NCBI RefSeq assembly: GCF_002104515.1
Contig: NZ_NBOE01000003.1
Coordinates: 62,001 to 126,000 of the forward strand
Length of the DNA: 64,000 nt
Source: Colwellia polaris
Lineage (GTDB): Bacteria; Pseudomonadota; Gammaproteobacteria; Enterobacterales; Alteromonadaceae
Direction of reading: 5' to 3'
Shown here piece by piece: positions 1 to 64,000 of this stretch (position 1 is its first letter; each line of letters starts with the position of its first letter). The notes beneath the pieces are model-generated. The model was not told where the DNA came from. It searched no databases and saw only the letters and a list, made by a program, of their open reading frames with translations. Made by a program: the position numbers and the translations under genes.

Positions 1-126
1 CAATTTACTGGCGCAACTATAACCCCGAGAGCTGTAGTTAAAACGGTAAGAAAAACAATCGAATATTTTGAGAGTAATCAAGAGCGTATTTTTTCTACCG
101 CCAGTAATTGTGGAGTTTACCCATGA
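1..126 (+). CDS. rsxG: RsxG/RnfG, electron transport complex subunit G (C-terminal fragment)
   Basis: An open frame runs from the first base of the window to a TGA at 124-126 and encodes the last 41 residues of a protein. Near its start is the segment [12 protein letters not shown]. The S/T-GAT motif is the site where RnfG/NqrC family proteins carry covalently bound FMN on the threonine. The stop overlaps the rsxE start as ATGA, as expected for the rsxABCDGE operon of the membrane Rnf/Rsx complex. That complex couples electron transfer to ion movement and, in E. coli, helps reduce SoxR. The 5' part lies outside the window. Confidence 0.85.
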
Positions 127-827
127 AAATAAATCCAGAATATAAAGAACTCGCATGGCAAGGTTTATGGAAAAATAACCCAGGGCTTGTGCAGTTGCTT
201 GGCCTTTGCCCTTTACTTGCTGTCACATCAACGGTTGTTAACGCCTTAGGCTTAGGCATAGCAACGCTGTTTGTGCTTATTTGTTCGAATGCTACCGTGT
301 CTGCCATAAGACAATGGGTACCTAAAGAAATTCGTATTCCAATTTTCGTTCTTATTATTGCCACTTTTGTTACCTGTGTGCAATTACTCATGAACGCCTA
401 TACCTACGATTTATATCAATCGTTAGGTATATTCTTACCGCTTATTGTGACTAACTGCGCCATTATTGGTCGTGCCGAAGCCTACGCCTCTAAAAACCCG
501 ATCAAACAAGCAAGCTTCGATGGTTTAATGATGGGCCTTGGCTTCTTGGCAGTACTTCTGGTGCTTGGTGCGATACGTGAAATATTAGGCCAAGGAACAT
601 TATTTGATGGTGCAAACTTATTTCTTGGTGAATGGGCGACTCAACTTAAAATAGAAGTTTACCAGCTTGATAGCCAGTTTTTATTAGCCATACTTCCTCC
701 GGGTGCTTTTATTACTATGGGCTTTTTAATTGCAGGTAAAAATGCTATTGATCAAAAAATAGCGCAAGCTAAACCTAAAAAATTAGAACAAGCCATTGAG
801 CGTGTACGTGTAAACTTTGAAAGTTAA
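123..827 (+). CDS. rsxE: RsxE/RnfE, electron transport complex subunit E
   Basis: Integral membrane subunit of the Rsx/Rnf complex. The 234-residue product begins [19 protein letters not shown], and the [17 protein letters not shown] stretch at about residues 17-33 is typical of RnfE/NqrD proteins. Several hydrophobic segments follow, with polar breaks such as [14 protein letters not shown] chose the ATG at 123 because it overlaps the rsxG stop by 4 bases (ATGA). A TTG at 108 would extend the frame into rsxG and is less likely. The gene order rsxG-rsxE-nth is the same as in E. coli. Confidence 0.95.
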
Positions 828-875
828 CACGACATATTTACTTGAAACTTAAAGTATAAAGAATCAAAAAGCCTG

Positions 876-1538
876 ATGAATAAAGATAAAAGAATAGAAA
901 TGCTAACTCGGTTAAGGGATAACAATCCAAACCCGACCACCGAGCTAAATTTTTCCAGCCCTTTTGAGCTTTTAATTGCGGTACTGTTATCGGCTCAATC
1001 AACCGACGTTGGAGTTAATAAGGCTACGGATAAATTATATCCTGTCGCTAATACCCCACAAGCTATACTTGACTTAGGCCTTGATGGCCTAAAATCTTAT
1101 ATTAAAACCATTGGCTTATTTAATACTAAAGCAGTAAACACGATTAAAACCTGTCAAATGTTAATAGATTTGCATGGCGGTGAAGTGCCTGAAAACAGAG
1201 CTGCGCTCGAAGCTCTGCCTGGTGTTGGTCGTAAAACGGCTAATGTCGTGTTAAATACCGCATTTGGTTGGCTAAAAGATAACGAAGGTAAATACTTTAT
1301 TGCCGTTGATACCCATATTCAACGCGTAGCTAACCGCACAGGTTATGCTAAAGGTAAAACAGTTGAAGAAACCGAACAAAATATTGTTAAAAATACCCCA
1401 AGAAAAACTGAATTTTTCTTTAACTTGCACCACTGGTTAATACTGCACGGTCGCTATACTTGTGTAGCAAGAAAACCACGATGTGGCTCGTGTATTCTAG
1501 AAGACTTATGCGACTTTAAAGATAAAACTGAAGACTAA
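876..1538 (+). CDS. nth: Endonuclease III (DNA glycosylase/AP lyase)
   Basis: Base-excision repair enzyme that removes oxidised pyrimidines and cleaves the abasic site. The helix-hairpin-helix motif LPGVGRKTANVV contains the catalytic lysine, which falls at residue 120 as in E. coli Nth. The catalytic aspartate is in AVDTHIQR at residue 145, about seven residues later than in E. coli because of a short insertion around GWLKDNEGKYF. The C-terminus carries the [4Fe-4S] ligand pattern C-x6-C-x2-C-x5-C. At 220 residues it is slightly longer than the usual 211. The gene directly follows rsxE, the conserved rsx-nth arrangement, and is probably cotranscribed. Confidence 0.97.
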   Translation: MNKDKRIEMLTRLRDNNPNPTTELNFSSPFELLIAVLLSAQSTDVGVNKATDKLYPVANTPQAILDLGLDGLKSYIKTIGLFNTKAVNTIKTCQMLIDLHGGEVPENRAALEALPGVGRKTANVVLNTAFGWLKDNEGKYFIAVDTHIQRVANRTGYAKGKTVEETEQNIVKNTPRKTEFFFNLHHWLILHGRYTCVARKPRCGSCILEDLCDFKDKTED

Positions 1539-1619
1539 TAGCTAACGCAAAAGTTTACGAAACATATTCATAAGCAATTAATAGCATTATCAATTGAACG
1601 TTAAAAGGATAAATCAACG

Positions 1620-2039
1620 ATGAAATTTTTACACTCGATGGTTCGTGTTAACGACCTAGAAAAATCACTCGACTTTTATATTAAGCATTTAGGTTTAGTA
1701 GAAACTCGCCGTGTTGATATACCTGAAGGTAAATTTAGCTTAATATTTTTAGCAACTGAGCCAGGCGCGGCTGAAATAGAGCTTACCCACAATTGGGGAT
1801 CGGAAGAAGAATATACTGTTGGCAGAAACTTTGGTCATTTAGCCTTTGAAGTTGACGATATTTATGCGTTATGTGAAAAGCTAATGGCTGCTGGTATTAC
1901 CATCAATAGGCCTCCGCGTTGTGGCCATATGGCTTTTGTTAAATCGCCTGATAATATTTCCATTGAATTACTACAAAAAGGCGAAAAACTTGCGCCAAAA
2001 GAACCTTGGTTAAGCATGGAAAACACTGGTAGCTGGTAA
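1620..2039 (+). CDS. gloA: Lactoylglutathione lyase (glyoxalase I), VOC superfamily
   Basis: Cytosolic metalloenzyme expected to convert the methylglyoxal-glutathione hemithioacetal to S-lactoylglutathione. The 139-residue protein has the paired beta-alpha-beta-beta-beta units of the VOC fold. The four expected metal ligands are visible: His in FLHSMVRV near the N-terminus, Glu in EIELTHNW, His in NFGHLAFEV and Glu in SIELLQKG. It starts like E. coli GloA (ML/MVRVxDLxxSxDFY), and its length matches. It follows nth with an 81-bp gap and is followed by a good plus-strand terminator. Sure of the family; the exact substrate is inferred from the close GloA resemblance. Confidence 0.88.
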
Positions 2040-2127
2040 GCTTAGTTGTTCTGTTTTAATAAGAAACAACGTTTACATTAACTTCTGTTATCTACTATCC
2101 TCTTGCACTAGCTCTCGTGAATTAAAG

Positions 2128-2155
2128 CCTGAACTATGATTTAGTTTAGGTTTTT
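2128..2155 (+). terminator. Rho-independent terminator after gloA
   Basis: The arms CCTGAACTA (2128-2136) and TAGTTTAGG (2142-2150) pair over nine positions with one G-T pair and a 5-base loop. A run of five T follows directly. It lies about 90 bases past the gloA stop and in front of the convergent LysR gene. Confidence 0.65.
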
Positions 2156-2208
2156 AGTCATTTTATCTAGCCGTTTTTTGCTAATTATTATTTAATAAAA
2201 AAGAAAAG

Positions 2209-3090
2209 CTATATTTTTATCTCAAGTGTTGATTTTAAGTGCTTAATAAAAGCTTTACTGGCATTTGAGAGCGAATGACTCTTTTTCCAAGCTAAACTCA
2301 GTTTAAATTCAATGTTAGGTTCAAATGGAATTGAGGTCATCTGAGCTTCGTTTTGTAAAATACGCGACAAACATGTGGTTATTCCAACGTTATTACGCAC
2401 TAATGATTTTTGTAATTCAATCAAGTTTGTTTCCATGCGTATATCGAGTTCAACTTGCTGCTGCTTAGCATATTGACTTACCACTTCACGTAAAAAATAC
2501 CCTTGATGAAACAATACTAAAGGCTGTTGGCAAAATTTTGCGAGTGAAACCGTATTTGCTTTCGCCAATGGATGTAAGCTAGACATGCCTGCAACTATTT
2601 CTTGATTTATCAATTGTGTGTAACGCAGCTGCGAATGTTCTATATCGCCACGTATTAGCGCTAAATCTAATTCGCCATTCAGTAACATTTTCTCTAGCGC
2701 TGCTGTGCCTTGATCTATTAATTGAATTTTTATTTTTGGGTATTGTTGCTTAAACTCAGTTAATACTGTTGGGAAATAATAAGAGCCCATCATAGCTGAA
2801 ACGCCAAAGCGAATAGCCCCTTGTTCAAGGTTTTTCAAATCTTCTAACGCTAACTCAACTTGGCCAACTTGGCTTAAGAGCTCAATGGCTAATTTATATA
2901 ACACCTCGCCTTCTGCAGTTAATAAGGCATTTTTTTCTGCTCGATTTATTAGCTTGAGCCCAACTTCATGCTCTAGTTTTTGTATCGCAATGGTTAACGC
3001 TGGCTGAGCAATACCTATTTTTTCAGCTGTGCGAGTAAAGTTACCTAATTGGGCTAACTGGCAAAAATATTCAAGGCGTTTTAAGTTCAT
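2209..3090 (-). CDS. LysR-family transcriptional regulator, likely of the adjacent glutarate pathway genes
   Basis: A 293-residue protein of standard LysR layout. The N-terminal winged helix-turn-helix (residues about 1-60, FCQLAQLGNFTRTAEKIGIAQPALT) is followed by a linker helix and a periplasmic-binding-protein-like effector domain that begins around GAIRFGVSAMMGS. The gene is transcribed divergently from the glutaryl-CoA dehydrogenase gene across a 128-bp AT-rich intergenic region, the usual position of an autoregulated LysR activator. In Pseudomonas a LysR protein (GcdR) controls gcdH-gcdG in the same arrangement, so control of the neighbours, perhaps in response to glutarate, is a reasonable inference. 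The effector cannot be read from the sequence. Confidence 0.9.
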   Translation of the reverse strand: MNLKRLEYFCQLAQLGNFTRTAEKIGIAQPALTIAIQKLEHEVGLKLINRAEKNALLTAEGEVLYKLAIELLSQVGQVELALEDLKNLEQGAIRFGVSAMMGSYYFPTVLTEFKQQYPKIKIQLIDQGTAALEKMLLNGELDLALIRGDIEHSQLRYTQLINQEIVAGMSSLHPLAKANTVSLAKFCQQPLVLFHQGYFLREVVSQYAKQQQVELDIRMETNLIELQKSLVRNNVGITTCLSRILQNEAQMTSIPFEPNIEFKLSLAWKKSHSLSNASKAFIKHLKSTLEIKI

Positions 3091-3218
3091 AGTAGCTCAT
3101 CATAAATAAAATATATCAAACAAATAAAAACTATATATTATATTTATTTATCTATTAAAGGTAGAGTGAGATCATAATTTAAAAACACGACTAAATACTC
3201 ACGCAACAAGGTATTCAA
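3091..3218. promoter_or_regulatory. Divergent intergenic region (LysR regulator / gcdH)
   Basis: A 128-bp, strongly AT-rich spacer between divergent start codons. Around 3118-3155 it holds a run of A/T tracts with imperfect dyad symmetry (AAATAAAAA against TATTTATTT), where a LysR operator and overlapping promoters would be expected. I cannot single out one T-N11-A box with confidence. Confidence 0.4.
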
Positions 3219-4400
3219 ATGACAAAAACATTAGCCGCATTCAATTGGCAAGATCCTATGCTTTTAGATAATCAGCTCACTGAAGAAGAGCGTATGATCC
3301 GTGATACCGCTTATAACTATTGCCAAGAAAAATTGCTGTCACGGGTGCTTGAGGCTAATAGACATGAACATTTCGACCGTGAAATTATGCGAGAATTAGG
3401 TCAACTAGGCTTGTTAGGTGCCACGTTACCGGCTAAATATGGCTGCAGTGAAGTTAATTATGTTAGTTATGGCTTAATTGCACGTGAAGTAGAGCGAGTA
3501 GATAGTGGTTATCGTAGTGCAATGAGTGTGCAGTCATCATTAGTTATGCACCCCATTTATGCATACGGTACTGAAGAGCAACGTATGAAATATTTGCCTA
3601 AACTTGCTTCTGGTGAATGGGTTGGTTGTTTTGGTTTAACTGAACCAAACTCAGGTAGCGATCCGGCTTCTATGACCACTCATGCCAAGAAGGTCGAAGG
3701 TGGATATCGTATAACCGGCAATAAAATGTGGATCACCAATTCGCCCATTGCTGATGTTTTTGTAGTTTGGGCTAAGCTCGAAGGGAAAATTAGAGGCTTC
3801 GTACTAGAAAAAGGCATGACAGGCTTATCTGCCCCTAAAATTGAAGGTAAATTTTCTTTACGCGCTTCAGTAACTGGCGAAATCGTTATGGATAATGTAT
3901 TTGTGCCAGATAAAAACATGTTTCCTGAAATTAGCGGTTTAGCTGGCCCGTTTGGTTGTTTAAATAAAGCACGTTACGGTATTGCTTGGGGTTCATTAGG
4001 TGCAGCAGAGTTTTGCTTTAATGCCGCAAGAACATACACGATTGATCGTCAACAATTTGGGCGTCCTTTAGCGTCAAATCAGTTAATTCAAAAAAAGCTC
4101 GCTGATATGCAAACTGAAATATCACTGGGCTTACAAGGTTGTTTGCAAATGGGCCGTTTAATGGATGCTGACCAATGTCCAGTCGAGTTAATTTCTTTAT
4201 TAAAACGAAACAACTGTGGAAAATCACTTGATATAGCACGTGTTGCTCGTGATATGCACGGTGGTAATGGTATAAGTGATGAATTCGGTGTTATTCGCCA
4301 TATGATTAACCTGGAAGCCGTAAATACCTATGAAGGTACACATGATATACATGCCCTCATTCTCGGACGAGCTATTACTGGTTATCAGGCTTTTTGCTAA
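3219..4400 (+). CDS. gcdH: Glutaryl-CoA dehydrogenase
   Basis: FAD-dependent acyl-CoA dehydrogenase expected to oxidise and decarboxylate glutaryl-CoA to crotonyl-CoA, late in lysine and glutarate degradation. The 393-residue protein has the family signature [17 protein letters not shown] and the substrate-binding region [18 protein letters not shown]. The catalytic base is in [10 protein letters not shown] at Glu372, the position used by medium-chain-type and glutaryl-CoA dehydrogenases. The N-terminal [19 protein letters not shown] is typical of bacterial GcdH. The stop overlaps the start of the next gene by one base (TAATG), so the two are coupled. The specific substrate is supported by the CoA-transferase partner and the LysR neighbour. 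Confidence 0.92.
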
Positions 4401-5614
4401 TGACAAGTGCATTAGGGAACATTAAGGTTGTCGATTTAAGTCGAATATTAGCTGGGCCATGGGCTTCGCAAATGTTAGCTGACATGGGGGCAGAAGTAAT
4501 TAAAGTTGAACGCCCTCACAAAGGAGACGACACACGGTTTTGGGGTCCTCCTTTTATAAAAACTGCCTGCGGTGACCAACCGCCACAAGCAGCTTACTTT
4601 CACTGTGTAAACCGCAATAAAAAATCGATAGCAATCGACATAACACAACAAGCTGGTCAACAAGTTATAAAAGACTTAATCATGCAGGCTGATGTACTCA
4701 TTGAAAACTATAAAGTCGGTGGATTAGCAAAATACAACCTTGATTATGACAGTGTAAAAGCACTTAATCCTCGTTTAGTTTATTGCTCTATTACCGGCTT
4801 TGGTCAAAGCGGCCCAAGTGCCCATAAAGCAGGTTACGATGCCATGATACAAGGTGAAGGCGGCTTAATGAGTTTAACTGGCCAGCCTGATGGCATGCCA
4901 ATGAAAGTTGGCGTGGCCGTTGTTGATGTAATGACAGGTTTATACAGTTGTAATGCAATACTGGCAGCGTTGATGGCTCGACATCAAACTAATCAAGGGC
5001 AACACATCGATATTGCCCTGCTCGATGTGCAAGTAGCAACGTTAGCCAATCAAGGGATGAATTATTTAGCAACCAGTAAAAACCCACAAAGATTAGGCAA
5101 TGAACATCCTAACATTGTCCCGTATCAAACCTTTGCAACACAAGATGGCAGTCTCATTTTAGCTATTGGTAACGATAATCAATTTATCAAATTTTGTCAG
5201 GTTGCTAACTGCCCTAGCCTTGCTGACGATGCATTATATGCTACAAATGCTCAGCGTGTGGTTAATCGAAGCAAGCTTATTCCATTGTTAGCAACCAAAC
5301 TTGCTTCGCATCCTACCCTTTGGTGGATAGAGCAACTTGAGTCGGTCGCGGTTCCCTGTGGGGCCGTTAATACCTTAGAGCAAGTGTTTAATCATCCGCA
5401 AATTAAACACCGTGAAATGGTAAAACACGTTGCCAATCAACAAGGAGAGTTAATTAAAACAATTGCATCACCCATCAATTTATCAGCAACACCTCTACAG
5501 TATCACAGCGCTTCGCCTGACTTAGGACAACATAGTTATGAGGTTTTAACGAACTTACTTGCTTACACTCAAGCAGATATAAAAAAATTATTTACAGATA
5601 AAATCATCAGCTAA
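4400..5614 (+). CDS. Class III (CaiB/BaiF family) CoA-transferase, probable succinyl-CoA:glutarate CoA-transferase
   Basis: The protein, about 404 residues, belongs to the formyl-CoA transferase/carnitine CoA-transferase family. It opens with LGNIKVVDLSRILAGPWASQ, contains RNKKSIAIDI (about residue 73) and the active-site segment GYDAMIQGEGG, whose aspartate (Asp147) forms the acyl-enzyme anhydride in this family. I used the ATG at 4400, which overlaps the gcdH stop; an upstream TTG at 4394 is unnecessary. In Pseudomonas and in animals, homologues beside glutaryl-CoA dehydrogenase activate glutarate using succinyl-CoA. That function is inferred here from linkage to gcdH. Confidence 0.88.
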   Translation: MTSALGNIKVVDLSRILAGPWASQMLADMGAEVIKVERPHKGDDTRFWGPPFIKTACGDQPPQAAYFHCVNRNKKSIAIDITQQAGQQVIKDLIMQADVLIENYKVGGLAKYNLDYDSVKALNPRLVYCSITGFGQSGPSAHKAGYDAMIQGEGGLMSLTGQPDGMPMKVGVAVVDVMTGLYSCNAILAALMARHQTNQGQHIDIALLDVQVATLANQGMNYLATSKNPQRLGNEHPNIVPYQTFATQDGSLILAIGNDNQFIKFCQVANCPSLADDALYATNAQRVVNRSKLIPLLATKLASHPTLWWIEQLESVAVPCGAVNTLEQVFNHPQIKHREMVKHVANQQGELIKTIASPINLSATPLQYHSASPDLGQHSYEVLTNLLAYTQADIKKLFTDKIIS

Positions 5615-5618
5615 ACAA

Positions 5619-5649
5619 ACGGATAAGGTATTAATTTTACATTATCCGT
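5619..5649 (+). terminator. Candidate terminator hairpin after the gcdH operon
   Basis: ACGGATAA (5619-5626) and TTATCCGT (5642-5649) are perfect 8-base arms around a 15-base AT-rich loop, four bases past the CoA-transferase stop codon. There is no clean T-run, so termination efficiency is uncertain. Confidence 0.4.
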
Positions 5650-5847
5650 ATTCTTAACATAAAGTCGATACAACGAATTATTAACTCACCCAATACACTT
5701 CGATTCAATTCAAAACCTATAAAATTACAGCAAACGCTTATTGGTAACACAGGGTTGAAATAGCTAATTTCTGATAAGTCACTATCACGTGTGCTTAATT
5801 CACGTTAATATACTGAATTAATTACTCAAAATATTATTCAAAAATTC

Positions 5848-6381
5848 ATGGCCTTAAAATCAACCATCAATAAAGCGACTGTTCATTTATCAGATATGGA
5901 TCGTAACTATTACGACACCATACAACTGACCATAGCGCAACACCCGTCTGAAACCGATCGTCGTATGATGATCCGCCTTATCGCTTATGTGTTAAACGCC
6001 AGTGAAAACCTGCAATTTGGTAAAGGTGTGAGTGATGAAGACGAAGCAGCCATTTGGCGAATTAATTACAGTGAAGTTATCGAGTTGTGGATTGAACTGG
6101 GGCAACTCGACGAAAAACGTCTTAAAAAAGCCTGTAATCGCGCACAAGAAGTAAAACTGTATTGCTATGGCAGTAGTGTAGACACTTGGTGGCAACAGTC
6201 TAAAAGTAAGTTGAATCAATTTAGTAAACTGTCAATTGAATCTTTTAGTGAAGAAACAGCGCAAGCATTAGAACTGTTAGCTGACCGCTCCATGGAATTT
6301 CAAATTAGCATTCAAGATGCCCAAGTTTGGCTGACCAGTGGCGAACAATCCTTGTTAATTGAACTAACGAAACTTAAGTAA
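5848..6381 (+). CDS. yaeQ: YaeQ family protein
   Basis: A 177-residue protein recognised as YaeQ by its start (MALKSTINKATVHLSDMDR), the stretch QHPSETDRRMMIRLIAY and the later EDEAAIWRINYSEVIELWIELG. The length agrees with E. coli YaeQ (181). YaeQ proteins have a PD-(D/E)XK nuclease-like fold. They were described as suppressing the haemolytic defect of rfaH mutants, but no biochemical role is established. In E. coli yaeQ lies near tilS, which is also in this window. No regulatory signal stands out in the 233-bp upstream spacer. Confidence 0.9.
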   Translation: MALKSTINKATVHLSDMDRNYYDTIQLTIAQHPSETDRRMMIRLIAYVLNASENLQFGKGVSDEDEAAIWRINYSEVIELWIELGQLDEKRLKKACNRAQEVKLYCYGSSVDTWWQQSKSKLNQFSKLSIESFSEETAQALELLADRSMEFQISIQDAQVWLTSGEQSLLIELTKLK

Positions 6382-6513
6382 CCTGAACTCTAGATAAGCA
6401 GCACTTGCTCAAAGCACACACATTCGCTTGCAGTTAGTGGCTTACTTTACTTTTTTTATGCTGTTGTAAAGTTTCGCTTCAGCTATGATAACTTTATGAT
6501 TAATTGAACTAGA

Positions 6514-7878
6514 ATGACAAAAACTATGATGAAAAAATTAAAGTTTATCCCTAAGAAAAAACAACATTCGACACTAAAAACTGTTTTAGTATCTCTCTTA
6601 ATTACCAGTTCATTTTACACTACGGCTGAAATAATACCGTCTGAACAGGTTATAAAAGATATTACATATTTAGCGTCTGACGATTTAAAGGGCCGTGCAA
6701 GCTTTAGTCCTGAGATTGACAAAGCCGCAAATTATATTGCTAAACGTTTTGCTGAAATTGGTCTTCAGCCATTGCACAGCGAGAGTTTTTTACAAACATT
6801 TACTGTTAGTCAAATACAACCGAATACACTGAGTGTTAATCTAAATGGCGAAAAAATTAGTCCTAAAAATACGGCTATAGCTTCAACAATAGAAAAGCTT
6901 GAATGGGATAGTAATGTTGCTCAAGTGCATATTATTAATAAAGATGATGATATGCGAACAGCCTTAAGAGAGTTAAATCAGCAAGGTGGACAGCATTTAA
7001 TCGTTATCGATAATTCACATAAGAAAACTTTTAAAGCTTATCAAGGGTATTTTAATCGTGGCTTAACTAAGCTTTCACTTGAACACTCTGGCGCACTTGT
7101 TTTGGTATTACGCGATGACAATAGCGTTGAAAGTAAAATTGAACAATATAAGGTGAGCGCCAGCGCAACAATTACGCAACAAACATTAACCAATGTTGTT
7201 GGTGTTCTTCCCGGTAAACAAAGCCCTGAAGACATTGTTTTATACTCTTCACATTATGATCATTTAGGTGTTACTGAAGATGGTAAGCAAATTTATAATG
7301 GCGCTGATGACGATGCTTCAGGCACTACAGCGGTATTAAACTTAGCACAGTTTTTTGCTAATAAAGGCGACAATAAACGCAGCTTAATGTTTAGTGCATT
7401 TACTGCTGAAGAAATTGGCGGCTTTGGTTCAAAGTATTTTTCGCAGCAACTTAATCCTGACCATGTTGTTGCGATGATCAATATTGAAATGATCGGTAAA
7501 CCATCTAAGTTTGGAGCTGGCACGATTTGGATGACAGGTATGGAACGCTCGAACTTAGGTGAGCTACTGAATAAAAATCTCGTAGAAATTAACACAAAAA
7601 TTTATCAAGACCCGTATCCAGAGCAAGGCTTATTCTATCGTTCTGACAACGCCACGCTAGCCCGATTAGGTGTGCCTGCACACAGTTTTAGCAGCACACA
7701 ACTTGATAAAGATCAGCATTATCATAAGGTAACTGACGATATTAATAGCTTAGATCTTTCGTCAATGCATAAAGTAATAGAAACTTTAGCCACCGCGACT
7801 CAACCATTAGTTGACGGTTTAGCAACACCTACACGTATTGATAAAGCACAGGTGCGCTCAACGGGTAAGATTTACTAA
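6514..7878 (+). CDS. Secreted M28-family zinc peptidase
   Basis: A 454-residue exported peptidase. A basic N-terminus and a hydrophobic core (about residues 22-36, TVLVSLLITSSF) look like a signal peptide. The catalytic domain shows M28 signatures: SSHYDHLG with His247, GADDDASG at about 263-270 with the bridging aspartate, and AEE at about 298-300 with the catalytic and metal-binding glutamates. DQHYHKVTDD near the C-terminus supplies the last histidine. Family members are aminopeptidases or carboxypeptidases that use two zinc ions. NIEMIG stands where many relatives have an aspartate, so one ligand may be Glu. The cleavage specificity cannot be read from the sequence. Confidence 0.87.
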   Translation: MTKTMMKKLKFIPKKKQHSTLKTVLVSLLITSSFYTTAEIIPSEQVIKDITYLASDDLKGRASFSPEIDKAANYIAKRFAEIGLQPLHSESFLQTFTVSQIQPNTLSVNLNGEKISPKNTAIASTIEKLEWDSNVAQVHIINKDDDMRTALRELNQQGGQHLIVIDNSHKKTFKAYQGYFNRGLTKLSLEHSGALVLVLRDDNSVESKIEQYKVSASATITQQTLTNVVGVLPGKQSPEDIVLYSSHYDHLGVTEDGKQIYNGADDDASGTTAVLNLAQFFANKGDNKRSLMFSAFTAEEIGGFGSKYFSQQLNPDHVVAMINIEMIGKPSKFGAGTIWMTGMERSNLGELLNKNLVEINTKIYQDPYPEQGLFYRSDNATLARLGVPAHSFSSTQLDKDQHYHKVTDDINSLDLSSMHKVIETLATATQPLVDGLATPTRIDKAQVRSTGKIY

Positions 7879-7901
7879 CATATTGAGAATAATCGCTGAG
7901 C

Positions 7902-7958
7902 CATAAGCCATGATAAATGATACGTGATACGTGATACATAATGGTTTTATGGCTTATG
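7902..7958. repeat. Inverted repeat enclosing a 7-base tandem repeat
   Basis: Arms CATAAGCCAT (7902-7911) and ATGGCTTATG (7949-7958) are perfect 10-base complements. The 37-base interior contains three consecutive heptamers of the form (A/G)TGATAC (about 7917-7937). It lies between the convergent M28 peptidase and GNAT genes. It could act as a transcript-end hairpin or be a small repeat element. There is no T-run. Confidence 0.5.
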
Positions 7959-8038
7959 CGTATTAAATCTATTTTCAATGATTTATACCCTAGATTCAGC
8001 GCTGAATTTATCACTTACCTTGTTTAACCATTAAAACA

Positions 8039-8530
8039 TTAATGTTGGCACTGCCAACGCATTTTAAACTCCAAAGCATTGCGCTCAGTTACCATAAAAC
8101 CATGACGAAGATATAACGCCTTTGCAGGATTATGTAATAACACATTTAAGGTTATATCGAGCTGTTTCTCTTGTGCTTTTTGCTTAACTAAATCAAGTAC
8201 CCTCCCGCCAATACCCAAACCTTGATAAGCCGGTAATAATTGAAATTGTCTGACATGAATTTTATCGGGAAATAAGCCTAATTTTAATAAACCAATGCTA
8301 TCGTTTTCAATCAGAATAAGATGAGAATCAGCAAAAAATTCATCAATACGTTTTAAATGAGCGTTGTCATCAAGGTAAATTCCCGCCAGTTGTAAATGTT
8401 GATCCATAGCGGTTTTTCGCAAGGTTAACAAAAATGCTCTATCCGCTAACGTAGCTCGGCGGAAACTAATCATTGCAGAACGCTTTGACGAATTGCTTTT
8501 CTGCTTAAGAACTTGTGAAATTTTTGCCAT
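8039..8530 (-). CDS. GNAT-family N-acetyltransferase
   Basis: A 163-residue protein with a GNAT acetyl-CoA-binding core. The beta4-alpha3 region reads QFQLLPAYQGLGIGGRVL, matching the Q/R-x-x-G-x-G/A pyrophosphate-binding motif, and the C-terminal YLRHGFMVTERN is typical of the family. The body of the domain starts at MISFRRATLADR, so the ATG at 8473 is a realistic alternative start; the 19 residues before it are basic and not part of the fold. The substrate is unknown. The gene is convergent with the M28 peptidase gene. Confidence 0.8.
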   Translation of the reverse strand: MAKISQVLKQKSNSSKRSAMISFRRATLADRAFLLTLRKTAMDQHLQLAGIYLDDNAHLKRIDEFFADSHLILIENDSIGLLKLGLFPDKIHVRQFQLLPAYQGLGIGGRVLDLVKQKAQEKQLDITLNVLLHNPAKALYLRHGFMVTERNALEFKMRWQCQH

Positions 8531-8724
8531 TAAGAACCAATAACTAATTAACCCAGATACTTACTATATCAAGTTGATTAATTAGGTAAACCATTTACTC
8601 CTGCAGCTAAAAATTAGTAAAAAGTATTGAAGTAACGCAAAAAAACAGCCATTGAGCGCGCGAAGCTTGATCCGATGACAAAAATAACGGCAATATAAGG
8701 TATAAACTAATATAGGAAAATAAC

Positions 8725-10581
8725 ATGAACTTCAATAAATCACTTATTGTTATCTCTATCACCGCAGTATTAAGTGTTGCTTGTAGTAATGAAACAACTA
8801 CTGCAGCTTCTAAAGGCAATAACGCCCTTGCAATGGCCACTGAATCAAACATTAATAGCACAGTAAGTGCTTCTCAAGCGGCTAATGAGTTATTCGACAC
8901 AATTTTTATGGAAGGTGTTAATCGCAACCCCGTTAGACAAACCTATCTTGGTATAAAAACTGATTATGATAAGTGGCAAGACCTATCAGAAGAAAACAGT
9001 GCTAAAGAACTCGCTTATGCAAAACAAGCACTTAAACGTATTCAAATTATCAAGGTAGACAACCTTGATAAACAAACAAAGCTAAGTTATCAATTGCTGA
9101 CTCAAAAGCTAGAACAACAAATTGCTGACTATCCGTGGCGTCATCATAACTACCCGGTTAATCAAATGTTTGGTGTGCATTCTCAAATACCGGCATTATT
9201 GATCAACCAACATAGCATTAAAGACACCAAGCAAGCACATGACTATATTGCCCGTGTAAAGAATGCAAAGGTATTGTTAGCGCAATTAGTTGATCAACTT
9301 AAAATCAGAGAAAGTAAAGGCATTATCGCGCCAAAATTTGTTTTTGGTCATGTTATTCGTGATTCAAAAAACTTAACAGTTGGCGCACCGTTTGATAATG
9401 GTGATGACAGTACGTTATACGCTGACTTTACGGCCAAAATAGCTAAGTTAGACATTCCTGATGCAGAAAAGAAAGCATTAACTGATGAACTATCTTCGGC
9501 ATTAACCACTGAGTTTCAAACTGGCTACCAAACATTAGTTAGTTACTTAACCGAACTTGAGAAAAAAGCAGATAACACTGATGGTGCTTGGAAGTTTCCA
9601 AACGGTAACAAGTTTTACAACAATGCACTAAATCGCACGACCACAACAGATTTAACTGCTGATGAAATTCATCAAATAGGTTTAGATGAGGTGGCTCGCA
9701 TTCATGATGAAATGCGTGTCATTATGACTAAAGTTGGTTTTAAAGGCACATTAAATGAATTTTTCCAATTTATGCGCCACGACCCACAATTTTATTATGC
9801 CGGAGATGATGCCGGACGTCAGCGCTACTTAACTGAGGCAACAGCCTTAATTAACACCATGAAAGGTGAATTAGACCAGTTATTTATCACTAAACCTAAA
9901 GCTGATTTAAAAGTTAAAAAAGTTGAAGAGTTTAGAGAAAAATCTGCCGGTAAAGCATTTTACCAACAGCCTGCACCAGATGGTTCACGTCCAGGTATTT
10001 ACTACGCCAACCTATACGATATGGCCGCTATGCCAACTTACCAAATGGAAGCTTTAGCTTACCATGAAGGTATTCCTGGGCATCATATGCAAATAGCCTT
10101 AAAACAAGAGCTTGAAGGTATTCCTAAATTCAGAAAATTTGGTGGATATACAGCTTATAGCGAAGGTTGGGGCTTATATTCGGAAATGATCCCGAAAGAA
10201 ATTGGCTTTTACCAAGACCCATATTCTGACTTTGGCCGTTTAGCCATGGAACTATGGCGTGCTTGTCGTTTAGTGGTTGATACCGGTATACACAATAAAA
10301 AATGGGATCGCGCTCAAGGTATTGAATATTATGTCAATAACACGCCTAATGCAGAGTCAGATGCTATAAAAATGGTTGAACGTCATGTGGTAATGCCATC
10401 GCAAGCAACTGCTTATAAAATTGGTATGTTAAAAATTGTTGAGCTGCGCGCAAAAGCAAAACAACAATTAGGCGATAAGTTTGATATTCGCGAGTTTCAT
10501 GATGTTGTACTAACCAATGGCGCAGTACCACTTAACGTACTTGAAGATATGGTTAACGACTATATTGCCTCTAAAAGTTAA
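8725..10581 (+). CDS. DUF885-family lipoprotein, predicted zinc metallopeptidase-like
   Basis: A 618-residue lipoprotein. The signal peptide ends in the lipobox LSVAC with the lipidated cysteine at residue 20. The mature protein is a DUF885 domain, recognisable by the helical N-terminal half and by AYHEGIPGHHMQIAL (about residues 445-460), the conserved HEGxPGHH motif that resembles a zinc-peptidase site. A later glutamate in YSEGWGLYSEMIPKE fits as a third metal ligand. Members are common in marine gammaproteobacteria as predicted periplasmic or surface peptidases, but no substrate is known to me. A strong terminator follows at 10619. Confidence 0.85.
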   Translation: MNFNKSLIVISITAVLSVACSNETTTAASKGNNALAMATESNINSTVSASQAANELFDTIFMEGVNRNPVRQTYLGIKTDYDKWQDLSEENSAKELAYAKQALKRIQIIKVDNLDKQTKLSYQLLTQKLEQQIADYPWRHHNYPVNQMFGVHSQIPALLINQHSIKDTKQAHDYIARVKNAKVLLAQLVDQLKIRESKGIIAPKFVFGHVIRDSKNLTVGAPFDNGDDSTLYADFTAKIAKLDIPDAEKKALTDELSSALTTEFQTGYQTLVSYLTELEKKADNTDGAWKFPNGNKFYNNALNRTTTTDLTADEIHQIGLDEVARIHDEMRVIMTKVGFKGTLNEFFQFMRHDPQFYYAGDDAGRQRYLTEATALINTMKGELDQLFITKPKADLKVKKVEEFREKSAGKAFYQQPAPDGSRPGIYYANLYDMAAMPTYQMEALAYHEGIPGHHMQIALKQELEGIPKFRKFGGYTAYSEGWGLYSEMIPKEIGFYQDPYSDFGRLAMELWRACRLVVDTGIHNKKWDRAQGIEYYVNNTPNAESDAIKMVERHVVMPSQATAYKIGMLKIVELRAKAKQQLGDKFDIREFHDVVLTNGAVPLNVLEDMVNDYIASKS

Positions 10582-10618
10582 GCTTACTGAAAAATAACTA
10601 TTTCAAAAGCTAACATTA

Positions 10619-10657
10619 AAAAACGCCAAATATTTATATATTTGGCGTTTTTGTTTT
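10619..10657 (+). terminator. Rho-independent terminator after the DUF885 gene
   Basis: AAACGCCAAATAT pairs with ATATTTGGCGTTT around a very short loop, and the right arm runs into TTTTTG and further T. It is 40 bases past the stop codon. Confidence 0.85.
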
Positions 10658-10772
10658 TGTATATTTTTACTTTTAGCTGTATTTTATTAAAATAAATCAG
10701 TGTATTAATAAAGCTTAAAGTAAAACCCTTATAAAATATTCTATCAGGGCATGTCATTAACAAGGAATAAAA

Positions 10773-11237
10773 ATGGAATTGAAAGTTATCCCCGTATTAC
10801 AAGTCGCCATTGCGGTAATCTTAATGAGCCTACTTCAATACTACCTGCCTGATATAACTTTCAGTAGCTATATTGCTTCCTCAGTTACAATTTCCTTAGT
10901 CATATTATTAATGGTTATTGCAATAGTGATTGGGTTTCTTGCCATTTATAGTTTTCGAGTACACCAAACGACTGTTAACCCGACTAAGCCTGAAACGTCA
11001 TCTCAAGTAGTGGATAGTGGTATTTACAAGTATTCTAGAAACCCAATGTACTTAGCGATGTTACTAGCGTTAGTTGCTTTCGCTTGTTACCTTCAGAGCC
11101 CATTAAATTTATTAATTTGTGGACTTTTTGTTTGCTATATCACGAAATATCAAATAGTGCCCGAAGAACGTATGTTAATAAAATTGTTTGGTGAAGATTA
11201 TGTCAGTTATAAAAACAAAGTTCGCCGCTGGCTATAG
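10773..11237 (+). CDS. Isoprenylcysteine carboxyl methyltransferase-like membrane methyltransferase
   Basis: A 154-residue integral membrane protein with four predicted hydrophobic segments. The conserved core is SGIYKYSRNPMYLAMLL (about residues 82-98), followed by VPEERMLIKLFGEDYVSYK and a terminal RRW. The RNPMY motif and the E-E-x(4-5)-FG-x-Y-x-x-Y segment are hallmarks of the ICMT/PEMT-like bacterial family, which binds S-adenosylmethionine at the membrane. Bacterial substrates are largely unassigned; phospholipid or small-molecule methylation is possible. It is a single gene, preceded by a terminator and a usable Shine-Dalgarno sequence (AAGGAA). Confidence 0.82.
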   Translation: MELKVIPVLQVAIAVILMSLLQYYLPDITFSSYIASSVTISLVILLMVIAIVIGFLAIYSFRVHQTTVNPTKPETSSQVVDSGIYKYSRNPMYLAMLLALVAFACYLQSPLNLLICGLFVCYITKYQIVPEERMLIKLFGEDYVSYKNKVRRWL

Positions 11238-11365
11238 GTTTACAGAATTTTCTTTAAACAAAAAGTGTTACGTTTAGAAATGGTAAATATTGCGATATGA
11301 ACTTCATACTAAGCAGATGTTTAGTCGTGACTTAAATTCGATTTTCACTGGTTATTCGAGGGAAT

Positions 11366-11857
11366 ATGCTGTTAAGACACTGGACACATAATCAGAAAAA
11401 AATTGAGTTTTCCCCTTTAACAGGTGAAGCTAAAACCATACTTTTAAAAAGTTCAAAAAGTACAGATTCTACCTGTTTAGGTTTTTCTCATTGCGAAAAA
11501 AAATTGTTTGGCTCTAAAGTCAATTTTGCGACTTACATTGAAGATACAAAAATAATATTTAACGCAGGTAAAAAAAGCTGGGATACGGGTGCTGATGGAA
11601 TTCAATTTAAACATTCAACACCGTATCCATTTATATCTAAATTTCAAGTTATTGAAAATGGCAATTGTACTTTTAGTATTCTCTACTCCCATTTAGGCCG
11701 AGCACTACTCTCTCTTATTGATGTTACCTACGATCAACTTGATAAAGATGCTGACTTTTATTTAGAGTATATGGCAGAAGTCTTACTTGACTCTGAATGG
11801 CGAGCTACAGCTAAAGATAGATGGGGACAACATAAAGTAGGGTCAGATACACATTAA
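11366..11857 (+). CDS. Hypothetical protein whose 3' end lies in an inverted repeat element
   Basis: I do not recognise this 163-residue protein. It has no signal peptide or membrane segment. The N-terminal half is rich in Lys and Ser with several Cys (DSTCLGFSHCEKKLF), and the C-terminal half is acidic and looks helical. A GAGGGA Shine-Dalgarno lies just upstream of the ATG. The last codons (KVGSDTH) and the TAA stop are encoded by the left arm of a 27-base inverted repeat at 11832-11858. The present C-terminus may therefore have been created by insertion of that element, making this a truncated version of a longer gene. Confidence 0.6.
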   Translation: MLLRHWTHNQKKIEFSPLTGEAKTILLKSSKSTDSTCLGFSHCEKKLFGSKVNFATYIEDTKIIFNAGKKSWDTGADGIQFKHSTPYPFISKFQVIENGNCTFSILYSHLGRALLSLIDVTYDQLDKDADFYLEYMAEVLLDSEWRATAKDRWGQHKVGSDTH

Positions 11858-11977
11858 TTGATTTTGGTGGTTTTGGTAACTGTAAAGCATTTATGTTGAG
11901 CTTAAAGCTTGATCATCTTGCTCGCTTTTGGAAATATCAGATAACTAAAGATTAATGTGTACCTGACCCTACTTTAT
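11832..11977. mobile_element. MITE/REP-like element with 27-bp terminal inverted repeats
   Basis: The left arm 11832-11858 and the reverse complement of the right arm 11951-11977 are identical except for one base (GGGTCAGATACAC versus GGGTCAGGTACAC). They enclose 92 bases with no open frame. A related sequence occurs at 63631-63655. Short elements with this architecture and no coding capacity are typical of MITEs or REP-type repeats mobilised in trans by a REP-associated (Y1) transposase. No such transposase is in the window, and the link to one is inference. No clear target-site duplication is visible. Confidence 0.6.
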
Positions 11978-12105
11978 TTGATTGTGTTTATATGGGGATA
12001 GGTCAATATCAGAATTATTCAATAGTTATAACACCTGACCAAAATATTAGGGAGGGTTTATTTCCCGTAACACTTTCATCAGGCTTTATGACAATCAAAT
12101 TTAAA

Positions 12106-12675
12106 CTAGGCTTTCTTTAAGTAACTGGCAACTAATACAATACGTGTACCATTTACCTTACCTTCAATATGCTCTGGGTTGTCAGTTAAACTGATGCCTC
12201 GAACCATGGTGCCTTGTTTAGCGGTAAAGTTTGCACCTTTTACTTTTAAATCTTTAATAAGCGTAACATTATCGCCATCTTGTAATTCAGTACCATTACT
12301 GTCGCGTGTAGGACCTTCTCGCTCGGCAGCAGCAATGCCCTGCTCAGCCCAAGTTTTAACAGCGTCTTCAAGGTAAATCATATCTAATGCATCTTGTGCC
12401 CAGCTTTCAGCTGACAATTTATGTAACAAACGATAAGCCATTACTTGAACTGCAGGCTCTTGATTCCACATAGCATCGGTTAAGCAGCGCATATGGTTAA
12501 CATCAAGCGCTTTAGTGCCTTCAACTTGCTCTAAACAGTTGTTACATAGATAAATACTTTGCTGGGCACTTAAATCGCTAGTAGGAGGTACAGAAAATAC
12601 CGATAAGTTATCTGGTGAGGTACATAATTCACAGCTGTTATTGCTGCGTGCTTTTAAAGCATTTTCAGTTGGCAT
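12106..12675 (-). CDS. PhnA-family (YjdM-like) zinc-ribbon protein
   Basis: A 189-residue cytosolic protein. The N-terminal zinc ribbon has two Cys pairs, CELC (about residue 15) and CNNC (about residue 45). The C-terminal PhnA domain reads DSNGTELQDGDNVTLIKDLKVKG and ends GTRIVLVASYLKK. Between them lies a helical region of about 80 residues (VQVMAYRLLHKLSAESWAQD) not found in the shortest members. The family was named from the E. coli phn region, but YjdM is not required for phosphonate use and its function is unsettled. The gene is isolated here, with no phn genes nearby. Confidence 0.85.
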   Translation of the reverse strand: MPTENALKARSNNSCELCTSPDNLSVFSVPPTSDLSAQQSIYLCNNCLEQVEGTKALDVNHMRCLTDAMWNQEPAVQVMAYRLLHKLSAESWAQDALDMIYLEDAVKTWAEQGIAAAEREGPTRDSNGTELQDGDNVTLIKDLKVKGANFTAKQGTMVRGISLTDNPEHIEGKVNGTRIVLVASYLKKA

Positions 12676-12825
12676 AAAAGGATCTCCTAAAATTTTTGCG
12701 CTATTATGCTCCTAATTCACGAATTTAAAAAGTGGCGATTATAAAAACGAGAGATTTTATACTTAGAATGAGTTATCTAAGGCTGAGGGTTTTGCTGATT
12801 TTAAACTGCTGTTCGAAGAGAAAAC

Positions 12826-12861
12826 AGCTTTGTTACTTTTAAATATTAAAGCAACAAAGCT
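12826..12861 (-). terminator. Terminator after sstT
   Basis: AGCTTTGTT (12826-12834) pairs with AACAAAGCT (12853-12861), and after one mismatch CTTT pairs with AAAG. On the minus strand the stem is followed by TTTTCTCTT. It sits 30 bases beyond the sstT stop. Confidence 0.6.
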
Positions 12862-12891
12862 AGAAATAAATTCAAATAAACATGTAAAGAT

Positions 12892-14127
12892 TTACTCTAA
12901 ATTTTTAGTGATATGATGAGATGCCGCTGCGGTAAATACCACATCAGTAGAGCTATTTAATGCTGTTTCAGCTGAATCTTGAATTACGCCAATAATAAAA
13001 CCTATCGCAACAACTTGCATCGCAATATCGCTATTAATACCAAACAAACCGCACGCTAATGGAATAAGTAGCAATGAACCGCCAGCAACACCTGAAGCTC
13101 CACAGGCTGATACCGCAGCAACTACGCTCAGAAGTATCGCCGTAGCAAAATCAACTTCAATATTTAAGGTGTTAGCCGCCGCAAGTGTTAGTACTGTAAT
13201 AGTAATAGCAGCGCCCGCCATATTAATGGTGGCACCTAAAGGGATAGAAACCGAATAAGTGTCTTCATGTAAATCAAGCTTTTCACATAACTCCATATTT
13301 ACGGGAATATTTGCTGCTGAACTTCGGGTAAAAAATGCCGTAATACCAGATTCTTTGATACAAGTTAGTACCAATGGATAAGGGTTTTTGCGCATAATAA
13401 TATAGACAATTAATGGGTTAACTACCAAGGCAATAATTAGCATTGCCCCGATTAACACTAGTACCAAGTGCGTAAATTCACTTAGAGTTTCAAAGCCAGT
13501 TGTAGCTACAGTATTGGCCACTAAGCCCATTATGCCTAATGGCGCAAAACGTATTACTAATTTAACCACGCTAGAAATAGCATCAGCAAGGTCATCAACC
13601 ATGACTTTAGTGCTGTCACTAGCTTTTTTTAATGCAAAGCCTAAACCTAAGCCCCAAGCTAAAATACCAATAAAGTTACCAGTAATAACAGCATTAAAAG
13701 GGTTATCAACAATTTTAAATGCCAGTGTTGTTAACACCTCTCCTAGCCCTTGTGGCGGGTTAGCGCTAGCGCCAACAATATCTAAGGTTAAATGAACTGG
13801 AAAGAGAAAACTTAGCGCAACAGCAATTAGCGCCGCACTGATCGTACCAATTAAATAAAGCCCTACTATGGGTTTTAAATTAGCATCACTATTAGGTTTT
13901 TGATTCGCAATAGATGCCGCGACTAAAACCAGCACCAAAATAGGTGCTACTGCTTTTAAAGCATTTACAAACAAGTCACCTAAAATAGAAAATGACATCG
14001 CGAGTTTAGGCGATACAACAGCTAAAATAACGCCAAAAACAATGGCAATAATGATTTGATTTACGATATTTATTGACTTGAGTTTGGTTATAAAAGATGG
14101 GCTTTGTGTAGTATTTTCTAATGTCAT
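12892..14127 (-). CDS. sstT: Serine/threonine:Na+ symporter SstT
   Basis: A 411-residue member of the dicarboxylate/amino acid:cation symporter (DAACS) family, which imports serine and threonine with sodium. The N-terminus [19 protein letters not shown], the re-entrant loop residues [19 protein letters not shown] and [19 protein letters not shown], and the later [19 protein letters not shown] are characteristic of SstT. About eight to ten membrane segments alternate with these conserved hairpins. Length agrees with E. coli SstT (414). The gene stands alone. Upstream of its start, at 14160-14173, is the small dyad ACACGC-AA-GCGTGT, which might be an operator but is weak evidence. Confidence 0.94.
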
Positions 14128-14234
14128 AATTTATCTTATTTGAGTTATTATACTTATGAACACGCAAGCGTGTAGTGCAAGATTTTTACCATTTAATGGC
14201 GGTTATTGTCTAGTTTATTCGTTATATGGTTAGT

Positions 14235-15611
14235 TTAAAAAGACGATTCACTGTTCCATGATATAAACAAAGACTCTTCCTTGTTATCAACCAAAAAAGG
14301 CTTACAAACAAAGTGCCCCGCCACGGCTACTAATTCATTATCAAAAAAAATAAATGGCAGCCTTTTTCGTTGCCAGGGTGGAATATTAAGTTCTTGTAAA
14401 ACCTTTTTTAAGGCACGTGAATGCTGTCTATATTGAGGTAAACATTTAGGGTTTTCGTGAGAAAATCTAACAGTAACAATTTGATCAGCTGTAGGCTTTT
14501 TGATAGCAGCTTGCCAGCTGTTTATTGTGTCAATCTTTTCTTTATTAGTTGAAATATTAAGAGCGCCAAGCGCATCAGGCAAGGTTAAATTGAGGCTATT
14601 TTCTAATGTGAAGTTTTCAAGATTAACCTCTTGTTGCCATGAACTAATATCTTGATAAATTGAAGTTAAATAAAACTCATCCTTAAAACGCCTAAAACAA
14701 TAATTACTCAGCTGAATAACCGGCGACTTATCGATATTAGCATTTAGCTGTAAACATATTTGCTGCATCTGCTGACGTGAAGGCATGAGTAAATCATGAC
14801 TGGAAATAAAATAGCGCAATAAATTTTTAAGCCGTATTTCACTGAGCTTATTTAACATAGCTACCGAAAGTTTACCTGGTGAAACCTGACAATTGAATAA
14901 GTCTTCTTGTGCTAATTCATCCAGTAATTGCTGCGCTTCAAAACAATGTTCGGCACTGCGAGCAATCGTATTATTAATACTAGGCCAACGCGTATTTAAG
15001 TTAGGTAAAACCTGATGACGAATGAAGTTTCGATCGTAGTGTTCATCATTATTAGATTCATCTTCAACCCAACTGAGTTGTTGTTGGTTAGCATAGTTAA
15101 CAATATCAGCACGAGACACCGTTAATAACGGGCGAGCTATAGTGTGTTGAGCTAATTTGGCACTTGCTGGCATTGCCGATAAACCTTTAACCCCTGCACC
15201 ACGCTTTAATGCCAGTAAAAAAGTTTCAGCTTGGTCATTAAGGTGATGGCCAGTAACAATAATTGCAGGCTCTGTACATGTTTTGATTAATACTTTATAA
15301 CGCGCATCTCTTGCCATCGCTTCAAGGCTTTGCTGAGCTTCTTTCTTCAAATACAGTTTATGGCTAACTAATGGTAGAGAAAAACGCTCACATTGTTGCT
15401 GTGCAAAGAGCTGCCATTCATCGGCATGTCGGCTTAAACCATGATTAACATGACAAACGACAACATCATTGATTATCTTTTTCTGCTGCTTTAACGTCGC
15501 TAATGCTACCAATAGCACTTGTGAATCTACACCGCCGCTATAAGCAATAACAAGTGTTTGATCTGGAGTATCTTTAAAAAACTCTATCAGCGATGATTCA
15601 ATTATATTCAC
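14235..15611 (-). CDS. tilS: tRNA(Ile)-lysidine synthase
   Basis: ATP-dependent enzyme that attaches lysine to C34 of the tRNA-Ile CAU anticodon, changing its codon reading from AUG to AUA and its charging from Met to Ile. The PP-loop AYSGGVDSQVLL (about residues 22-33) binds ATP. VVCHVNHGLSRHADEW and GHHLNDQAETFLLALKRG are conserved TilS segments. The C-terminal part (about residues 370-440) contains the small tRNA-binding domain ending in HFVCKPFLV. At 458 residues it is of normal length for a gammaproteobacterial TilS. It lies downstream of accA, as in E. coli, but a terminator hairpin separates them. Confidence 0.95.
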   Translation of the reverse strand: MNIIESSLIEFFKDTPDQTLVIAYSGGVDSQVLLVALATLKQQKKIINDVVVCHVNHGLSRHADEWQLFAQQQCERFSLPLVSHKLYLKKEAQQSLEAMARDARYKVLIKTCTEPAIIVTGHHLNDQAETFLLALKRGAGVKGLSAMPASAKLAQHTIARPLLTVSRADIVNYANQQQLSWVEDESNNDEHYDRNFIRHQVLPNLNTRWPSINNTIARSAEHCFEAQQLLDELAQEDLFNCQVSPGKLSVAMLNKLSEIRLKNLLRYFISSHDLLMPSRQQMQQICLQLNANIDKSPVIQLSNYCFRRFKDEFYLTSIYQDISSWQQEVNLENFTLENSLNLTLPDALGALNISTNKEKIDTINSWQAAIKKPTADQIVTVRFSHENPKCLPQYRQHSRALKKVLQELNIPPWQRKRLPFIFFDNELVAVAGHFVCKPFLVDNKEESLFISWNSESSF

Positions 15612-15668
15612 AGGTTCAAAAACTATTAGGTAAAGTTACAAGTGCGAGAGGTATCATAATAAAGGTAA

Positions 15669-15694
15669 TAAAAAGCGACCTATTGAGGTCGCTT
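15669..15694 (-). terminator. Rho-independent terminator after accA
   Basis: AAGCGACCT (15673-15681) and AGGTCGCTT (15686-15694) form a perfect nine-pair stem with a 4-base loop. On the minus strand the stem runs into a T-tract. It ends the lpxD-accA transcription unit just before tilS. Confidence 0.8.
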
Positions 15695-15702
15695 ATTTAA
15701 TG

Positions 15703-16659
15703 TTAACAGTAACCAAATGACATGAGTTTTTCGTAACGACTTTCGATTAACTCGTCTTTAGACATTTTATCTAGTTCAGCAAGATCAGATTTTAACGCCT
15801 GCTTAAGGAATGCCGCCATCTGATCCATATCACGATGAGCGCCACCTAAAGGCTCTTCAACAACGCTATCGATGAGCTCTAATTCTTTAATTCGTTTAGC
15901 AGTAATACCCATTGCTTCAGCAGCTGTCGGTGCTTTTTCAGCTGTTTTCCACAAAATAGAAGCACAACCTTCAGGAGAGATTACTGAATATGTTGAATAC
16001 TCAAGCATATTAACTTTATCACCAACACCTATAGCAAGTGCTCCACCAGAGCCACCTTCACCAATAACGGTACAAATAATCGGCACGTTCAAACGTGACA
16101 TTACTTTTAAGTTCATCGCTATCGCTTCACTTTGACCACGCTCTTCTGCACCAATGCCGGGGTAAGCACCTGGCGTATCAATAAAAGTAATAATTGGCAT
16201 ATTAAAACGTTCAGCCATTCTCATTAAACGTAATGCTTTTCGGTAGCCTTCAGGACGAGGCATACCAAAATTACGTTTAACTTTTTCGTTAGTTGAACGG
16301 CCTTTTTGATGACCAATAACCATCACTGGGCGACCGTCTAAACGTGCTGTGCCACCGACTATCGCTTTATCGTCAGCATAAGCTCTATCACCTGCTAATT
16401 CATCAAACTCAGTAAAAATACGCGGTAAATAGTCTAAAGTGTATGGGCGTTGAGGGTGGCGAGCAACGCGTGCAGTTTGCCAAGGGTCTAAATTAGAAAA
16501 TATTTTCTTAGTTAAGTCGCTATTTTTCTCTCGCAACTGAGTTATTTGATCTTCTAAATCGAGATCCAGTTCTTGGCCATTGTTGACCAATTGCAACTCT
16601 TCAATTTTCGCTTCAAGTTCCGCAATTGGAAGCTCAAAATCTAAAAAATTTAATGACAT
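15703..16659 (-). CDS. accA: Acetyl-CoA carboxylase carboxyltransferase subunit alpha
   Basis: AccA pairs with AccD to move the carboxyl group from carboxybiotin to acetyl-CoA, giving malonyl-CoA for fatty acid synthesis. The 318-residue length is close to E. coli AccA (319). Recognisable segments are [20 protein letters not shown] at the N-terminus, [16 protein letters not shown], and the oxyanion-hole and CoA-binding parts [18 protein letters not shown] and [16 protein letters not shown]. It follows dnaE on the same strand with a gap of about 50 bases, the order conserved in gammaproteobacteria. Confidence 0.98.
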
Positions 16660-16711
16660 ATGATTATTCTTACCTATGTTGTCTTTGAGTAACGTTAGTA
16701 ATTAACACTAC

Positions 16712-19700
16712 TTATTTAAATTTTAACTCGACTTGCTCGTCACCCAGTAGGGTTTTTAAATTGTATAATAGCATGTCGCTTGGCGATACGCGCCACTGTA
16801 CCCCTAACTCTAGCATACCTTGCGCCTCATCTCTTTGATAAAAAACGCGAATTGGGCAAATACCATCTTTATAGGGTGTTAGCACCTGTGTAAATTGCTC
16901 GATAAACTGTCCTGACAGCTGATTTTTATCGACTTGTAAATCTAGTGACGTAACATAATTTTCCCTTGCATCTGCAATGGTCATTATGTCGCGAGCGGTC
17001 ATTGTAATACCACCAGAGTAATCATCAAAGCTGACCTGTCCACTACAGACTAAAATTGCATCAGAAACAAGCAATTCTGCGAACCTATCGTAGTCGTCAG
17101 GGAATAAACGTATGTCCATTCTGGCGCTTTTGTCGTCTAATGTTACTAACGCCCAACGGCGCCCTCGTTTATTAACCAAGACCCTTACACCTAGTACCAA
17201 CCCTACCGCTACGGTAGTTTTATCTTTATTCGTAGGTTGTAAACTGACTAAGCGCCCGGTTGCATAGCGCTTAATTTCACTTAAATAACGGTTAATAGGA
17301 TGACCCGTTAAATATAGCCCTAAAGTTTCTTTTTCACCATCAAGCCATTGTTGTTCTGGCCATTTAGGTACTTCTTTGTAGACTTGCCTATTATCTTCAG
17401 GTTCTTCGTTGATTAAACCAAATAAATCATTTTGCCCCAGCGCTTGCGCCTTTGCGTGCTGTTCTGCGGCTTTTAATGCTTCTGTAAGCGATTCGAAGAT
17501 AGCGGCTCTGTGTGGCCCATCTTTCACCTTAGGACCTAATGAGTCCATCGCACCTGATTTAATTAATTTTTCCAATACCCGTTTATTAATTTTTTTCAAA
17601 TCAACACGGGCACAAAAATCAAATAAATCAATAAAATCACCACCGTTTTCACGGGCAGCTATAATTGCTTCAATAGGACCTTCACCAACACCTTTAACAG
17701 CACCTATACCATAGATAATTTGGTCTTCATCATTAACGGTGAATTTATATTGTCCTAGGTTTACATCTGGCGGTAATAGATCAATCCCCATGTTGCTACA
17801 TTCATCAACTAAAGTAACAATTTTATCGGTGTTGTCCATATCAGCAGACATAACCGCCGCCATGAATGGCGCTGGAAAATGGGTTTTCATCCATAAAGTT
17901 TGATATGAAACTAAAGCATAAGCAGCAGAATGAGATTTGTTGAAACCATATCCGGCAAATTTTTCAACTAAGTCAAAAATCTTCATTGCCAGTTCGCCGT
18001 CAACACCTCGACCCACAGCGCCCGCTTCAAAACCTGCACGTTGTTTAGCCATTTCTTCAGGCTTTTTCTTACCCATAGCACGACGTAACATATCGGCACC
18101 GCCTAGCGAATAACCGGCAAGTACTTGCGCTATTTGCATTACCTGTTCTTGATACAAAATAATACCGTAAGTCGGTTCAAGAATAGGTTTTAAATCAATA
18201 TGTTGCCATGTTTCATCTGGGTAGCTAATGGCTTCACGTCCATGTTTACGTTCAATAAAGTTATCAACCATGCCCGATTGTAATGGGCCGGGCCTGAACA
18301 AGGCTACCAAAGCGATAATATCTTCAAAGCAATCTGGTTTTAGTTTTGCGATCAGTGATTTCATACCACTAGATTCAAGTTGGAAAACAGCCGTTGTTTC
18401 CGACTTTAATAACACTTTAAAACTGGCTTTATCTTCAAGATCAATCGCAGCTAAGTTAATCGGCTCTTTGCCCTGCTTTAATAATTTTGCATCCGCCATT
18501 TCAATGGCCCACTGCAAAATAGTTAGTGTACGTAAACCAAGAAAATCGAATTTAACTAAACCAGCATCTTCTACATCATTTTTATCAAATTGCGTTACTG
18601 GATTTTTACCTTCTTCATCGCAATATAATGGAGCGAAGTCGGTGATTGTGGTGGGTGAAATAACAACACCACCCGCATGTTTACCTGCATTTCGTGTTGT
18701 GCCTTCTAGAATTCGGCACATATCAATTAAGTCTTTTACATCACTGTCTTGAGCATAAACCTCAGGCAGTTTAGGCTCTTCTTCAAACGCTTTGGCTAAG
18801 GTCATGCCCGGAGTTGGTGGTATAAGCTTTGAAATTCGATCAACAAAACCATAAGGGTGGCCTAATACTCGGCCCACATCACGAATAACGGCTTTGGCAG
18901 CCATAGTACCAAAAGTAATAATTTGTGACACTGCATCTCGGCCATATAACTCTGCCGTGTGTTCAATAACCTCATCGCGTCGGTCCATACAAAAATCGAC
19001 ATCAAAATCAGGCATCGAAACACGTTCAGGATTAAGAAAGCGCTCAAACAGCAAGTCATACTCAAGCGGATCAAGGTCGGTAATTTTTTGTGCGTAAGCT
19101 ACCAATGAACCTGCACCAGAGCCACGACCGGGCCCTACGGGAATATTATTGTCTTTACTCCACTGGATAAACTCCATCACTATCAAGAAATAACCAGGGA
19201 ACCCCATATTATTAATGACTTCCAGTTCGATAGCTAAACGCTCATCATAAGGCTTACGCTTTTCAGCAAAATCAGGTGCATCTTTATCAAATAAGAACTC
19301 TAAACGTTCTTGTAAGCCTTCTTCTGAAACTTTGACTAAATAGTCTTCAATTGCCAAGCCTTCTGTCGGAAAATCAGGTAAAACGTATTCTCCTAGCGTA
19401 ACGGTAACATTACACCTTTTCGCTATTTCAACTGAATTTTGTAGTGCTTCAGGTATATCGTCAAAGAGTGCGAGCATTTCTTCTTCGGAACGTAAATATT
19501 GCTCTTTGGAGTATTTTCTTGGTCTACGCTTATCATCTAAAGTAAAACCATCATGTATCGCAACACGAATTTCATGGGCATCGAAGTCTTCTGGACTTAA
19601 GAACATAACTTCATTGGTAGCAACAACGGGTAAATTATGACTCGCAGCAAGTTCTACAGCTAGATGGATGTAATTTTCTTCATCATTTCGCCCAGTACGA

Positions 19701-20275
19701 ATTAACTCAAGGTAAAAACAGTTTGGAAAGTATTGTTGATAAAACCCTACCATTTCTTCAACAAACTCACTATTACCTTTAAGTAGCGCTTTGCCTAAGT
19801 CTCCTTCGCGACCACCTGAGAGAAGAATTAAGCCCTCAGTGTGATCAATTAGCCAGTCTCGATCTATAACGGCTTTACCTTGAATATGTCCGCGTAAATA
19901 AGCTTTAGAAATTAATTCAGTGAGGTTTTTATAGCCGGCATTATTTGTTGTTAATACTACAATTCGCGATAATTCACCTTCTAATGCCTTGCTTTTAACC
20001 CAAAAATCGCACCCGATGATTGGCTTTAAGCCTGCACCATGTGCGGCATGATAATATTTAACTAAACCACACAAATTTGTTTGGTCAGTAAGGGCAATGG
20101 CAGGCATTTTAAACTCTGCAGCACGAGCAACAATCGGCTTAACTTTATTTAAACCGTCTGACATGGAGAAGTCGCTGTGTATTCTTAAATGAATAAACGC
20201 TGGATCATTACCTTTATCGACCACCATAGAATCAGGCGCGATGGTATTAATTGTTGCTAACTCGGTTTCAGACAT
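16712..20275 (-). CDS. dnaE: DNA polymerase III alpha subunit
   Basis: Catalytic subunit of the replicative polymerase. The 1187-residue protein starts with a PHP domain ([16 protein letters not shown]) and has the palm-domain aspartates in [18 protein letters not shown] at about residue 420, with the third near [13 protein letters not shown] (about 575). The fingers region follows, then the beta-clamp-binding and OB-fold regions. A clamp motif of the type QNDLFG is present at about residue 955 ([10 protein letters not shown]). It is slightly longer than E. coli DnaE (1160), mainly from about 20 extra N-terminal residues before the PHP domain. It starts 8 bases after the rnhB stop. Confidence 0.98.
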
Positions 20276-20283
20276 TGAATACT

Positions 20284-20934
20284 CTAGTTATTTTTATTTG
20301 GTATAGCTGAGTTTGCGAGTACATTAGCTACCGGTTTAAAACTTCTTCGGTAACAATCTAGTACGCCATGCTCAATGATTTTTTCTAAATGAGCTTTTGT
20401 CGGATATCCTTTATGTTGAGCAAAACCGTAATAAGGATAAAGTTTATCCAAGGCTATCATTTCGTCATCTCTTGCTACTTTAGCTAAAATCGAAGCAGCA
20501 CTAATTTCTATGACTCGGGCATCACCTTTAACAACACTTTGACTTGCTATTTCACCATTTTCATGAGCAAATGTCGGGCAACGATTGCCATCGACTAACA
20601 CGAAGTCTGGTGTAATGCTTAAGCCTTGAACTGCACGTTGCATGGCTAACATAGTGGCATGAAGAATATTAAGGGTATCAATTTCCTCAGGAGAAGCTCG
20701 CCCAATAGACCAAGCGATTGCATTTTGTTTAATTTCTACTGATAATTGCTGCCTTTTCTTTTCTGACAGTTTTTTTGAATCCATTAATCCAGCTATCGGG
20801 TTATCGGGATCTAATATAACAGCTGCAGTTACTACATCCCCAACTAATGGACCACGTCCTACTTCGTCAACACCTGCAATACAATAAGCAATGGGATACT
20901 CAAAAGGAGGTAAAACTTTTTTAACTACCGGCAT
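20284..20934 (-). CDS. rnhB: Ribonuclease HII
   Basis: Endonuclease that cleaves RNA in RNA-DNA hybrids and initiates removal of misincorporated ribonucleotides. The 216-residue protein has the RNase HII signature [19 protein letters not shown], with the acidic Asp-Glu pair at about residues 21-22. It also has [22 protein letters not shown] and [14 protein letters not shown], the last two carrying further catalytic aspartates. It lies between lpxB and dnaE in the conserved order, with short gaps on both sides. Confidence 0.97.
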
Positions 20935-20952
20935 AATAACTCTGCTTAAAAA

Positions 20953-22146
20953 TTATAATAAATTGGTTACAGCGATAGCCGCTTGTTCACTTGCGTTTTG
21001 CTTAAGTGCTAAATGAATATCTGTAAACGCTTGATTCAACGCTGACTGATCTTCAAACAAACGCTCTTCAACTAAAGGTAATATGTTTTCTACTGTTACT
21101 TGAGCTTGCAGTAGCTCAGGCACTAAACTTTTATTGGCCAGTAAATTAGGTAATGAAAACCACTTCAATTTTACAAAACCTTTAAACATATGATAGGTAA
21201 GCGGGTTGAATTTATAACAGATCACCATAGGACGTTTTATTAAAGCAGCTTCAAGTGTAACCGTACCAGACGCAGTTAATAAACAATCGCTAGCCGCCAT
21301 CACTTGTTGTGTTTTACCAACAATAACTATTACGGGAAGTTCAGGTGCTATTTGTTGATGTAATTGATTAAATTGTTCTGCCCTTTTATCACTAACCATA
21401 GGCACAACAAAAGTTAACTCGTCAGCTTTATCTGGGTACTTGCTGAGTAATTTTTGGGCACTATGTAAGAATGGCTCAACTAAGCGCGACAGCTCACCAC
21501 CTCGGCTACCAGGCATTAAAGCTAAAATTTTTGCTGAATCAAGTAAACCTAGCGCCTGTCTCGCCGAATGCTGCTCAGAAACTAGTGGAATATCGTCAGC
21601 CAACGAATGCCCAACAAAAGTACAGGGGATTTGGTGTTTGTCATAAAAAGCTTTTTCAAAAGGTAATAACGACAAGACCATATTGGTTGCTTTCGCAATT
21701 TTAAACACCCGCTTCTCGCGCCACGCCCAAACTGAAGGGCTAACGTAATGAACTGTTTTAATACCCTCTTTTTTTAACTTTCCTTCAAGAGTAATATTAA
21801 AATCAGGAGCATCTATACCAATAAACACATTGGGCTTGTTAGCAATAAAGTATTCTACTAAAGATTTACGAATATGCAGTAATCGGCGTAATCTACCCAG
21901 TACTTCAAAAACTCCCATTACGGATAGTTCTTCCATATCAAATAGTGATTCGAAGCCTAACGCTAGCATTTTAGGACCTCCAATGCCGATAAACTTAGCG
22001 TTTGGGTATCTTAACTGCAACTGTTGCACTAAACCTGCGCCTAAAGTGTCGCCAGAGTGCTCTCCAACGACCATAGCAAAAGTAATAATGGCATCAGGTG
22101 ATGCTTTGATTGACGCAATATCTGTGGAGTTAGTTGTCATCACCAT
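20953..22146 (-). CDS. lpxB: Lipid-A-disaccharide synthase
   Basis: Glycosyltransferase (GT19) that joins UDP-2,3-diacylglucosamine to lipid X to form the lipid A disaccharide at the inner membrane. Signatures are [16 protein letters not shown] near the N-terminus, [33 protein letters not shown] and [12 protein letters not shown]. At 397 residues it is somewhat longer than E. coli LpxB (382) because of an N-terminal extension of about 20 residues ([19 protein letters not shown]). The ATG used is 4 bases after the lpxA stop, consistent with coupling. Later start codons cannot be excluded. Confidence 0.96.
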
Positions 22147-22149
22147 AAA

Positions 22150-22938
22150 TTAACGAACAATGCCGCGACTAGAGTTTTCAATGAAATGAGTAAACGTATC
22201 GAGCTCAACTAACTTGTGTTCTGAAGCGTTAATTTTTGCTATCGCTTCATCAACAGTTAACCCTTGACGGTATACAGCTTTGTATGCACGTTTAATTTGC
22301 AGAACAACCTTGCTATCAAAGCCGCGACGTTTAAGACCCTCGCTATTTAAACCAAATGGTTTTGCCGGCTGTCCAGACGCCATGACGTAAGGCGGCACAT
22401 CTTTAAGAATCAAAGAGTTTGCAGCAATAAAGCAATGATCGCCAATATGGCAGAATTGGTGAACGCCTGCCATTCCACCAATAATCGCATGGTCACCGAC
22501 ATGAACATGACCAGCAATTGAGGCACCGTTCGCTAAAATACAATGACTTCCTACCATGCAATCATGAGCAATATGGGTATAAGCCATAAATAAATTATTG
22601 CTGCCAATTTGGGTTAAGCTATTGTCTTGAACAGTACCACGATGAACAGTACAGTTTTCACGAAATGTATTGTTATCACCAATCACTAGTTCAGTTAATT
22701 CACCCGCATACTTTAAATCTTGGCAATCTTCGCCAATAGAAGCAAACTGAAATATGCGGTTACCTTTACCAATAGTAGTGGGACCATTAATAACAACATG
22801 TGAGCTGATATGACAATCGTCTCCAACAACTACATTTGCAGCTATATGTGTCCAAGGGCCAATTTTCACATTTTTGCCGATAACTGCGCCATCTTCGATA
22901 ATCGCTTGCGGGTGGATCATTGCCGTTGAATCAATCAT
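22150..22938 (-). CDS. lpxA: UDP-N-acetylglucosamine acyltransferase
   Basis: First enzyme of lipid A synthesis, transferring a 3-hydroxyacyl chain from ACP to UDP-GlcNAc. The protein has 262 residues, exactly the E. coli length. Most of it is a left-handed beta-helix of hexapeptide repeats (IEDGAVIGKNVKIGPW, VVVGDDCHISSHVVING). The catalytic histidine is in FMAYTHIAHDCMVG. The C-terminal helical domain starts about GLKRRGFDSKVVLQIKRAY. It lies 1 base downstream of fabZ and just upstream of lpxB. Confidence 0.98.
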   Translation of the reverse strand: MIDSTAMIHPQAIIEDGAVIGKNVKIGPWTHIAANVVVGDDCHISSHVVINGPTTIGKGNRIFQFASIGEDCQDLKYAGELTELVIGDNNTFRENCTVHRGTVQDNSLTQIGSNNLFMAYTHIAHDCMVGSHCILANGASIAGHVHVGDHAIIGGMAGVHQFCHIGDHCFIAANSLILKDVPPYVMASGQPAKPFGLNSEGLKRRGFDSKVVLQIKRAYKAVYRQGLTVDEAIAKINASEHKLVELDTFTHFIENSSRGIVR

Positions 22939-22939
22939 A

Positions 22940-23392
22940 TTACAAAGCCTTTCTTGCGCACATTAAGTCTGCAGAACAGACAACTTTACCGTCAACTTTA
23001 GCTTCACCATAAAACTTCCACATACCGCGACGTTCTTTTATCAGCTCTAAATGTAAATGCATAGTATCGCCTGGATGTACTGGTTTTTTAAACTTTGCTT
23101 TATCGATTGAAGCAAATAGAAATAACTCACCTTCACTTTGATCTCTAACAGATTTAAAGCCAAGAATGCCACTTGCTTGTGCTAAAGCTTCAAGAATTAA
23201 TACACCTGGGAAAATAGAATAATTTGGAAAATGTCCCATAAATGCAGGTTCGTTAACAGTAACGTTTTTAATTGCATGAATCGACTTACCAGGCGTGTAA
23301 TCGAGTACACGGTCAACTAATAAAAACGGGTAACGATGGGGAATAAGTGTTTTTATCTCTTCGACATCAATAATATTTTTTTGCGATTCCAA
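22940..23392 (-). CDS. fabZ: 3-hydroxyacyl-[ACP] dehydratase FabZ
   Basis: Hotdog-fold dehydratase of the fatty acid elongation cycle. The 150-residue protein has the active-site histidine in [22 protein letters not shown] and the catalytic glutamate in the same stretch (LILEALAQ). [17 protein letters not shown] is the typical N-terminus. FabZ and LpxA compete for 3-hydroxyacyl-ACP, so their adjacency links phospholipid and lipid A supply. It lies 23 bases after lpxD. Confidence 0.98.
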
Positions 23393-23415
23393 AATTACTT
23401 CCTCTTTTTACTTAT

Positions 23416-24438
23416 CTAAGACGTCAGATTACTAGTTTTTTCTAAAACACTTAACCGCTTAGTTAAGGATTCTAGTTTACGGATCCTAGCATTATTTTTG
23501 TGCCATTCTTTATTAGGCTGGCATGGCATACCCGATGAATAAACACCCGGCTCTTTTAAGGATTTGGTAACCATTGTCATGCCAGTAAAAACACAGCCAT
23601 CTGCAATGTTAATATGGCCATTGACGCCAACCAGACCAGCAATAATACAATTTTTTCCAATTTCAGTGCTGCCAGCAATAACACTGCACGCTGCTATAGC
23701 GGTATTCTCACCGATCACAACGTTATGAGCAATCTGTATTTGGTTATCTAAAATAACGCCATTTTTAATGATAGTGTTACCTAAGGCACCTCGGTCAATG
23801 GTAGTACTGGCACCAATTTCAACATTGTCCCCAATAACAACTGTCCCCAACTGCGGTATTTTTACCCAAGTGCCTTTATGATTTGCATAACCAAAGCCGT
23901 CAGCACCGATAACCGTATTAGCATGTACAGCACAATTCTCGCCAATAATCACGCCATGATAAATACTAACATTAGACCAAATAGTAGAATTAACGCCAAT
24001 GGTTGCACCAATCCCGATAAAACTACCTGCTCCTACGCTAACGCCCTCGCTAAGGTTAACCCCAGCTTCAATAACAGCATTAGCGCCAATTGAAACGTTA
24101 TTACCTATAATAGCACTATCATCAATAACAGCTGATGCATGTATAAGGTTTGCAGGTTTAGGCGTTGTATCAAGTAATTGTGCTACCAAAGCATAACCAA
24201 CGTAAGGGTTGTCCATAACTAAGGCATTACACTGACATTTTGAGGCTTCCGCTTGAGTTACAATAACCGCACTAGCATTGGTTGTGGCTAATTGATCACT
24301 ATATTTACTATTTGCTAAAAAGGCGATCTGTCCGCTAGTGGCTGATGCTAAAGTTGCTAGACTGACAATATTGCATTGTTCATCACCTTGAACAACAGCG
24401 CCAATTTTTTCTGCGATTTCTGCAAGAGTGTAACTCAT
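23416..24438 (-). CDS. lpxD: UDP-3-O-(3-hydroxyacyl)glucosamine N-acyltransferase
   Basis: Third enzyme of lipid A synthesis. The 340-residue protein has an N-terminal uridine-binding domain (SYTLAEIAEKIGAVVQGDE, IAFLANSKYSDQL), then a left-handed beta-helix of hexapeptide repeats. The catalytic histidine is in QIQIAHNVVIGENTA, and a short C-terminal helix follows (NNARIRKLESLTKRLSVLE). Length agrees with E. coli LpxD (341). Unlike the tight spacing downstream, it is separated from skp by 183 bases containing a 31-bp palindrome, so it may have its own promoter. Confidence 0.97.
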   Translation of the reverse strand: MSYTLAEIAEKIGAVVQGDEQCNIVSLATLASATSGQIAFLANSKYSDQLATTNASAVIVTQAEASKCQCNALVMDNPYVGYALVAQLLDTTPKPANLIHASAVIDDSAIIGNNVSIGANAVIEAGVNLSEGVSVGAGSFIGIGATIGVNSTIWSNVSIYHGVIIGENCAVHANTVIGADGFGYANHKGTWVKIPQLGTVVIGDNVEIGASTTIDRGALGNTIIKNGVILDNQIQIAHNVVIGENTAIAACSVIAGSTEIGKNCIIAGLVGVNGHINIADGCVFTGMTMVTKSLKEPGVYSSGMPCQPNKEWHKNNARIRKLESLTKRLSVLEKTSNLTS

Positions 24439-24525
24439 AAGAATAAACTTCTTTTATATGTGCTCTAAAGTATTATTTTAAAGTATAGGCTTAAAGGAAG
24501 CGTTAACCAGCATAGGGCTAAACGC

Positions 24526-24556
24526 AATATTCCGAATCAACTTGATTCGGAATATT
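24526..24556. promoter_or_regulatory. 31-bp palindrome between skp and lpxD
   Basis: The 15-base arms AATATTCCGAATCAA (24526-24540) and TTGATTCGGAATATT (24542-24556) are perfect complements around a single central base. No T-run follows on either strand, so a classical terminator is doubtful. It could be a cruciform-forming operator, an mRNA-processing hairpin between skp and lpxD, or a small repeat. Confidence 0.6.
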
Positions 24557-24621
24557 AAAGAGTCGAGAAGCGATGAATAAAAATCGAAATGACTTTTATT
24601 CGAACAGCTTAAAACTAATGA

Positions 24622-25140
24622 TTAGTTTAATTTGCTAACTTGTTTAACAACTTCTTCGGTAATTGCTGTTTGTGGTTTTGAATAAACAACAGCACTTTGT
24701 TCAAGTACTAAATCATAATCGCCTTTGGCTGCAATGTTATCAATTGCTTGACGAACTAACGCAATAATTTTGTTAGTTTCTTCATTTTTTCTAGCGCCTG
24801 AGCTCTGCTGAAAAGCTTTACCTTTAGTTTGGTAGTCTTGGTACAGCTTACCAATTTTACCTTCTAATTCTTCAATTTCTTTAGCGCTCATTAAAGCACC
24901 ATCACGCTTACGTTTTTCTTGAAGGTATTTAAAGTCTTGCTCAAGTTGCGCAAGCACAGCTTTTTCATCTTTAAACTCTTCTTCTAAGCTTTTCATTATT
25001 GCCGCAGTTTGTGGGATTTTACCCATAACTTCTTGGAAGTTAACTACACCAATTTTTTGGTCTGCAGCCATCGCTGAACTAGCTAAAATATATCCTGATG
25101 CTGCTGTAGCGAATGCAATAGATTTAATCAATTTTTTCAA
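24622..25140 (-). CDS. skp: Periplasmic chaperone Skp (OmpH family)
   Basis: Holdase that carries unfolded outer-membrane proteins across the periplasm to the Bam complex. The 172-residue precursor has a cleavable signal peptide (KKLIKSIAFATAASGYILASSAMA, cleavage near residue 26). The conserved IGVVNFQEVMGKIPQ beta segment follows, then long charged helices (residues about 45-130, rich in Lys, Glu and Gln) that form the Skp tentacles, and a return strand YDLVLEQSAVVY. It lies 152 bases downstream of bamA, the conserved bamA-skp-lpxD order. Confidence 0.95.
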   Translation of the reverse strand: MKKLIKSIAFATAASGYILASSAMAADQKIGVVNFQEVMGKIPQTAAIMKSLEEEFKDEKAVLAQLEQDFKYLQEKRKRDGALMSAKEIEELEGKIGKLYQDYQTKGKAFQQSSGARKNEETNKIIALVRQAIDNIAAKGDYDLVLEQSAVVYSKPQTAITEEVVKQVSKLN

Positions 25141-25188
25141 ACTTTACTCCTAAAATATCTTCTAATATTTTTTATATAATTTTGTTAT

Positions 25189-25204
25189 GCGGTAGTTATA
25201 CCGC
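25189..25204 (-). terminator. Small hairpin between bamA and skp
   Basis: GCGGTA (25189-25194) and TACCGC (25199-25204) are perfect six-base arms with a 4-base loop in the bamA-skp spacer. The bases that follow on the minus strand are AT-rich but not a pure T-run. It may act as an attenuator or mRNA-stability hairpin. Confidence 0.35.
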
Positions 25205-25292
25205 CTCAGTTAACTTGGTTCAAGCCTATTTATTTAAAGCGCACACATTTTGCGCAATTATTAGCCTTTATCTACTTAAAACCTAAATAAAT

Positions 25293-27767
25293 TTAAAACG
25301 TTTGCCCAATATTAAAGCTAAAGAATTCGGTATCATCACCCTCTTCTTCTTTCAATGTTTTAGCAAAACTAAAAATCATCGGCCCCATTGGAGATAACCA
25401 TTGAACAGATAAACCAGCAGATGCCCTATAACGCCCAACATCTGAATAGTCTGCTATTTTGTCAAACTCAACGCCATTTAAGTCTTTATAATCACTTAAA
25501 CTGAACTCAGTATCCCAAACATTACCTGCATCAACAAATATACTTGAGCGTACACTATTACTAAAACCTTCGTCTAAAAATGGTGTTGGTACAATCAATT
25601 CAACACCAGCAATGGCGATGGCATTACCACCTACCGAGCGTCGTGATGTTTGAATAAAGTCGTGATCAGGACCTAAACAACAACCACCTGCCGAGCCAAC
25701 GGCATCGGGTGTGCCAGGAATTGTTGTTGAACGGCGGTAAATAGCGCGTGGGCCAACAATATTAGATTCGAAACCACGTAACGTGCCTGAGCCACCTGCT
25801 CTAAAGTTTTCCCAAAATGGTAATATTTGATCATTACCTTCAACTGAACCATAACCGTTACCGTAGCCTAATTGAAACTTAGCTAAAACTGTCCAGCGTT
25901 GGTCACGTGTTAATGGGAAGTACCATTTTGTGTCCAAATTAATTTTGAAATAATTCACATCAGAATTAGGCGTTGTCATCTTATAAGATAAACTTTGTTG
26001 CGAACCATCTGTTGGGAAAGTACCACGGTTTAGTGTTGAACGAGATATAGCCGCGTTAATATCAAAACTTTCAAAGCTTAAGCCACCATCTGGATCGTTT
26101 GGATCTGAATATAATTCATAAAACTGTTGAATTTGTTCGTAAGTTTCTAAACGTGTAATACCGTTGTTTTTATATCCTAAACCAAAGCTTAATCTTACAT
26201 ATTCGTTAATCGGAAAACCTAAAGTAACACCAGCACCATAAGTTTTGTTGTTATATTCAACAAGGTTGGCGTTACCAGCATCAAATTCTTGATAGAAAAT
26301 ATTTCCGCCTAATGAGATACCATCAACCGTAAAATATGGGTCGGTGAATGAAATATTTGCACTTCTTGAGTAACTAGAAGTGTTTATACTAAAACCTAAA
26401 CGGTTACCTGTACCTAAAAAGTTATTTTGTTGTACACCAGCGTTTAAGCTCAATTGTGTTTGTGAACCGTAACCAATACCTGCGGTAAAAGAGCCTGACG
26501 GCTGCTCTTTAACTTCAAAGTCAATATCAACAAGGTCGTCTTCGCCCGGAAGCTGATTAGTTTCAAATTCAACAGTTTCCATATAAGGTAAACGTTGTAC
26601 CCAAGCTTTTGAACCTTCAACCAGGTTATTAGATAACCACGCACCTTCCATTTGACGCATTTCGCGACGTAGAACATGCTCAGCGGTAACATGATTACCT
26701 TTAAAGTTAATGCGGTTAACATAAACGCGCTTACCAGGATCCACTGACAATACTAATTTTACGGTTTTGTTTTCTTCATCAATTTCTGGAATTGTCACTA
26801 CTTTTGGATAAGCGTATCCATAGCGACCAAGAAATTTACTGACCAATTCTTCAGAATAAGTGACTAACGCACCGTTATAAAGCGTATCTGTTTGAATGGG
26901 AGTGATGGCACGAATAGTTTTTTCAAAACCGGCCATATCGCCAATAAAGTCTACTTCACTAACGGTATAAAGATCACCTTCAGTTACGTTAAGCGTAATA
27001 TATACCGCTTCTTTATCTGGCGTCATTGAAACTTGTGTAGAATCAACCTTATATTGCAAATAACCACGGTCAAGATAGTAACTTTGTATAGTTTCCATAT
27101 CACCTTGTAAGGTTTGTTTTTGATAGCGATCTTGCGCCATAAAATCCCACCAGGGTGAATCGTAGGTTAATTCAATGCGTTCTAAAAGCTCAGCGTCTGA
27201 AAACTTTTCATTACCAACAATGTTAATTTGTTCTATCGCTGCTGCGTCGCCTTCTTTGAAAACGAAATCAATATTTACACGGTTACGCGGTAAGTGAGTA
27301 ACATTGGCTTTAACATCAGCGTTGTATTTACCTACGCTGTGGTAAAAATCTTCTAGGCCAACCTCAATACCAGAAATAACGGTCATATCAAGTGTTTCAC
27401 CAACACGAATATCACTACCATCAAGACTTTCAGTTAGCTGCTCTTCTTTTAAGTCTTTGTTACCATCAAAAGTTATCGCACTTATCGTGGCTCTTTCTCG
27501 TACACGATAAATAACGGTATTAGCATCTCTAGACACCACAACATCACTAAAATGACCAGATTTGTAAAGTGCTTTGATTGACTGAGAAACACGAAACTCG
27601 TTTAAGTTATCGCCAACGTTGAATGGAATATGTGTTAATGCTGCTCCCAACGCTACGCGTTGCAAACCTTTAACTTGAATATCTTCCACTTGAAAGTCAT
27701 CAGCAGCTTGTGCTGTTGCTCCCAAACTACCTAATAATACCGCCAGGGCAAGTTTTTTAATAATCAT
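25293..27767 (-). CDS. bamA: Outer membrane protein assembly factor BamA
   Basis: Central Omp85 subunit of the Bam machine. The 824-residue precursor has a signal peptide ending near GATAQAAD, five POTRA domains (about residues 22-425; FQVEDIQVKGLQRV opens POTRA1) and a 16-strand beta-barrel. Barrel landmarks are SLNAGVQQNNFLGTGNRLGF, the conserved loop-6 motif GGSGTLRGFESN, and a final FSFNIGQTF ending in phenylalanine. The length is typical (E. coli 810). The extracellular segment after LRGF contains an unusual adjacent cysteine pair, GSAGGCCLGPDHD. It lies 27 bases after rseP and before skp. Confidence 0.98.
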   Translation of the reverse strand: MIIKKLALAVLLGSLGATAQAADDFQVEDIQVKGLQRVALGAALTHIPFNVGDNLNEFRVSQSIKALYKSGHFSDVVVSRDANTVIYRVRERATISAITFDGNKDLKEEQLTESLDGSDIRVGETLDMTVISGIEVGLEDFYHSVGKYNADVKANVTHLPRNRVNIDFVFKEGDAAAIEQINIVGNEKFSDAELLERIELTYDSPWWDFMAQDRYQKQTLQGDMETIQSYYLDRGYLQYKVDSTQVSMTPDKEAVYITLNVTEGDLYTVSEVDFIGDMAGFEKTIRAITPIQTDTLYNGALVTYSEELVSKFLGRYGYAYPKVVTIPEIDEENKTVKLVLSVDPGKRVYVNRINFKGNHVTAEHVLRREMRQMEGAWLSNNLVEGSKAWVQRLPYMETVEFETNQLPGEDDLVDIDFEVKEQPSGSFTAGIGYGSQTQLSLNAGVQQNNFLGTGNRLGFSINTSSYSRSANISFTDPYFTVDGISLGGNIFYQEFDAGNANLVEYNNKTYGAGVTLGFPINEYVRLSFGLGYKNNGITRLETYEQIQQFYELYSDPNDPDGGLSFESFDINAAISRSTLNRGTFPTDGSQQSLSYKMTTPNSDVNYFKINLDTKWYFPLTRDQRWTVLAKFQLGYGNGYGSVEGNDQILPFWENFRAGGSGTLRGFESNIVGPRAIYRRSTTIPGTPDAVGSAGGCCLGPDHDFIQTSRRSVGGNAIAIAGVELIVPTPFLDEGFSNSVRSSIFVDAGNVWDTEFSLSDYKDLNGVEFDKIADYSDVGRYRASAGLSVQWLSPMGPMIFSFAKTLKEEEGDDTEFFSFNIGQTF

Positions 27768-27794
27768 AAAATATTAACTTTATACTTCTTTTAG

Positions 27795-29150
27795 TTATAA
27801 TCGCGATAAATCGTTAAATATGGCGATACTCATTAAGCTTAGTAGCGCTATAGTACCAAATTTAAAACCTATTTCTTGTATTTTTTCTGGTACGGGTTTC
27901 CCCGTTAAAAGCTCGATAAAATAATAAAATAAGTGTCCTCCGTCTAATACTGGTAAAGGTAAAAGGTTAATTATGCCCAAGTTAATACTAATTAATGCTA
28001 AGAAGCCTAAAAAGTACACTAAACCATAATCAGCACTACTACCGGCACCTTGTGCTATCGATATTGGCCCACTTAGATTTTTCACTGATACATCACCGGT
28101 AAATAGCTTACCGATCATATCAAAACTTAATACTACTAAATTCCACGTTTTTTGAACGCTTTGCTCAATTGCAGCAACGGGTCCATATTGGTGATCAAAC
28201 AAATACTCTTGAGGGTATGGTGCTGAAATTGGTTGTACACCTAAATACCCAACAACTTTATTCTGAGTTTTTTTTGCTTCAGGAAAAACATCGAGTGTAA
28301 TTGTTTCTCCGTTACGTAACACTTCGATTGAAACATTTTGTTCAGGGTATAATTTAATTTTTTCTGAAAACCTTGACCATTGACCCTCAATGTTTTCACT
28401 AGCAATCGACAATAATTCATCGCCAGCCTTTAAGCCTGCTTTTTCTGCGGGGCTACCTTTGGCCACTAAGGCTAACTTTGCCTGTGTTTCAGCTCGATAT
28501 GGCATAAACCCTAAACTCGCCATTGCTGATTCTTTCTCTGGAGCAAATGACCAATTGTCAGTATTTAAAGTAAACTCTTGGCTTGTTGTTCTATTCGCCT
28601 GTTTTACTGTAAAGGTAATTTGTTTATCGCCAATGGAACTCACTAAGGCTAAATTTACATCTTGCCAATCAACCGTTTTTTGTCCTGAAATAGCAATTAT
28701 TTCACCTTGTTTTGGTAACTTGGCTTTAGCCGCAATTGAGCCGACCTCCACGTCACCAATTATAGGCTTAACACTCGGCACACCAATTAAAAACATGATG
28801 TAGAAAGCGACAATAGCAAACGCAAAATTAGCAAAAGGTCCGGCAGCTATAATAGCAATTCGTTGGTAAACCGACTTAGCATTAAATGTACGGATTATTT
28901 GGCCTTCGCTAACCTCGTCGACGCGGCTATCAAGCATTTTAACATAGCCACCTAGCGGTATCATCGCAATAACAAACTCAGTGCCATGGCGATCTACTTT
29001 TCGCCAAATAGCCTTACCAAAACCAATAGAGAACTTATCTACTTGCACCCCATTTTTGCGTGCAACCCAAAAGTGACCGTATTCATGAACAGTGATCAAA
29101 ATACCCAGTGCAACGACAAAAGATGCAAGATTCCAAATAAACTCTATCAT
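27795..29150 (-). CDS. rseP: RseP, site-2 intramembrane zinc protease
   Basis: Inner-membrane protease that completes cleavage of anti-sigma factor RseA and so activates sigma-E. The 451-residue protein has the zinc site VHEYGHFWVA (about residues 21-30) in its first membrane helix and the third ligand in LPLPVLDGGHLFYY near the C-terminus. Two PDZ domains lie between (GEIIAISGQKTVDWQDV; GSPAEKAGLKAGDELLSI). Length equals E. coli RseP (450). It begins 9 bases after dxr ends, within the dxr-rseP-bamA unit. Confidence 0.97.
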   Translation of the reverse strand: MIEFIWNLASFVVALGILITVHEYGHFWVARKNGVQVDKFSIGFGKAIWRKVDRHGTEFVIAMIPLGGYVKMLDSRVDEVSEGQIIRTFNAKSVYQRIAIIAAGPFANFAFAIVAFYIMFLIGVPSVKPIIGDVEVGSIAAKAKLPKQGEIIAISGQKTVDWQDVNLALVSSIGDKQITFTVKQANRTTSQEFTLNTDNWSFAPEKESAMASLGFMPYRAETQAKLALVAKGSPAEKAGLKAGDELLSIASENIEGQWSRFSEKIKLYPEQNVSIEVLRNGETITLDVFPEAKKTQNKVVGYLGVQPISAPYPQEYLFDHQYGPVAAIEQSVQKTWNLVVLSFDMIGKLFTGDVSVKNLSGPISIAQGAGSSADYGLVYFLGFLALISINLGIINLLPLPVLDGGHLFYYFIELLTGKPVPEKIQEIGFKFGTIALLSLMSIAIFNDLSRL

Positions 29151-29159
29151 GCTACTACT

Positions 29160-30362
29160 CTATTTATGCTCGGGTTCAGTTATTAATGATTGCGCAAATA
29201 CTCTGACACTTCTATCAAGAGCAACAACTTCTTCAATTGAAGTTACCTTTTCTGAGACAAATTTTTTCACAGAAGTTTCATTTATTTTTGCAATATCAGT
29301 GAATTTAATTTTTTCGTTTAAAAAAGCATCAACCGCAATTTCATTAGCAGCGTTAAGTGCAGTACATGCACCTTGACCACTTTTACATGCATCAATGGCT
29401 AATTTTAAATTTGGATATTTGATGAAGTCAACAGCTTCAAATTCGAAAGATTTAGCGTTAAAAAAGTCAAAGGGTTCAACACCAGATTCAATACGCTGTG
29501 GGAAACTTAACGCATGTGCAATGGGTGTTCGCATATCAGGGTTACCCATTTGCGCTAATACTGAACCATCTTTATATTGCACCATTGAATGAATGGTACT
29601 TTGCGGGTGCAGTACTACTTGAATATCTTCTGGCTCAAGATTGAACAGCCATTTTGCTTCAATAAACTCTAAACCTTTATTCATCATGGTTGCTGAATCA
29701 ACTGAAATTTTACGTCCCATATCCCAATTAGGATGTGCACAAGCTTGTGCTGGAGTTACCGTTTCAAGTTCATTAAGTGCCCATGTTCGAAAAGGCCCGC
29801 CAGAACCAGTGAGTAAGACTTTACTAACACCTTCATGCGATAAATCGCAATAACCTGGTTGTTGTTGGGCGTTTAGGGGTAAACATTGAAATATAGCATT
29901 GTGTTCGCTATCAATAGGTAAAAGCTGAGCGCCCGACTGTTTAACAGCTTCAATAAAAATTGCACCAGAAGTTACTAGCGCTTCTTTATTCGCTAATAAT
30001 ACCTTTTTGCCTGCTTTAACTGCTGCCAGTGTTGATAACAACCCAGAAGCACCTACTATAGCCGCCATGACAGTATCTGTAGCACTATCTTGAGCAATAA
30101 GTTCTAGCTCTAATATGCCTGAAGTTACTATAATTTCACTTAGATTTACGCGTTTAAGTTTATCAGCGAGTATCTCAGCATGTTGCTTAGAAACCATCAC
30201 CACTTTTTGTGGCTTAAACTCTATACACTGCTCAAACATAAGATCAACGCTAGAATGTGCCGATAAACTCACAACATTAAATTTTTCAGGATGTAGGCGC
30301 ACAACATCCAAAGTACTTCTACCGATTGAACCGGTAGAGCCTAAAATACAAAGTGTTTGCAT
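29160..30362 (-). CDS. dxr: 1-deoxy-D-xylulose 5-phosphate reductoisomerase
   Basis: Second step of the MEP isoprenoid pathway, producing 2-C-methyl-D-erythritol 4-phosphate with NADPH. The 400-residue protein starts with the nucleotide-binding motif [15 protein letters not shown]. The metal and substrate sites are in [12 protein letters not shown] and in TGSGGPFR with [17 protein letters not shown]. It lies 5 bases after cdsA. The order uppS-cdsA-dxr-rseP differs from E. coli, where dxr precedes uppS, but is common in other gammaproteobacteria. Its product feeds UppS, encoded two genes upstream. Confidence 0.98.
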
Positions 30363-30367
30363 TTACT

Positions 30368-31234
30368 CTACCAACCCAAATATGCGTAACATAAGGCATA
30401 TATTGGAGCAGTTGCCGTTAAACTATCTATTCTATCCAAAATACCGCCATGCCCAGGTAGTATTGTGCCGCTGTCTTTAACACCCGCTTGACGCTTAAAC
30501 ATGCTTTCGTTTAGATCACCAAGCACCGAAATAGTAGTAATTAGAATGGTTACTGGAATAACTATGCGATATTGTGCCATTGTCCAATCGATAAAATAAC
30601 CGGCAATTACCACCATAACACAAGCAAATATAACCCCACCTAAAAAGCCTTCTAGTGTTTTCCCAGGACTTACATTTGGCAATAATTTATGTTTACCAAT
30701 TGATTTACCGACAAAATATGCACCAACATCAGCGCTCCAAACCATTAAGAATAAGAACATTAATAATTGTGCACCGTGGTAGGGATCAACTTGATAGTCG
30801 CTGCTTCTTAGTGCCATAAAAGCAAGCCAAGTAGGTACTAAAGTTAACCAGCCAAATAGTCCTCGAACTGAACGATGACTTGACCAAAACTTGCTGAATC
30901 TTGGGTATAAAAACGTTAAGCCTGCTGAAAGTAACCACCAAGCAACCGCTAGCCACAGCACTATGTTAGCTTCGTCGACTAAATGTTTAGGTGCATCCCA
31001 TAATGTATCTAACGGTAAAAAATACCACAATGTGGCTATTAAAATGCTGGTAACACTAACGAATGCAATACGATAACGTTTATTAGCACAGCCCATTAAA
31101 GGCCCCCACTCCCAAGCTCCTATTGCCATAACAACCAACATTACTGCTGCGAAGTTAATGAGAGATAAGTAAAAAATAGCCGAAATCGCGGCTGGTGCGA
31201 GAATTAATGCAGTTATAATACGTTGTTTTAACAA
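30368..31234 (-). CDS. cdsA: Phosphatidate cytidylyltransferase
   Basis: Membrane enzyme making CDP-diacylglycerol, the precursor of all phospholipids. The 288-residue protein is strongly hydrophobic, with about eight membrane segments. It ends with the family signature SMFKRQAGVKDSGTILPGH continuing into GGILDRIDSL (about residues 240-270), which carries the conserved metal-binding and catalytic Lys-Asp pair. SADVGAYFVGKSIGKHKL and SPGKTLEGFLGG are further conserved parts. It lies 30 bases after uppS in the same direction. Confidence 0.97.
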   Translation of the reverse strand: MLKQRIITALILAPAAISAIFYLSLINFAAVMLVVMAIGAWEWGPLMGCANKRYRIAFVSVTSILIATLWYFLPLDTLWDAPKHLVDEANIVLWLAVAWWLLSAGLTFLYPRFSKFWSSHRSVRGLFGWLTLVPTWLAFMALRSSDYQVDPYHGAQLLMFLFLMVWSADVGAYFVGKSIGKHKLLPNVSPGKTLEGFLGGVIFACVMVVIAGYFIDWTMAQYRIVIPVTILITTISVLGDLNESMFKRQAGVKDSGTILPGHGGILDRIDSLTATAPIYALCYAYLGW

Positions 31235-31264
31235 ACGATATTCCTTAAATTGTGTTAAGTATTT

Positions 31265-32032
31265 TTAATTATTATTATTTACTTGTTCACCAGTTTTCCC
31301 AAATCGTCGTTCACGCTGGTCAAACACAGTTATTGCTTTGGTTAATTCTTCTTCATTAAAATCAGGCCAGAGAACATCGGTAAAATATAACTCGGCATAA
31401 GCGGCTTGCCAAAGTAAAAAGTTACTTATGCGATAATCGCCACCAGTTCTAATAAGTAAATCTAACGCGGGTAATTCAGACAAACTTGTATGAGAATTTA
31501 ATGATGCTTCAGTAATATCGTCAATCGATATTTCTTGGTTCGATACCTGCTCTGCCAACTTTTTAGCTGCGTGAGTTATATCCCAACGTCCACCATAGTT
31601 AGCTGCAACAGATAATACCATACCGGTATTATTTGCGGTTAATGCCTCTGATTGTTTAATCATTTTCTGCAATTTATTAGAAAACTTACTCAAGTCCCCA
31701 ATAACATTAAATCTAATGCCATTTTTATGTAAGCGTTTAACCTCACGTGTTAAGACAAACATAAACAAATCCATTAAAACGCTAACTTCACTAGCAGGAC
31801 GTTGCCAGTTTTCACTACTAAACGCGAACAAAGTTAATGCTTTTACACCATGCTTTGCTGCAGATGCAACGGTAGTCTTCACTGATTCAACACCAGCCTT
31901 ATGACCCGCAACGCGTTTTTTACCAATTAACTGAGCCCAACGACCATTACCATCCATAATAATTGCTATATGTTGTGGTATCTTCACTTCAGCTGCTAAC
32001 AGTTGATTAGTTTGATTTTCTGTTGTACTCAC
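31265..32032 (-). CDS. uppS: Undecaprenyl diphosphate synthase (UppS/IspU)
   Basis: Cis-prenyltransferase that makes the C55 lipid carrier for peptidoglycan and O-antigen. The motif [14 protein letters not shown] holds the catalytic aspartate. [23 protein letters not shown] and [18 protein letters not shown] are the other conserved blocks. I place the start at a GTG (32030-32032), five bases after a GGAG Shine-Dalgarno, giving 255 residues, close to E. coli (253). An ATG at 32101 would add 23 residues with no counterpart in the family. It is the first gene after the frr terminator, so a promoter for the uppS-cdsA-dxr-rseP-bamA run is expected upstream. Confidence 0.93.
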
Positions 32033-32159
32033 ATACTCTCCATTTGTAAGCTTAACGCTGAGTAATAAAATAGGTAAAGGTATATATTCGCATTTTAGCA
32101 TTAACGCTAGAAATCAAACTATGCCAGAACATGCCGATAATAGTTTGTCTTTTATATGC

Positions 32160-32187
32160 AAAAACGCCGTAGTCATTATCTACGGCG
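32160..32187 (-). terminator. Rho-independent terminator after frr
   Basis: CGCCGTAG (32165-32172) and CTACGGCG (32180-32187) form an eight-pair GC-rich stem with a 7-base loop. On the minus strand it is followed by TTTTTG. It separates pyrH-frr from uppS. Confidence 0.85.
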
Positions 32188-32210
32188 CTATAGATTAAGC
32201 AATGAAAACT

Positions 32211-32768
32211 TTAGATTTCCATCAATTCTGTTTCTTTTGCGGATAAAACTTCATCTACTTGCTTAATAAATGTATCAGTAATTTTTTGCACTTCGTCTTC
32301 TGCTTGGTGCATTTCATCATCACTGATCTCTTTCTCTTTGTTTAATGATTTAATATCGGTATTAGCATCGCGACGTATATTGCGAATAGCAACTTTACCG
32401 CCTTCGGCTTCACCACGCACAACTTTAACTAAATCTTTACGACGTTCTTCTGTTAACGGAGGTAAAGGAATACGAATTAACGTACCTTGTGATGAAGGAT
32501 TAAGACCTAAATCTGATTTTAAAATTGCTTTTTCAACGGCACCAATCATGCCCTTGTCAAATACAGTAATGGCTAAAGTACGCGCGTCAGGCACTGAAAT
32601 ATTACCTACTTGGTTTAATGGAGTATCCATGCCGTAATATTCAACAACAATGTTATCCAATAATGAACGATGTGCTCGTCCGGTACGCACTTTGTTCAAA
32701 CTAATTTTTAATGACTCGATACTTTTCGCCATTCTTTCTTGAGCGTCTTGTTTTATTTCGTTTATCAC
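32211..32768 (-). CDS. frr: Ribosome recycling factor
   Basis: Works with EF-G to split post-termination ribosomes. The 185-residue protein matches the family length exactly. Diagnostic parts are [57 protein letters not shown] and VRNIRRD-type residues ([16 protein letters not shown]) in the long three-helix bundle. It follows pyrH with a 19-base gap, and a terminator lies just downstream. Confidence 0.98.
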
Positions 32769-32787
32769 TATGTTATTCCTGCACTAA

Positions 32788-33528
32788 TTAATTTAAATTT
32801 TCAGCGTGATCAATTGTTGTACCTTCTTGTCCACCCATAATGACAGATTTTAACGCGCCGGGCTTATTCATATTAAAAACACGAAGCGTCATGCTGTGAT
32901 CACGAGCAAGTGTGAAGGCAGCTAAATCCATCACTTGTAATTCTTTTTCTAAAACTTCTTGATAGCTTAAATGGCTATATAAGGTTGCATCTGGATTAGC
33001 TACTGGGTCTTCTGAGTAAATACCATCAACTTTAGTTGCCTTAAGAACTACATCAGCTTCTATCTCAATACCGCGTAAACATGCAGCAGAGTCAGTGGTA
33101 AAAAATGGGTTGCCTGTACCAGCACTAAAGATAACTACACGGCCAGATTTTAATAAGCTAATAGCGTCAGCCCAATTATAACGGTCACAAACACCGGCTA
33201 GATCAATTGCTGACATTAAGCGAGTATTAACAAATGCACGATGTAAAGCATCACGCATAGCCAAACCATTCATTACGGTAGCTAACATACCCATTTGGTC
33301 GCCAACAACACGATTCATACCTGCTTCAGCTAAGCCTTTACCTCGAAACAGATTGCCGCCGCCAATAACTAAGCCGACCTGAATGCCCATTTCGATTAAT
33401 TCTTTGATTTCTTGCGCCATACGATCCAGTACTTTTGGATCGATGCCAAAACCTTCTTCGCCCATTAAGGCTTCACCACTAAGTTTTAAAAGGATTCGAC
33501 GATACATTGGTTTGGGATTGATGCTCAT
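32788..33528 (-). CDS. pyrH: Uridylate kinase (UMP kinase)
   Basis: Hexameric bacterial UMP kinase of the amino acid kinase fold, making UDP for nucleotide and envelope precursors. The 246-residue protein shows [13 protein letters not shown] (ATP-phosphate loop), [32 protein letters not shown] and [12 protein letters not shown]. It lies between the tsf terminator and frr. In this family UTP inhibits and GTP activates the enzyme. Confidence 0.98.
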
Positions 33529-33753
33529 GTAATAAACATTCCTTAAGAATTATAAATTAAAATAGTCTAGGCCGGATCGACCGCGGCTATTTTAATACGT
33601 TTAGCCACGGTTCGAAAGTCAAATATGAAAAAAGTCTAAAGTGGAAGCTATTTATCGTTTTTTATTAACAAATGTGTTTGATTTTTAATCACAAATAATA
33701 TTGAGTCGATATTTTTATCAGTCAGAAATAAAGTTAGCTGTTAGATTTTAGTC

Positions 33754-33778
33754 ATAAAAAAAGCGCCAATCGGCGCTT
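33754..33778 (-). terminator. Rho-independent terminator after tsf
   Basis: AAGCGCC (33761-33767) and GGCGCTT (33772-33778) form a perfect stem with loop AATC. The minus strand continues into a run of seven T. It ends the rpsB-tsf unit. Confidence 0.88.
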
Positions 33779-33812
33779 TTCTATTTGAGCTAACAATTAA
33801 TTCAGTGTTGAA

Positions 33813-34673
33813 TTAACCTTTAGCTGCTGCGATTTGTGCTTCAACTTCAGCAGCAAAATCTTCTTCTTTTTTCTCAATACCTTCGCCAACTTCTAAACGA
33901 ACGAATGAAGAAATTGTTAAACCTTTTTCTTTTAAAACAGCGCCAACAGTTTTCTTAGGCTCCATGATAAAAGCTTGACCTGTTAAAGAAATTTCACCCG
34001 TAAATTTCTTCATGCGACCAATGATGATTTTTTCAAGTAAATCAACTGGCTTTTTCTTGTTTTCTTCAAGCGCATCGTTTTCAGCTTTTAAGATATCTAA
34101 CTGAATACGTTGTTCATTTTCAACTACGCTAGCAGGAACATCTTCAGGGTTGATGAACTCTGGCTTGCTTGCAGCAACGTGCATAGCAATGTGCTTAAGT
34201 GCTTCTGCATCGCCTTCACCAGCAACAACAACACCAATAGTAGCACCGTGCTTGTAAGAAGCTAGTGCAGAACCTTCAACATAAGCTACACGACGAACAT
34301 TGATGTTTTCACCAATTTTAGTCACTAAAGCAACACGCTCTTCTTCAAATTTTGCTTGTAACTCTTCAATAGAAAGTTTTTCAGCAGCAGCAACTTCAGC
34401 AACTTTGTTAGCAAATGCTAAGAAGTTGTCATCTTTTGCTACGAAATCAGTTTGACAGTTAACTTCAACTAATGTGCCATCTTTAATGATGATTTGACCT
34501 TCAGCAGCAATGTTACCTGCTTTTTTAGCCGCTTTCGCTTGGCCAGACTTACGCATGTTCTCAATTGCAAGTTCCATATCACCATCAGCTTCTTGTAAAG
34601 CTTTTTTACAATCCATCATGCCCGCAGCTGTGCGTTCACGTAATTCTTTTACTTGTGCAGCAGTAATTGCCAT
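33813..34673 (-). CDS. tsf: Elongation factor Ts
   Basis: Guanine-nucleotide exchange factor for EF-Tu. The 286-residue protein has the N-terminal UBA-like domain ([20 protein letters not shown]), the EF-Tu-contacting [16 protein letters not shown] motif at about residue 80, the coiled-coil region and the C-terminal [12 protein letters not shown]-like segment ([20 protein letters not shown]). It follows rpsB with a 95-base gap and ends at a strong terminator. Confidence 0.98.
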
Positions 34674-34768
34674 CGATTTTTCCTCAATATAAATAGTAGT
34701 AATTAATTACCACAACAACCTTAGTTGCTGTGGTAACTATAAGCATAAAACGTTAGGTAAAACTGAAA

Positions 34769-35497
34769 TTATTCAGTTTCAACAAAACCGTCTTTTTCTG
34801 CTTGTACTGCGATGTTTTGCTCACGACCAGAAAGAACAGCGTTAGCAGCTGAATCTAAGTATAAGGTCACAGCGCGAATCGCATCATCGTTACCTGGAAC
34901 GATGTAGTCAACGCCATCTGGGTTTGAGTTAGTATCAACAACAGAAATTACTGGAATACCTAAGTTGTTAGCTTCTTTAATAGAGATGTGCTCGTGATCA
35001 GCATCGATGATGAATAAAACATCAGGTAAACCACCCATGTTTTTGATACCACCAAGGCTTTTCTCAAGTTTTTCCATTTCACGTGTACGCATTAAAGCTT
35101 CTTTCTTAGTAAGCGCTTCAAAAGTACCGTCTGAAGATTGAGCTTCAAGATCTTTTAAACGTTTGATTGATTGACGAACTGTTTTCCAGTTAGTCAACAT
35201 ACCACCTAACCAACGGTGATTTACGTAGAATTGATCACATTTAATCGCTGCATCTTTTATAGCATCGCTTGCTGCGCGTTTAGTACCAACAAATAAAACT
35301 TTACCTTTCTTTGAAGAAACGTTGCTTAATACAGCAAGTGCTTCGTTAAACATAGGTACAGTTTGTTCAAGGTTGATGATATGAACTTTATCGCGAGCAC
35401 CAAAAATGTAAGTTTTCATTTTTGGGTTCCAGTAACGGGTTTTGTGACCGAAGTGAACACCGGCTTTAAGCATATCGCGCATAGAAACGTTTGGCAT
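34769..35497 (-). CDS. rpsB: 30S ribosomal protein S2
   Basis: Ribosomal protein of the small subunit back, bound through S1 contacts. The 242-residue protein has [24 protein letters not shown] at its start, then [20 protein letters not shown], and [27 protein letters not shown]. Length matches E. coli S2 (241). Its 5' leader contains a conserved-looking structure (35498-35605), consistent with S2-mediated translational feedback known in enterobacteria. Confidence 0.98.
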
Positions 35498-35605
35498 GTT
35501 TTTTCCTTTGTGGGGTTAAGCGTTCATACATCCAATATACACGACCCTTATTGCGTTTTACTTAATGTAAATTCGCTGAGCACCCCGGTATATCTTCGTT
35601 AGATG
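35498..35605 (-). promoter_or_regulatory. rpsB 5' leader, probable S2 autoregulatory RNA element (t44-like)
   Basis: On the minus strand the leader contains GGGGTGCTCAGCG (35574-35586), which can pair with CGCTTAACCCC (35512-35522) immediately before the Shine-Dalgarno AAAGGA. This long-range GGGGT/ACCCC plus AGCG/CGCT helix would place the ribosome-binding site at the base of a structure. In E. coli the rpsB leader represses translation when bound by S2, and part of it is catalogued as t44 RNA. Assignment here rests on position and the visible pairing. Confidence 0.55.
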
Positions 35606-35611
35606 TATGTG

Positions 35612-35641
35612 AGTTTAGTTTTAATGTATTGAATTTTTCAA
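35612..35641 (-). promoter_or_regulatory. Candidate rpsB promoter
   Basis: On the minus strand TTGAAA (35636-35641) and TAAACT (35612-35617) are separated by 18 bases and would start transcription near 35605. The -35 box lies inside the dyad GTATTGAA-TTT-TTCAATAC (35626-35644). Confidence 0.45.
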
Positions 35642-35881
35642 TACCGTTTAAAGTTAAAAAGGCTTGGTAAATCTTATTGTGGGCCATAGTGTAAACACTA
35701 ATGACAACCTCGCTGATTTAGACAAACAATTTAACGGCGCACTTTATACCATAATCACATACATTTAACTAGTATTTTGCGCTAAAAACCTGCTTAAAAT
35801 ATTTTATTTTGTTAAGGACTAGGATCTTTAATAGTGGCGAGTTAAAATTGCCGCACTTTTTTATACCAAGTTAGTTAAATC

Positions 35882-36508
35882 ATGTCATTGAAAACACCAA
35901 ACGCAGATCTTTTTTATATTTACGATAGTCATTGCCCTTGGAGCTATGCCTCAGCTGTTTTAGTAGAAAAAGTACTAAGTGCTTTTCCAAAAATTACCCT
36001 TAGAGCAATGCACGTAGGATATTACGATGGTGACAATAAAGTGTCTCCTCTTACATTAACTGCTGTTGGCGAATTCAGTAAGGTCAAGTTTGGCGCTAAC
36101 TATGTTGATACACTTAACTACCCAAAAGACTCTACATTAGTCGCTAATTTAATGGCTTGGGTGCAAAATAAGTCAGCAAAGTCTGCCTTTGAGTTACTCA
36201 CAAAACTTCAGCATGCGCATTTTGTTTTAGGTAACGAATTAACAGACAAAGAAAGTGTTATTGATATAATTGACGAACTTAAACTTTCACCACCTGCTAA
36301 ATGTCTGCAGTCAAATAAACTTACCAAAGATGCTGAGTTTGCAATCCACGATATCATCGAAATTCAAGAAATTATTGGCACGCAAGCCATTCCGGCTCTT
36401 TTATTAGCCTGTAATGAAAGCTTAGTGTTACTTAACCATAATCTGTATTTAGAAAATCCTGATGCAATTGTTGATGCAGTTAAACTTGAATTAGAAAATT
36501 TATCCTAA
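35882..36508 (+). CDS. DsbA-family thioredoxin-fold protein with a monothiol CPWS site
   Basis: A 208-residue protein without a signal peptide, so probably cytoplasmic. It resembles DsbA/FrnE-type proteins: a beta strand LFYIYDSHCPWSYASAVLVE, an inserted helical domain (residues about 60-155), and a cis-proline-like GTQAIPALLLA near residue 180. The active-site motif is C-P-W-S, with the second cysteine replaced by serine. It cannot form the usual dithiol disulfide there and may work as a monothiol or glutathione-linked enzyme. The gene is inserted between rpsB and map, which are direct divergent neighbours in E. coli. Confidence 0.78.
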   Translation: MSLKTPNADLFYIYDSHCPWSYASAVLVEKVLSAFPKITLRAMHVGYYDGDNKVSPLTLTAVGEFSKVKFGANYVDTLNYPKDSTLVANLMAWVQNKSAKSAFELLTKLQHAHFVLGNELTDKESVIDIIDELKLSPPAKCLQSNKLTKDAEFAIHDIIEIQEIIGTQAIPALLLACNESLVLLNHNLYLENPDAIVDAVKLELENLS

Positions 36509-36868
36509 ATATTTACCTTCGATGCTTTGATTTAGCGATTAATAAATTTTACTGAGCACCATTTTTTGCTGCTGACAATTAAAGCGATTGATAGACCGAA
36601 CTTTACTTTTACAACTGTTCAGTCAACAACAAGTTATAACCACTATTTTATGCCGAAATACGCACGATATATTTTTCGGTTGGGCAAAGGTTAAAAAACA
36701 GGTAAAATCGTTAGCAATTATGATGTATCTTTGCCTGAAATATTTGTTTTCAATCAAAGGCATTTTAACAAGATAGCTCATGCATACCCTGTATACAGCT
36801 TATTAAAAACAATTACGCTACTGGGTATTACACCATTTAATTATTTACAGCGTTACATTTGAGGTTTT
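36509..36868. other. Gene-free stretch between the DsbA-like gene and map
   Basis: 360 bases. I see no convincing gene: a 62-codon open frame at 36588-36776 has no Shine-Dalgarno and an atypical composition. The map promoter should be here, but I cannot pin it down. The GAGG Shine-Dalgarno of map is at about 36860. Confidence 0.5.
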
Positions 36869-37657
36869 ATGACAATTACGATTAAAGATCAGCAAGAAAT
36901 AGAGAAAATGAGAATTGCGGGAAAACTTGCTGCAGATGTATTGGAAATGATCGAGCCTCATGTAAAGGCTGGCGTAACAACAGATGAATTAAACACTATC
37001 TGTGCAGAATATACCGATAAAGTGCAAGGTGCTATCTCTGCACCATTAAATTATCACGGTTTTCCAAAGTCAATTTGTACTTCAGTTAATCATGTTGTTT
37101 GTCATGGTATTCCAAACGACACACCATTAGTTGATGGGGACATTATCAATATCGATATTACTGTTATAAAAGACGGTTATCACGGAGATACAAGTAAAAT
37201 GTTTTTCATTGGTGAAACATCTGCAGAAGATAATCGCCTTTGTCGCATTACCCAAGAAGCACTTTATATTGGTCTTAAAAAAGTAAAACCCGGCAATACT
37301 TTTGGAGAAATTGGTACTGCAATTCAAAAGTTCATTAAAAAATCAGGTCGTTACTCAATAGTAAAAGAATACTGTGGACATGGTATTGGTCAAGTATTTC
37401 ATGAAGAACCTCAAATTGTGCATTATAAAAATAATGACAGTGAAAAAATGCTGGAAGGTATGTGTTTTACGGTAGAACCTATGATTAACTTAGGCCGAGC
37501 AAACACGCTACTTGATAAAGAAGATAATTGGACAGTATATACCTTAGATGGTAAAAAATCGGCGCAATGGGAACATACCGTTGTCGTAACTAAAACAGGT
37601 TGCGAGGTATTAACTCTGCGTAAAGACGATACCATTCCAAGAATTTTACATAATTAA
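36869..37657 (+). CDS. map: Methionine aminopeptidase, type I
   Basis: Removes the N-terminal methionine from nascent proteins. The 262-residue protein carries the five pita-bread metal ligands: two Asp in NIDITVIKDGYHGDTSKMF, His in CGHGIGQVFHEEP, Glu in FTVEPMINLG and Glu in WEHTVVVT. Length is close to E. coli Map (264). It heads a plus-strand group with glnD and dapD, the mirror of the E. coli arrangement opposite rpsB. Confidence 0.98.
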   Translation: MTITIKDQQEIEKMRIAGKLAADVLEMIEPHVKAGVTTDELNTICAEYTDKVQGAISAPLNYHGFPKSICTSVNHVVCHGIPNDTPLVDGDIINIDITVIKDGYHGDTSKMFFIGETSAEDNRLCRITQEALYIGLKKVKPGNTFGEIGTAIQKFIKKSGRYSIVKEYCGHGIGQVFHEEPQIVHYKNNDSEKMLEGMCFTVEPMINLGRANTLLDKEDNWTVYTLDGKKSAQWEHTVVVTKTGCEVLTLRKDDTIPRILHN

Positions 37658-37735
37658 ATTTGCTAATACTCGGAAAATCATTAGGGTTGTACATTACTGA
37701 CTAACTGCAAACTGATCTAACATGAGAGCTTATTG

Positions 37736-40375
37736 TTGAACACTTCATCATTAATACCGGAAAAATATACCGAAGCATTAGCTATTAGTGCGCCTTCACT
37801 TAGTAGCGCAGAAATATGCGCACTTGGGACTGAATTTTTTCAGTGGCAAAAAGAGCAGTTTCCAATAAGCGAAGTAACCTCACTTGTTGCAGCACGAGCC
37901 TTTTATGTTGACCTAATTTTAACCAAACTATGGTGTCAGCATCATTTAGATGAATTTCAAATCAGCCTAGCAGCTGTTGGTGGTTATGGCCGTAAAGAAC
38001 TTCACCCTTATTCTGATGTTGACATCTTATTAATTACCCAAGAAGTTATTGATGATGATTTAGCCGAGAAAATATCGGCATTTATTACACAGCTCTGGGA
38101 TGTAAAACTCGATATTGGACACAGCGTTCGTAGTATTAAAGAGTGTTTAAATCAAGCAATTGACGACGTAACCATTGCAACAAACCTAATGGAAATGCGA
38201 AAAATTTGCGGCAATGACGCACTCATTTCACAACTTGAACCACTTTTAGTAGAAGATATATTCTGGACTTCTGAAAAGTTTTTTATCGCTAAGCGTGATG
38301 AGCAATTTAATCGCCACCAACAATTTCACGGTGCATCTTATACGCTCGAACCCAACTTAAAAGCGAACCCTGGTGGCTTGCGAGATATACAAACTATTGG
38401 TTGGGTTGCCAAGCGCCATTTTATGGCTGACACCCTCGAGCAATTAATTGATCATAATTATTTAACCACCAATGAATTTTTCGAACTAATCGAGTGTCAA
38501 GACTATCTCTGGCGTATGCGTTGTGCATTGCACTTTATTGCGGGACGAAACGAGAATCGACTATTATTCGACTATCAAGCCGATGTAGCTGAACTAATGG
38601 GCTTCGGTGATGGCGGTAAGCTTGCCATTGAACGCATGATGAAACGCTTTTTCCGCATTATTTCGCGCGTTTCAGAACTAAATGGCATGTTATTACACCA
38701 TTTCGAATATGCTATTTTAAACGACAAAAAGCACAGTAAAGAAATTGTCCTTAACGACGACTTTGTTATTATCGACGGACAAATCAAGGTTTGTAATAAG
38801 CGCGTATTTACTCGCTCGACCATGATTATGGAAATGTTTTTACTGATCGCACAACACGAAGAAATAACCGAATTACACCCTGAAACCCTGCGCTTAATGC
38901 GTAATGCCAGACGCCGTTTAGTTTCAGGCATGATTGATTACGAACGTTGTCGCCAAATTTTTGTTGCTCTTATTAGGCACCCACGTGGGTTAGGTCTAGC
39001 ATTTACATTAATGCATCGCCATTCGATTATTGGCGCTTATTTACCCTTATGGCGTAATATTGTTGGTCAAATGCAATTTGATTTATTCCATGCCTATTCA
39101 GTTGATGAACACAGCTACCGCTTAATAAAGAATTTATACCGCTTTAGTCAACCTGAACATACAGCCGAATACCCGTTGTGCAGTAAAATAGTGCAGCGTG
39201 TACGTAAGCCAGAATTATTATACTTTGCTGGTATATTCCACGACATTGCTAAGGGTCGTGGTGGTGATCATGCAAAACTTGGCGCAGTTGACGCATTAGA
39301 ATTTGCTAAAATTCATAAACTTGGCGATCACGATGGACGCTTAATCGCATGGCTGGTAGAAAAACACTTATTAATGTCGGTTACCGCTCAGCGCAGAGAT
39401 ATATCGGATCCTGAAGTCATAAAAACTTTCGCTGAAATTGTTCGCGATGAAGTACATCTTGATTATTTATATTGTTTAACCGTAGCCGATATGCGTGCTA
39501 CCAACGAAAGTTTATGGAATAGTTGGAAAGCTAATTTACTTGAAGATTTATATAACAGTACTAAGCGCGCCTTCAGACGCGGACTAGAAAAGCCAGTAGA
39601 CTTAAGAGCTAAAATTAGAGAAAACCAACAACAAGCTATTGAAATACTTCAAGCTGAAACTATAGATCAAGACCGATTAAAGCAGTTATGGAAAGAGTTT
39701 AAAGCGGATTACTTTCTGCGTTACACACCAGAGCAAATTGCTTGGCATTTTAAGCATATATTAGAACATAATAAAGAAAAACCCATGGTTATTATCAGCC
39801 CGAAACCTTATCGCGGCGGTACAGAGGTTTTTGTTTACACGAAAGATAAACCGAATATATTTTATAATATTGTCTCACTACTTGGTGCTAAAAAATTATC
39901 GATTCTTGATGCAAAAATCACCACCAATAAATCAGGTTATACAGCTAATACATTTGTGGTATTAGATAATCGTAATAAGGCAATTAACGACAGTGCTAGA
40001 GCGTTGACTATCGCACGCTCTTTAAGTGGTAAACTCGCTTCAAAACAAATTAAAATCAAACCGAAACCTCTCGCAAAAAGATTTCGACAGTTTAAGGTAC
40101 CAACACATGTAAGTTACCTTAAAGGTGCAGCTAAAAATCGGACTATGATTGAAATTGTAGCACTAGACCACCCAGGTCTATTAGCCAATATAGCGGCAAT
40201 TTTTCAACGCTGTAAAGTACAGATTCATTCAGCCAAAATCACCACTTTCGGTGAAAAAGCTGAAGATGTATTTACCGTTTCAAATATTGATAATCAGCCG
40301 TTAACTGATGCACAAAAAGCCACTTTAAAAGCTATGCTTAGCAATGAAAGCCAAAAACAAATTTTACCAAATTAA
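37736..40375 (+). CDS. glnD: Bifunctional uridylyltransferase/uridylyl-removing enzyme GlnD
   Basis: Nitrogen sensor that uridylylates PII proteins when glutamine is low and removes UMP when it is high. In order it has a nucleotidyltransferase domain with [18 protein letters not shown] (about residue 82), a linker, an HD hydrolase domain with [16 protein letters not shown] (about residue 500), and two C-terminal ACT domains (about 700-870; [19 protein letters not shown] and [19 protein letters not shown]). At about 880 residues it is normal (E. coli 890). The start is TTG, either 37733 or 37736; an ATG at 37722 is out of frame and closes at once. Confidence 0.96.
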
Positions 40376-40390
40376 TACTAGGAATTTCCG

Positions 40391-41221
40391 ATGTTAAAAT
40401 TACAAACAATTATTGAACAAGCGTTCGAAGATCGCATAAACATTAGTCCAGCTAGCGTAACCTCAGAAGTAAAAGCTGCGGTTTTAGAGGCGTTAGCTGC
40501 ATTAAATAATGGTTCAGCGCGCGTAGCAGAGAAAATTGCTGGTGAATGGGTTGTACACCAATGGCTTAAAAAGGCAGTTTTACTGTCATTTAGAATTTGG
40601 GATAACGAGGTTATAGACGGAGCTGAAAGTAAGTTTTTTGATAAAGTTCCAATGAAATACACTGATTATACACATGAAGATTTCGTTGCCGATGGCGTTA
40701 GAGTTGTACCTGGAGCATCTGTACGCACAGGTAGCTTTATAGGTAAAAATGTCGTTGTTATGCCTAGCTTTGTTAACATTGGCGCCTATGTTGACGAAGG
40801 TTGTATGGTTGATGGCTGGGCTACTGTAGGCTCATGTGCTCAAATTGGTAAAAACGTACATTTATCAGGTGGTGTTGGTATTGGTGGCGTACTTGAGCCC
40901 CTACAAGCTGGCCCTACTATTATTGAAGATAACTGTTTTATTGGTGCTCGTTCTGAAATTGTAGAAGGCGTTGTAGTTGAAGAAGGTGCAGTTATCTCAA
41001 TGGGTGTTTATATTGGTCAAAGCACGCGTATTTTTGACAGAGAAACAGGCGAAGTTCATTACGGTCGCGTACCCGCTGGCTCTGTTGTAGTACCAGGGAA
41101 CTTGCCTTCTAAATGTGGTACTTATAGCTTATATGCTGCTATTATCGTTAAAAAAGTAGATGCTAAAACACGTGCTAAAGTAGGAATTAACGCTCTACTT
41201 CGTTCGGTATCTGAAGAGTAA
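40391..41221 (+). CDS. dapD: 2,3,4,5-tetrahydropyridine-2,6-dicarboxylate N-succinyltransferase
   Basis: Lysine and diaminopimelate pathway enzyme that succinylates tetrahydrodipicolinate. The 276-residue protein has an N-terminal helical domain ([17 protein letters not shown]) and a left-handed beta-helix of hexapeptide repeats ([38 protein letters not shown]). The active-site region [19 protein letters not shown] follows. It lies 15 bases after glnD. The glnD-dapD linkage is conserved in gammaproteobacteria. Confidence 0.98.
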
Positions 41222-41240
41222 TTTATTACTTATTAGCATA

Positions 41241-41280
41241 AATTCACACAATTTTACTTATTAGTAATATTGTGTGAATT
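41241..41280 (+). terminator. Hairpin after dapD
   Basis: Perfect 12-base arms AATTCACACAAT (41241-41252) and ATTGTGTGAATT (41269-41280) enclose a 16-base loop, 20 bases past the dapD stop. The nearest T-run (TTTTTTT) is 12 bases further on, so this may be a terminator or a processing hairpin. Confidence 0.5.
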
Positions 41281-41485
41281 CTGACAATGATATTTTTTTG
41301 ACACTTAATTAAAAGCATAATAATCAATAATTAATTCGCCTAAAAACTGCTTTTAATATTAATTATATAAATAACGTCCCCTCAACAAAAAAACAAAATA
41401 TTTCATATTTAAATCAGTAATTTGCCTTTTAATCTTACAATATTTATCTATTAAAAAATGCTATCAAGCTGTGTCAAAATAATAG

Positions 41486-41502
41486 TTGGCATAACCTTTG
41501 CG
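41486..41502 (+). promoter_or_regulatory. Candidate sigma-54 (RpoN) promoter of the small lipoprotein gene
   Basis: TTGGCATAACCTTTGCG matches the -24/-12 consensus TGGCAC-N5-TTGC, with the invariant GG and GC exactly 10 bases apart. Transcription would start near 41513 and give a leader of about 27 bases before the ATG at 41540. The spacer upstream (41281-41485) is AT-rich and could hold an enhancer-binding site, which I cannot identify. Confidence 0.6.
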
Positions 41503-41539
41503 ATAGAGGCTATAAGTACTCTTAACTAGCAAAAGTATT

Positions 41540-41872
41540 ATGAAAAAATTCCCTCTACTGCTCACTGTTTTAATTGTTACATTACTATCGGCGTGTAATT
41601 CAACACCGACAATAGTTATGGAAAAGAAGCCTTTGGTTTCAGATCATTATTTAATGCTGAGTTTATTGAATCGAGAAATGACACAAGATCAACAAATGAT
41701 GCTAGCGTTTGCAGAGCAGCGCGATAATTATCAATCGATATACTTTGTTAATGCGGTAGAGATCAGAGGTCCAAATGATGATAGTGATTACAGCAGCCAA
41801 AGACCAGAAAACAGTTACAGCAAATTAATTGCTCAAGACTTTAATTCTGTACATATAAGTGGCCCAAATTAA
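41540..41872 (+). CDS. Small hypothetical lipoprotein
   Basis: A 110-residue precursor with a clear lipoprotein signal: KKFPLLLTVLIVTLLSAC puts the lipidated cysteine at residue 19. The mature part is about 92 residues, polar and acidic, with a short helical segment (LMLSLLNREMTQDQQMMLAF) and an IRGPNDDSDYSSQRPE stretch. A similar ISGPN closes the protein, so residues RGPND and SGPN may be a weak internal repeat. I do not recognise a family. A sigma-54 promoter lies just upstream, suggesting regulation by an enhancer-binding protein, for example for nitrogen, stress or motility. Confidence 0.75.
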   Translation: MKKFPLLLTVLIVTLLSACNSTPTIVMEKKPLVSDHYLMLSLLNREMTQDQQMMLAFAEQRDNYQSIYFVNAVEIRGPNDDSDYSSQRPENSYSKLIAQDFNSVHISGPN

Positions 41873-41980
41873 TAACACGGCCACTAACTTATTTAGCACA
41901 AGTTTATTAAACTCAAGCGCTTAACAGTGACTAAAGTTTAAAACACAACAAGGCGTATTTAATAAACTACAATTCGTCTT

Positions 41981-42748
41981 TTAAAGTGAAATGCCTTGCC
42001 ATTGAAATTCTTTGAATACCTGCTGCCATTGTGCGTCAAATTCAGCTTCAACTTTCACTGCCTTCTCTGTAACAGGATGTATAAATTCAACTTGCTTTGC
42101 TATTAACATTAAACGTTTAAAACCAAAGTACTCACCAAAAAATGGATTTTGTTTATTATCGCCGTAATTTATATCACCAATAATTGGATGACGTAAATGC
42201 GCTAAATGCCGCCTTATTTGATGACGTCTGCCCGTATGAGGCTGACATTGAATTAGCGAATACCTAACACTAGAATACTTCCCTAACGGCACATCTATCG
42301 TGGCAATAGCTGCTGATTTATAAAACGTTGTTGCACTTTGTGGCGCTTTGTCGCGACTCACATCCTTATCACCTAAGTCATCTAGCTTTTCTTTTAATGG
42401 ATGTTCAATAACGCCTTGATCCACTAAATGCCCTCGCGTTAGTGCATAATAAGTTTTCTGAATTTTTCTCTCGGCAAATGCCTGTCCCATTAGACGAGCA
42501 ATATCTTGAGTTAATGCAAAAAGTAAAACACCTGAGGTAGGTCTATCTAAGCGATGTAAAGGGTAAACATATTGCCCGATTTGATCGCGAACCAGCTGCA
42601 AAGCAAAATAAATTTCATCTTTGTCCATAAAGCTTCGATGAACAAAAAGCCCTGCCGGTTTATCAACAGCGACTAGGTACTCATCTTGATATAATATTTT
42701 TAATACAGGCTTATCTATAATTACTGAACCGGCATTTTCAATTGTCAT
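41981..42748 (-). CDS. truC: tRNA pseudouridine(65) synthase TruC
   Basis: RluA-family pseudouridine synthase that modifies U65 of some tRNAs. The 255-residue protein contains LKILYQDEYLVAVDKPAGLFVHRS and the catalytic block YPLHRLDRPTSGVLLFAL with the active aspartate. SLIQCQPHTGRRHQIRRHLAHL follows. The sequence aligns by eye with E. coli TruC (YqcB), including VRDQIGQ before the catalytic motif. It is convergent with the small lipoprotein gene and divergent from the DUF3549 gene. In E. coli truC-yqcC lie beside csrB, which fits the RNA found at 44361-44609. Confidence 0.94.
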   Translation of the reverse strand: MTIENAGSVIIDKPVLKILYQDEYLVAVDKPAGLFVHRSFMDKDEIYFALQLVRDQIGQYVYPLHRLDRPTSGVLLFALTQDIARLMGQAFAERKIQKTYYALTRGHLVDQGVIEHPLKEKLDDLGDKDVSRDKAPQSATTFYKSAAIATIDVPLGKYSSVRYSLIQCQPHTGRRHQIRRHLAHLRHPIIGDINYGDNKQNPFFGEYFGFKRLMLIAKQVEFIHPVTEKAVKVEAEFDAQWQQVFKEFQWQGISL

Positions 42749-42968
42749 GTTAGAGAATTCTTCTTTTATTAATCATGGTTTCTAACGACTGAAAATACAG
42801 GGCTAGAAATTTAACAATTTTGATAAATCAACCATTTTAATTTTCCATTAATCAAGAAAAAGATTAACGGTGGAGTTAAAGCGCTATTATCTCTATAATA
42901 TTGCGCCATAACAACTTGTACCTACTTTTATCAATTTATATCAACCTTTATAGCGACAATATTATTCT

Positions 42969-44015
42969 ATGAGTTCATCTTCAGACACTATTTCTTCAAT
43001 TTCCGCATTACTGAGCTTATCAGATTCTCAATACCGTGTTTTTGATATTGGCCGTAGAGTAGATAAAATTTCAAAAGAGCAGTTTGCTAAAATTGAAGCG
43101 GCAGAGCTAGCATATCCTTATCCTATTCAAGGGCATGCCCTACTCGCCATAGCGTTTTGGCAAAAGCAATCAACGAGTCCCTATTTATGGTTTATCAAAC
43201 TGCCATTAGACGAAAGAGGTTTATTAAACCAAGGTGCAAGAAACCACTTTATAGCGATTATTATTGAAGCTTTAGGTGATGATCTCTCTGTTAATCCCAC
43301 CGAGCAACAAGAAGCCTTATTAAAGAAAAATCCCTACCATTTTACGCCTGCCCAATATAAATTGGCGGCAGTAAATAGTGTTGTATCTACCTCACTCAAA
43401 CAAGTAGCAAGCAAATTTTATCCGCCAGCCCAACATTATTTATCGGGCGTTAACGGTTGGGAAGCCTGGCAAACAGTTGGCGTGCAAGGCTTATCAGATT
43501 TTGCCTTTAGATTAGACGAAGCTCAAAACAATCAAATTTTAACCAATGCTTTACCATACCTTCCTGAAGAAGTTTTAGTGCCTTTATGCTCTGCGCTTGA
43601 AAATATTAACTTAGCTCCAGCAGTAATAAAACAATTAACAACACGTTATCAACAAGAAGAAGAAAAAGCTGAAGTTAATAATACAATTTTGATAGCCTTG
43701 TTACGTGCATTAGCGTCAAGTACGCAGCACCCTTACAGCCAAGAATTTATCGCTAATTTAATCGAAAACACCGATTTAGCTGAAGATGCACTTATTATTA
43801 TCGCAGGTCGATTATGGCCAACATTAATTGATGAAAAGTTATTATTTAGCTACTTAGAGCAATTAATAAAAGATAACGACAACGCATTATTTTCGGCAAT
43901 ATTTAAAGATTTAGTTGCAATACCTATGATTCGCCCCGTACTATTGCAAGCCATTCGTTCACCAAAACGCAGCCCTGAATTGGCCAAAGCCATTGGCATG
44001 CTTTTTAAACCTTAG
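42969..44015 (+). CDS. DUF3549 family protein
   Basis: A 348-residue protein recognised as DUF3549 from its start (SSISALLSLSDSQYRVFDIGRRVDKIS), the FAKIEAAELAYPYPIQGHALLAIAFWQ block and WFIKLPLDERGLLNQGARNHF. No signal peptide or membrane helix is evident, and the C-terminal half looks like a helical repeat. The family is confined to gammaproteobacteria, and I know of no assigned function. It is divergent from truC. The following DUF3301 gene starts 7 bases after its stop, so the two are cotranscribed. Confidence 0.85.
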   Translation: MSSSSDTISSISALLSLSDSQYRVFDIGRRVDKISKEQFAKIEAAELAYPYPIQGHALLAIAFWQKQSTSPYLWFIKLPLDERGLLNQGARNHFIAIIIEALGDDLSVNPTEQQEALLKKNPYHFTPAQYKLAAVNSVVSTSLKQVASKFYPPAQHYLSGVNGWEAWQTVGVQGLSDFAFRLDEAQNNQILTNALPYLPEEVLVPLCSALENINLAPAVIKQLTTRYQQEEEKAEVNNTILIALLRALASSTQHPYSQEFIANLIENTDLAEDALIIIAGRLWPTLIDEKLLFSYLEQLIKDNDNALFSAIFKDLVAIPMIRPVLLQAIRSPKRSPELAKAIGMLFKP

Positions 44016-44022
44016 GCATTTC

Positions 44023-44325
44023 ATGGAAAACATTTATTACCTACTCTTTATTGGTTTACTCTTCTGGTATTTTGTCTATTTACGCAAAGTATCAGAGCAC
44101 GCGCGCTCGCACGCTGACCAATATTGTAAACAAGAAAACTTACAATTTTTAGCGATTGCCCGCCAATCAAGTCGATTTAGATTTTCTAAACGTTTAGGAC
44201 CACACTGGTTGAGTAGTTTTGATTTTGAATTTAGTGGTGATGGTGAATCAACTTACCATGGCACAATGACATTACGTGGTTATAAGCTCGATAATATAGA
44301 TACCCCGCCTTACCGAGTGAATTAA
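44023..44325 (+). CDS. DUF3301 family single-pass membrane protein
   Basis: A 100-residue protein with one N-terminal membrane segment (IYYLLFIGLLFWYFVYL), then a basic cytoplasmic domain ARSHADQYCKQENLQFLAIA and a beta-rich C-terminus (FDFEFSGDGESTYHGTMTL). This layout is that of DUF3301. I chose the ATG at 44023, which starts just after the DUF3549 stop. An in-frame TTG 30 bases upstream inside that gene is unlikely. Function unknown. Its transcript would end at the symmetrical terminator at 44368-44386, shared with the RNA encoded on the other strand. Confidence 0.83.
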   Translation: MENIYYLLFIGLLFWYFVYLRKVSEHARSHADQYCKQENLQFLAIARQSSRFRFSKRLGPHWLSSFDFEFSGDGESTYHGTMTLRGYKLDNIDTPPYRVN

Positions 44326-44360
44326 TAAAATAGCTATTATGGGTGGCGTAAAAAAGAGAC

Positions 44361-44386
44361 AAAAAAAAAGCGACATAATGTCGCTT
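44361..44386 (-). terminator. Bidirectional terminator shared by the CsrB-like RNA and the DUF3301 gene
   Basis: A perfect nine-pair hairpin (44368-44376 with 44378-44386) has a T-tract on the minus strand (A-run at 44361-44369). On the plus strand it is followed by TGTTTTTTG, so it can stop both transcripts. Confidence 0.88.
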
Positions 44387-44609
44387 GTTTTTTGATTATT
44401 TAACTATTTCCGTGGTTTACATCCCTTTGTGCTTATTCCATAAGCGCTCTTTTCATTCCATGAAAAAAGTTGCATCGTGCATAACATCCGTATTTACCTT
44501 AAGCAAAATAACCTTAATTCCATTTACTAATTCATAAATCCGTTTAATCCATAAATACTAACCGCAGTCGGTAAATACTTGGTTTCCCTAACGCTTTGTC
44601 TCCTAGACG
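44361..44609 (-). ncRNA. csrB: CsrB-family regulatory RNA (CsrA-sequestering sRNA)
   Basis: No gene fits this stretch, but the minus strand has ten GGA triplets in about 250 bases (plus-strand TCC at 44409, 44422, 44437, 44457, 44487, 44519, 44539, 44548, 44585 and 44601). Most are in the form A(C/U/G)GGA, such as AUGGAUU, ACGGAUU and AUGGAAU, the CsrA-binding motif. The 3' end is a perfect hairpin AAGCGACAT/ATGTCGCTT followed by a run of seven or more U. A TATAAT box (44616-44621) would start the RNA with GUCUAGGAGAC. CsrB, CsrC and RsmZ RNAs sequester CsrA/RsmA through such repeats. In E. coli csrB is also near truC (between yqcC and syd), so position supports the call. Confidence 0.82.
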
Positions 44610-44615
44610 AAATTA

Positions 44616-44621
44616 ATTATA
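44616..44621 (-). promoter_or_regulatory. -10 box of the CsrB-like RNA
   Basis: A consensus TATAAT is present on the minus strand. The region 17 bases upstream (CTATTA) is a poor -35 box, as expected for a promoter that needs an activator such as UvrY/GacA. Confidence 0.6.
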
Positions 44622-44779
44622 CTTCAAGCGTTGTTTTATAATAGACGGGGCAAACTAAAAGAAATTATTTTTTTTCATTACTTACAAAGAAATACATTAA
44701 TAAACCTTAATTATCAGCAGCTTAAAAACTTAACAGGTCAATAAACTCAAGTTTATTCCTATAAACTAACAACATATGC

Positions 44780-44789
44780 AGACATGTCT
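44780..44789 (-). promoter_or_regulatory. Candidate UvrY/GacA-type upstream activating site
   Basis: The perfect 10-base palindrome AGACATGTCT lies in the minus-strand context GTAAGACATGTCTGCA, resembling the GacA/LetA boxes (TGTAAG-N6-CTTACA; TnAGAAATTTCTnA). Its centre is about 176 bases upstream of the predicted RNA start, the usual distance of such sites in rsm/csr RNA promoters. Confidence 0.45.
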
Positions 44790-44935
44790 TACGTACTGTT
44801 GGCCGAATTAGGTCAATAGTTTACATTTTGCGTTATTTGTCGTTTCACGAAAACATCAGATCAAATCAAATTTAATCTGCTCGAAAATACATCGGTTTAA
44901 GCTAAAAATTCCGTTAAAATTCTAATCTTCCATTT

Positions 44936-45856
44936 TCAATATACCCAACCATCCATACAATTAGTTGGCATACCTAGTTCACCTATTTCAGCATAAATAT
45001 CATCAATATAATCTGGGTCTTTAGCACCTTCTTTGGCGATATTTAACCAATATTTAGCCTTTATACTGTCTTTATTACACGCATAGTAAGTACCTAACCA
45101 GATTTCACCATATTTATACCCTTGCTTAGCCGATTGTTCAAATGCATTGAATGCATCAGCCCTAGAGTTTTTTTGCAGTAATATACCAATATAGTAATAG
45201 GCTTCAGGATTATTGAACTTTTCAATAGCGTACTTCCATAACTCTATCGCTTTACTTTTATCTATGGTTAATGAATGTGATAAGCCAAACATTGAATAGC
45301 TATATGAACCATGCTCAAGAGCAGATGCTAAATCAAATAATTCTTGATAAGGTAAACGCTTATAATCTTTTAACTTATTCTTAAATGCTCGCTTAATTTC
45401 AAGGTCGGATCTAATGATCTTAGGTAAACCAAACAAAATGTCATTTCCCCTCAAAAATTTAAGGTTATTCTCTTCATTATGTTTTTTAACAAACTTAGCC
45501 CAATGTTCAAGCGGTGCTGTGTTGCAGCCTCCATTTTGTTGTATTACTTCACTCACTAATTGATTGGCAAAATTTTCAGTTTCGGTTTCATAACCCATGA
45601 ACTCTACAAATTCATTGAAGGTATACCCGGTATTTTTTCTCAGGTAATAATCTGTTTCTAAAAGGAACTCCGATGAATTTTTAAATGTTGTTTTACATCG
45701 CTCATTCATTATTGAAAAAGCCACATTTCCTAAGGCTATATCACCAATAACTTCTGCATAAGCTATAGACGTTTTTTCGAATTGATTTAATTCTTTTGCG
45801 TTTATTTCAAATTGCCATAAACCAAATAATATTAAATAAAGTAGAATTCTAGTCAT
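44936..45856 (-). CDS. Secreted hypothetical protein with Sel1-like repeats
   Basis: A 306-residue protein with an N-terminal signal peptide (TRILLYLILFGLWQFEINA). The first 150 residues after it match nothing I recognise. The last 120 contain tetratricopeptide/Sel1-like helical pairs, for example PEAYYYIGILLQKNSRADAF and KYGEIWLGTYYACNKDSIKA. Four or five cysteines are present, including CNTAP, CNKDS and the terminal NCMDGWVY, so disulfides are possible in the periplasm. Such repeat proteins often mediate protein-protein contacts. Its start lies about 230 bases from the VOC-protein gene. No operon partner is evident. Confidence 0.72.
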   Translation of the reverse strand: MTRILLYLILFGLWQFEINAKELNQFEKTSIAYAEVIGDIALGNVAFSIMNERCKTTFKNSSEFLLETDYYLRKNTGYTFNEFVEFMGYETETENFANQLVSEVIQQNGGCNTAPLEHWAKFVKKHNEENNLKFLRGNDILFGLPKIIRSDLEIKRAFKNKLKDYKRLPYQELFDLASALEHGSYSYSMFGLSHSLTIDKSKAIELWKYAIEKFNNPEAYYYIGILLQKNSRADAFNAFEQSAKQGYKYGEIWLGTYYACNKDSIKAKYWLNIAKEGAKDPDYIDDIYAEIGELGMPTNCMDGWVY

Positions 45857-46084
45857 TAACTAATCCTTGAGTAATATTTGACGCTTTTGATAAGTTATCA
45901 ATAACAGAGAAACAATCATCGATAAAGTAAGTAAAAAAATATGCCCATTTGTTTCACTTTTAACAGTATGATTAGAAGCTGATATTCATCCATAACGTAT
46001 TTGTCTATCGCTATAGTCTACGTCATTTGGTAACTAAAAATGAAATGTGCATAGAAGTTTAGATTAAAGCAAAGCCAACCACTT

Positions 46085-46453
46085 CTACACTTGGTTGATT
46101 GGTTTAAAGTTGCCAAATTCTGTAACGTGCCAAAGTTCACCAGATGGCCCCCACAAATAAACAACTTTCCCCCAATGTTCTGTTTTAATAGGCTTATACT
46201 TAATATCGAAACCATCTAGATTTGAAATAACTTCAAAAGCCTCGTTTATGTTTAAAACCGACAGCTGGAACATTAAGTTTTTAGCCAATTCTTCGTTATA
46301 AAATCTTTGTAAGAAAAATGTACACTCACCGTTCTCAAATAAAGATAGGTCGTCACTCACATAATCCATTTTAAAGCCCAGTGCTTGATAAAATGATTGC
46401 GATATTTCGTAATTTTTACTAGGAATAAAAACCCTAATGTCATCTACTTTCAT
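46085..46453 (-). CDS. VOC-superfamily (glyoxalase/bleomycin-resistance-like) protein
   Basis: A 122-residue protein with one VOC domain: MKVDDIRVFIPSKNYEISQ, FYQALGFKMDYVSDDLSLF, and the terminal VVYLWGPSGELWHVTEF. The early LGF and late GPSGELWHV pattern is typical of small bleomycin-resistance or glyoxalase-like proteins. The usual metal ligands are only partly present: a glutamate in GELWHVTE, with no early histidine. It may not be a glyoxalase. Function unknown. Confidence 0.78.
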   Translation of the reverse strand: MKVDDIRVFIPSKNYEISQSFYQALGFKMDYVSDDLSLFENGECTFFLQRFYNEELAKNLMFQLSVLNINEAFEVISNLDGFDIKYKPIKTEHWGKVVYLWGPSGELWHVTEFGNFKPINQV

Positions 46454-46487
46454 CTGATTGTCCTTTGGTAACTAACACGCCCTTATA

Positions 46488-46884
46488 TCAGTAAAATAAC
46501 CAAGAAATACAGGGGTAACTATGAATGAAAAACTGTGCTTTGTTCCGGCTAGTTCTATATTCAGTACAACATGCCATTAACCGCTTTTGCAATTGGGTAT
46601 TTTCACAGCTAATAATATTGAGACCACTAACTTTATTTTTAGCTGAGTACGTTAACATAGCCTTATATTCATTGATGCCCGTTGGAAATCTATCTTCAAT
46701 CTCCTCAGGATGATAACCCATAAATTCAATGGTAAATGCTGATTATCTGATGCAAATGAAGCACAAGCAAGCATTGCACAGCTATCGAGTTGTTCGGCAA
46801 ACCATCTTCATCTTCTGCAATTAAAAAAGACTTAACTTCGTGAAATAGATCAGCTAATTTTTCTTTTAACTCTAAAGCATCCAT
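46488..46884 (-). pseudogene. Probable remnant of a small protein gene, frameshifted
   Basis: An open frame starts with ATG at 46884 (MDALELKEKLADLFHEVKSF) and reads well for about 30 codons to IAEDEDG. It then continues in a less natural composition to a stop near 46729. Other frames carry protein-like segments over the adjacent DNA: FAEQLDSCAMLACASF, then from 46721 MGYHPEEIEDRFPTGINEYK. No single frame spans the region. This suggests one small gene broken by at least one frameshift, but I recognise no family. Two short overlapping genes or chance are alternatives. Confidence 0.3.
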
Positions 46885-47182
46885 TGCACCTAATATTTTG
46901 TTTAAAACTGTTCAGCATCTTCAAACAGTAGCATGGCTACAATATTTATTAAAATCTCATATGTAGACTAAATCTACTTAGAAAATAGTAACGAGATTAA
47001 TAACATTTAAACAACTTGAACTCTTGCCATTTTAAATGACAAATAAAATGAAAAATCGACGAGATAAACTGACTTTAAGGTTCAAATTAGTTAACCTTGC
47101 CCACTCTTATAGTTTTATTATTTTAGTGCTTTTTTAAGTTCGCTATTTTTGTACTTTAGCTAACTTATTTTGTGGAGATTTT
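46885..47182. other. Gene-free stretch before the 372-residue membrane protein gene
   Basis: About 300 AT-rich bases. I see no open frame of note and no clear terminator. A TGTGGAGA Shine-Dalgarno for the next gene is at 47171-47178, and its promoter should be within the last 100 bases. Confidence 0.4.
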
Positions 47183-48301
47183 ATGCAATTTATTCAGTCA
47201 TTATTTTGCTGGCAAGGTTTTGATAATCGACAACGTTTTATACTTATCGTACTGTCTTCTTTATTCTTTTTTAGTACATTAAGCACAATTTTTAGTAATT
47301 CTATATTATTCAGCGCTGTCATCTTACTTTTATGCTCTGTTGTATGTTTCGCTACAACAAAACGCCGACAAAATGATGCTCAGTTTGATAAAAAATGGCT
47401 TATGGCTCCCACTGGTAGTTTATTTATTACGGGCTTAATCATTGTGCTGCTTGGGAATGGCATGAGCTATTGGTTGCTATTGTTACCCGCCGGCTTGAGC
47501 ACACTATTGTTAACTTACCCGAGTAAAAATAACAGGCATTATGTGCTAGGTTACAGTGGGCCGATAAATTTATCTGAGTTCGAAAAAACGGTGAAGAAGA
47601 ACTCTTCACGTAATAGCCAACGTGTTGAGCCTACCATTAACAGTATTGATGTAACCCCTTCTAACGCATTTTCATATGCAAATAATGTTGAAAACTCAAC
47701 ATCAACAACCTATAGAGACAATACTAACTCAAACAGCCAAAATTCAAATAAAGATCAAGGGCTTGAGTTTGCAGAGTCGCTTCGATTAACACTGTTTAGT
47801 AAAATAAATACCCGCTTAACTATTGCGGTAATCATTTCATTTTTCGTGCTAGTTTTATTTATATTTGCCTTATTTTCTGACAATATTGAGGGTGAAAATT
47901 TAGTAGAAGAAGAAGCGCTTCCTGAAAAGAGCACGACCTTTGAGCATAAACTCACATTACCCGATAACTTCTCTATAATGTTTAATGATCAAAAAGCCCT
48001 TGTTGTTCACTGGCAAGCTGATGTTGTAGATAATAATGAGTTTTGGACATTAGGCACAGCCATTGGTGATAAAAGCTGTAAGGCTATTGAATTTAATAAT
48101 GAGTTGCCAATAAGAACACTTAAAGTTAGTACAGAAAACAATGGCTTTTATGCCTATTTTTCGCCATTAGATACTAAAGCGCTAATTAAAAATATTGCTT
48201 TTAAAAACAATTTTGCATTATGTGGTTATAAGTTTTCTTTGAAAGGTAGCCAAGCCGCATTAGGGAAGTCTGCATTTTATTCACCGTTAGTTGAATACTA
48301 A
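47183..48301 (+). CDS. Hypothetical membrane protein
   Basis: A 372-residue protein. Two pairs of membrane segments in the first 115 residues (RFILIVLSSLFFFSTLSTI, FSAVILLLCSVVCFAT, GSLFITGLIIVLLGN, WLLLLPAGLSTLLLT) are followed by a Ser/Asn-rich linker (about 140-190, NSTSTTYRDNTNSNSQNSN). Another membrane helix lies at about 212-233 (LTIAVIISFFVLVLFIFALF), then a soluble C-terminal domain of about 135 residues with two cysteines. The WQGFDNRQRFILIV start recalls DUF805-type membrane proteins. I do not recognise the C-terminal domain, which is probably periplasmic. Confidence 0.7.
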   Translation: MQFIQSLFCWQGFDNRQRFILIVLSSLFFFSTLSTIFSNSILFSAVILLLCSVVCFATTKRRQNDAQFDKKWLMAPTGSLFITGLIIVLLGNGMSYWLLLLPAGLSTLLLTYPSKNNRHYVLGYSGPINLSEFEKTVKKNSSRNSQRVEPTINSIDVTPSNAFSYANNVENSTSTTYRDNTNSNSQNSNKDQGLEFAESLRLTLFSKINTRLTIAVIISFFVLVLFIFALFSDNIEGENLVEEEALPEKSTTFEHKLTLPDNFSIMFNDQKALVVHWQADVVDNNEFWTLGTAIGDKSCKAIEFNNELPIRTLKVSTENNGFYAYFSPLDTKALIKNIAFKNNFALCGYKFSLKGSQAALGKSAFYSPLVEY

Positions 48302-48715
48302 CGCTGCAAAATAAGTAAGTAATATGCCTAACGACGATGTTTGAACTCGTTAACAGTTTTAGTGCTTCTAATATCGGTGATTAGAATAAACGACCAATAT
48401 AAGCGACTAAGGCAAGTGATTAAGGCTAATGAGTTGAAGGAGATTACTTTTATGTCAAATATGGCTAGAGAAATTACATTAGGAATAAGCTTAATTATCC
48501 CTAATGTAGTCATTTAAACTTTTTATTTAATTTCTTATTTAATTTCTTATTTAAGCGCTTATTTAAGTTAAGAAGGACAAACTGAACTCACTCAATTAAC
48601 GTGAATAAGGTTTTATAAAGACATAACAAAGTAGCGTATAACCCCCTTGAACTTTATGCATTTTAGTGGGAGTTTATCAATTAACTCAAATATTATTAAT
48701 TTTTAAGTCGCCAGG
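48302..48715. other. Gene-poor stretch with a hairpin and 12-base tandem repeats
   Basis: 414 bases between convergent genes. It contains a 21-codon open frame (48452-48517) with an AAGGAGA Shine-Dalgarno, and a hairpin ACATTAGG...CCTAATGT (48476-48507) overlapping that frame. About four copies of a 12-base unit of the type CTTATTTAATTT follow (48522-48569). I would not call the 21-codon frame a gene without expression data. Confidence 0.4.
48522..48569. repeat. 12-base tandem repeat, about four units
   Basis: Units start at 48522, 48534, 48546 and 48558. The shared core TTATTTAA is followed by TTT in the first two and by GCG or GTT in the last two. Confidence 0.65.
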
Positions 48716-49135
48716 TTATTTTACTTTTTGGTAACCTGAACGTAAATGTAAGTCGATAGCGCGCAATACATCATTACGAGATATTGTCCCCAATAAGTTT
48801 TCATCGTCATCAACTACTGGGTAGACCTTAGGTTTATTTTTTAACATTTGTTGGCCTAGCTCAATAACACTGTCGTATGGCTTAACAGTTAACACATCTT
48901 TACGCATTAGATCGGCCACATCTGCAATATGCTCGTTATAATAAATGGTTTCTATCATTTTTGATAAGACATCACTTTCAGATAAAAAGCCAATTAATTG
49001 ATTATTTTTATCAATAACGGGCCCACCAATTTGCTTGGTTTTTAAAAACCTCAATGCTGCTTCTTCAACCACCATTTCTGGCGCGAAAGTCACTGGATAA
49101 TGGTTCATATATTCTTTTACTTGTAATGATTCCAT
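48716..49135 (-). CDS. CBS domain-containing protein
   Basis: A 139-residue protein made of two CBS motifs and nothing else: EYMNHYPVTFAPEMVVEEA with GGPVIDKNNQLIGFLSESDVL, then MRKDVLTVKPYDSVIELGQQM with VYPVVDDDENLLGTISRNDVLRA. CBS pairs bind adenosyl nucleotides and usually regulate partner enzymes or transporters. As a stand-alone protein its partner is unknown. It has no signal peptide and the gene appears monocistronic. Confidence 0.88.
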   Translation of the reverse strand: MESLQVKEYMNHYPVTFAPEMVVEEAALRFLKTKQIGGPVIDKNNQLIGFLSESDVLSKMIETIYYNEHIADVADLMRKDVLTVKPYDSVIELGQQMLKNKPKVYPVVDDDENLLGTISRNDVLRAIDLHLRSGYQKVK

Positions 49136-49308
49136 ACTCGATCCCTAAAATTTAATTAACACTCATAGCCAAATATTGATCAGACTTTTTTTATTTATTT
49201 ACTTTCCATTATTAACTGTAGACTCATTTGCAGATAAATCATCCATTTACAGGTTTTTTCTTACATTTTTGCTTACTTTTATCTACTTTTTATTTAGTTT
49301 TTATTTAG

Positions 49309-50091
49309 TTAACTGGCTAAAGCTAATAACGCGGGTTGTGTTGTTGCGCCAATTGACTGTTCAATCGACTTATAAGCATTAACAAAGTCTTTCTTTAAGT
49401 GTGATTTTAAATGCCCTTTCACTTGCTTTATTGGCTCTTTTTTCAAAACACAAAATAACGCCAATGCATAAACAGTTTCAGGCTCAGTTAATGCCGCTTG
49501 ACGATTTAAACTGGCATTATTGCATGAGCCGCAGCCGCCCTTAAATTGATAAGCAGTATTAGCAAAAATAACCCCAAAGCCCATAAAACAAGCAACTAAA
49601 TCTATTGCCTGTGGCAAATACTCTTTCCCACCAGGCGGTAATACTTTATTTGAGATGACTAAAATACTCGCGAGTGCTTGGCTAATACCAGCTATTAAAT
49701 CTTGTGGTTGATTTACTTGGTTCGGATTAAAGCCCAGCATGAGTGGCGCATTACTCAAATTTATATTAATTTCAGCGTTTTCACCGCGAATAACATTCCC
49801 TAACCTTAAGTCTTCAATCGCTGTAGTAGAGGTGGGTGAACTTGAAGTAATATCAATCGGCCAGTTTTGCATACCGGCGTATTTCTTTGTATTAATAAAC
49901 ATCGCTTGTGCCATTTCATCAATACTGCTGACTTTTCCTGGATAAAAGTCATTACTCGGTAGGATCAAACGCGCGTCATTTTTCAGCACATTTATATCAA
50001 AATTTTCAATCGCCCAGGCAAAAGTATCCCAGATCCAGTTTTTGGTGTTTTCATCAATTATTTCTTTTGGGCCAAATAGTTTTGCTAACAT
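49309..50091 (-). CDS. Hypothetical protein with a GCGSC motif
   Basis: A 260-residue protein that I do not recognise. The N-terminal half (KNWIWDTFAWAIENFDINVLK, LILPSNDFYPGKVSSIDEMAQ) looks globular and mixed alpha/beta. Around residues 175-205 comes a hydrophobic helix (AIDLVACFMGFGVIFANTAY) leading into KGGCGSCNNASLNRQAAL, a CxxC-type cysteine cluster that could bind metal or be redox-active. A helical tail rich in Lys and Gln follows. No signal peptide. It lies immediately downstream of the creA/asparaginase pair on the same strand, 33 bases from creA, and may be cotranscribed. Confidence 0.72.
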   Translation of the reverse strand: MLAKLFGPKEIIDENTKNWIWDTFAWAIENFDINVLKNDARLILPSNDFYPGKVSSIDEMAQAMFINTKKYAGMQNWPIDITSSSPTSTTAIEDLRLGNVIRGENAEININLSNAPLMLGFNPNQVNQPQDLIAGISQALASILVISNKVLPPGGKEYLPQAIDLVACFMGFGVIFANTAYQFKGGCGSCNNASLNRQAALTEPETVYALALFCVLKKEPIKQVKGHLKSHLKKDFVNAYKSIEQSIGATTQPALLALAS

Positions 50092-50124
50092 AATTTCACT
50101 ACTTCTATTTTATTACTTTCAGTT

Positions 50125-50619
50125 CTAGTTTTTAATATTTTGATCCAATGCCCATTGCCAAGCTTTGGTATTGTATAGAGGCACCGTTGATAATGAGTGG
50201 TGATGACTACCTGATGACTCTTTCGTTGAATAAGACAGGTAAATCAGGGTTTTATTTTCAGCATCATATATACGTCTGACTTTTAAGCTTTTAAATAATA
50301 TACTTTTCGACTCTTTAAAAACCACTTCGCCGTTTTTCGAGCGATCTATTTTCGCTAAATGCTCAGCCGTTATTTCACCGGTTTGTCGACAAGCTATGCT
50401 CATATCTGAAGGATCAGAAAAGTCTAAATCGGCTTCTACATGGCTAATATGACAAGTTACCCCTGTAACAATAGGATCTTGTTGGGCTCTTATAACAACA
50501 TCTTTTGTGGTGAATAGCCCTAAGCTAACTTTCCCAACATCTTCTGAACATCCTACAATAGCTAAACCACAAATTAAGGCTAAAGATGTGTTACACGCTA
50601 TTTTCAATTTATTTATCAT
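50125..50619 (-). CDS. creA: CreA family protein with a lipoprotein-like signal
   Basis: A 164-residue exported protein. The CreA domain is clear from VGKVSLGLFTTKDVVIRAQQDPIV-type residues, GVTCHISHVE, ISIACRQTG-like MSIACRQTGEI, and FKSLKVRRIYDAENKTLIYLSYS, which line up with E. coli CreA. Unlike that protein, the signal ends in CGLAIVGC, a plausible lipobox with Cys24. The function of CreA is unknown. The ATG overlaps the end of the upstream asparaginase gene by 11 bases, so translation is probably coupled. Confidence 0.86.
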   Translation of the reverse strand: MINKLKIACNTSLALICGLAIVGCSEDVGKVSLGLFTTKDVVIRAQQDPIVTGVTCHISHVEADLDFSDPSDMSIACRQTGEITAEHLAKIDRSKNGEVVFKESKSILFKSLKVRRIYDAENKTLIYLSYSTKESSGSHHHSLSTVPLYNTKAWQWALDQNIKN

Positions 50620-51652
50620 CTTTAAATATTCCTACAAACTCATTACCGTTCGACGATTTACTCGCACGATACATACCTGAGCTATTGAATGGCATGGTTA
50701 TATTACCTTGCGTATCAATGGCAATAACACCACCTGAGCCGCCAGCTTTGACTAACACATCATTAATGACCACATCTGCCGATTTTTCAAGACTTAAACC
50801 TTGATACTGCATGCGCGCGCAAATATCTGCCGCAACATGGTAGCGAATAAAGTACTCGCCATGGCCCGTTGCTGAAACCGCGCAGCTATCATTATTAGCG
50901 TAAGTTCCCGCACCAATAATAGGGGCATCGCCTATGCGACCAAAGCGTTTAGCGGTCATGCCACCAGTACTTGTGCCTGCGCTTATCGTACCTGACTTAT
51001 CAAGCGCAACAGCGCCAACGGTACCAAATTTATATTCATTATCAAGTGTTTGGTGAGCAGCTTGAAAATCCTTTAACTCTTTTTCTTGCTCTGCTAACTG
51101 TTTTTTAGCTTTTAGTAACGATTGAAATCTCGCATCAGTATTAAAGTAACTATTTTCAACCAGTGTTAAGCCTTGTTGATTCGCAAAAACCTCTGCACCT
51201 TCACCACTGAGCATTACATGCACCGATTCTTCCATTATCGCTTCAGCTAGCGCTATTGGGCTTTTTACGGTTTTTACACCGGAAACAGCTCCAGCATTTA
51301 AGGTTTTACCGTTCATAATTGACGCATCAAGTTCATGCTCGCCATCAAAAGTATAAACGGCGCCTTTGCCCGCATTAAATAATGGTGAATCTTCTAGTAT
51401 TTGAATTGCCGCAATCACCGCTGCTTGGCTAGACTTACCATCAGCTAAAAGTGCATAGCCGGTGTCACGTGCTTTTTTTAATGCTGACTCATAAGCCTGA
51501 CGTTTCTCTTGTGTCATTTTACTTTTATCAATTGTGCCTGCACCGCCGTGTATCGCTATAGCAAATGCTTGCTGTGCTTGTGCCTTATTAACCAACCATA
51601 AAGGTGAGGTCGATAAAGTTAAAGCCAGTACTAAAAATAGTTTATTTTTCAT
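50609..51652 (-). CDS. Isoaspartyl peptidase/L-asparaginase (periplasmic, Ntn-hydrolase)
   Basis: A 347-residue exported precursor with a signal peptide to about residue 27 (LTLSTSPLWLVNKAQAQ). The family start FAIAIHGGAGTIDK is followed by the autocatalytic cleavage site KFGTVGAVALDKSG, in which the threonine becomes the nucleophile of the beta subunit. GGMTAKRFGRIGDAPIIGAGTYA is the substrate-binding block. Plant-type asparaginases of this kind, such as E. coli IaaA, hydrolyse isoaspartyl dipeptides and asparagine. It is the first gene of an apparent three-gene unit with creA and the GCGSC protein. Confidence 0.92.
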   Translation of the reverse strand: MKNKLFLVLALTLSTSPLWLVNKAQAQQAFAIAIHGGAGTIDKSKMTQEKRQAYESALKKARDTGYALLADGKSSQAAVIAAIQILEDSPLFNAGKGAVYTFDGEHELDASIMNGKTLNAGAVSGVKTVKSPIALAEAIMEESVHVMLSGEGAEVFANQQGLTLVENSYFNTDARFQSLLKAKKQLAEQEKELKDFQAAHQTLDNEYKFGTVGAVALDKSGTISAGTSTGGMTAKRFGRIGDAPIIGAGTYANNDSCAVSATGHGEYFIRYHVAADICARMQYQGLSLEKSADVVINDVLVKAGGSGGVIAIDTQGNITMPFNSSGMYRASKSSNGNEFVGIFKDDK

Positions 51653-51919
51653 TGAATATCGCCATTATATTTGAGCTTGTTTCGCCGCACTTTTTTGCTG
51701 TGCTACTTTCGCTGCTATTTTTAACCGCCACAATTGCACGGTAAAAGTATAAGGTAACAATGTGCGATAAATTCTCCATATTTACAAGTACTCAGCTTGT
51801 GTAAAAAGCACCGGCTGTAAAAACTAATTCACAGTAGACATAAATGTACACATTAGTTACTGTACTGGTCATACCATTTTATTTTTTATAAATTAGCACT
51901 GATACCGACAAGGATTTTC

Positions 51920-52729
51920 ATGACAGAACAACGCGTAATTGTAGAAATCGCTAATAACATAGCCCATGTTAAACTTAATCGTGCAGACAAGCTGAATGCG
52001 CTTGATATGGCTATGTTTAAAGCAATTAGTAATACGATTAAAACATTGCGTAAAAACCGCGACATTAGGGCTGTTATCGTTTCAGGTAATGGAGACGATT
52101 TTTGCTCAGGTTTAGATGTTAAATCGATCATGAAGTCACAAAAAAACATGATAAAACTACTTTTTAAAGCTTCACCTTGGCGATCAAACCTAGCGCAAGT
52201 AGTTTCTACTGGTTGGCAAGATATTGCTGTTCCGGTTATTTGTGTTATTCAAGGGCGTTGTTGGGGAGGCGGTTTACAAATTGCCTTAGGTGCCGATTTT
52301 AGGTTTGCTACACCCGACAGTTCGCTATCTATTCTAGAAGGTAAATGGGGCTTAATACCTGATATGGGTGGCACAGTAGCATTACGTGATCTTATTGCGA
52401 TTGATCAAGCAAAAAAACTCGCCATGACAGCAGAAATGTTTACTGGTGAGCAGGCACACGCTTTAAATTTAGTGACTGAAGTAACCAACACGCCAATGGC
52501 TGATGCCCAGGCATTTGCGCTGTCTTTAATGTCACAATCGCCAGATGCAGTAGCGGCCAATAAGCGTTTATACAACAAAAGCTGGAACAGCAGTAAAGGC
52601 TGGGCGTTATTCAGAGAGTCTTACTATCAACTTAGAATATTAATGGGTAAAAATGTTCATCGTAAAATTTATAATCAAACTCATGACACTAAGCAGCACA
52701 AGCCATTTTTAACGCGCAAAAAGTGGTAG
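51920..52729 (+). CDS. Crotonase/enoyl-CoA hydratase family protein
   Basis: A 269-residue crotonase-fold protein. The CoA-binding and oxyanion segments are present: KLNRADKLNALDMAM, SGNGDDFCSGLDVKSI and VIQGRCWGGGLQIALGADF, with ILEGKWGLIPDMGGTVAL following. In hydratases the first catalytic glutamate follows the GGG; here GGGLQIA has glutamine instead. The second glutamate (ILEGKW) and an aspartate in IPDMGGT remain, a pattern closer to dienoyl-CoA isomerases. It is probably an isomerase or hydratase of unsaturated acyl-CoA, not a textbook enoyl-CoA hydratase. Confidence 0.85.
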   Translation: MTEQRVIVEIANNIAHVKLNRADKLNALDMAMFKAISNTIKTLRKNRDIRAVIVSGNGDDFCSGLDVKSIMKSQKNMIKLLFKASPWRSNLAQVVSTGWQDIAVPVICVIQGRCWGGGLQIALGADFRFATPDSSLSILEGKWGLIPDMGGTVALRDLIAIDQAKKLAMTAEMFTGEQAHALNLVTEVTNTPMADAQAFALSLMSQSPDAVAANKRLYNKSWNSSKGWALFRESYYQLRILMGKNVHRKIYNQTHDTKQHKPFLTRKKW

Positions 52730-52780
52730 CTATACAACATAAAAACATAGCTAGGTTTAATAATTAAATATACTGATAAA

Positions 52781-52822
52781 ACAGAGCTGAAGTAGTATGA
52801 AATAAACTATACAAAGCTCTGT
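52781..52822. terminator. Weak hairpin between the convergent crotonase and Lrp genes
   Basis: ACAGAGCT (52781-52788) and AGCTCTGT (52815-52822) are perfect 8-base arms with a 26-base loop and no clear T-run. It is placed where transcripts from both sides should end. Confidence 0.3.
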
Positions 52823-52882
52823 CTAACTTATTGCTCTATACACAGATTGGCTTACTCTGATAAGCATAAACCTGAAATAACA

Positions 52883-53386
52883 TCAGTCTTCTTGTACTTT
52901 CCACTCTAAGGTATCAAGTGGATATCCACCAAACCACTTTGCCGTATCTATTACAAAATGACTGGTAATTTTTTCAATGCCTAGCGTATCTTGCATCATG
53001 TCATTGCAAACGCTATTGAAATCTTCAATCGAAGAAGACATCATAAAAGCAATATAATCAATACCACCGTTAACTTTCATACAATCAACCACTTCGGTAT
53101 ATTTTTTTATACCTTTTTCAAAAATACTACAGTGTTGATAACTATTACTTTTTAACGTGAAATGTGCATAAGCTTTTACATTAACGCATAACTTATCAAC
53201 ATTAGTTACCATGGCATAGCCAATAATAAACCCAGCATCTTCTAACGATTTTACTCGCTGTAAGCAAGCACTTGGTGATAAACCTATAATTTCAGATAAA
53301 TCATTATTACTAATACGCGCATTACTTTGCAGCTCAGTTAAAATACGACGATTCATTCTGTCTAACTTAATATGTTTTTTTACCAT
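52883..53386 (-). CDS. Lrp/AsnC-family transcriptional regulator
   Basis: A 167-residue protein of classic Lrp layout. The N-terminal helix-turn-helix (KLDRMNRRILTELQSNARI then NNDLSEIIGLSPSACLQRVK) is followed by the RAM/ligand domain with VVDCMKVNGGIDYIAFMM, the usual G-x-x-D-Y effector loop. These proteins sense amino acids. The gene is divergent from the cyclophilin gene, with 123 bases between their starts. Its targets and ligand cannot be read from the sequence. Confidence 0.93.
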   Translation of the reverse strand: MVKKHIKLDRMNRRILTELQSNARISNNDLSEIIGLSPSACLQRVKSLEDAGFIIGYAMVTNVDKLCVNVKAYAHFTLKSNSYQHCSIFEKGIKKYTEVVDCMKVNGGIDYIAFMMSSSIEDFNSVCNDMMQDTLGIEKITSHFVIDTAKWFGGYPLDTLEWKVQED

Positions 53387-53509
53387 TTTGTACCAACTTT
53401 TGGTTTGTAAAAGTATTAAAAATAAATAGATAATGCTGTTTTAGTATCTGCGTTCTAAATTATATTTGTTACATATACCTCATAATATAAGCTGAACTTC
53501 ATTAAGCTT

Positions 53510-54055
53510 ATGAGCCGCGAAATTATGATGAAATATTATCCTAGCGTTTTAATTAAAACAGTTTTAGGAAATATTACTGTTAAATTATTTTCAAAAAAAG
53601 CACCGATTACAGTAACTAATTTTTTACATTATGTAGATAATCATTTACTTGACGGTAGTAGCATTTTCAGAATAGTTAATGATAACAATGCAAGCCAGGC
53701 TGAAGATGCTAATGCAGCAATAAACGTTGTTCAAGCGGGTTTACCGCCAGAGCACCCCAAGTTATTACCTGGAATTGCACATGAAACTACCAAAGACACC
53801 GGAATTTTGCATCTAGACGGCACAATATCTATGGCTCGGTTTGAACCCGGTAGTGCTGATGGCAGCTTCTTTTTTTGTATCAAGGATCAACCTGAACTCA
53901 ACTTTGGCGGCAAACGCTATGATGACGGCTTAGGCTTTGCTGCTTTTGGTCAAATCATTCAAGGTAGAGATGTACTTGAGCAAATTTTTCAAAAAGCTGA
54001 AAATCAAGAGTATTTAGAAAACGAAATTTCTATCACATCGATTACCCGTTGTTAG
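53510..54055 (+). CDS. Cyclophilin-type peptidyl-prolyl cis-trans isomerase
   Basis: A 181-residue protein without a signal peptide, so cytosolic. The cyclophilin fold is evident from VLIKTVLGNITVKLFSKKAPITV, NFLHYVDNHLLDGSSIFRIV with the catalytic arginine in FRIV, ISMARFEPGSADGSFFFCI (catalytic SMAR and SxFF) and FAAFGQIIQGRDVLEQI. Start uncertain: ATG at 53510 or internal ATGs at 53525 and 53528. The loop LPPEHPKLLPGIAHETTKDTG is longer than in minimal cyclophilins and typical of marine members. It is divergent from the Lrp regulator, which might control it. Confidence 0.88.
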   Translation: MSREIMMKYYPSVLIKTVLGNITVKLFSKKAPITVTNFLHYVDNHLLDGSSIFRIVNDNNASQAEDANAAINVVQAGLPPEHPKLLPGIAHETTKDTGILHLDGTISMARFEPGSADGSFFFCIKDQPELNFGGKRYDDGLGFAAFGQIIQGRDVLEQIFQKAENQEYLENEISITSITRC

Positions 54056-54073
54056 CATTAAATTGCCATATAG

Positions 54074-54110
54074 AGTTGATTTTCATCGCTAAAGGTTAAT
54101 CAACTTTTTT
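54074..54110 (+). terminator. Terminator after the cyclophilin gene
   Basis: AGTTGATT (54074-54081) and AATCAACT (54098-54105) pair perfectly around a 16-base loop, followed by TTTTT. The right arm overlaps the last codons of the convergent MFS gene. Confidence 0.55.
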
Positions 54111-55247
54111 AAATCTCGCTAGCGGTAATATTACAATAAAACATAAACTAAACAGCAGCGTTCCCATTATAATGATATCGGTATAGCCTATACCTTTAAC
54201 TAACGTTGACGCTAAAATCGGCCCTAAAATATAACCCACGCCAACCACTGTTTGAGCTGCACTTATATATTTACCTGAATGATCTACATCTGAAATAACA
54301 GCAAATAATCGAGCACCAACAATACTCCAGAAAAAGCTAAATACACACATAGCGATAAGATAACGCGTGTTAGTTAATCCCTTGTTTAATACCCATATTG
54401 ATAAAGTCATCACGAGTATTGAAATAAACAATAAACCAATGTTTTTACCCATATCCCCTATTAACGCAAAAAACAACGCGCCAGCTAGACCTGCAATCAT
54501 GGCTAAAGACAATGCTTGAGATACAAAAGACAAAGTTAAACCAGAACTTGTCCCCATAATCGAGACATAGGTCCATACTCCACCAATACTCATATAAAAG
54601 AACAGTAAGCTTAGCAACGCTAAATTGAGTAAATTATTGGGTTGTTTAGATAGGTTGGTGATTGCACCTTCTGTCGATTTATAATCATCACTTTTACGTG
54701 GTAACAGCTTAATAACAATAAGTGGCAAAGTATAAAAAACCGCCATAGCAACAAAAACGCCACTCAATAACATCGAGTTGTAAATAATGGGCACAAGTAC
54801 TAGCCCTAAAGCTTGCACAACAACAATTGCCGCGGTATAAAAACCAAACCATCGATTAGGGTTGCTGGTCATGCCGATAGCACTAATACCTACGGCAACA
54901 ATTATTCCTTCGCCTACCCCTGTTAAACTTCGAATAATACACAGTAATAAAAAGTCAGTTACTAAGGCTGAAATTAAATTACCAATGACGGTAATAACAA
55001 CCCCTACAATTAATGCTTTTCTAAAGTTCACTCTTTTAATGTAGATAGAAAAAACAAACGTTGCGATGGCTAAACCTATTGAGTCAGTAGAAGCTAGCCA
55101 ACCTATTTGTTGCTCAGTTAACGCTAAACTAATGCCAACAACTTCTAAGTACACAGGTAAAAATAATAAAACTAAGTAGCCTATAGGTGCAGTGGCTAAA
55201 CCGCTGAGTCCATATTTTAAATCTGAGTTAGAAGTTGTATGGTGCAT
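54096..55247 (-). CDS. MFS transporter
   Basis: A 383-residue membrane protein with about 12 predicted helices, the first beginning YGLSGLATAPIGYLVLLFLPV. Between helices 2 and 3 lies SIYIKRVNFRKALIVG, at the loop that carries the basic A-type motif in major facilitator proteins, and the C-terminal half repeats the pattern. The GxxP-type segment VGEGIIVAVGISAIGM in helix 4 is suggestive. Substrate unknown. It is the 3'-most gene of the minus-strand cluster hyuA-hyuB-MFS, 47 bases after hyuB, so it probably imports or exports the compound those enzymes act on. Confidence 0.85.
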   Translation of the reverse strand: MHHTTSNSDLKYGLSGLATAPIGYLVLLFLPVYLEVVGISLALTEQQIGWLASTDSIGLAIATFVFSIYIKRVNFRKALIVGVVITVIGNLISALVTDFLLLCIIRSLTGVGEGIIVAVGISAIGMTSNPNRWFGFYTAAIVVVQALGLVLVPIIYNSMLLSGVFVAMAVFYTLPLIVIKLLPRKSDDYKSTEGAITNLSKQPNNLLNLALLSLLFFYMSIGGVWTYVSIMGTSSGLTLSFVSQALSLAMIAGLAGALFFALIGDMGKNIGLLFISILVMTLSIWVLNKGLTNTRYLIAMCVFSFFWSIVGARLFAVISDVDHSGKYISAAQTVVGVGYILGPILASTLVKGIGYTDIIIMGTLLFSLCFIVILPLARFKKVD

Positions 55248-55294
55248 TAAAAATCCTTTGCATTCTTAATAAGTAGCTGATAATAAAAGTAAGA

Positions 55295-56968
55295 TTAAAT
55301 GCCATATATTGCCTGAGCATCGCGCTCAGAAATAAAGCCATTTTTTATATCGGCTAATACTTTAGCTTTAGGGCGCTTATTTGGGTTACCCCAACCACCG
55401 CCATTGCCGGTAACTAACCTGATTAAATCACCTTTTTTCAAAGGATAACGACTTGTTCTACTAAAGCGAGCTTTTTCATTACCTTGTTCGTCAAAAACTT
55501 GCACATAATTACATGAACCTTCTTCACCTTCATTAATGCCCCAAGGGGTTGTAATACCGCGACCAAAAAAGCTAGAAATATCAGCATCGTCTGAAAGTAT
55601 TCGATAATCGAGCACGACACCGTTGCCCCCTCTAAACTCACCCGCTCCAGCAGTATTATGACTAAAAGCATATTGCTCTACCATAACGCCGTAGCGTGCT
55701 TCTGTAATTTCTACCGGAATATTGCTAGTTTCACCATTACCAACACAAAATTGACCCGACTCACCATCTTTACCAACAGCGGCCCCCCAGCCACCAACTA
55801 ATGGCTCAACCAACAGATAATGCTCGCCTGTTTCAGGTATTTGACCCGATAAGTTCATAGTACATACTGAACCAAACTGACCAGCAGTAACTACCCCTGG
55901 TAAAACAGGAGCTAATGCTTTGCGCACCACATCAGCAGCACATACCATAGATTCAAAATAAGCCGATACTGGTGCTGGTCGTTTTGCTGTTAGTAATGTG
56001 CCCTCAGGGCATATCACTTGTAATCGGCGAAAGCAGCCGTCAGTTGCGGGGGCATCGGGCTGAACAATACCCATAAATACTTCTCTAGCCGCAGACACTA
56101 ATACGCCCATAGTGCAATTAATAGGCCCAGGCGCTTGGTCAGAAGAACCCGAATAATCTAGAACAAAAGCTTCATCGGTTATCGTCACTTTTACTTTAAC
56201 TTTAAACGGTCCATTACCCATGCCATCTTCATCAATAAGATCTTCAGCTTCGAATACACCTTTAGGTAAAGTTTTAAACTTTTCTAACACCATTAAGTCA
56301 CCATGTTCAAGCAACTTGTCTATCGCCGTTAAGGTAACGTCTTTACTGTATTTTTTCATAACAGAAAGAAAGCGTTGTTCACCTACTTTTAATGAAGCGG
56401 CACAGGCTTGTAAATCACCTAAGGTCATTTCTGGTAAGCGAACATTCACTTCAATTAAATCGAGTAGTGCTTGGTTCGCAATACCTTTTTCAAATACTTT
56501 AATACCTGGGAATTGCAAACCTTCTTGATAAATTTCAGTAGCATCGGCACTGTAACTACCGGGATCTTTACCGCCAATTTCAGTCCAATGTGCTTTGTTA
56601 GCTGTCCATGCAACAAGCTCTTCTTCAAAAAATACCGGGCGGATCATACAAACATCAGACAAATGAGTACCGCCCCCTGCATAAGGGTCATTTAAAATAA
56701 AAACATCATCTGGGTAAATATTTTCGCGATCAAATTTTGCAATAATATTTTGTACGCCCGCATCTAGGGTTCCAATAAAACCTGGAATGCCATTGCCTTG
56801 AGAAATAAGTAAACCATTCGCATCTGTAACACCAATACCATAATCTAACGACTCGTAAATAATCGGGCTTTTACTCGTTCTTTTTAAAGCTAAAAACATT
56901 TCTTCGCCAATAGCGACTAAGGCATTTTTAATAATTTCTATGGTAAATATATCGACTTTTTTATTCAT
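55295..56968 (-). CDS. Hydantoinase B/oxoprolinase family subunit (HyuB-like)
   Basis: A 557-residue protein of the HyuB family: VDIFTIEIIKNALVAIGEEM at the start, then YGIGVTDANGLLISQGNGIP, the family block NDPYAGGGTHLSDVCMIRPVF with AWTANKAHWTEIGG, and GRGITTPWGINEGEEGS and TGNGGGWGNPNKR near the C-terminus. HyuA and HyuB together form ATP-dependent amidohydrolases of cyclic amides (N-methylhydantoin, 5-oxoproline) or related carboxylases. It starts 55 bases after the A subunit gene ends, so the two are one operon. The substrate cannot be decided from sequence alone. Confidence 0.9.
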   Translation of the reverse strand: MNKKVDIFTIEIIKNALVAIGEEMFLALKRTSKSPIIYESLDYGIGVTDANGLLISQGNGIPGFIGTLDAGVQNIIAKFDRENIYPDDVFILNDPYAGGGTHLSDVCMIRPVFFEEELVAWTANKAHWTEIGGKDPGSYSADATEIYQEGLQFPGIKVFEKGIANQALLDLIEVNVRLPEMTLGDLQACAASLKVGEQRFLSVMKKYSKDVTLTAIDKLLEHGDLMVLEKFKTLPKGVFEAEDLIDEDGMGNGPFKVKVKVTITDEAFVLDYSGSSDQAPGPINCTMGVLVSAAREVFMGIVQPDAPATDGCFRRLQVICPEGTLLTAKRPAPVSAYFESMVCAADVVRKALAPVLPGVVTAGQFGSVCTMNLSGQIPETGEHYLLVEPLVGGWGAAVGKDGESGQFCVGNGETSNIPVEITEARYGVMVEQYAFSHNTAGAGEFRGGNGVVLDYRILSDDADISSFFGRGITTPWGINEGEEGSCNYVQVFDEQGNEKARFSRTSRYPLKKGDLIRLVTGNGGGWGNPNKRPKAKVLADIKNGFISERDAQAIYGI

Positions 56969-57023
56969 AATTTTTTACTCAACTTATTTAATTCATTAAA
57001 TTTATTCAAAAAATATCAATTCA

Positions 57024-59081
57024 TTAATCACGAAGATAAATATGAATACCACCGAAATCATCAATCTCAACTCGGTTCTCAGGTAAAACCACGGTAGTCG
57101 TAGTGCTCTCTTCAATAATCGCAGGTCCTTTAAATTTCATACCTGGTTGTAATTTTTCACGATTATAAATAGCCGCGGTTACTTGAGTGTCACTGTCAAA
57201 GTCAACCGAACGCTTGCCAATTAAGGCTGTATCTGCACTTTCTGTTGAACTTGCTGGTAATTTTTCAAGTGTTGCTTTATCTAAAAGCCCAAAAGAAACT
57301 AAGTGAATATTAACAACTTCAATCGCAGAGCCGTCTAGCCTAAAAGTATATTCTTGTTGATGGGTTTGATGAAAGCGCTCTGAAAGCGCACGAATAAATT
57401 CAATTTCTTCAAGTTCAGTGCTTGGAACATGAATTTTAACTGTATGTTCTTGTCCGCTATAGCGAGCATCAACATACATTTCATGCTTAACTTTGCTTTG
57501 GTCAATACCATCGTTTTTATAATCAAGTCCAGCTTTTTCAATAACCTGCTCAAAAGCTGAGAGCACGGCGTTTTTACTGTTATCTGTTAAGGCAAATCTA
57601 TGGGTCTGAATATAATCTCTGCGTAGGTCGATCATCAACATTCCCCAAGCAGAAAAAACACCAGCAAATGGAGGAATAATAACTTTACGCGCATTTAATT
57701 CTTTACCTAAGGCTGTAGCATGCAGTGCTCCACCCCCGCCAAAGGCCATTAATGAGAAATCACGTGGGTCGTAACCACGATTTACTGAGATCAATTTCAG
57801 TGCATTTACCATATTAGAATTAGCAATGTTCAGCACACCATGTGCTACATCCATGGCGTTAACATTAAGTTGATCAGCCAAGGTTTTAAAAGCAGCTTCT
57901 ACGGCGTTAAGATCGGGTTGAATTTCTCCACCAGCAAAGTTTTCGCTGTTAATTCTACCGGTAATTAAATTAGCATCCGTTGTTGTTGGCGCAATGCCGC
58001 CTCGTCCATAAGCAACAGGGCCAGGAGTAGAACCAGCGCTTTGCGGACCAACATGTAAACTATTGGCGGCATCAATCCAGGCAATACTGCCACCACCATT
58101 ACCAATTTCAACAATATCAATTACCGGGGTTTTTATTGGGTATCCGGCCTTTTTCGCCGTTTTCTCTAATACATATTCTGTGGTGATACGTGTTTCACCA
58201 TGATGAATTAATGAACATTTAGCGGTTGTACCACCAATATCCAACGCCATAATATTGCCATCGCCAATAACTTCGCCATAGGCAGCAGCACCAAGAATGC
58301 CGCCAACAGGGCCTGACTCAACTAATGTTATCGGGTTATCACGTGCAGATTTTAACGTAGCAATGCCGCCATTAGACTGCATAATAAATGGGTCGCTTTT
58401 TAATCCATTCGCCAGTAGCTTCTTTTTCAATTTATCTAAATACTGCTGCGCCGGAGGTAAAACATAGGCTGACAATACTGTGGTGCTCGTTCGTTCGTAT
58501 TCGCGCCATTCGGCTGATATTTCATGTGAAGAAATTACATTAATTTCTGGCCATAAATTTTTCAGTGCCACAACCAGTTTTATTTCGTGTTCTGGGTTTA
58601 AATAAGCATGTAAAAAACAAACACCAATAGCTTCAACCTGTTGCGATTTAAAGTAGGCAACTAACTCAGGTAAGTTATCTAAGTTAATCGGTGTAATAAC
58701 ATTACCTTGGTAATCAAGACGCTCTTCTATTTCTAAACGTAAATGGCGCTCAACAAAAGGATTAGGTTTTTGATAAGTATTGTTGAAAATATCAGGCGTA
58801 TTACCGCGGGCAATTTCTAAAACATCACGAAAACCTTTTGTGGTGATCAAACCGGTTTTTACACCTTTTCGTTCGGTAATAGCATTGATAACAACAGTGG
58901 AACCATGAGCAAAAAAGTCTACATCTGACAAATCAATATCTGCTTTTATAGCGGCATTGACTACGCCCTGCTCAAAGTTTGGCGGTGTTGTATCACTTTT
59001 AACGGCTTTAACATTACCTTCATCAATATATACCAGGTCGGTGAACGTTCCACCCACATCTGTTGCGACTCTTACTGTCAT
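57024..59081 (-). CDS. Hydantoinase A/oxoprolinase family subunit (HyuA-like)
   Basis: A 685-residue ATPase subunit of the ASKHA fold. The phosphate-binding start RVATDVGGTFTDLVYIDEG, the N-terminal HyuA block FFAHGSTVVINAITERKG, and IMALDIGGTTAKCSLIHHG (about residue 275) are all diagnostic, as is NRGYDPRDFSLMAFGGGGALHA. This subunit supplies ATP-driven activation of the substrate amide or ketone. It pairs with the B subunit downstream. No carboxylase gamma subunit is nearby, which favours an ATP-dependent cyclic-amide hydrolase over an acetone carboxylase-type complex, but that is inference. Confidence 0.91.
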   Translation of the reverse strand: MTVRVATDVGGTFTDLVYIDEGNVKAVKSDTTPPNFEQGVVNAAIKADIDLSDVDFFAHGSTVVINAITERKGVKTGLITTKGFRDVLEIARGNTPDIFNNTYQKPNPFVERHLRLEIEERLDYQGNVITPINLDNLPELVAYFKSQQVEAIGVCFLHAYLNPEHEIKLVVALKNLWPEINVISSHEISAEWREYERTSTTVLSAYVLPPAQQYLDKLKKKLLANGLKSDPFIMQSNGGIATLKSARDNPITLVESGPVGGILGAAAYGEVIGDGNIMALDIGGTTAKCSLIHHGETRITTEYVLEKTAKKAGYPIKTPVIDIVEIGNGGGSIAWIDAANSLHVGPQSAGSTPGPVAYGRGGIAPTTTDANLITGRINSENFAGGEIQPDLNAVEAAFKTLADQLNVNAMDVAHGVLNIANSNMVNALKLISVNRGYDPRDFSLMAFGGGGALHATALGKELNARKVIIPPFAGVFSAWGMLMIDLRRDYIQTHRFALTDNSKNAVLSAFEQVIEKAGLDYKNDGIDQSKVKHEMYVDARYSGQEHTVKIHVPSTELEEIEFIRALSERFHQTHQQEYTFRLDGSAIEVVNIHLVSFGLLDKATLEKLPASSTESADTALIGKRSVDFDSDTQVTAAIYNREKLQPGMKFKGPAIIEESTTTTVVLPENRVEIDDFGGIHIYLRD

Positions 59082-59220
59082 AATTTGTACCTTACTTAAA
59101 AAGGTTAATTAAAAAAATTATAATTAACCTTATTTAGTTCCATATTTATAACCGAACTAAACATATAAATTTAAAAGAAAATAGTCAGTACTTGATAATG
59201 AAATTACCACCAAGCACAGT

Positions 59221-59258
59221 TTGAGTAGCTACCTAATATGTAGGTAGCTAAATCTCAA
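59221..59258. terminator. Strong hairpin between the TonB receptor and hyuA genes
   Basis: TAGCTACCTA (59226-59235) and TAGGTAGCTA (59241-59250) pair perfectly with a 5-base loop. Outside them TTGAG (59221-59225) can pair with CTCAA (59254-59258) after a 3-base bulge. There is no T-run, so it may stabilise or process the receptor mRNA as well as limit read-through into hyuA. Confidence 0.5.
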
Positions 59259-59273
59259 GATAGCTTTGCTTGT

Positions 59274-61448
59274 TTAGAAGTTATAACGCGCCTGCACACC
59301 CACTTGTCTTGGTTGATTTCGCATACGTATTAACGGGTTAAATAAGAATACAGTTTCTGGAGAGGCTTCATCTGTTAAGTTAGATGCAAATAATGAAACA
59401 GACCATTGTTCATTTTCTACGGCTATATTGGCATTTAAATAGGTATGGGTATCTGATTCGCCGGTATCTTCATTGAAAATATCGAATGAACGCGGCCCAA
59501 GGGTGTTAAATGCAAGACGGGTTTTTAGCATGTAATCACCAAATAACTCTCTAGAATAATCGATAGAGCCATTCAGGTTAAAGTCTGAAACATAAGGCAT
59601 GGTGCCACCTTCGGTTACCGCTAAATCTCTACCAGAAAGAATGTCTACACCTCGGTTTTTGGTAATTTCATTATCAATTAAGCCAATACCAAAGTTAATA
59701 CTTAAATTGTCTGTAATAGAGGCCGACATTTCTAACTCAAAACCGTCAATTGATACTTCATCAATATTTAAATTTTCAAGCGTAAAGGTATCTGGGTTTA
59801 GGCGGGTAAATTGCGCATCTTGTTGCTCAATATGGAACAACGCCATGTTTAACCAAATTTTACCGTCAAGCCACGTTGTTTTAACGCCCAGCTCAACAGT
59901 GTCTGAAATTTCTTGGTCATAGTTTCTAATAACAGAAGGAGAATACTCATTGAATCCGCCAGATCTGAAGCCTTTCGAATACGTGGTATAAAGTAAGTGG
60001 TCTTCTGTCATTTGCCACGCAATTGACGCTTTAGGTTGTAATTGGCTATAAGTTTCGTTGGCTTTAGAAGCGTTAGGATCTCTTTCATCAAATGCATCGC
60101 GCTCTTCAGAGTCATAACGTAATGCTACTGTTAGCTCCAAATCATCTCTGATGTCATAGTTGGTTTGACCGAAAATTGCATAGGCAGTGCTTTCTTGAAT
60201 AGTTTTTTCACCTTCAAAAACTAGCGAAGGGTCTTGAGCGATATTCTCTTTTACATCTTGGTAAGTTACTCGCTCTGTCGGTGTTAAATCCCACACTTGA
60301 TCATAAGAAACTTCTCTGTCTTTAGTTTCATAGTATGCGCCAAGTGCCCAACGAAAGCTTTCTTCACCCGAAGATGTAAAGCGCGTTTCAAAACTAGTGG
60401 AGTCTTCTTCTATCGGATTTATTTGGGTAATAGGAAAGAAAAAATTGTCTTCGCTGGCATCTTGGTGAGTAAAATCACCGTCAGAGAAAAACATAATGTC
60501 TGAATCATTCGCTGAGGCAATAAAGACTAAATCACCATAATCAGTTTCATGCTCAACTTTAGCTGAAACAGACCAAAGCTCAGACTCATCAAGCCCTACA
60601 GCATTAGCATCTGGTTTGACTGAAAAGTTTTCTAGCTCGTCTTTTGTCACAAATGCCATGTAATTACTCCCTTGCGTTTTCTTAGAGTAATTACCGTGTA
60701 AAGTCAGGGTTGTGTAATCAGTTAAGTAGAATTCAAGCATGCCTTGTGTGCCAAAAGCATCATCAACATAATCAACTTCTTCATTCAAAAATGAATTATC
60801 GATTAAGCCGTCAAAATCTTGATAGTTGGCAGAAAACCTAAAGTAAGCTTTATCTTCAACAATTGGGCCACTAACGGCGACATTAACTTTCCTATCATTA
60901 CCTTGAGCGATTGATGCTTGTATGCTGCCTTCAACTTCATCAGATGCTTGTTTAGTCACAATATTTATTGCACCACCGATAGCGTTTTTACCATACAAGG
61001 CGCCTTGTGGGCCTCTTAGTACTTCAATTCTTTCAATGTCGTGTAAGCCTTGGTTAATAAACTCTAGATTTGGCACCGTAATACCATCAACCACATAAGC
61101 AATAGGAGCTTCACCAACCTGAGGTGTTATAAGGCCACGCACCGTAACAAAGTTAAGACCTGAGCGAAAATTTGTTGATACATTTAAATTTGGGGTTAGC
61201 GCCGAAAAGTCTTTTATTGAGCTTATGCGGGCAGCTTTTATATCTTCGTCGTTAAAAACGGTAACAGAGTCAGGAATTTGTTGAAGGGTTTCTGTTCGTC
61301 CTCGGGCTGTCACAACAATTCTTTCAACGTCTTCTACATTATTGTTTGTACTCTGTGCTTCTTCGGCAAATACGCTGGTACTTCCCGACATGGCAATGAT
61401 TACAGCTAAGGTAACTTTCTTTGGAATAAACTGTTTGAATAGTGACAT
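59274..61448 (-). CDS. TonB-dependent outer membrane receptor
   Basis: A 724-residue receptor with a signal peptide (LAVIIAMSGSTSVFAEEA). The TonB box-like VERIVVTARGR comes next, then the plug domain with IERIEVLRGPQGALYGKNA and GAINIVT, and a 22-strand barrel that ends in QVGVQARYNF, a terminal aromatic as expected. I chose the ATG at 61446-61448, preceded by a GAGGGAAG Shine-Dalgarno; an earlier ATG at 61505 would put 19 unlikely residues before the signal peptide. Family resemblance is to the broad iron-siderophore/carbohydrate receptors of marine bacteria. The ligand is unknown, but the adjacent hydantoinase genes suggest an organic nutrient. Confidence 0.93.
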   Translation of the reverse strand: MSLFKQFIPKKVTLAVIIAMSGSTSVFAEEAQSTNNNVEDVERIVVTARGRTETLQQIPDSVTVFNDEDIKAARISSIKDFSALTPNLNVSTNFRSGLNFVTVRGLITPQVGEAPIAYVVDGITVPNLEFINQGLHDIERIEVLRGPQGALYGKNAIGGAINIVTKQASDEVEGSIQASIAQGNDRKVNVAVSGPIVEDKAYFRFSANYQDFDGLIDNSFLNEEVDYVDDAFGTQGMLEFYLTDYTTLTLHGNYSKKTQGSNYMAFVTKDELENFSVKPDANAVGLDESELWSVSAKVEHETDYGDLVFIASANDSDIMFFSDGDFTHQDASEDNFFFPITQINPIEEDSTSFETRFTSSGEESFRWALGAYYETKDREVSYDQVWDLTPTERVTYQDVKENIAQDPSLVFEGEKTIQESTAYAIFGQTNYDIRDDLELTVALRYDSEERDAFDERDPNASKANETYSQLQPKASIAWQMTEDHLLYTTYSKGFRSGGFNEYSPSVIRNYDQEISDTVELGVKTTWLDGKIWLNMALFHIEQQDAQFTRLNPDTFTLENLNIDEVSIDGFELEMSASITDNLSINFGIGLIDNEITKNRGVDILSGRDLAVTEGGTMPYVSDFNLNGSIDYSRELFGDYMLKTRLAFNTLGPRSFDIFNEDTGESDTHTYLNANIAVENEQWSVSLFASNLTDEASPETVFLFNPLIRMRNQPRQVGVQARYNF

Positions 61449-61709
61449 ATAACTTCCCTCAAAATTAAGTGTTGGGCACTTTTTATAATATTTTTTAAGT
61501 ACCATTTATGCTTTGCCATTTAATACTACGTAATGAGAGGAGAAGTTTTTATTGAAAAACATTCATAAAGCGCAATATATTTTGTATTTATTACCTAAAA
61601 CGACACATTCCACATTCTGCACGTTAAGTTATTGAAAAGCTTATTACAAAAAATTTGATAAACAACATTTACAACAATAATCACAATAAGCTTTAACAAT
61701 TTAAATGAA

Positions 61710-63497
61710 TTAAAACGGCATTGTTGCCTTTGCTAGCCAAGCTTTGTTAGTTTCATTACTTAGAGAGGCTATGTGGTGATAAACCCTATGATGATATTGG
61801 TTAAGCCAGTTAATTTCTTGCTCACTGAGCATGGTTTTATCAATCAACTTTCGATCAAAAGGCACATGAGTTAGTACTTCAAATTGTAATGTTTTTACTT
61901 CTGCACCTACGGGCATTTCACTTTCTTTAATCATATATAAATTTTCATGGCGTATGCCAAATTCCCCTTCACGATAATAACCTGGCTCAATAGAGACAAC
62001 CATTCCCGCAGCAAGAGCAACACCACTATTAAATTTAGCAATACGTTGCGGCCCTTCATGTACATTTAAGTAATGCCCCACACCATGCCCTGTACCATGT
62101 GCATAGTCATAACCGTGTTGCCAAAGGTGCTGCCTTGCTAAAGCATCAATATGTTGTCCTGTTGTGCCTTGAGGAAACTTTAAAGTCGCAAGCGCAATAT
62201 GGCCTTTTAAGACTAGCGTCGCCATTTTTATTTGTTCATTAGTTACTTGCCCAATAGCGACTGTGCGCGTTACATCTGTTGTGCCATCGAGGTAATGCCC
62301 ACCTGAATCAAAAAGATAAACACTGTTATTTGTCATTAATGCTGGTGTGGTATCTTTATGGTTGTAATGACACATTGCCGCATTACTGCCGACCGCAGAA
62401 ACCGTTTCAAAACTAGCCTCTTGATACAAGCTATCTTTTAAGCGCATACTTTCTAGTCGGTCTGATAGCACTTTTTCATCATAAAAAACAAGAGCGCTTG
62501 TTGTTTGCTCTAACCAAGCAAGAAAGGCAACAACAGCACTACCGTCACGTAAATGACAGTTCTTAAAACCTGCAATTTCGACAGCATTTTTTTCAGATTT
62601 TAATAAACTAACAGGATCAAGGTTTTCTATAATTTCAACGTCATCTTTGATAAGTAAATTAACCATTGCTGCATTAATTGTTTCAGGATCTATTTGGATT
62701 CTTTCTGATGAAATAGCAGCTAAATAAGAGTCTAGTTCACTTTCACATCTAAAACTGACACTAGGTTCAAATTGTATAGTAATATCTTTTGGTAGTTTTT
62801 TTAGATCGAGGAAACATAAAACCTCTGAGTTTTCGCTGATTATGGCGGTTGCATAAAAAACAGGTAAGCATGGTATGTCGCGCCCACGTAAATTTAACAA
62901 CCAACAGATAGAATCTAAATTAGTTATAATTGCATTGTTCACGTTATTGCTTTTTAGTCGCTGTGCTACTTGCTTTATCTTTAGTTTACTTGATTTTCCA
63001 TGATATTTTTCTTGAAGAAAGGTAATAGGCTTTATATTTTTACTAGGACGTTCAATCCAGCACAAATCTATTAAATTTTCTTCGACTGCCAAACAATACT
63101 TCCCTGATTTGCTTAAAGCTTGTGTAAATTTTTTATACCAAGAAAATGCATGTAGTTTACAATCAACACCAATTAAAACTTCACTTGGCAATAGTTTATC
63201 TGCCCAGTCGTTACTGCTGAAAGTTGATAAACATTCAAATTCAAATAAAGCATTATTTACTTGTTCAGCAACCTGCACTTGGTATCTGCCATCGACAAAC
63301 ATAATCGCTCTATTTTTCAGTATAACCACCACCCCTGCTGTGCCAGTAAAGCCACTTAACCACTTTAGTCGATTATTATATTCAGCAACTTCTTCGAGCA
63401 GATATTGATCTTCATGAGGCACTATAAATGCATCTAAATTTAGCTTTGCCATTTTATTTCTAACAGCCTGTAATCTCGACGAGTATGTATTTTTCAT
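61710..63497 (-). CDS. M24-family aminopeptidase P (Xaa-Pro aminopeptidase)
   Basis: A 595-residue cytosolic peptidase that removes an N-terminal residue preceding proline. Like eukaryotic-type aminopeptidase P, it has two creatinase N-like domains (SRLQAVRNKMAKLNLDAF; MFVDGRYQVQVAEQ) before the pita-bread catalytic domain at about residue 310 onward. Metal ligands are visible in FDSGGHYLDGTTDVTRTV (two Asp), GTGHGVGHYLNVHEGP (His), SIEPGYYREGEFG and LQFEVLTHV (two Glu). It is followed on the same strand by the TonB receptor gene after about 260 bases, so the two could belong to one uptake/degradation system for proline-containing or cyclic peptides. Confidence 0.9.
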   Translation of the reverse strand: MKNTYSSRLQAVRNKMAKLNLDAFIVPHEDQYLLEEVAEYNNRLKWLSGFTGTAGVVVILKNRAIMFVDGRYQVQVAEQVNNALFEFECLSTFSSNDWADKLLPSEVLIGVDCKLHAFSWYKKFTQALSKSGKYCLAVEENLIDLCWIERPSKNIKPITFLQEKYHGKSSKLKIKQVAQRLKSNNVNNAIITNLDSICWLLNLRGRDIPCLPVFYATAIISENSEVLCFLDLKKLPKDITIQFEPSVSFRCESELDSYLAAISSERIQIDPETINAAMVNLLIKDDVEIIENLDPVSLLKSEKNAVEIAGFKNCHLRDGSAVVAFLAWLEQTTSALVFYDEKVLSDRLESMRLKDSLYQEASFETVSAVGSNAAMCHYNHKDTTPALMTNNSVYLFDSGGHYLDGTTDVTRTVAIGQVTNEQIKMATLVLKGHIALATLKFPQGTTGQHIDALARQHLWQHGYDYAHGTGHGVGHYLNVHEGPQRIAKFNSGVALAAGMVVSIEPGYYREGEFGIRHENLYMIKESEMPVGAEVKTLQFEVLTHVPFDRKLIDKTMLSEQEINWLNQYHHRVYHHIASLSNETNKAWLAKATMPF

Positions 63498-63630
63498 TTC
63501 AGTACCTAATAAAAATTATATCCCTTTATTTTATGAAGTATTAAAAGTGAATGTATTTCTATTACAGCACTTATTCAGTAATATATTTTGTTTACTCGCC
63601 CAATTAACCAAGACATTTTGTCGCGCCAAT

Positions 63631-63668
63631 TAAGTAAGGTCAGGTACACTTTAATTAAGTAGGGTCTG
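63631..63668. repeat. Divergent copy of the 11832/11951 repeat
   Basis: Bases 63631-63655 match the repeat arm at 22 of 25 positions (core AAGTAAGGTCAGGTACAC), and a partial second unit TAAGTAGGGTCTG follows directly (63656-63668). It sits just upstream of the lipoprotein start at 63681. Confidence 0.5.
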
Positions 63669-63680
63669 TTGAATCACAAG

Positions 63681-64000
63681 ATGAGTATTAAATTGCGAAT
63701 ATTTTTTTCATTATCACTCGTGCTCGTTTTAGCTTCTTGCACAACTCAAGGAAAACTTGAGTACATCTCTTTGGATGGCGAGCATAAAACAGCGTGCGAA
63801 ACTGAATATACTTGGGAGCCTTCAGTCGATAAATATGCGCTTGAGTATATTTTAAGTTATTGCGCCAAAAAAGCGGTGAAAAAAGGACATCGCGTTGTTG
63901 ATGAGTCCTTACTTAAAATAGATTTAAGTATACCTTTATCACCCAATGGTAACTCTTGGACTTTTGATTACGCTAAAAAGTTACATAAAAATAATAGGCT
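63681..64000 (+). CDS. Lipoprotein of unknown function (5' part, cut by window end)
   Basis: An open frame from ATG at 63681 continues to the last base of the window (106 complete codons). The signal peptide KLRIFFSLSLVLVLASC has a clean lipobox with Cys20. The mature part contains two further cysteines (KTACETEYTWE and SYCAKKAVKKG) that could form a disulfide. I recognise no family from the visible part. It begins 12 bases after a REP-like repeat, so the promoter or leader may include that repeat. Confidence 0.7.
   Translation, partial: MSIKLRIFFSLSLVLVLASCTTQGKLEYISLDGEHKTACETEYTWEPSVDKYALEYILSYCAKKAVKKGHRVVDESLLKIDLSIPLSPNGNSWTFDYAKKLHKNNR

Follow-up and report, generated by a model that had tools for sequence, protein, structure and literature searches.

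In Escherichia coli K-12 the csrB gene is found in the order truC-yqcC-csrB-syd, on the truC strand. Its inverted repeat, TGTGAGAGATCTCTTACA, is centred at -183/-182 according to the available sections of PMC4682653. Two CsrB RNAs, CsrB1 and CsrB2, are known from Shewanella oneidensis, where the accessible part of PMC3171408 describes both as UvrY-dependent, and the available text of that paper and of PMC6262261 indicates that sibling csrB genes in Shewanella and Vibrio can differ in regulation. No description of a csrB gene from the genus studied here was found in the literature, as far as the accessible text of PMC5471319 and PMC3840354 extends, and an earlier prediction for Colwellia is possible (in a 2006 prediction paper).

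Here we describe a locus on the minus strand, at 44361-44608 of the window (the whole 64-kb stretch of DNA that was analysed, which belongs to the genome of a Cognaticolwellia or a very close relative). With a probability of roughly 0.85, we read it as csrB2, the reduced partner in an old pair of csrB genes, whose product would be a UvrY-activated decoy for CsrA, with csrB1 as the main decoy. The features of the locus and its surroundings are as follows.

44361..44608, minus strand: csrB2, predicted CsrA-sequestering small RNA of ~248 nt (10 GGA and held-out covariance model)
44409..44603, minus strand: span of the ten GGA motifs, first G at 44603, 44587, 44550, 44541, 44521, 44489, 44459, 44439, 44424 and 44411
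44368..44386, minus strand: intrinsic terminator stem-loop, then a U run at 44367-44361 (sequence and scan)
44616..44621, minus strand: -10 box TATAAT of the csrB2 promoter (sequence)
44776..44793, minus strand: UvrY/GacA-type inverted repeat, core AGACATGTCT at 44780-44789, centre 176 nt upstream of the start
44023..44325, plus strand: DUF3301 gene (PF11743), convergent neighbour, common to relatives
42969..44015, plus strand: DUF3549 gene (PF12069)
41981..42748, minus strand: truC, tRNA pseudouridine synthase, 50% identity to E. coli TruC over 239 aa

The locus and its flanks

The relation of the locus to truC is the same as that of csrB in E. coli. The initial annotation had placed E. coli csrB near truC, and it does adjoin, with yqcC in between. 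The stretch was also correctly described as free of genes: no open reading frame of at least 60 aa occurs between 44326 and 44935. The ten minus-strand GGA triplets that had been reported, mostly in an ANGGA-type context, were recovered on counting, with nine ANGGA and one AGGA in the minus strand of 44358-44611 and TCC at zero. After dinucleotide shuffling, at least ten GGA were present in 3 of 5000 sequences and nine ANGGA in none of 5000, and the locus is unique within the window, on both strands, in having at least ten GGA per 254 nt. The perfect hairpin and U run previously read at the 3' end correspond to the stem of 8 bp at 44368-44386 and the U run after it. This stem is kept across the eight orthologues described below (98.7% of cells paired) and is terminator-like on the plus strand as well; the DUF3301 gene may make use of it in that direction. 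The whole RNA is more stably folded than its shuffles (z -2.6), of which 5 in 200 fold as well.

Upstream, the TATAAT had also been read correctly, whereas the start proposed with it, 44609, is one base off: judged by eye, the likely start is G44608, 7 nt past the box. A promoter scan paired this TATAAT with no -35 box. The 10-bp palindrome that had been placed about 176 bases upstream is AGACATGTCT, centred exactly 176 nt above G44608. Its flanks are imperfect, matching the symmetric UvrY site at 13 of 18 positions, and since three further places in the 64-kb window score just as well, the palindrome is unremarkable on its own. Its evidential weight comes from its conservation in relatives. 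The repeat reads TGTAAGANATRTCTGYA in the seven aligned relatives and CGTAAGACATGTCTGCA in the window, and is clearer in the former; the window copy has one weak half, and in its good half a T-to-C change that is absent from all seven relatives. The centre of the repeat in these relatives lies ~174-189 nt before a GTC start, as derived from the alignments. The retention of the box in relatives, at a distance like that in E. coli, makes control of csrB2 by UvrY likely. A scan of the genome with a strict UvrY pattern, allowing two mismatches or fewer, returned 125 matches as against 122 for the reversed control and is thus uninformative, apart from one exact site that is taken up below.

Detection in related genomes

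Seven further genomes of the genus (G002, G004, G005, G010, G011, G014 and G015) have an RNA of the window type adjoining the DUF3301 gene. The named relatives with the same loci, Cognaticolwellia aestuarii, C. mytili and Colwellia sp. BRX10-3, are grouped in the window's own genus, so that the organism is placed in Cognaticolwellia or very close to it. A covariance model built from these seven orthologues, with the window held out (model R1), found the window locus at 44365-44611 with 196.9 bits (E 3e-52). Elsewhere in the window it scored 30.2 bits on the reverse strand of the csrB2 terminator and 20.4 bits at the best other place. Over 58 genomes of the family, R1 recovered csrB2 in the window genome at the held-out score and in G015, a model member, at 220.5 bits; its other matches, at 22-41 bits, score at the background level given by terminators alone and were left out of the csrB2 count. 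L045 and L063 do match where csrB2 would be expected, but at 36-39 bits, within this background, and their matches are therefore supportive only. On E. coli csrB the model scored 7.6 bits, and direct comparison of csrB2 with E. coli csrB gave no similarity past short words. A BLAST search of the csrB2 region against plasmids gave no match.

At gathering thresholds, Rfam found neither CsrB (RF00018) nor CsrC (RF00084) in the window. At a relaxed threshold the CsrC model reached 12.4 bits there, at the terminator, and 23.2 bits in the orthologous locus L137, against a gathering threshold of 61. We discounted the relaxed matches to MicX, patAB and sraA in the window, which are due to the terminator. 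Searched over the relatives, RF00018 gave sub-threshold matches alone within the family; this survey was not used for csrB counts because its filters lose weak matches. In one genome of the order (G031:C1:4533806-4536939; L099, L116 and L122), five csrB matches above the cut-off occur within ~3 kb, forming a csrB array.

Two candidate carriers of csrB2 were set aside. The match in L064 lies at a different offset, in a locus where the whole-locus scan was without a cluster. L144 (in G001) has different neighbours and was dropped from the alignment. The latter (G001:C1 near 892412), from the same genus, is RNA-like, rich in GGA and accompanied by a UvrY-type repeat, and is perhaps a relocated csrB copy.

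Conservation of the RNA

The eight orthologues, the window included, carry 8-14 GGA each, and TCC is at zero in all eight. Outside the terminator, the conserved fraction of aligned comparisons was 0.68 for GGA, the median over 47 triplets being 0.27; only GTC (n = 70) ranks higher, and GGA is the top common triplet. Of the ten GGA in the window RNA, three stand in exactly the same place in 8/8 orthologues and, with a slack of four columns, five are in place in 8/8, the remaining five being found in 3 to 6 of the eight. The consensus structure has 35 pairs, eight of which changed on both sides, compared with 3.8 in shuffles (1 of 500 shuffles as high), in a test whose structure was derived from the same alignment. 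GGA is more unpaired than the average position in all eight orthologues, yet not beyond other purine triplets in G011 and G005. In the predicted fold of the window RNA, six of the ten GGA have at least 2 nt unpaired and four are in hairpin loops.

We also simulated neutral change, by random substitution from the window sequence at the observed divergence. The simulated means were 4.8-7.3 GGA, and the seven intact orthologues, with 8-14, were above the mean in every case (P = 0.000, 0.016, 0.036, 0.037, 0.077, 0.099 and 0.10, values that are not independent, given the shared ancestry of the species). In the eroded copies L033, L034 and L035 there were 4-5 GGA, just as simulated (P 0.46-0.68; 3/3). 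The simulation separates copies that are kept from those that are decaying, and the window copy, with its ten GGA, looks like the kept kind.

A second, fuller csrB gene

Searched over the genome of the window, RF00018 points to one place, on another contig, with 36.2 bits (also below its gathering threshold, 71).

L001 1522-1825 (G000:C28:75802-76129): csrB1, the main csrB (RF00018)

This gene is 304 nt long with 17 GGA, 11 of them AGGA, as against ~248 nt, 10 and 1 for csrB2. Centred 176 nt upstream of it is TGTGAGATATATCTTACA, the sole exact match among those listed in the genome scan with the strict UvrY pattern. By the same measure as above, GGA conservation in csrB1 is 0.88 against a median of 0.62. 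The initial annotation had taken csrB2 to be the organism's Csr antagonist RNA, a claim left unsupported by this second, fuller gene with its exact UvrY-pattern match and by the erosion or absence of the window-type copy in several relatives.

Of the 17 genomes of the genus, 16, that of the window included, carry csrB1; the exception is a genome that is 66% complete. In eight relatives (G002, G004, G005, G006, G009, G011, G014 and G015) csrB1 and the window-type locus are 1.5-2 kb apart, the distances in G006 and G009 being measured to a terminator remnant of that locus. In G005 one gene of ~376 aa separates the two csrB sites; the name 'DUF805' was rejected for the gene in this position, which matches no Pfam family. 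In the window genome and in G010, csrB1 lies instead between a GNAT-like gene (below the Pfam cut-off) and hrpA (identity tested on the copy of the window genome), so that the pair is split in these two genomes, most simply by rearrangement. Because L045 and L063 have GGA clusters at both csrB places (17 and 20 GGA in one, 14 and 21 in the other), the pair probably predates the genus.

Fate of csrB2 across the family

At equal species distance csrB2 is diverging faster than csrB1. The identities are 81 and 92% in G010, 75 and 90% in G005, 73 and 82% in G011, and 70 and 82% in G002, for csrB2 and csrB1 respectively, in a comparison that leaves out G004, G014 and G015, where csrB2 was aligned in part only. 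We scanned 52 DUF3301 loci whole (L032-L083; L084, where an unrelated bacterium matched over 27 residues, was excluded). Six of these have a cluster of ten or more GGA adjoining the DUF3301 gene, and a cluster is found at the csrB1 place in 13. Two further loci, L040 and L041, on contigs of the model members G014 and G015, have nine GGA adjoining DUF3301 and R1 scores of 227 and 220 bits. No csrB-like GGA cluster was found near DUF3301 in 38 of the 52 (L034 and L046-L083 except L063; mostly Colwellia), a count that covers DUF3301 loci alone and includes some that end at contig ends. Clusters of 14-18 GGA occupy the csrB2 place in L043, L045 and L063. The copies in L033-L035 are eroded, with 4-5 GGA and without the box; in L010 and L015 (G006 and G009) little is left but the terminator, and in L037 and L039 there is no trace of csrB2. 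Use by the convergent gene may explain why the terminator stays in the remnants. This series of species, from 14-18 GGA to 8-14, to 4-5 without the box, to a near-bare terminator and finally to nothing, is a natural experiment in the shrinkage and disappearance of a sibling RNA.

It could be argued from the same series that csrB2 of the window is itself a csrB copy in early decay, recognisable but ineffective, with csrB1 carrying the function. Its faster divergence in all four genomes compared, the eroded, near-bare and vanished copies in relatives, its single AGGA and the substituted box in the window would all agree with this. Nevertheless, we regard early decay as unlikely: all ten GGA have been kept, GGA is the most conserved common triplet while TCC is absent, the stem changes are compensatory, the -10 box and terminator are intact, and copies that are truly eroded look different, having 4-5 GGA and no box. 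It is far more improbable that the locus encodes an unrelated small RNA or belongs to an extended DUF3301 terminator in which GGA is incidental. The lack of an Rfam match and the bidirectional terminator would allow this reading; against it stand the GGA statistics and conservation, the UvrY-type box at the right distance in relatives and a position shared with E. coli csrB and with the GGA clusters of L043, L045 and L063.

A proposed circuit

The regulators expected of a Csr system are encoded in the genome of the window: one CsrA (92 bits), one match to UvrY, with 69% identity to the E. coli protein, and one near-full-length match to BarA (42%, residues 4-915 of 918), five weaker kinase matches to BarA being left uncounted. 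Upstream of csrA in this genome, L085 (180-1030) contains several long near-repeats of accgaggcaccgag-like units, as judged by eye.

The GGA statistics, the held-out model, the conservation of GGA, the covariation, the kept box, the synteny with truC and the presence of CsrA, UvrY and BarA make csrB2 very probably a CsrB-type, CsrA-sequestering RNA. The class first proposed for it, a CsrB-type RNA near truC that is probably under UvrY control, is well supported by the GGA excess, the 196.9-bit match, the conservation and the synteny; the Rfam check suggested at the same time fails, as csrB2 lies below the gathering thresholds and a model built from its orthologues was needed to detect it. It is a real gene of a known kind, a reduced sibling csrB to which Rfam is blind at its thresholds. 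What the sequences show is its anatomy, GGA conservation, covariation and synteny and the presence of the regulators; its transcription, CsrA binding and UvrY dependence are inferred.

With csrB2 as a reduced but selected sibling, the following circuit can be proposed. Phosphorylated UvrY would bind the inverted repeat 176 nt upstream and turn on the csrB2 promoter. The predicted RNA of ~248 nt would end at the terminator and offer about ten (A)NGGA motifs, several of them in small hairpin loops. By analogy with the CsrB family, these GGA loops would bind several CsrA dimers and so keep CsrA off its mRNA targets. The main decoy would be csrB1, to which csrB2 would add capacity or a different regulatory input; it would still be under selection in the lineage of the window and dispensable in others. 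A complete BarA-UvrY-CsrA-CsrB system can in this way be placed in a Cognaticolwellia genome, one whose two csrB genes both escape the Rfam models at gathering thresholds.

A UvrY-type box outside the csrB genes

A UvrY-type repeat is also found upstream of a conserved ORF of ~60 aa, in L129 (G000:C6 near 121345-121685, minus strand) and in L173-L183. The repeat, TGTAAGACATRTCTYAA, lies 158-261 nt before the ORF. Among 59 genomes of the family the protein was found in 11, from nine genera, and in each of the 11 the best match to the repeat covers 13-17 of 18 positions; random 450-nt stretches of the window reached 14 in 0 of 2000 cases and 13 in 2.3%. The end of typA is upstream in five of the 11 loci by a simple motif, and typA was confirmed in L129. 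In the loci inspected, a second small ORF follows. Searches with the ~60-aa ORF found no Pfam or NCBIfam family. For E. coli, the accessible sections of PMC4682653 report that the repeat is not conserved at weaker UvrY targets and list 19 genes at which a complete or nearly complete repeat was identified in silico. The conserved box suggests that the ~60-aa gene is a candidate protein-coding target of UvrY, and it may be a newer finding than csrB2.

More tentatively, the UvrY regulon in this family might have three conserved direct outputs: csrB1, csrB2 and the ~60-aa gene beside typA with its own repeat. In that case csrB2, whose loops have gone from AGGA to A(U/C)GGA, would be a lower-affinity decoy that is leaving selection as control moves elsewhere. 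We consider this possible, but rather less probable than not.

Relation to CsrB RNAs of other bacteria

Among the closest known systems, CsrB of E. coli (b4408) shares with csrB2 the truC neighbourhood, the orientation to truC and many GGA, together with a UvrY repeat near -180 according to the available sections of PMC4682653. Both also have, by eye, a short stem at the 5' end whose loop contains GGA, and a terminator at the 3' end. However, the E. coli RNA is 369 nt long with 22 GGA, 14 of them AGGA, against ~248 nt, 10 and 1 for csrB2. The csrC gene of E. coli is located elsewhere in that genome, unlike csrB2. CsrC resembles csrB2 in its role as second antagonist and in having a UvrY repeat of lower symmetry, as described in the same part of PMC4682653. 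As in Shewanella oneidensis, where the accessible part of PMC3171408 describes CsrB1 and CsrB2 genes that are close together and have TGTAAGN6CTTACA boxes, two csrB genes are found here; both Shewanella RNAs are predicted at ~420 nt, whereas one of the two genes described here has been shortened, and in the window genome they no longer lie together. Finally, csrB1-csrB4 of Vibrio are likewise sibling copies, arisen by duplication and relocation and differing in regulation (PMC6262261). The available text of that paper stresses the gain of copies, whereas in the family studied here the history of the sibling csrB is mainly one of reduction and loss across species.
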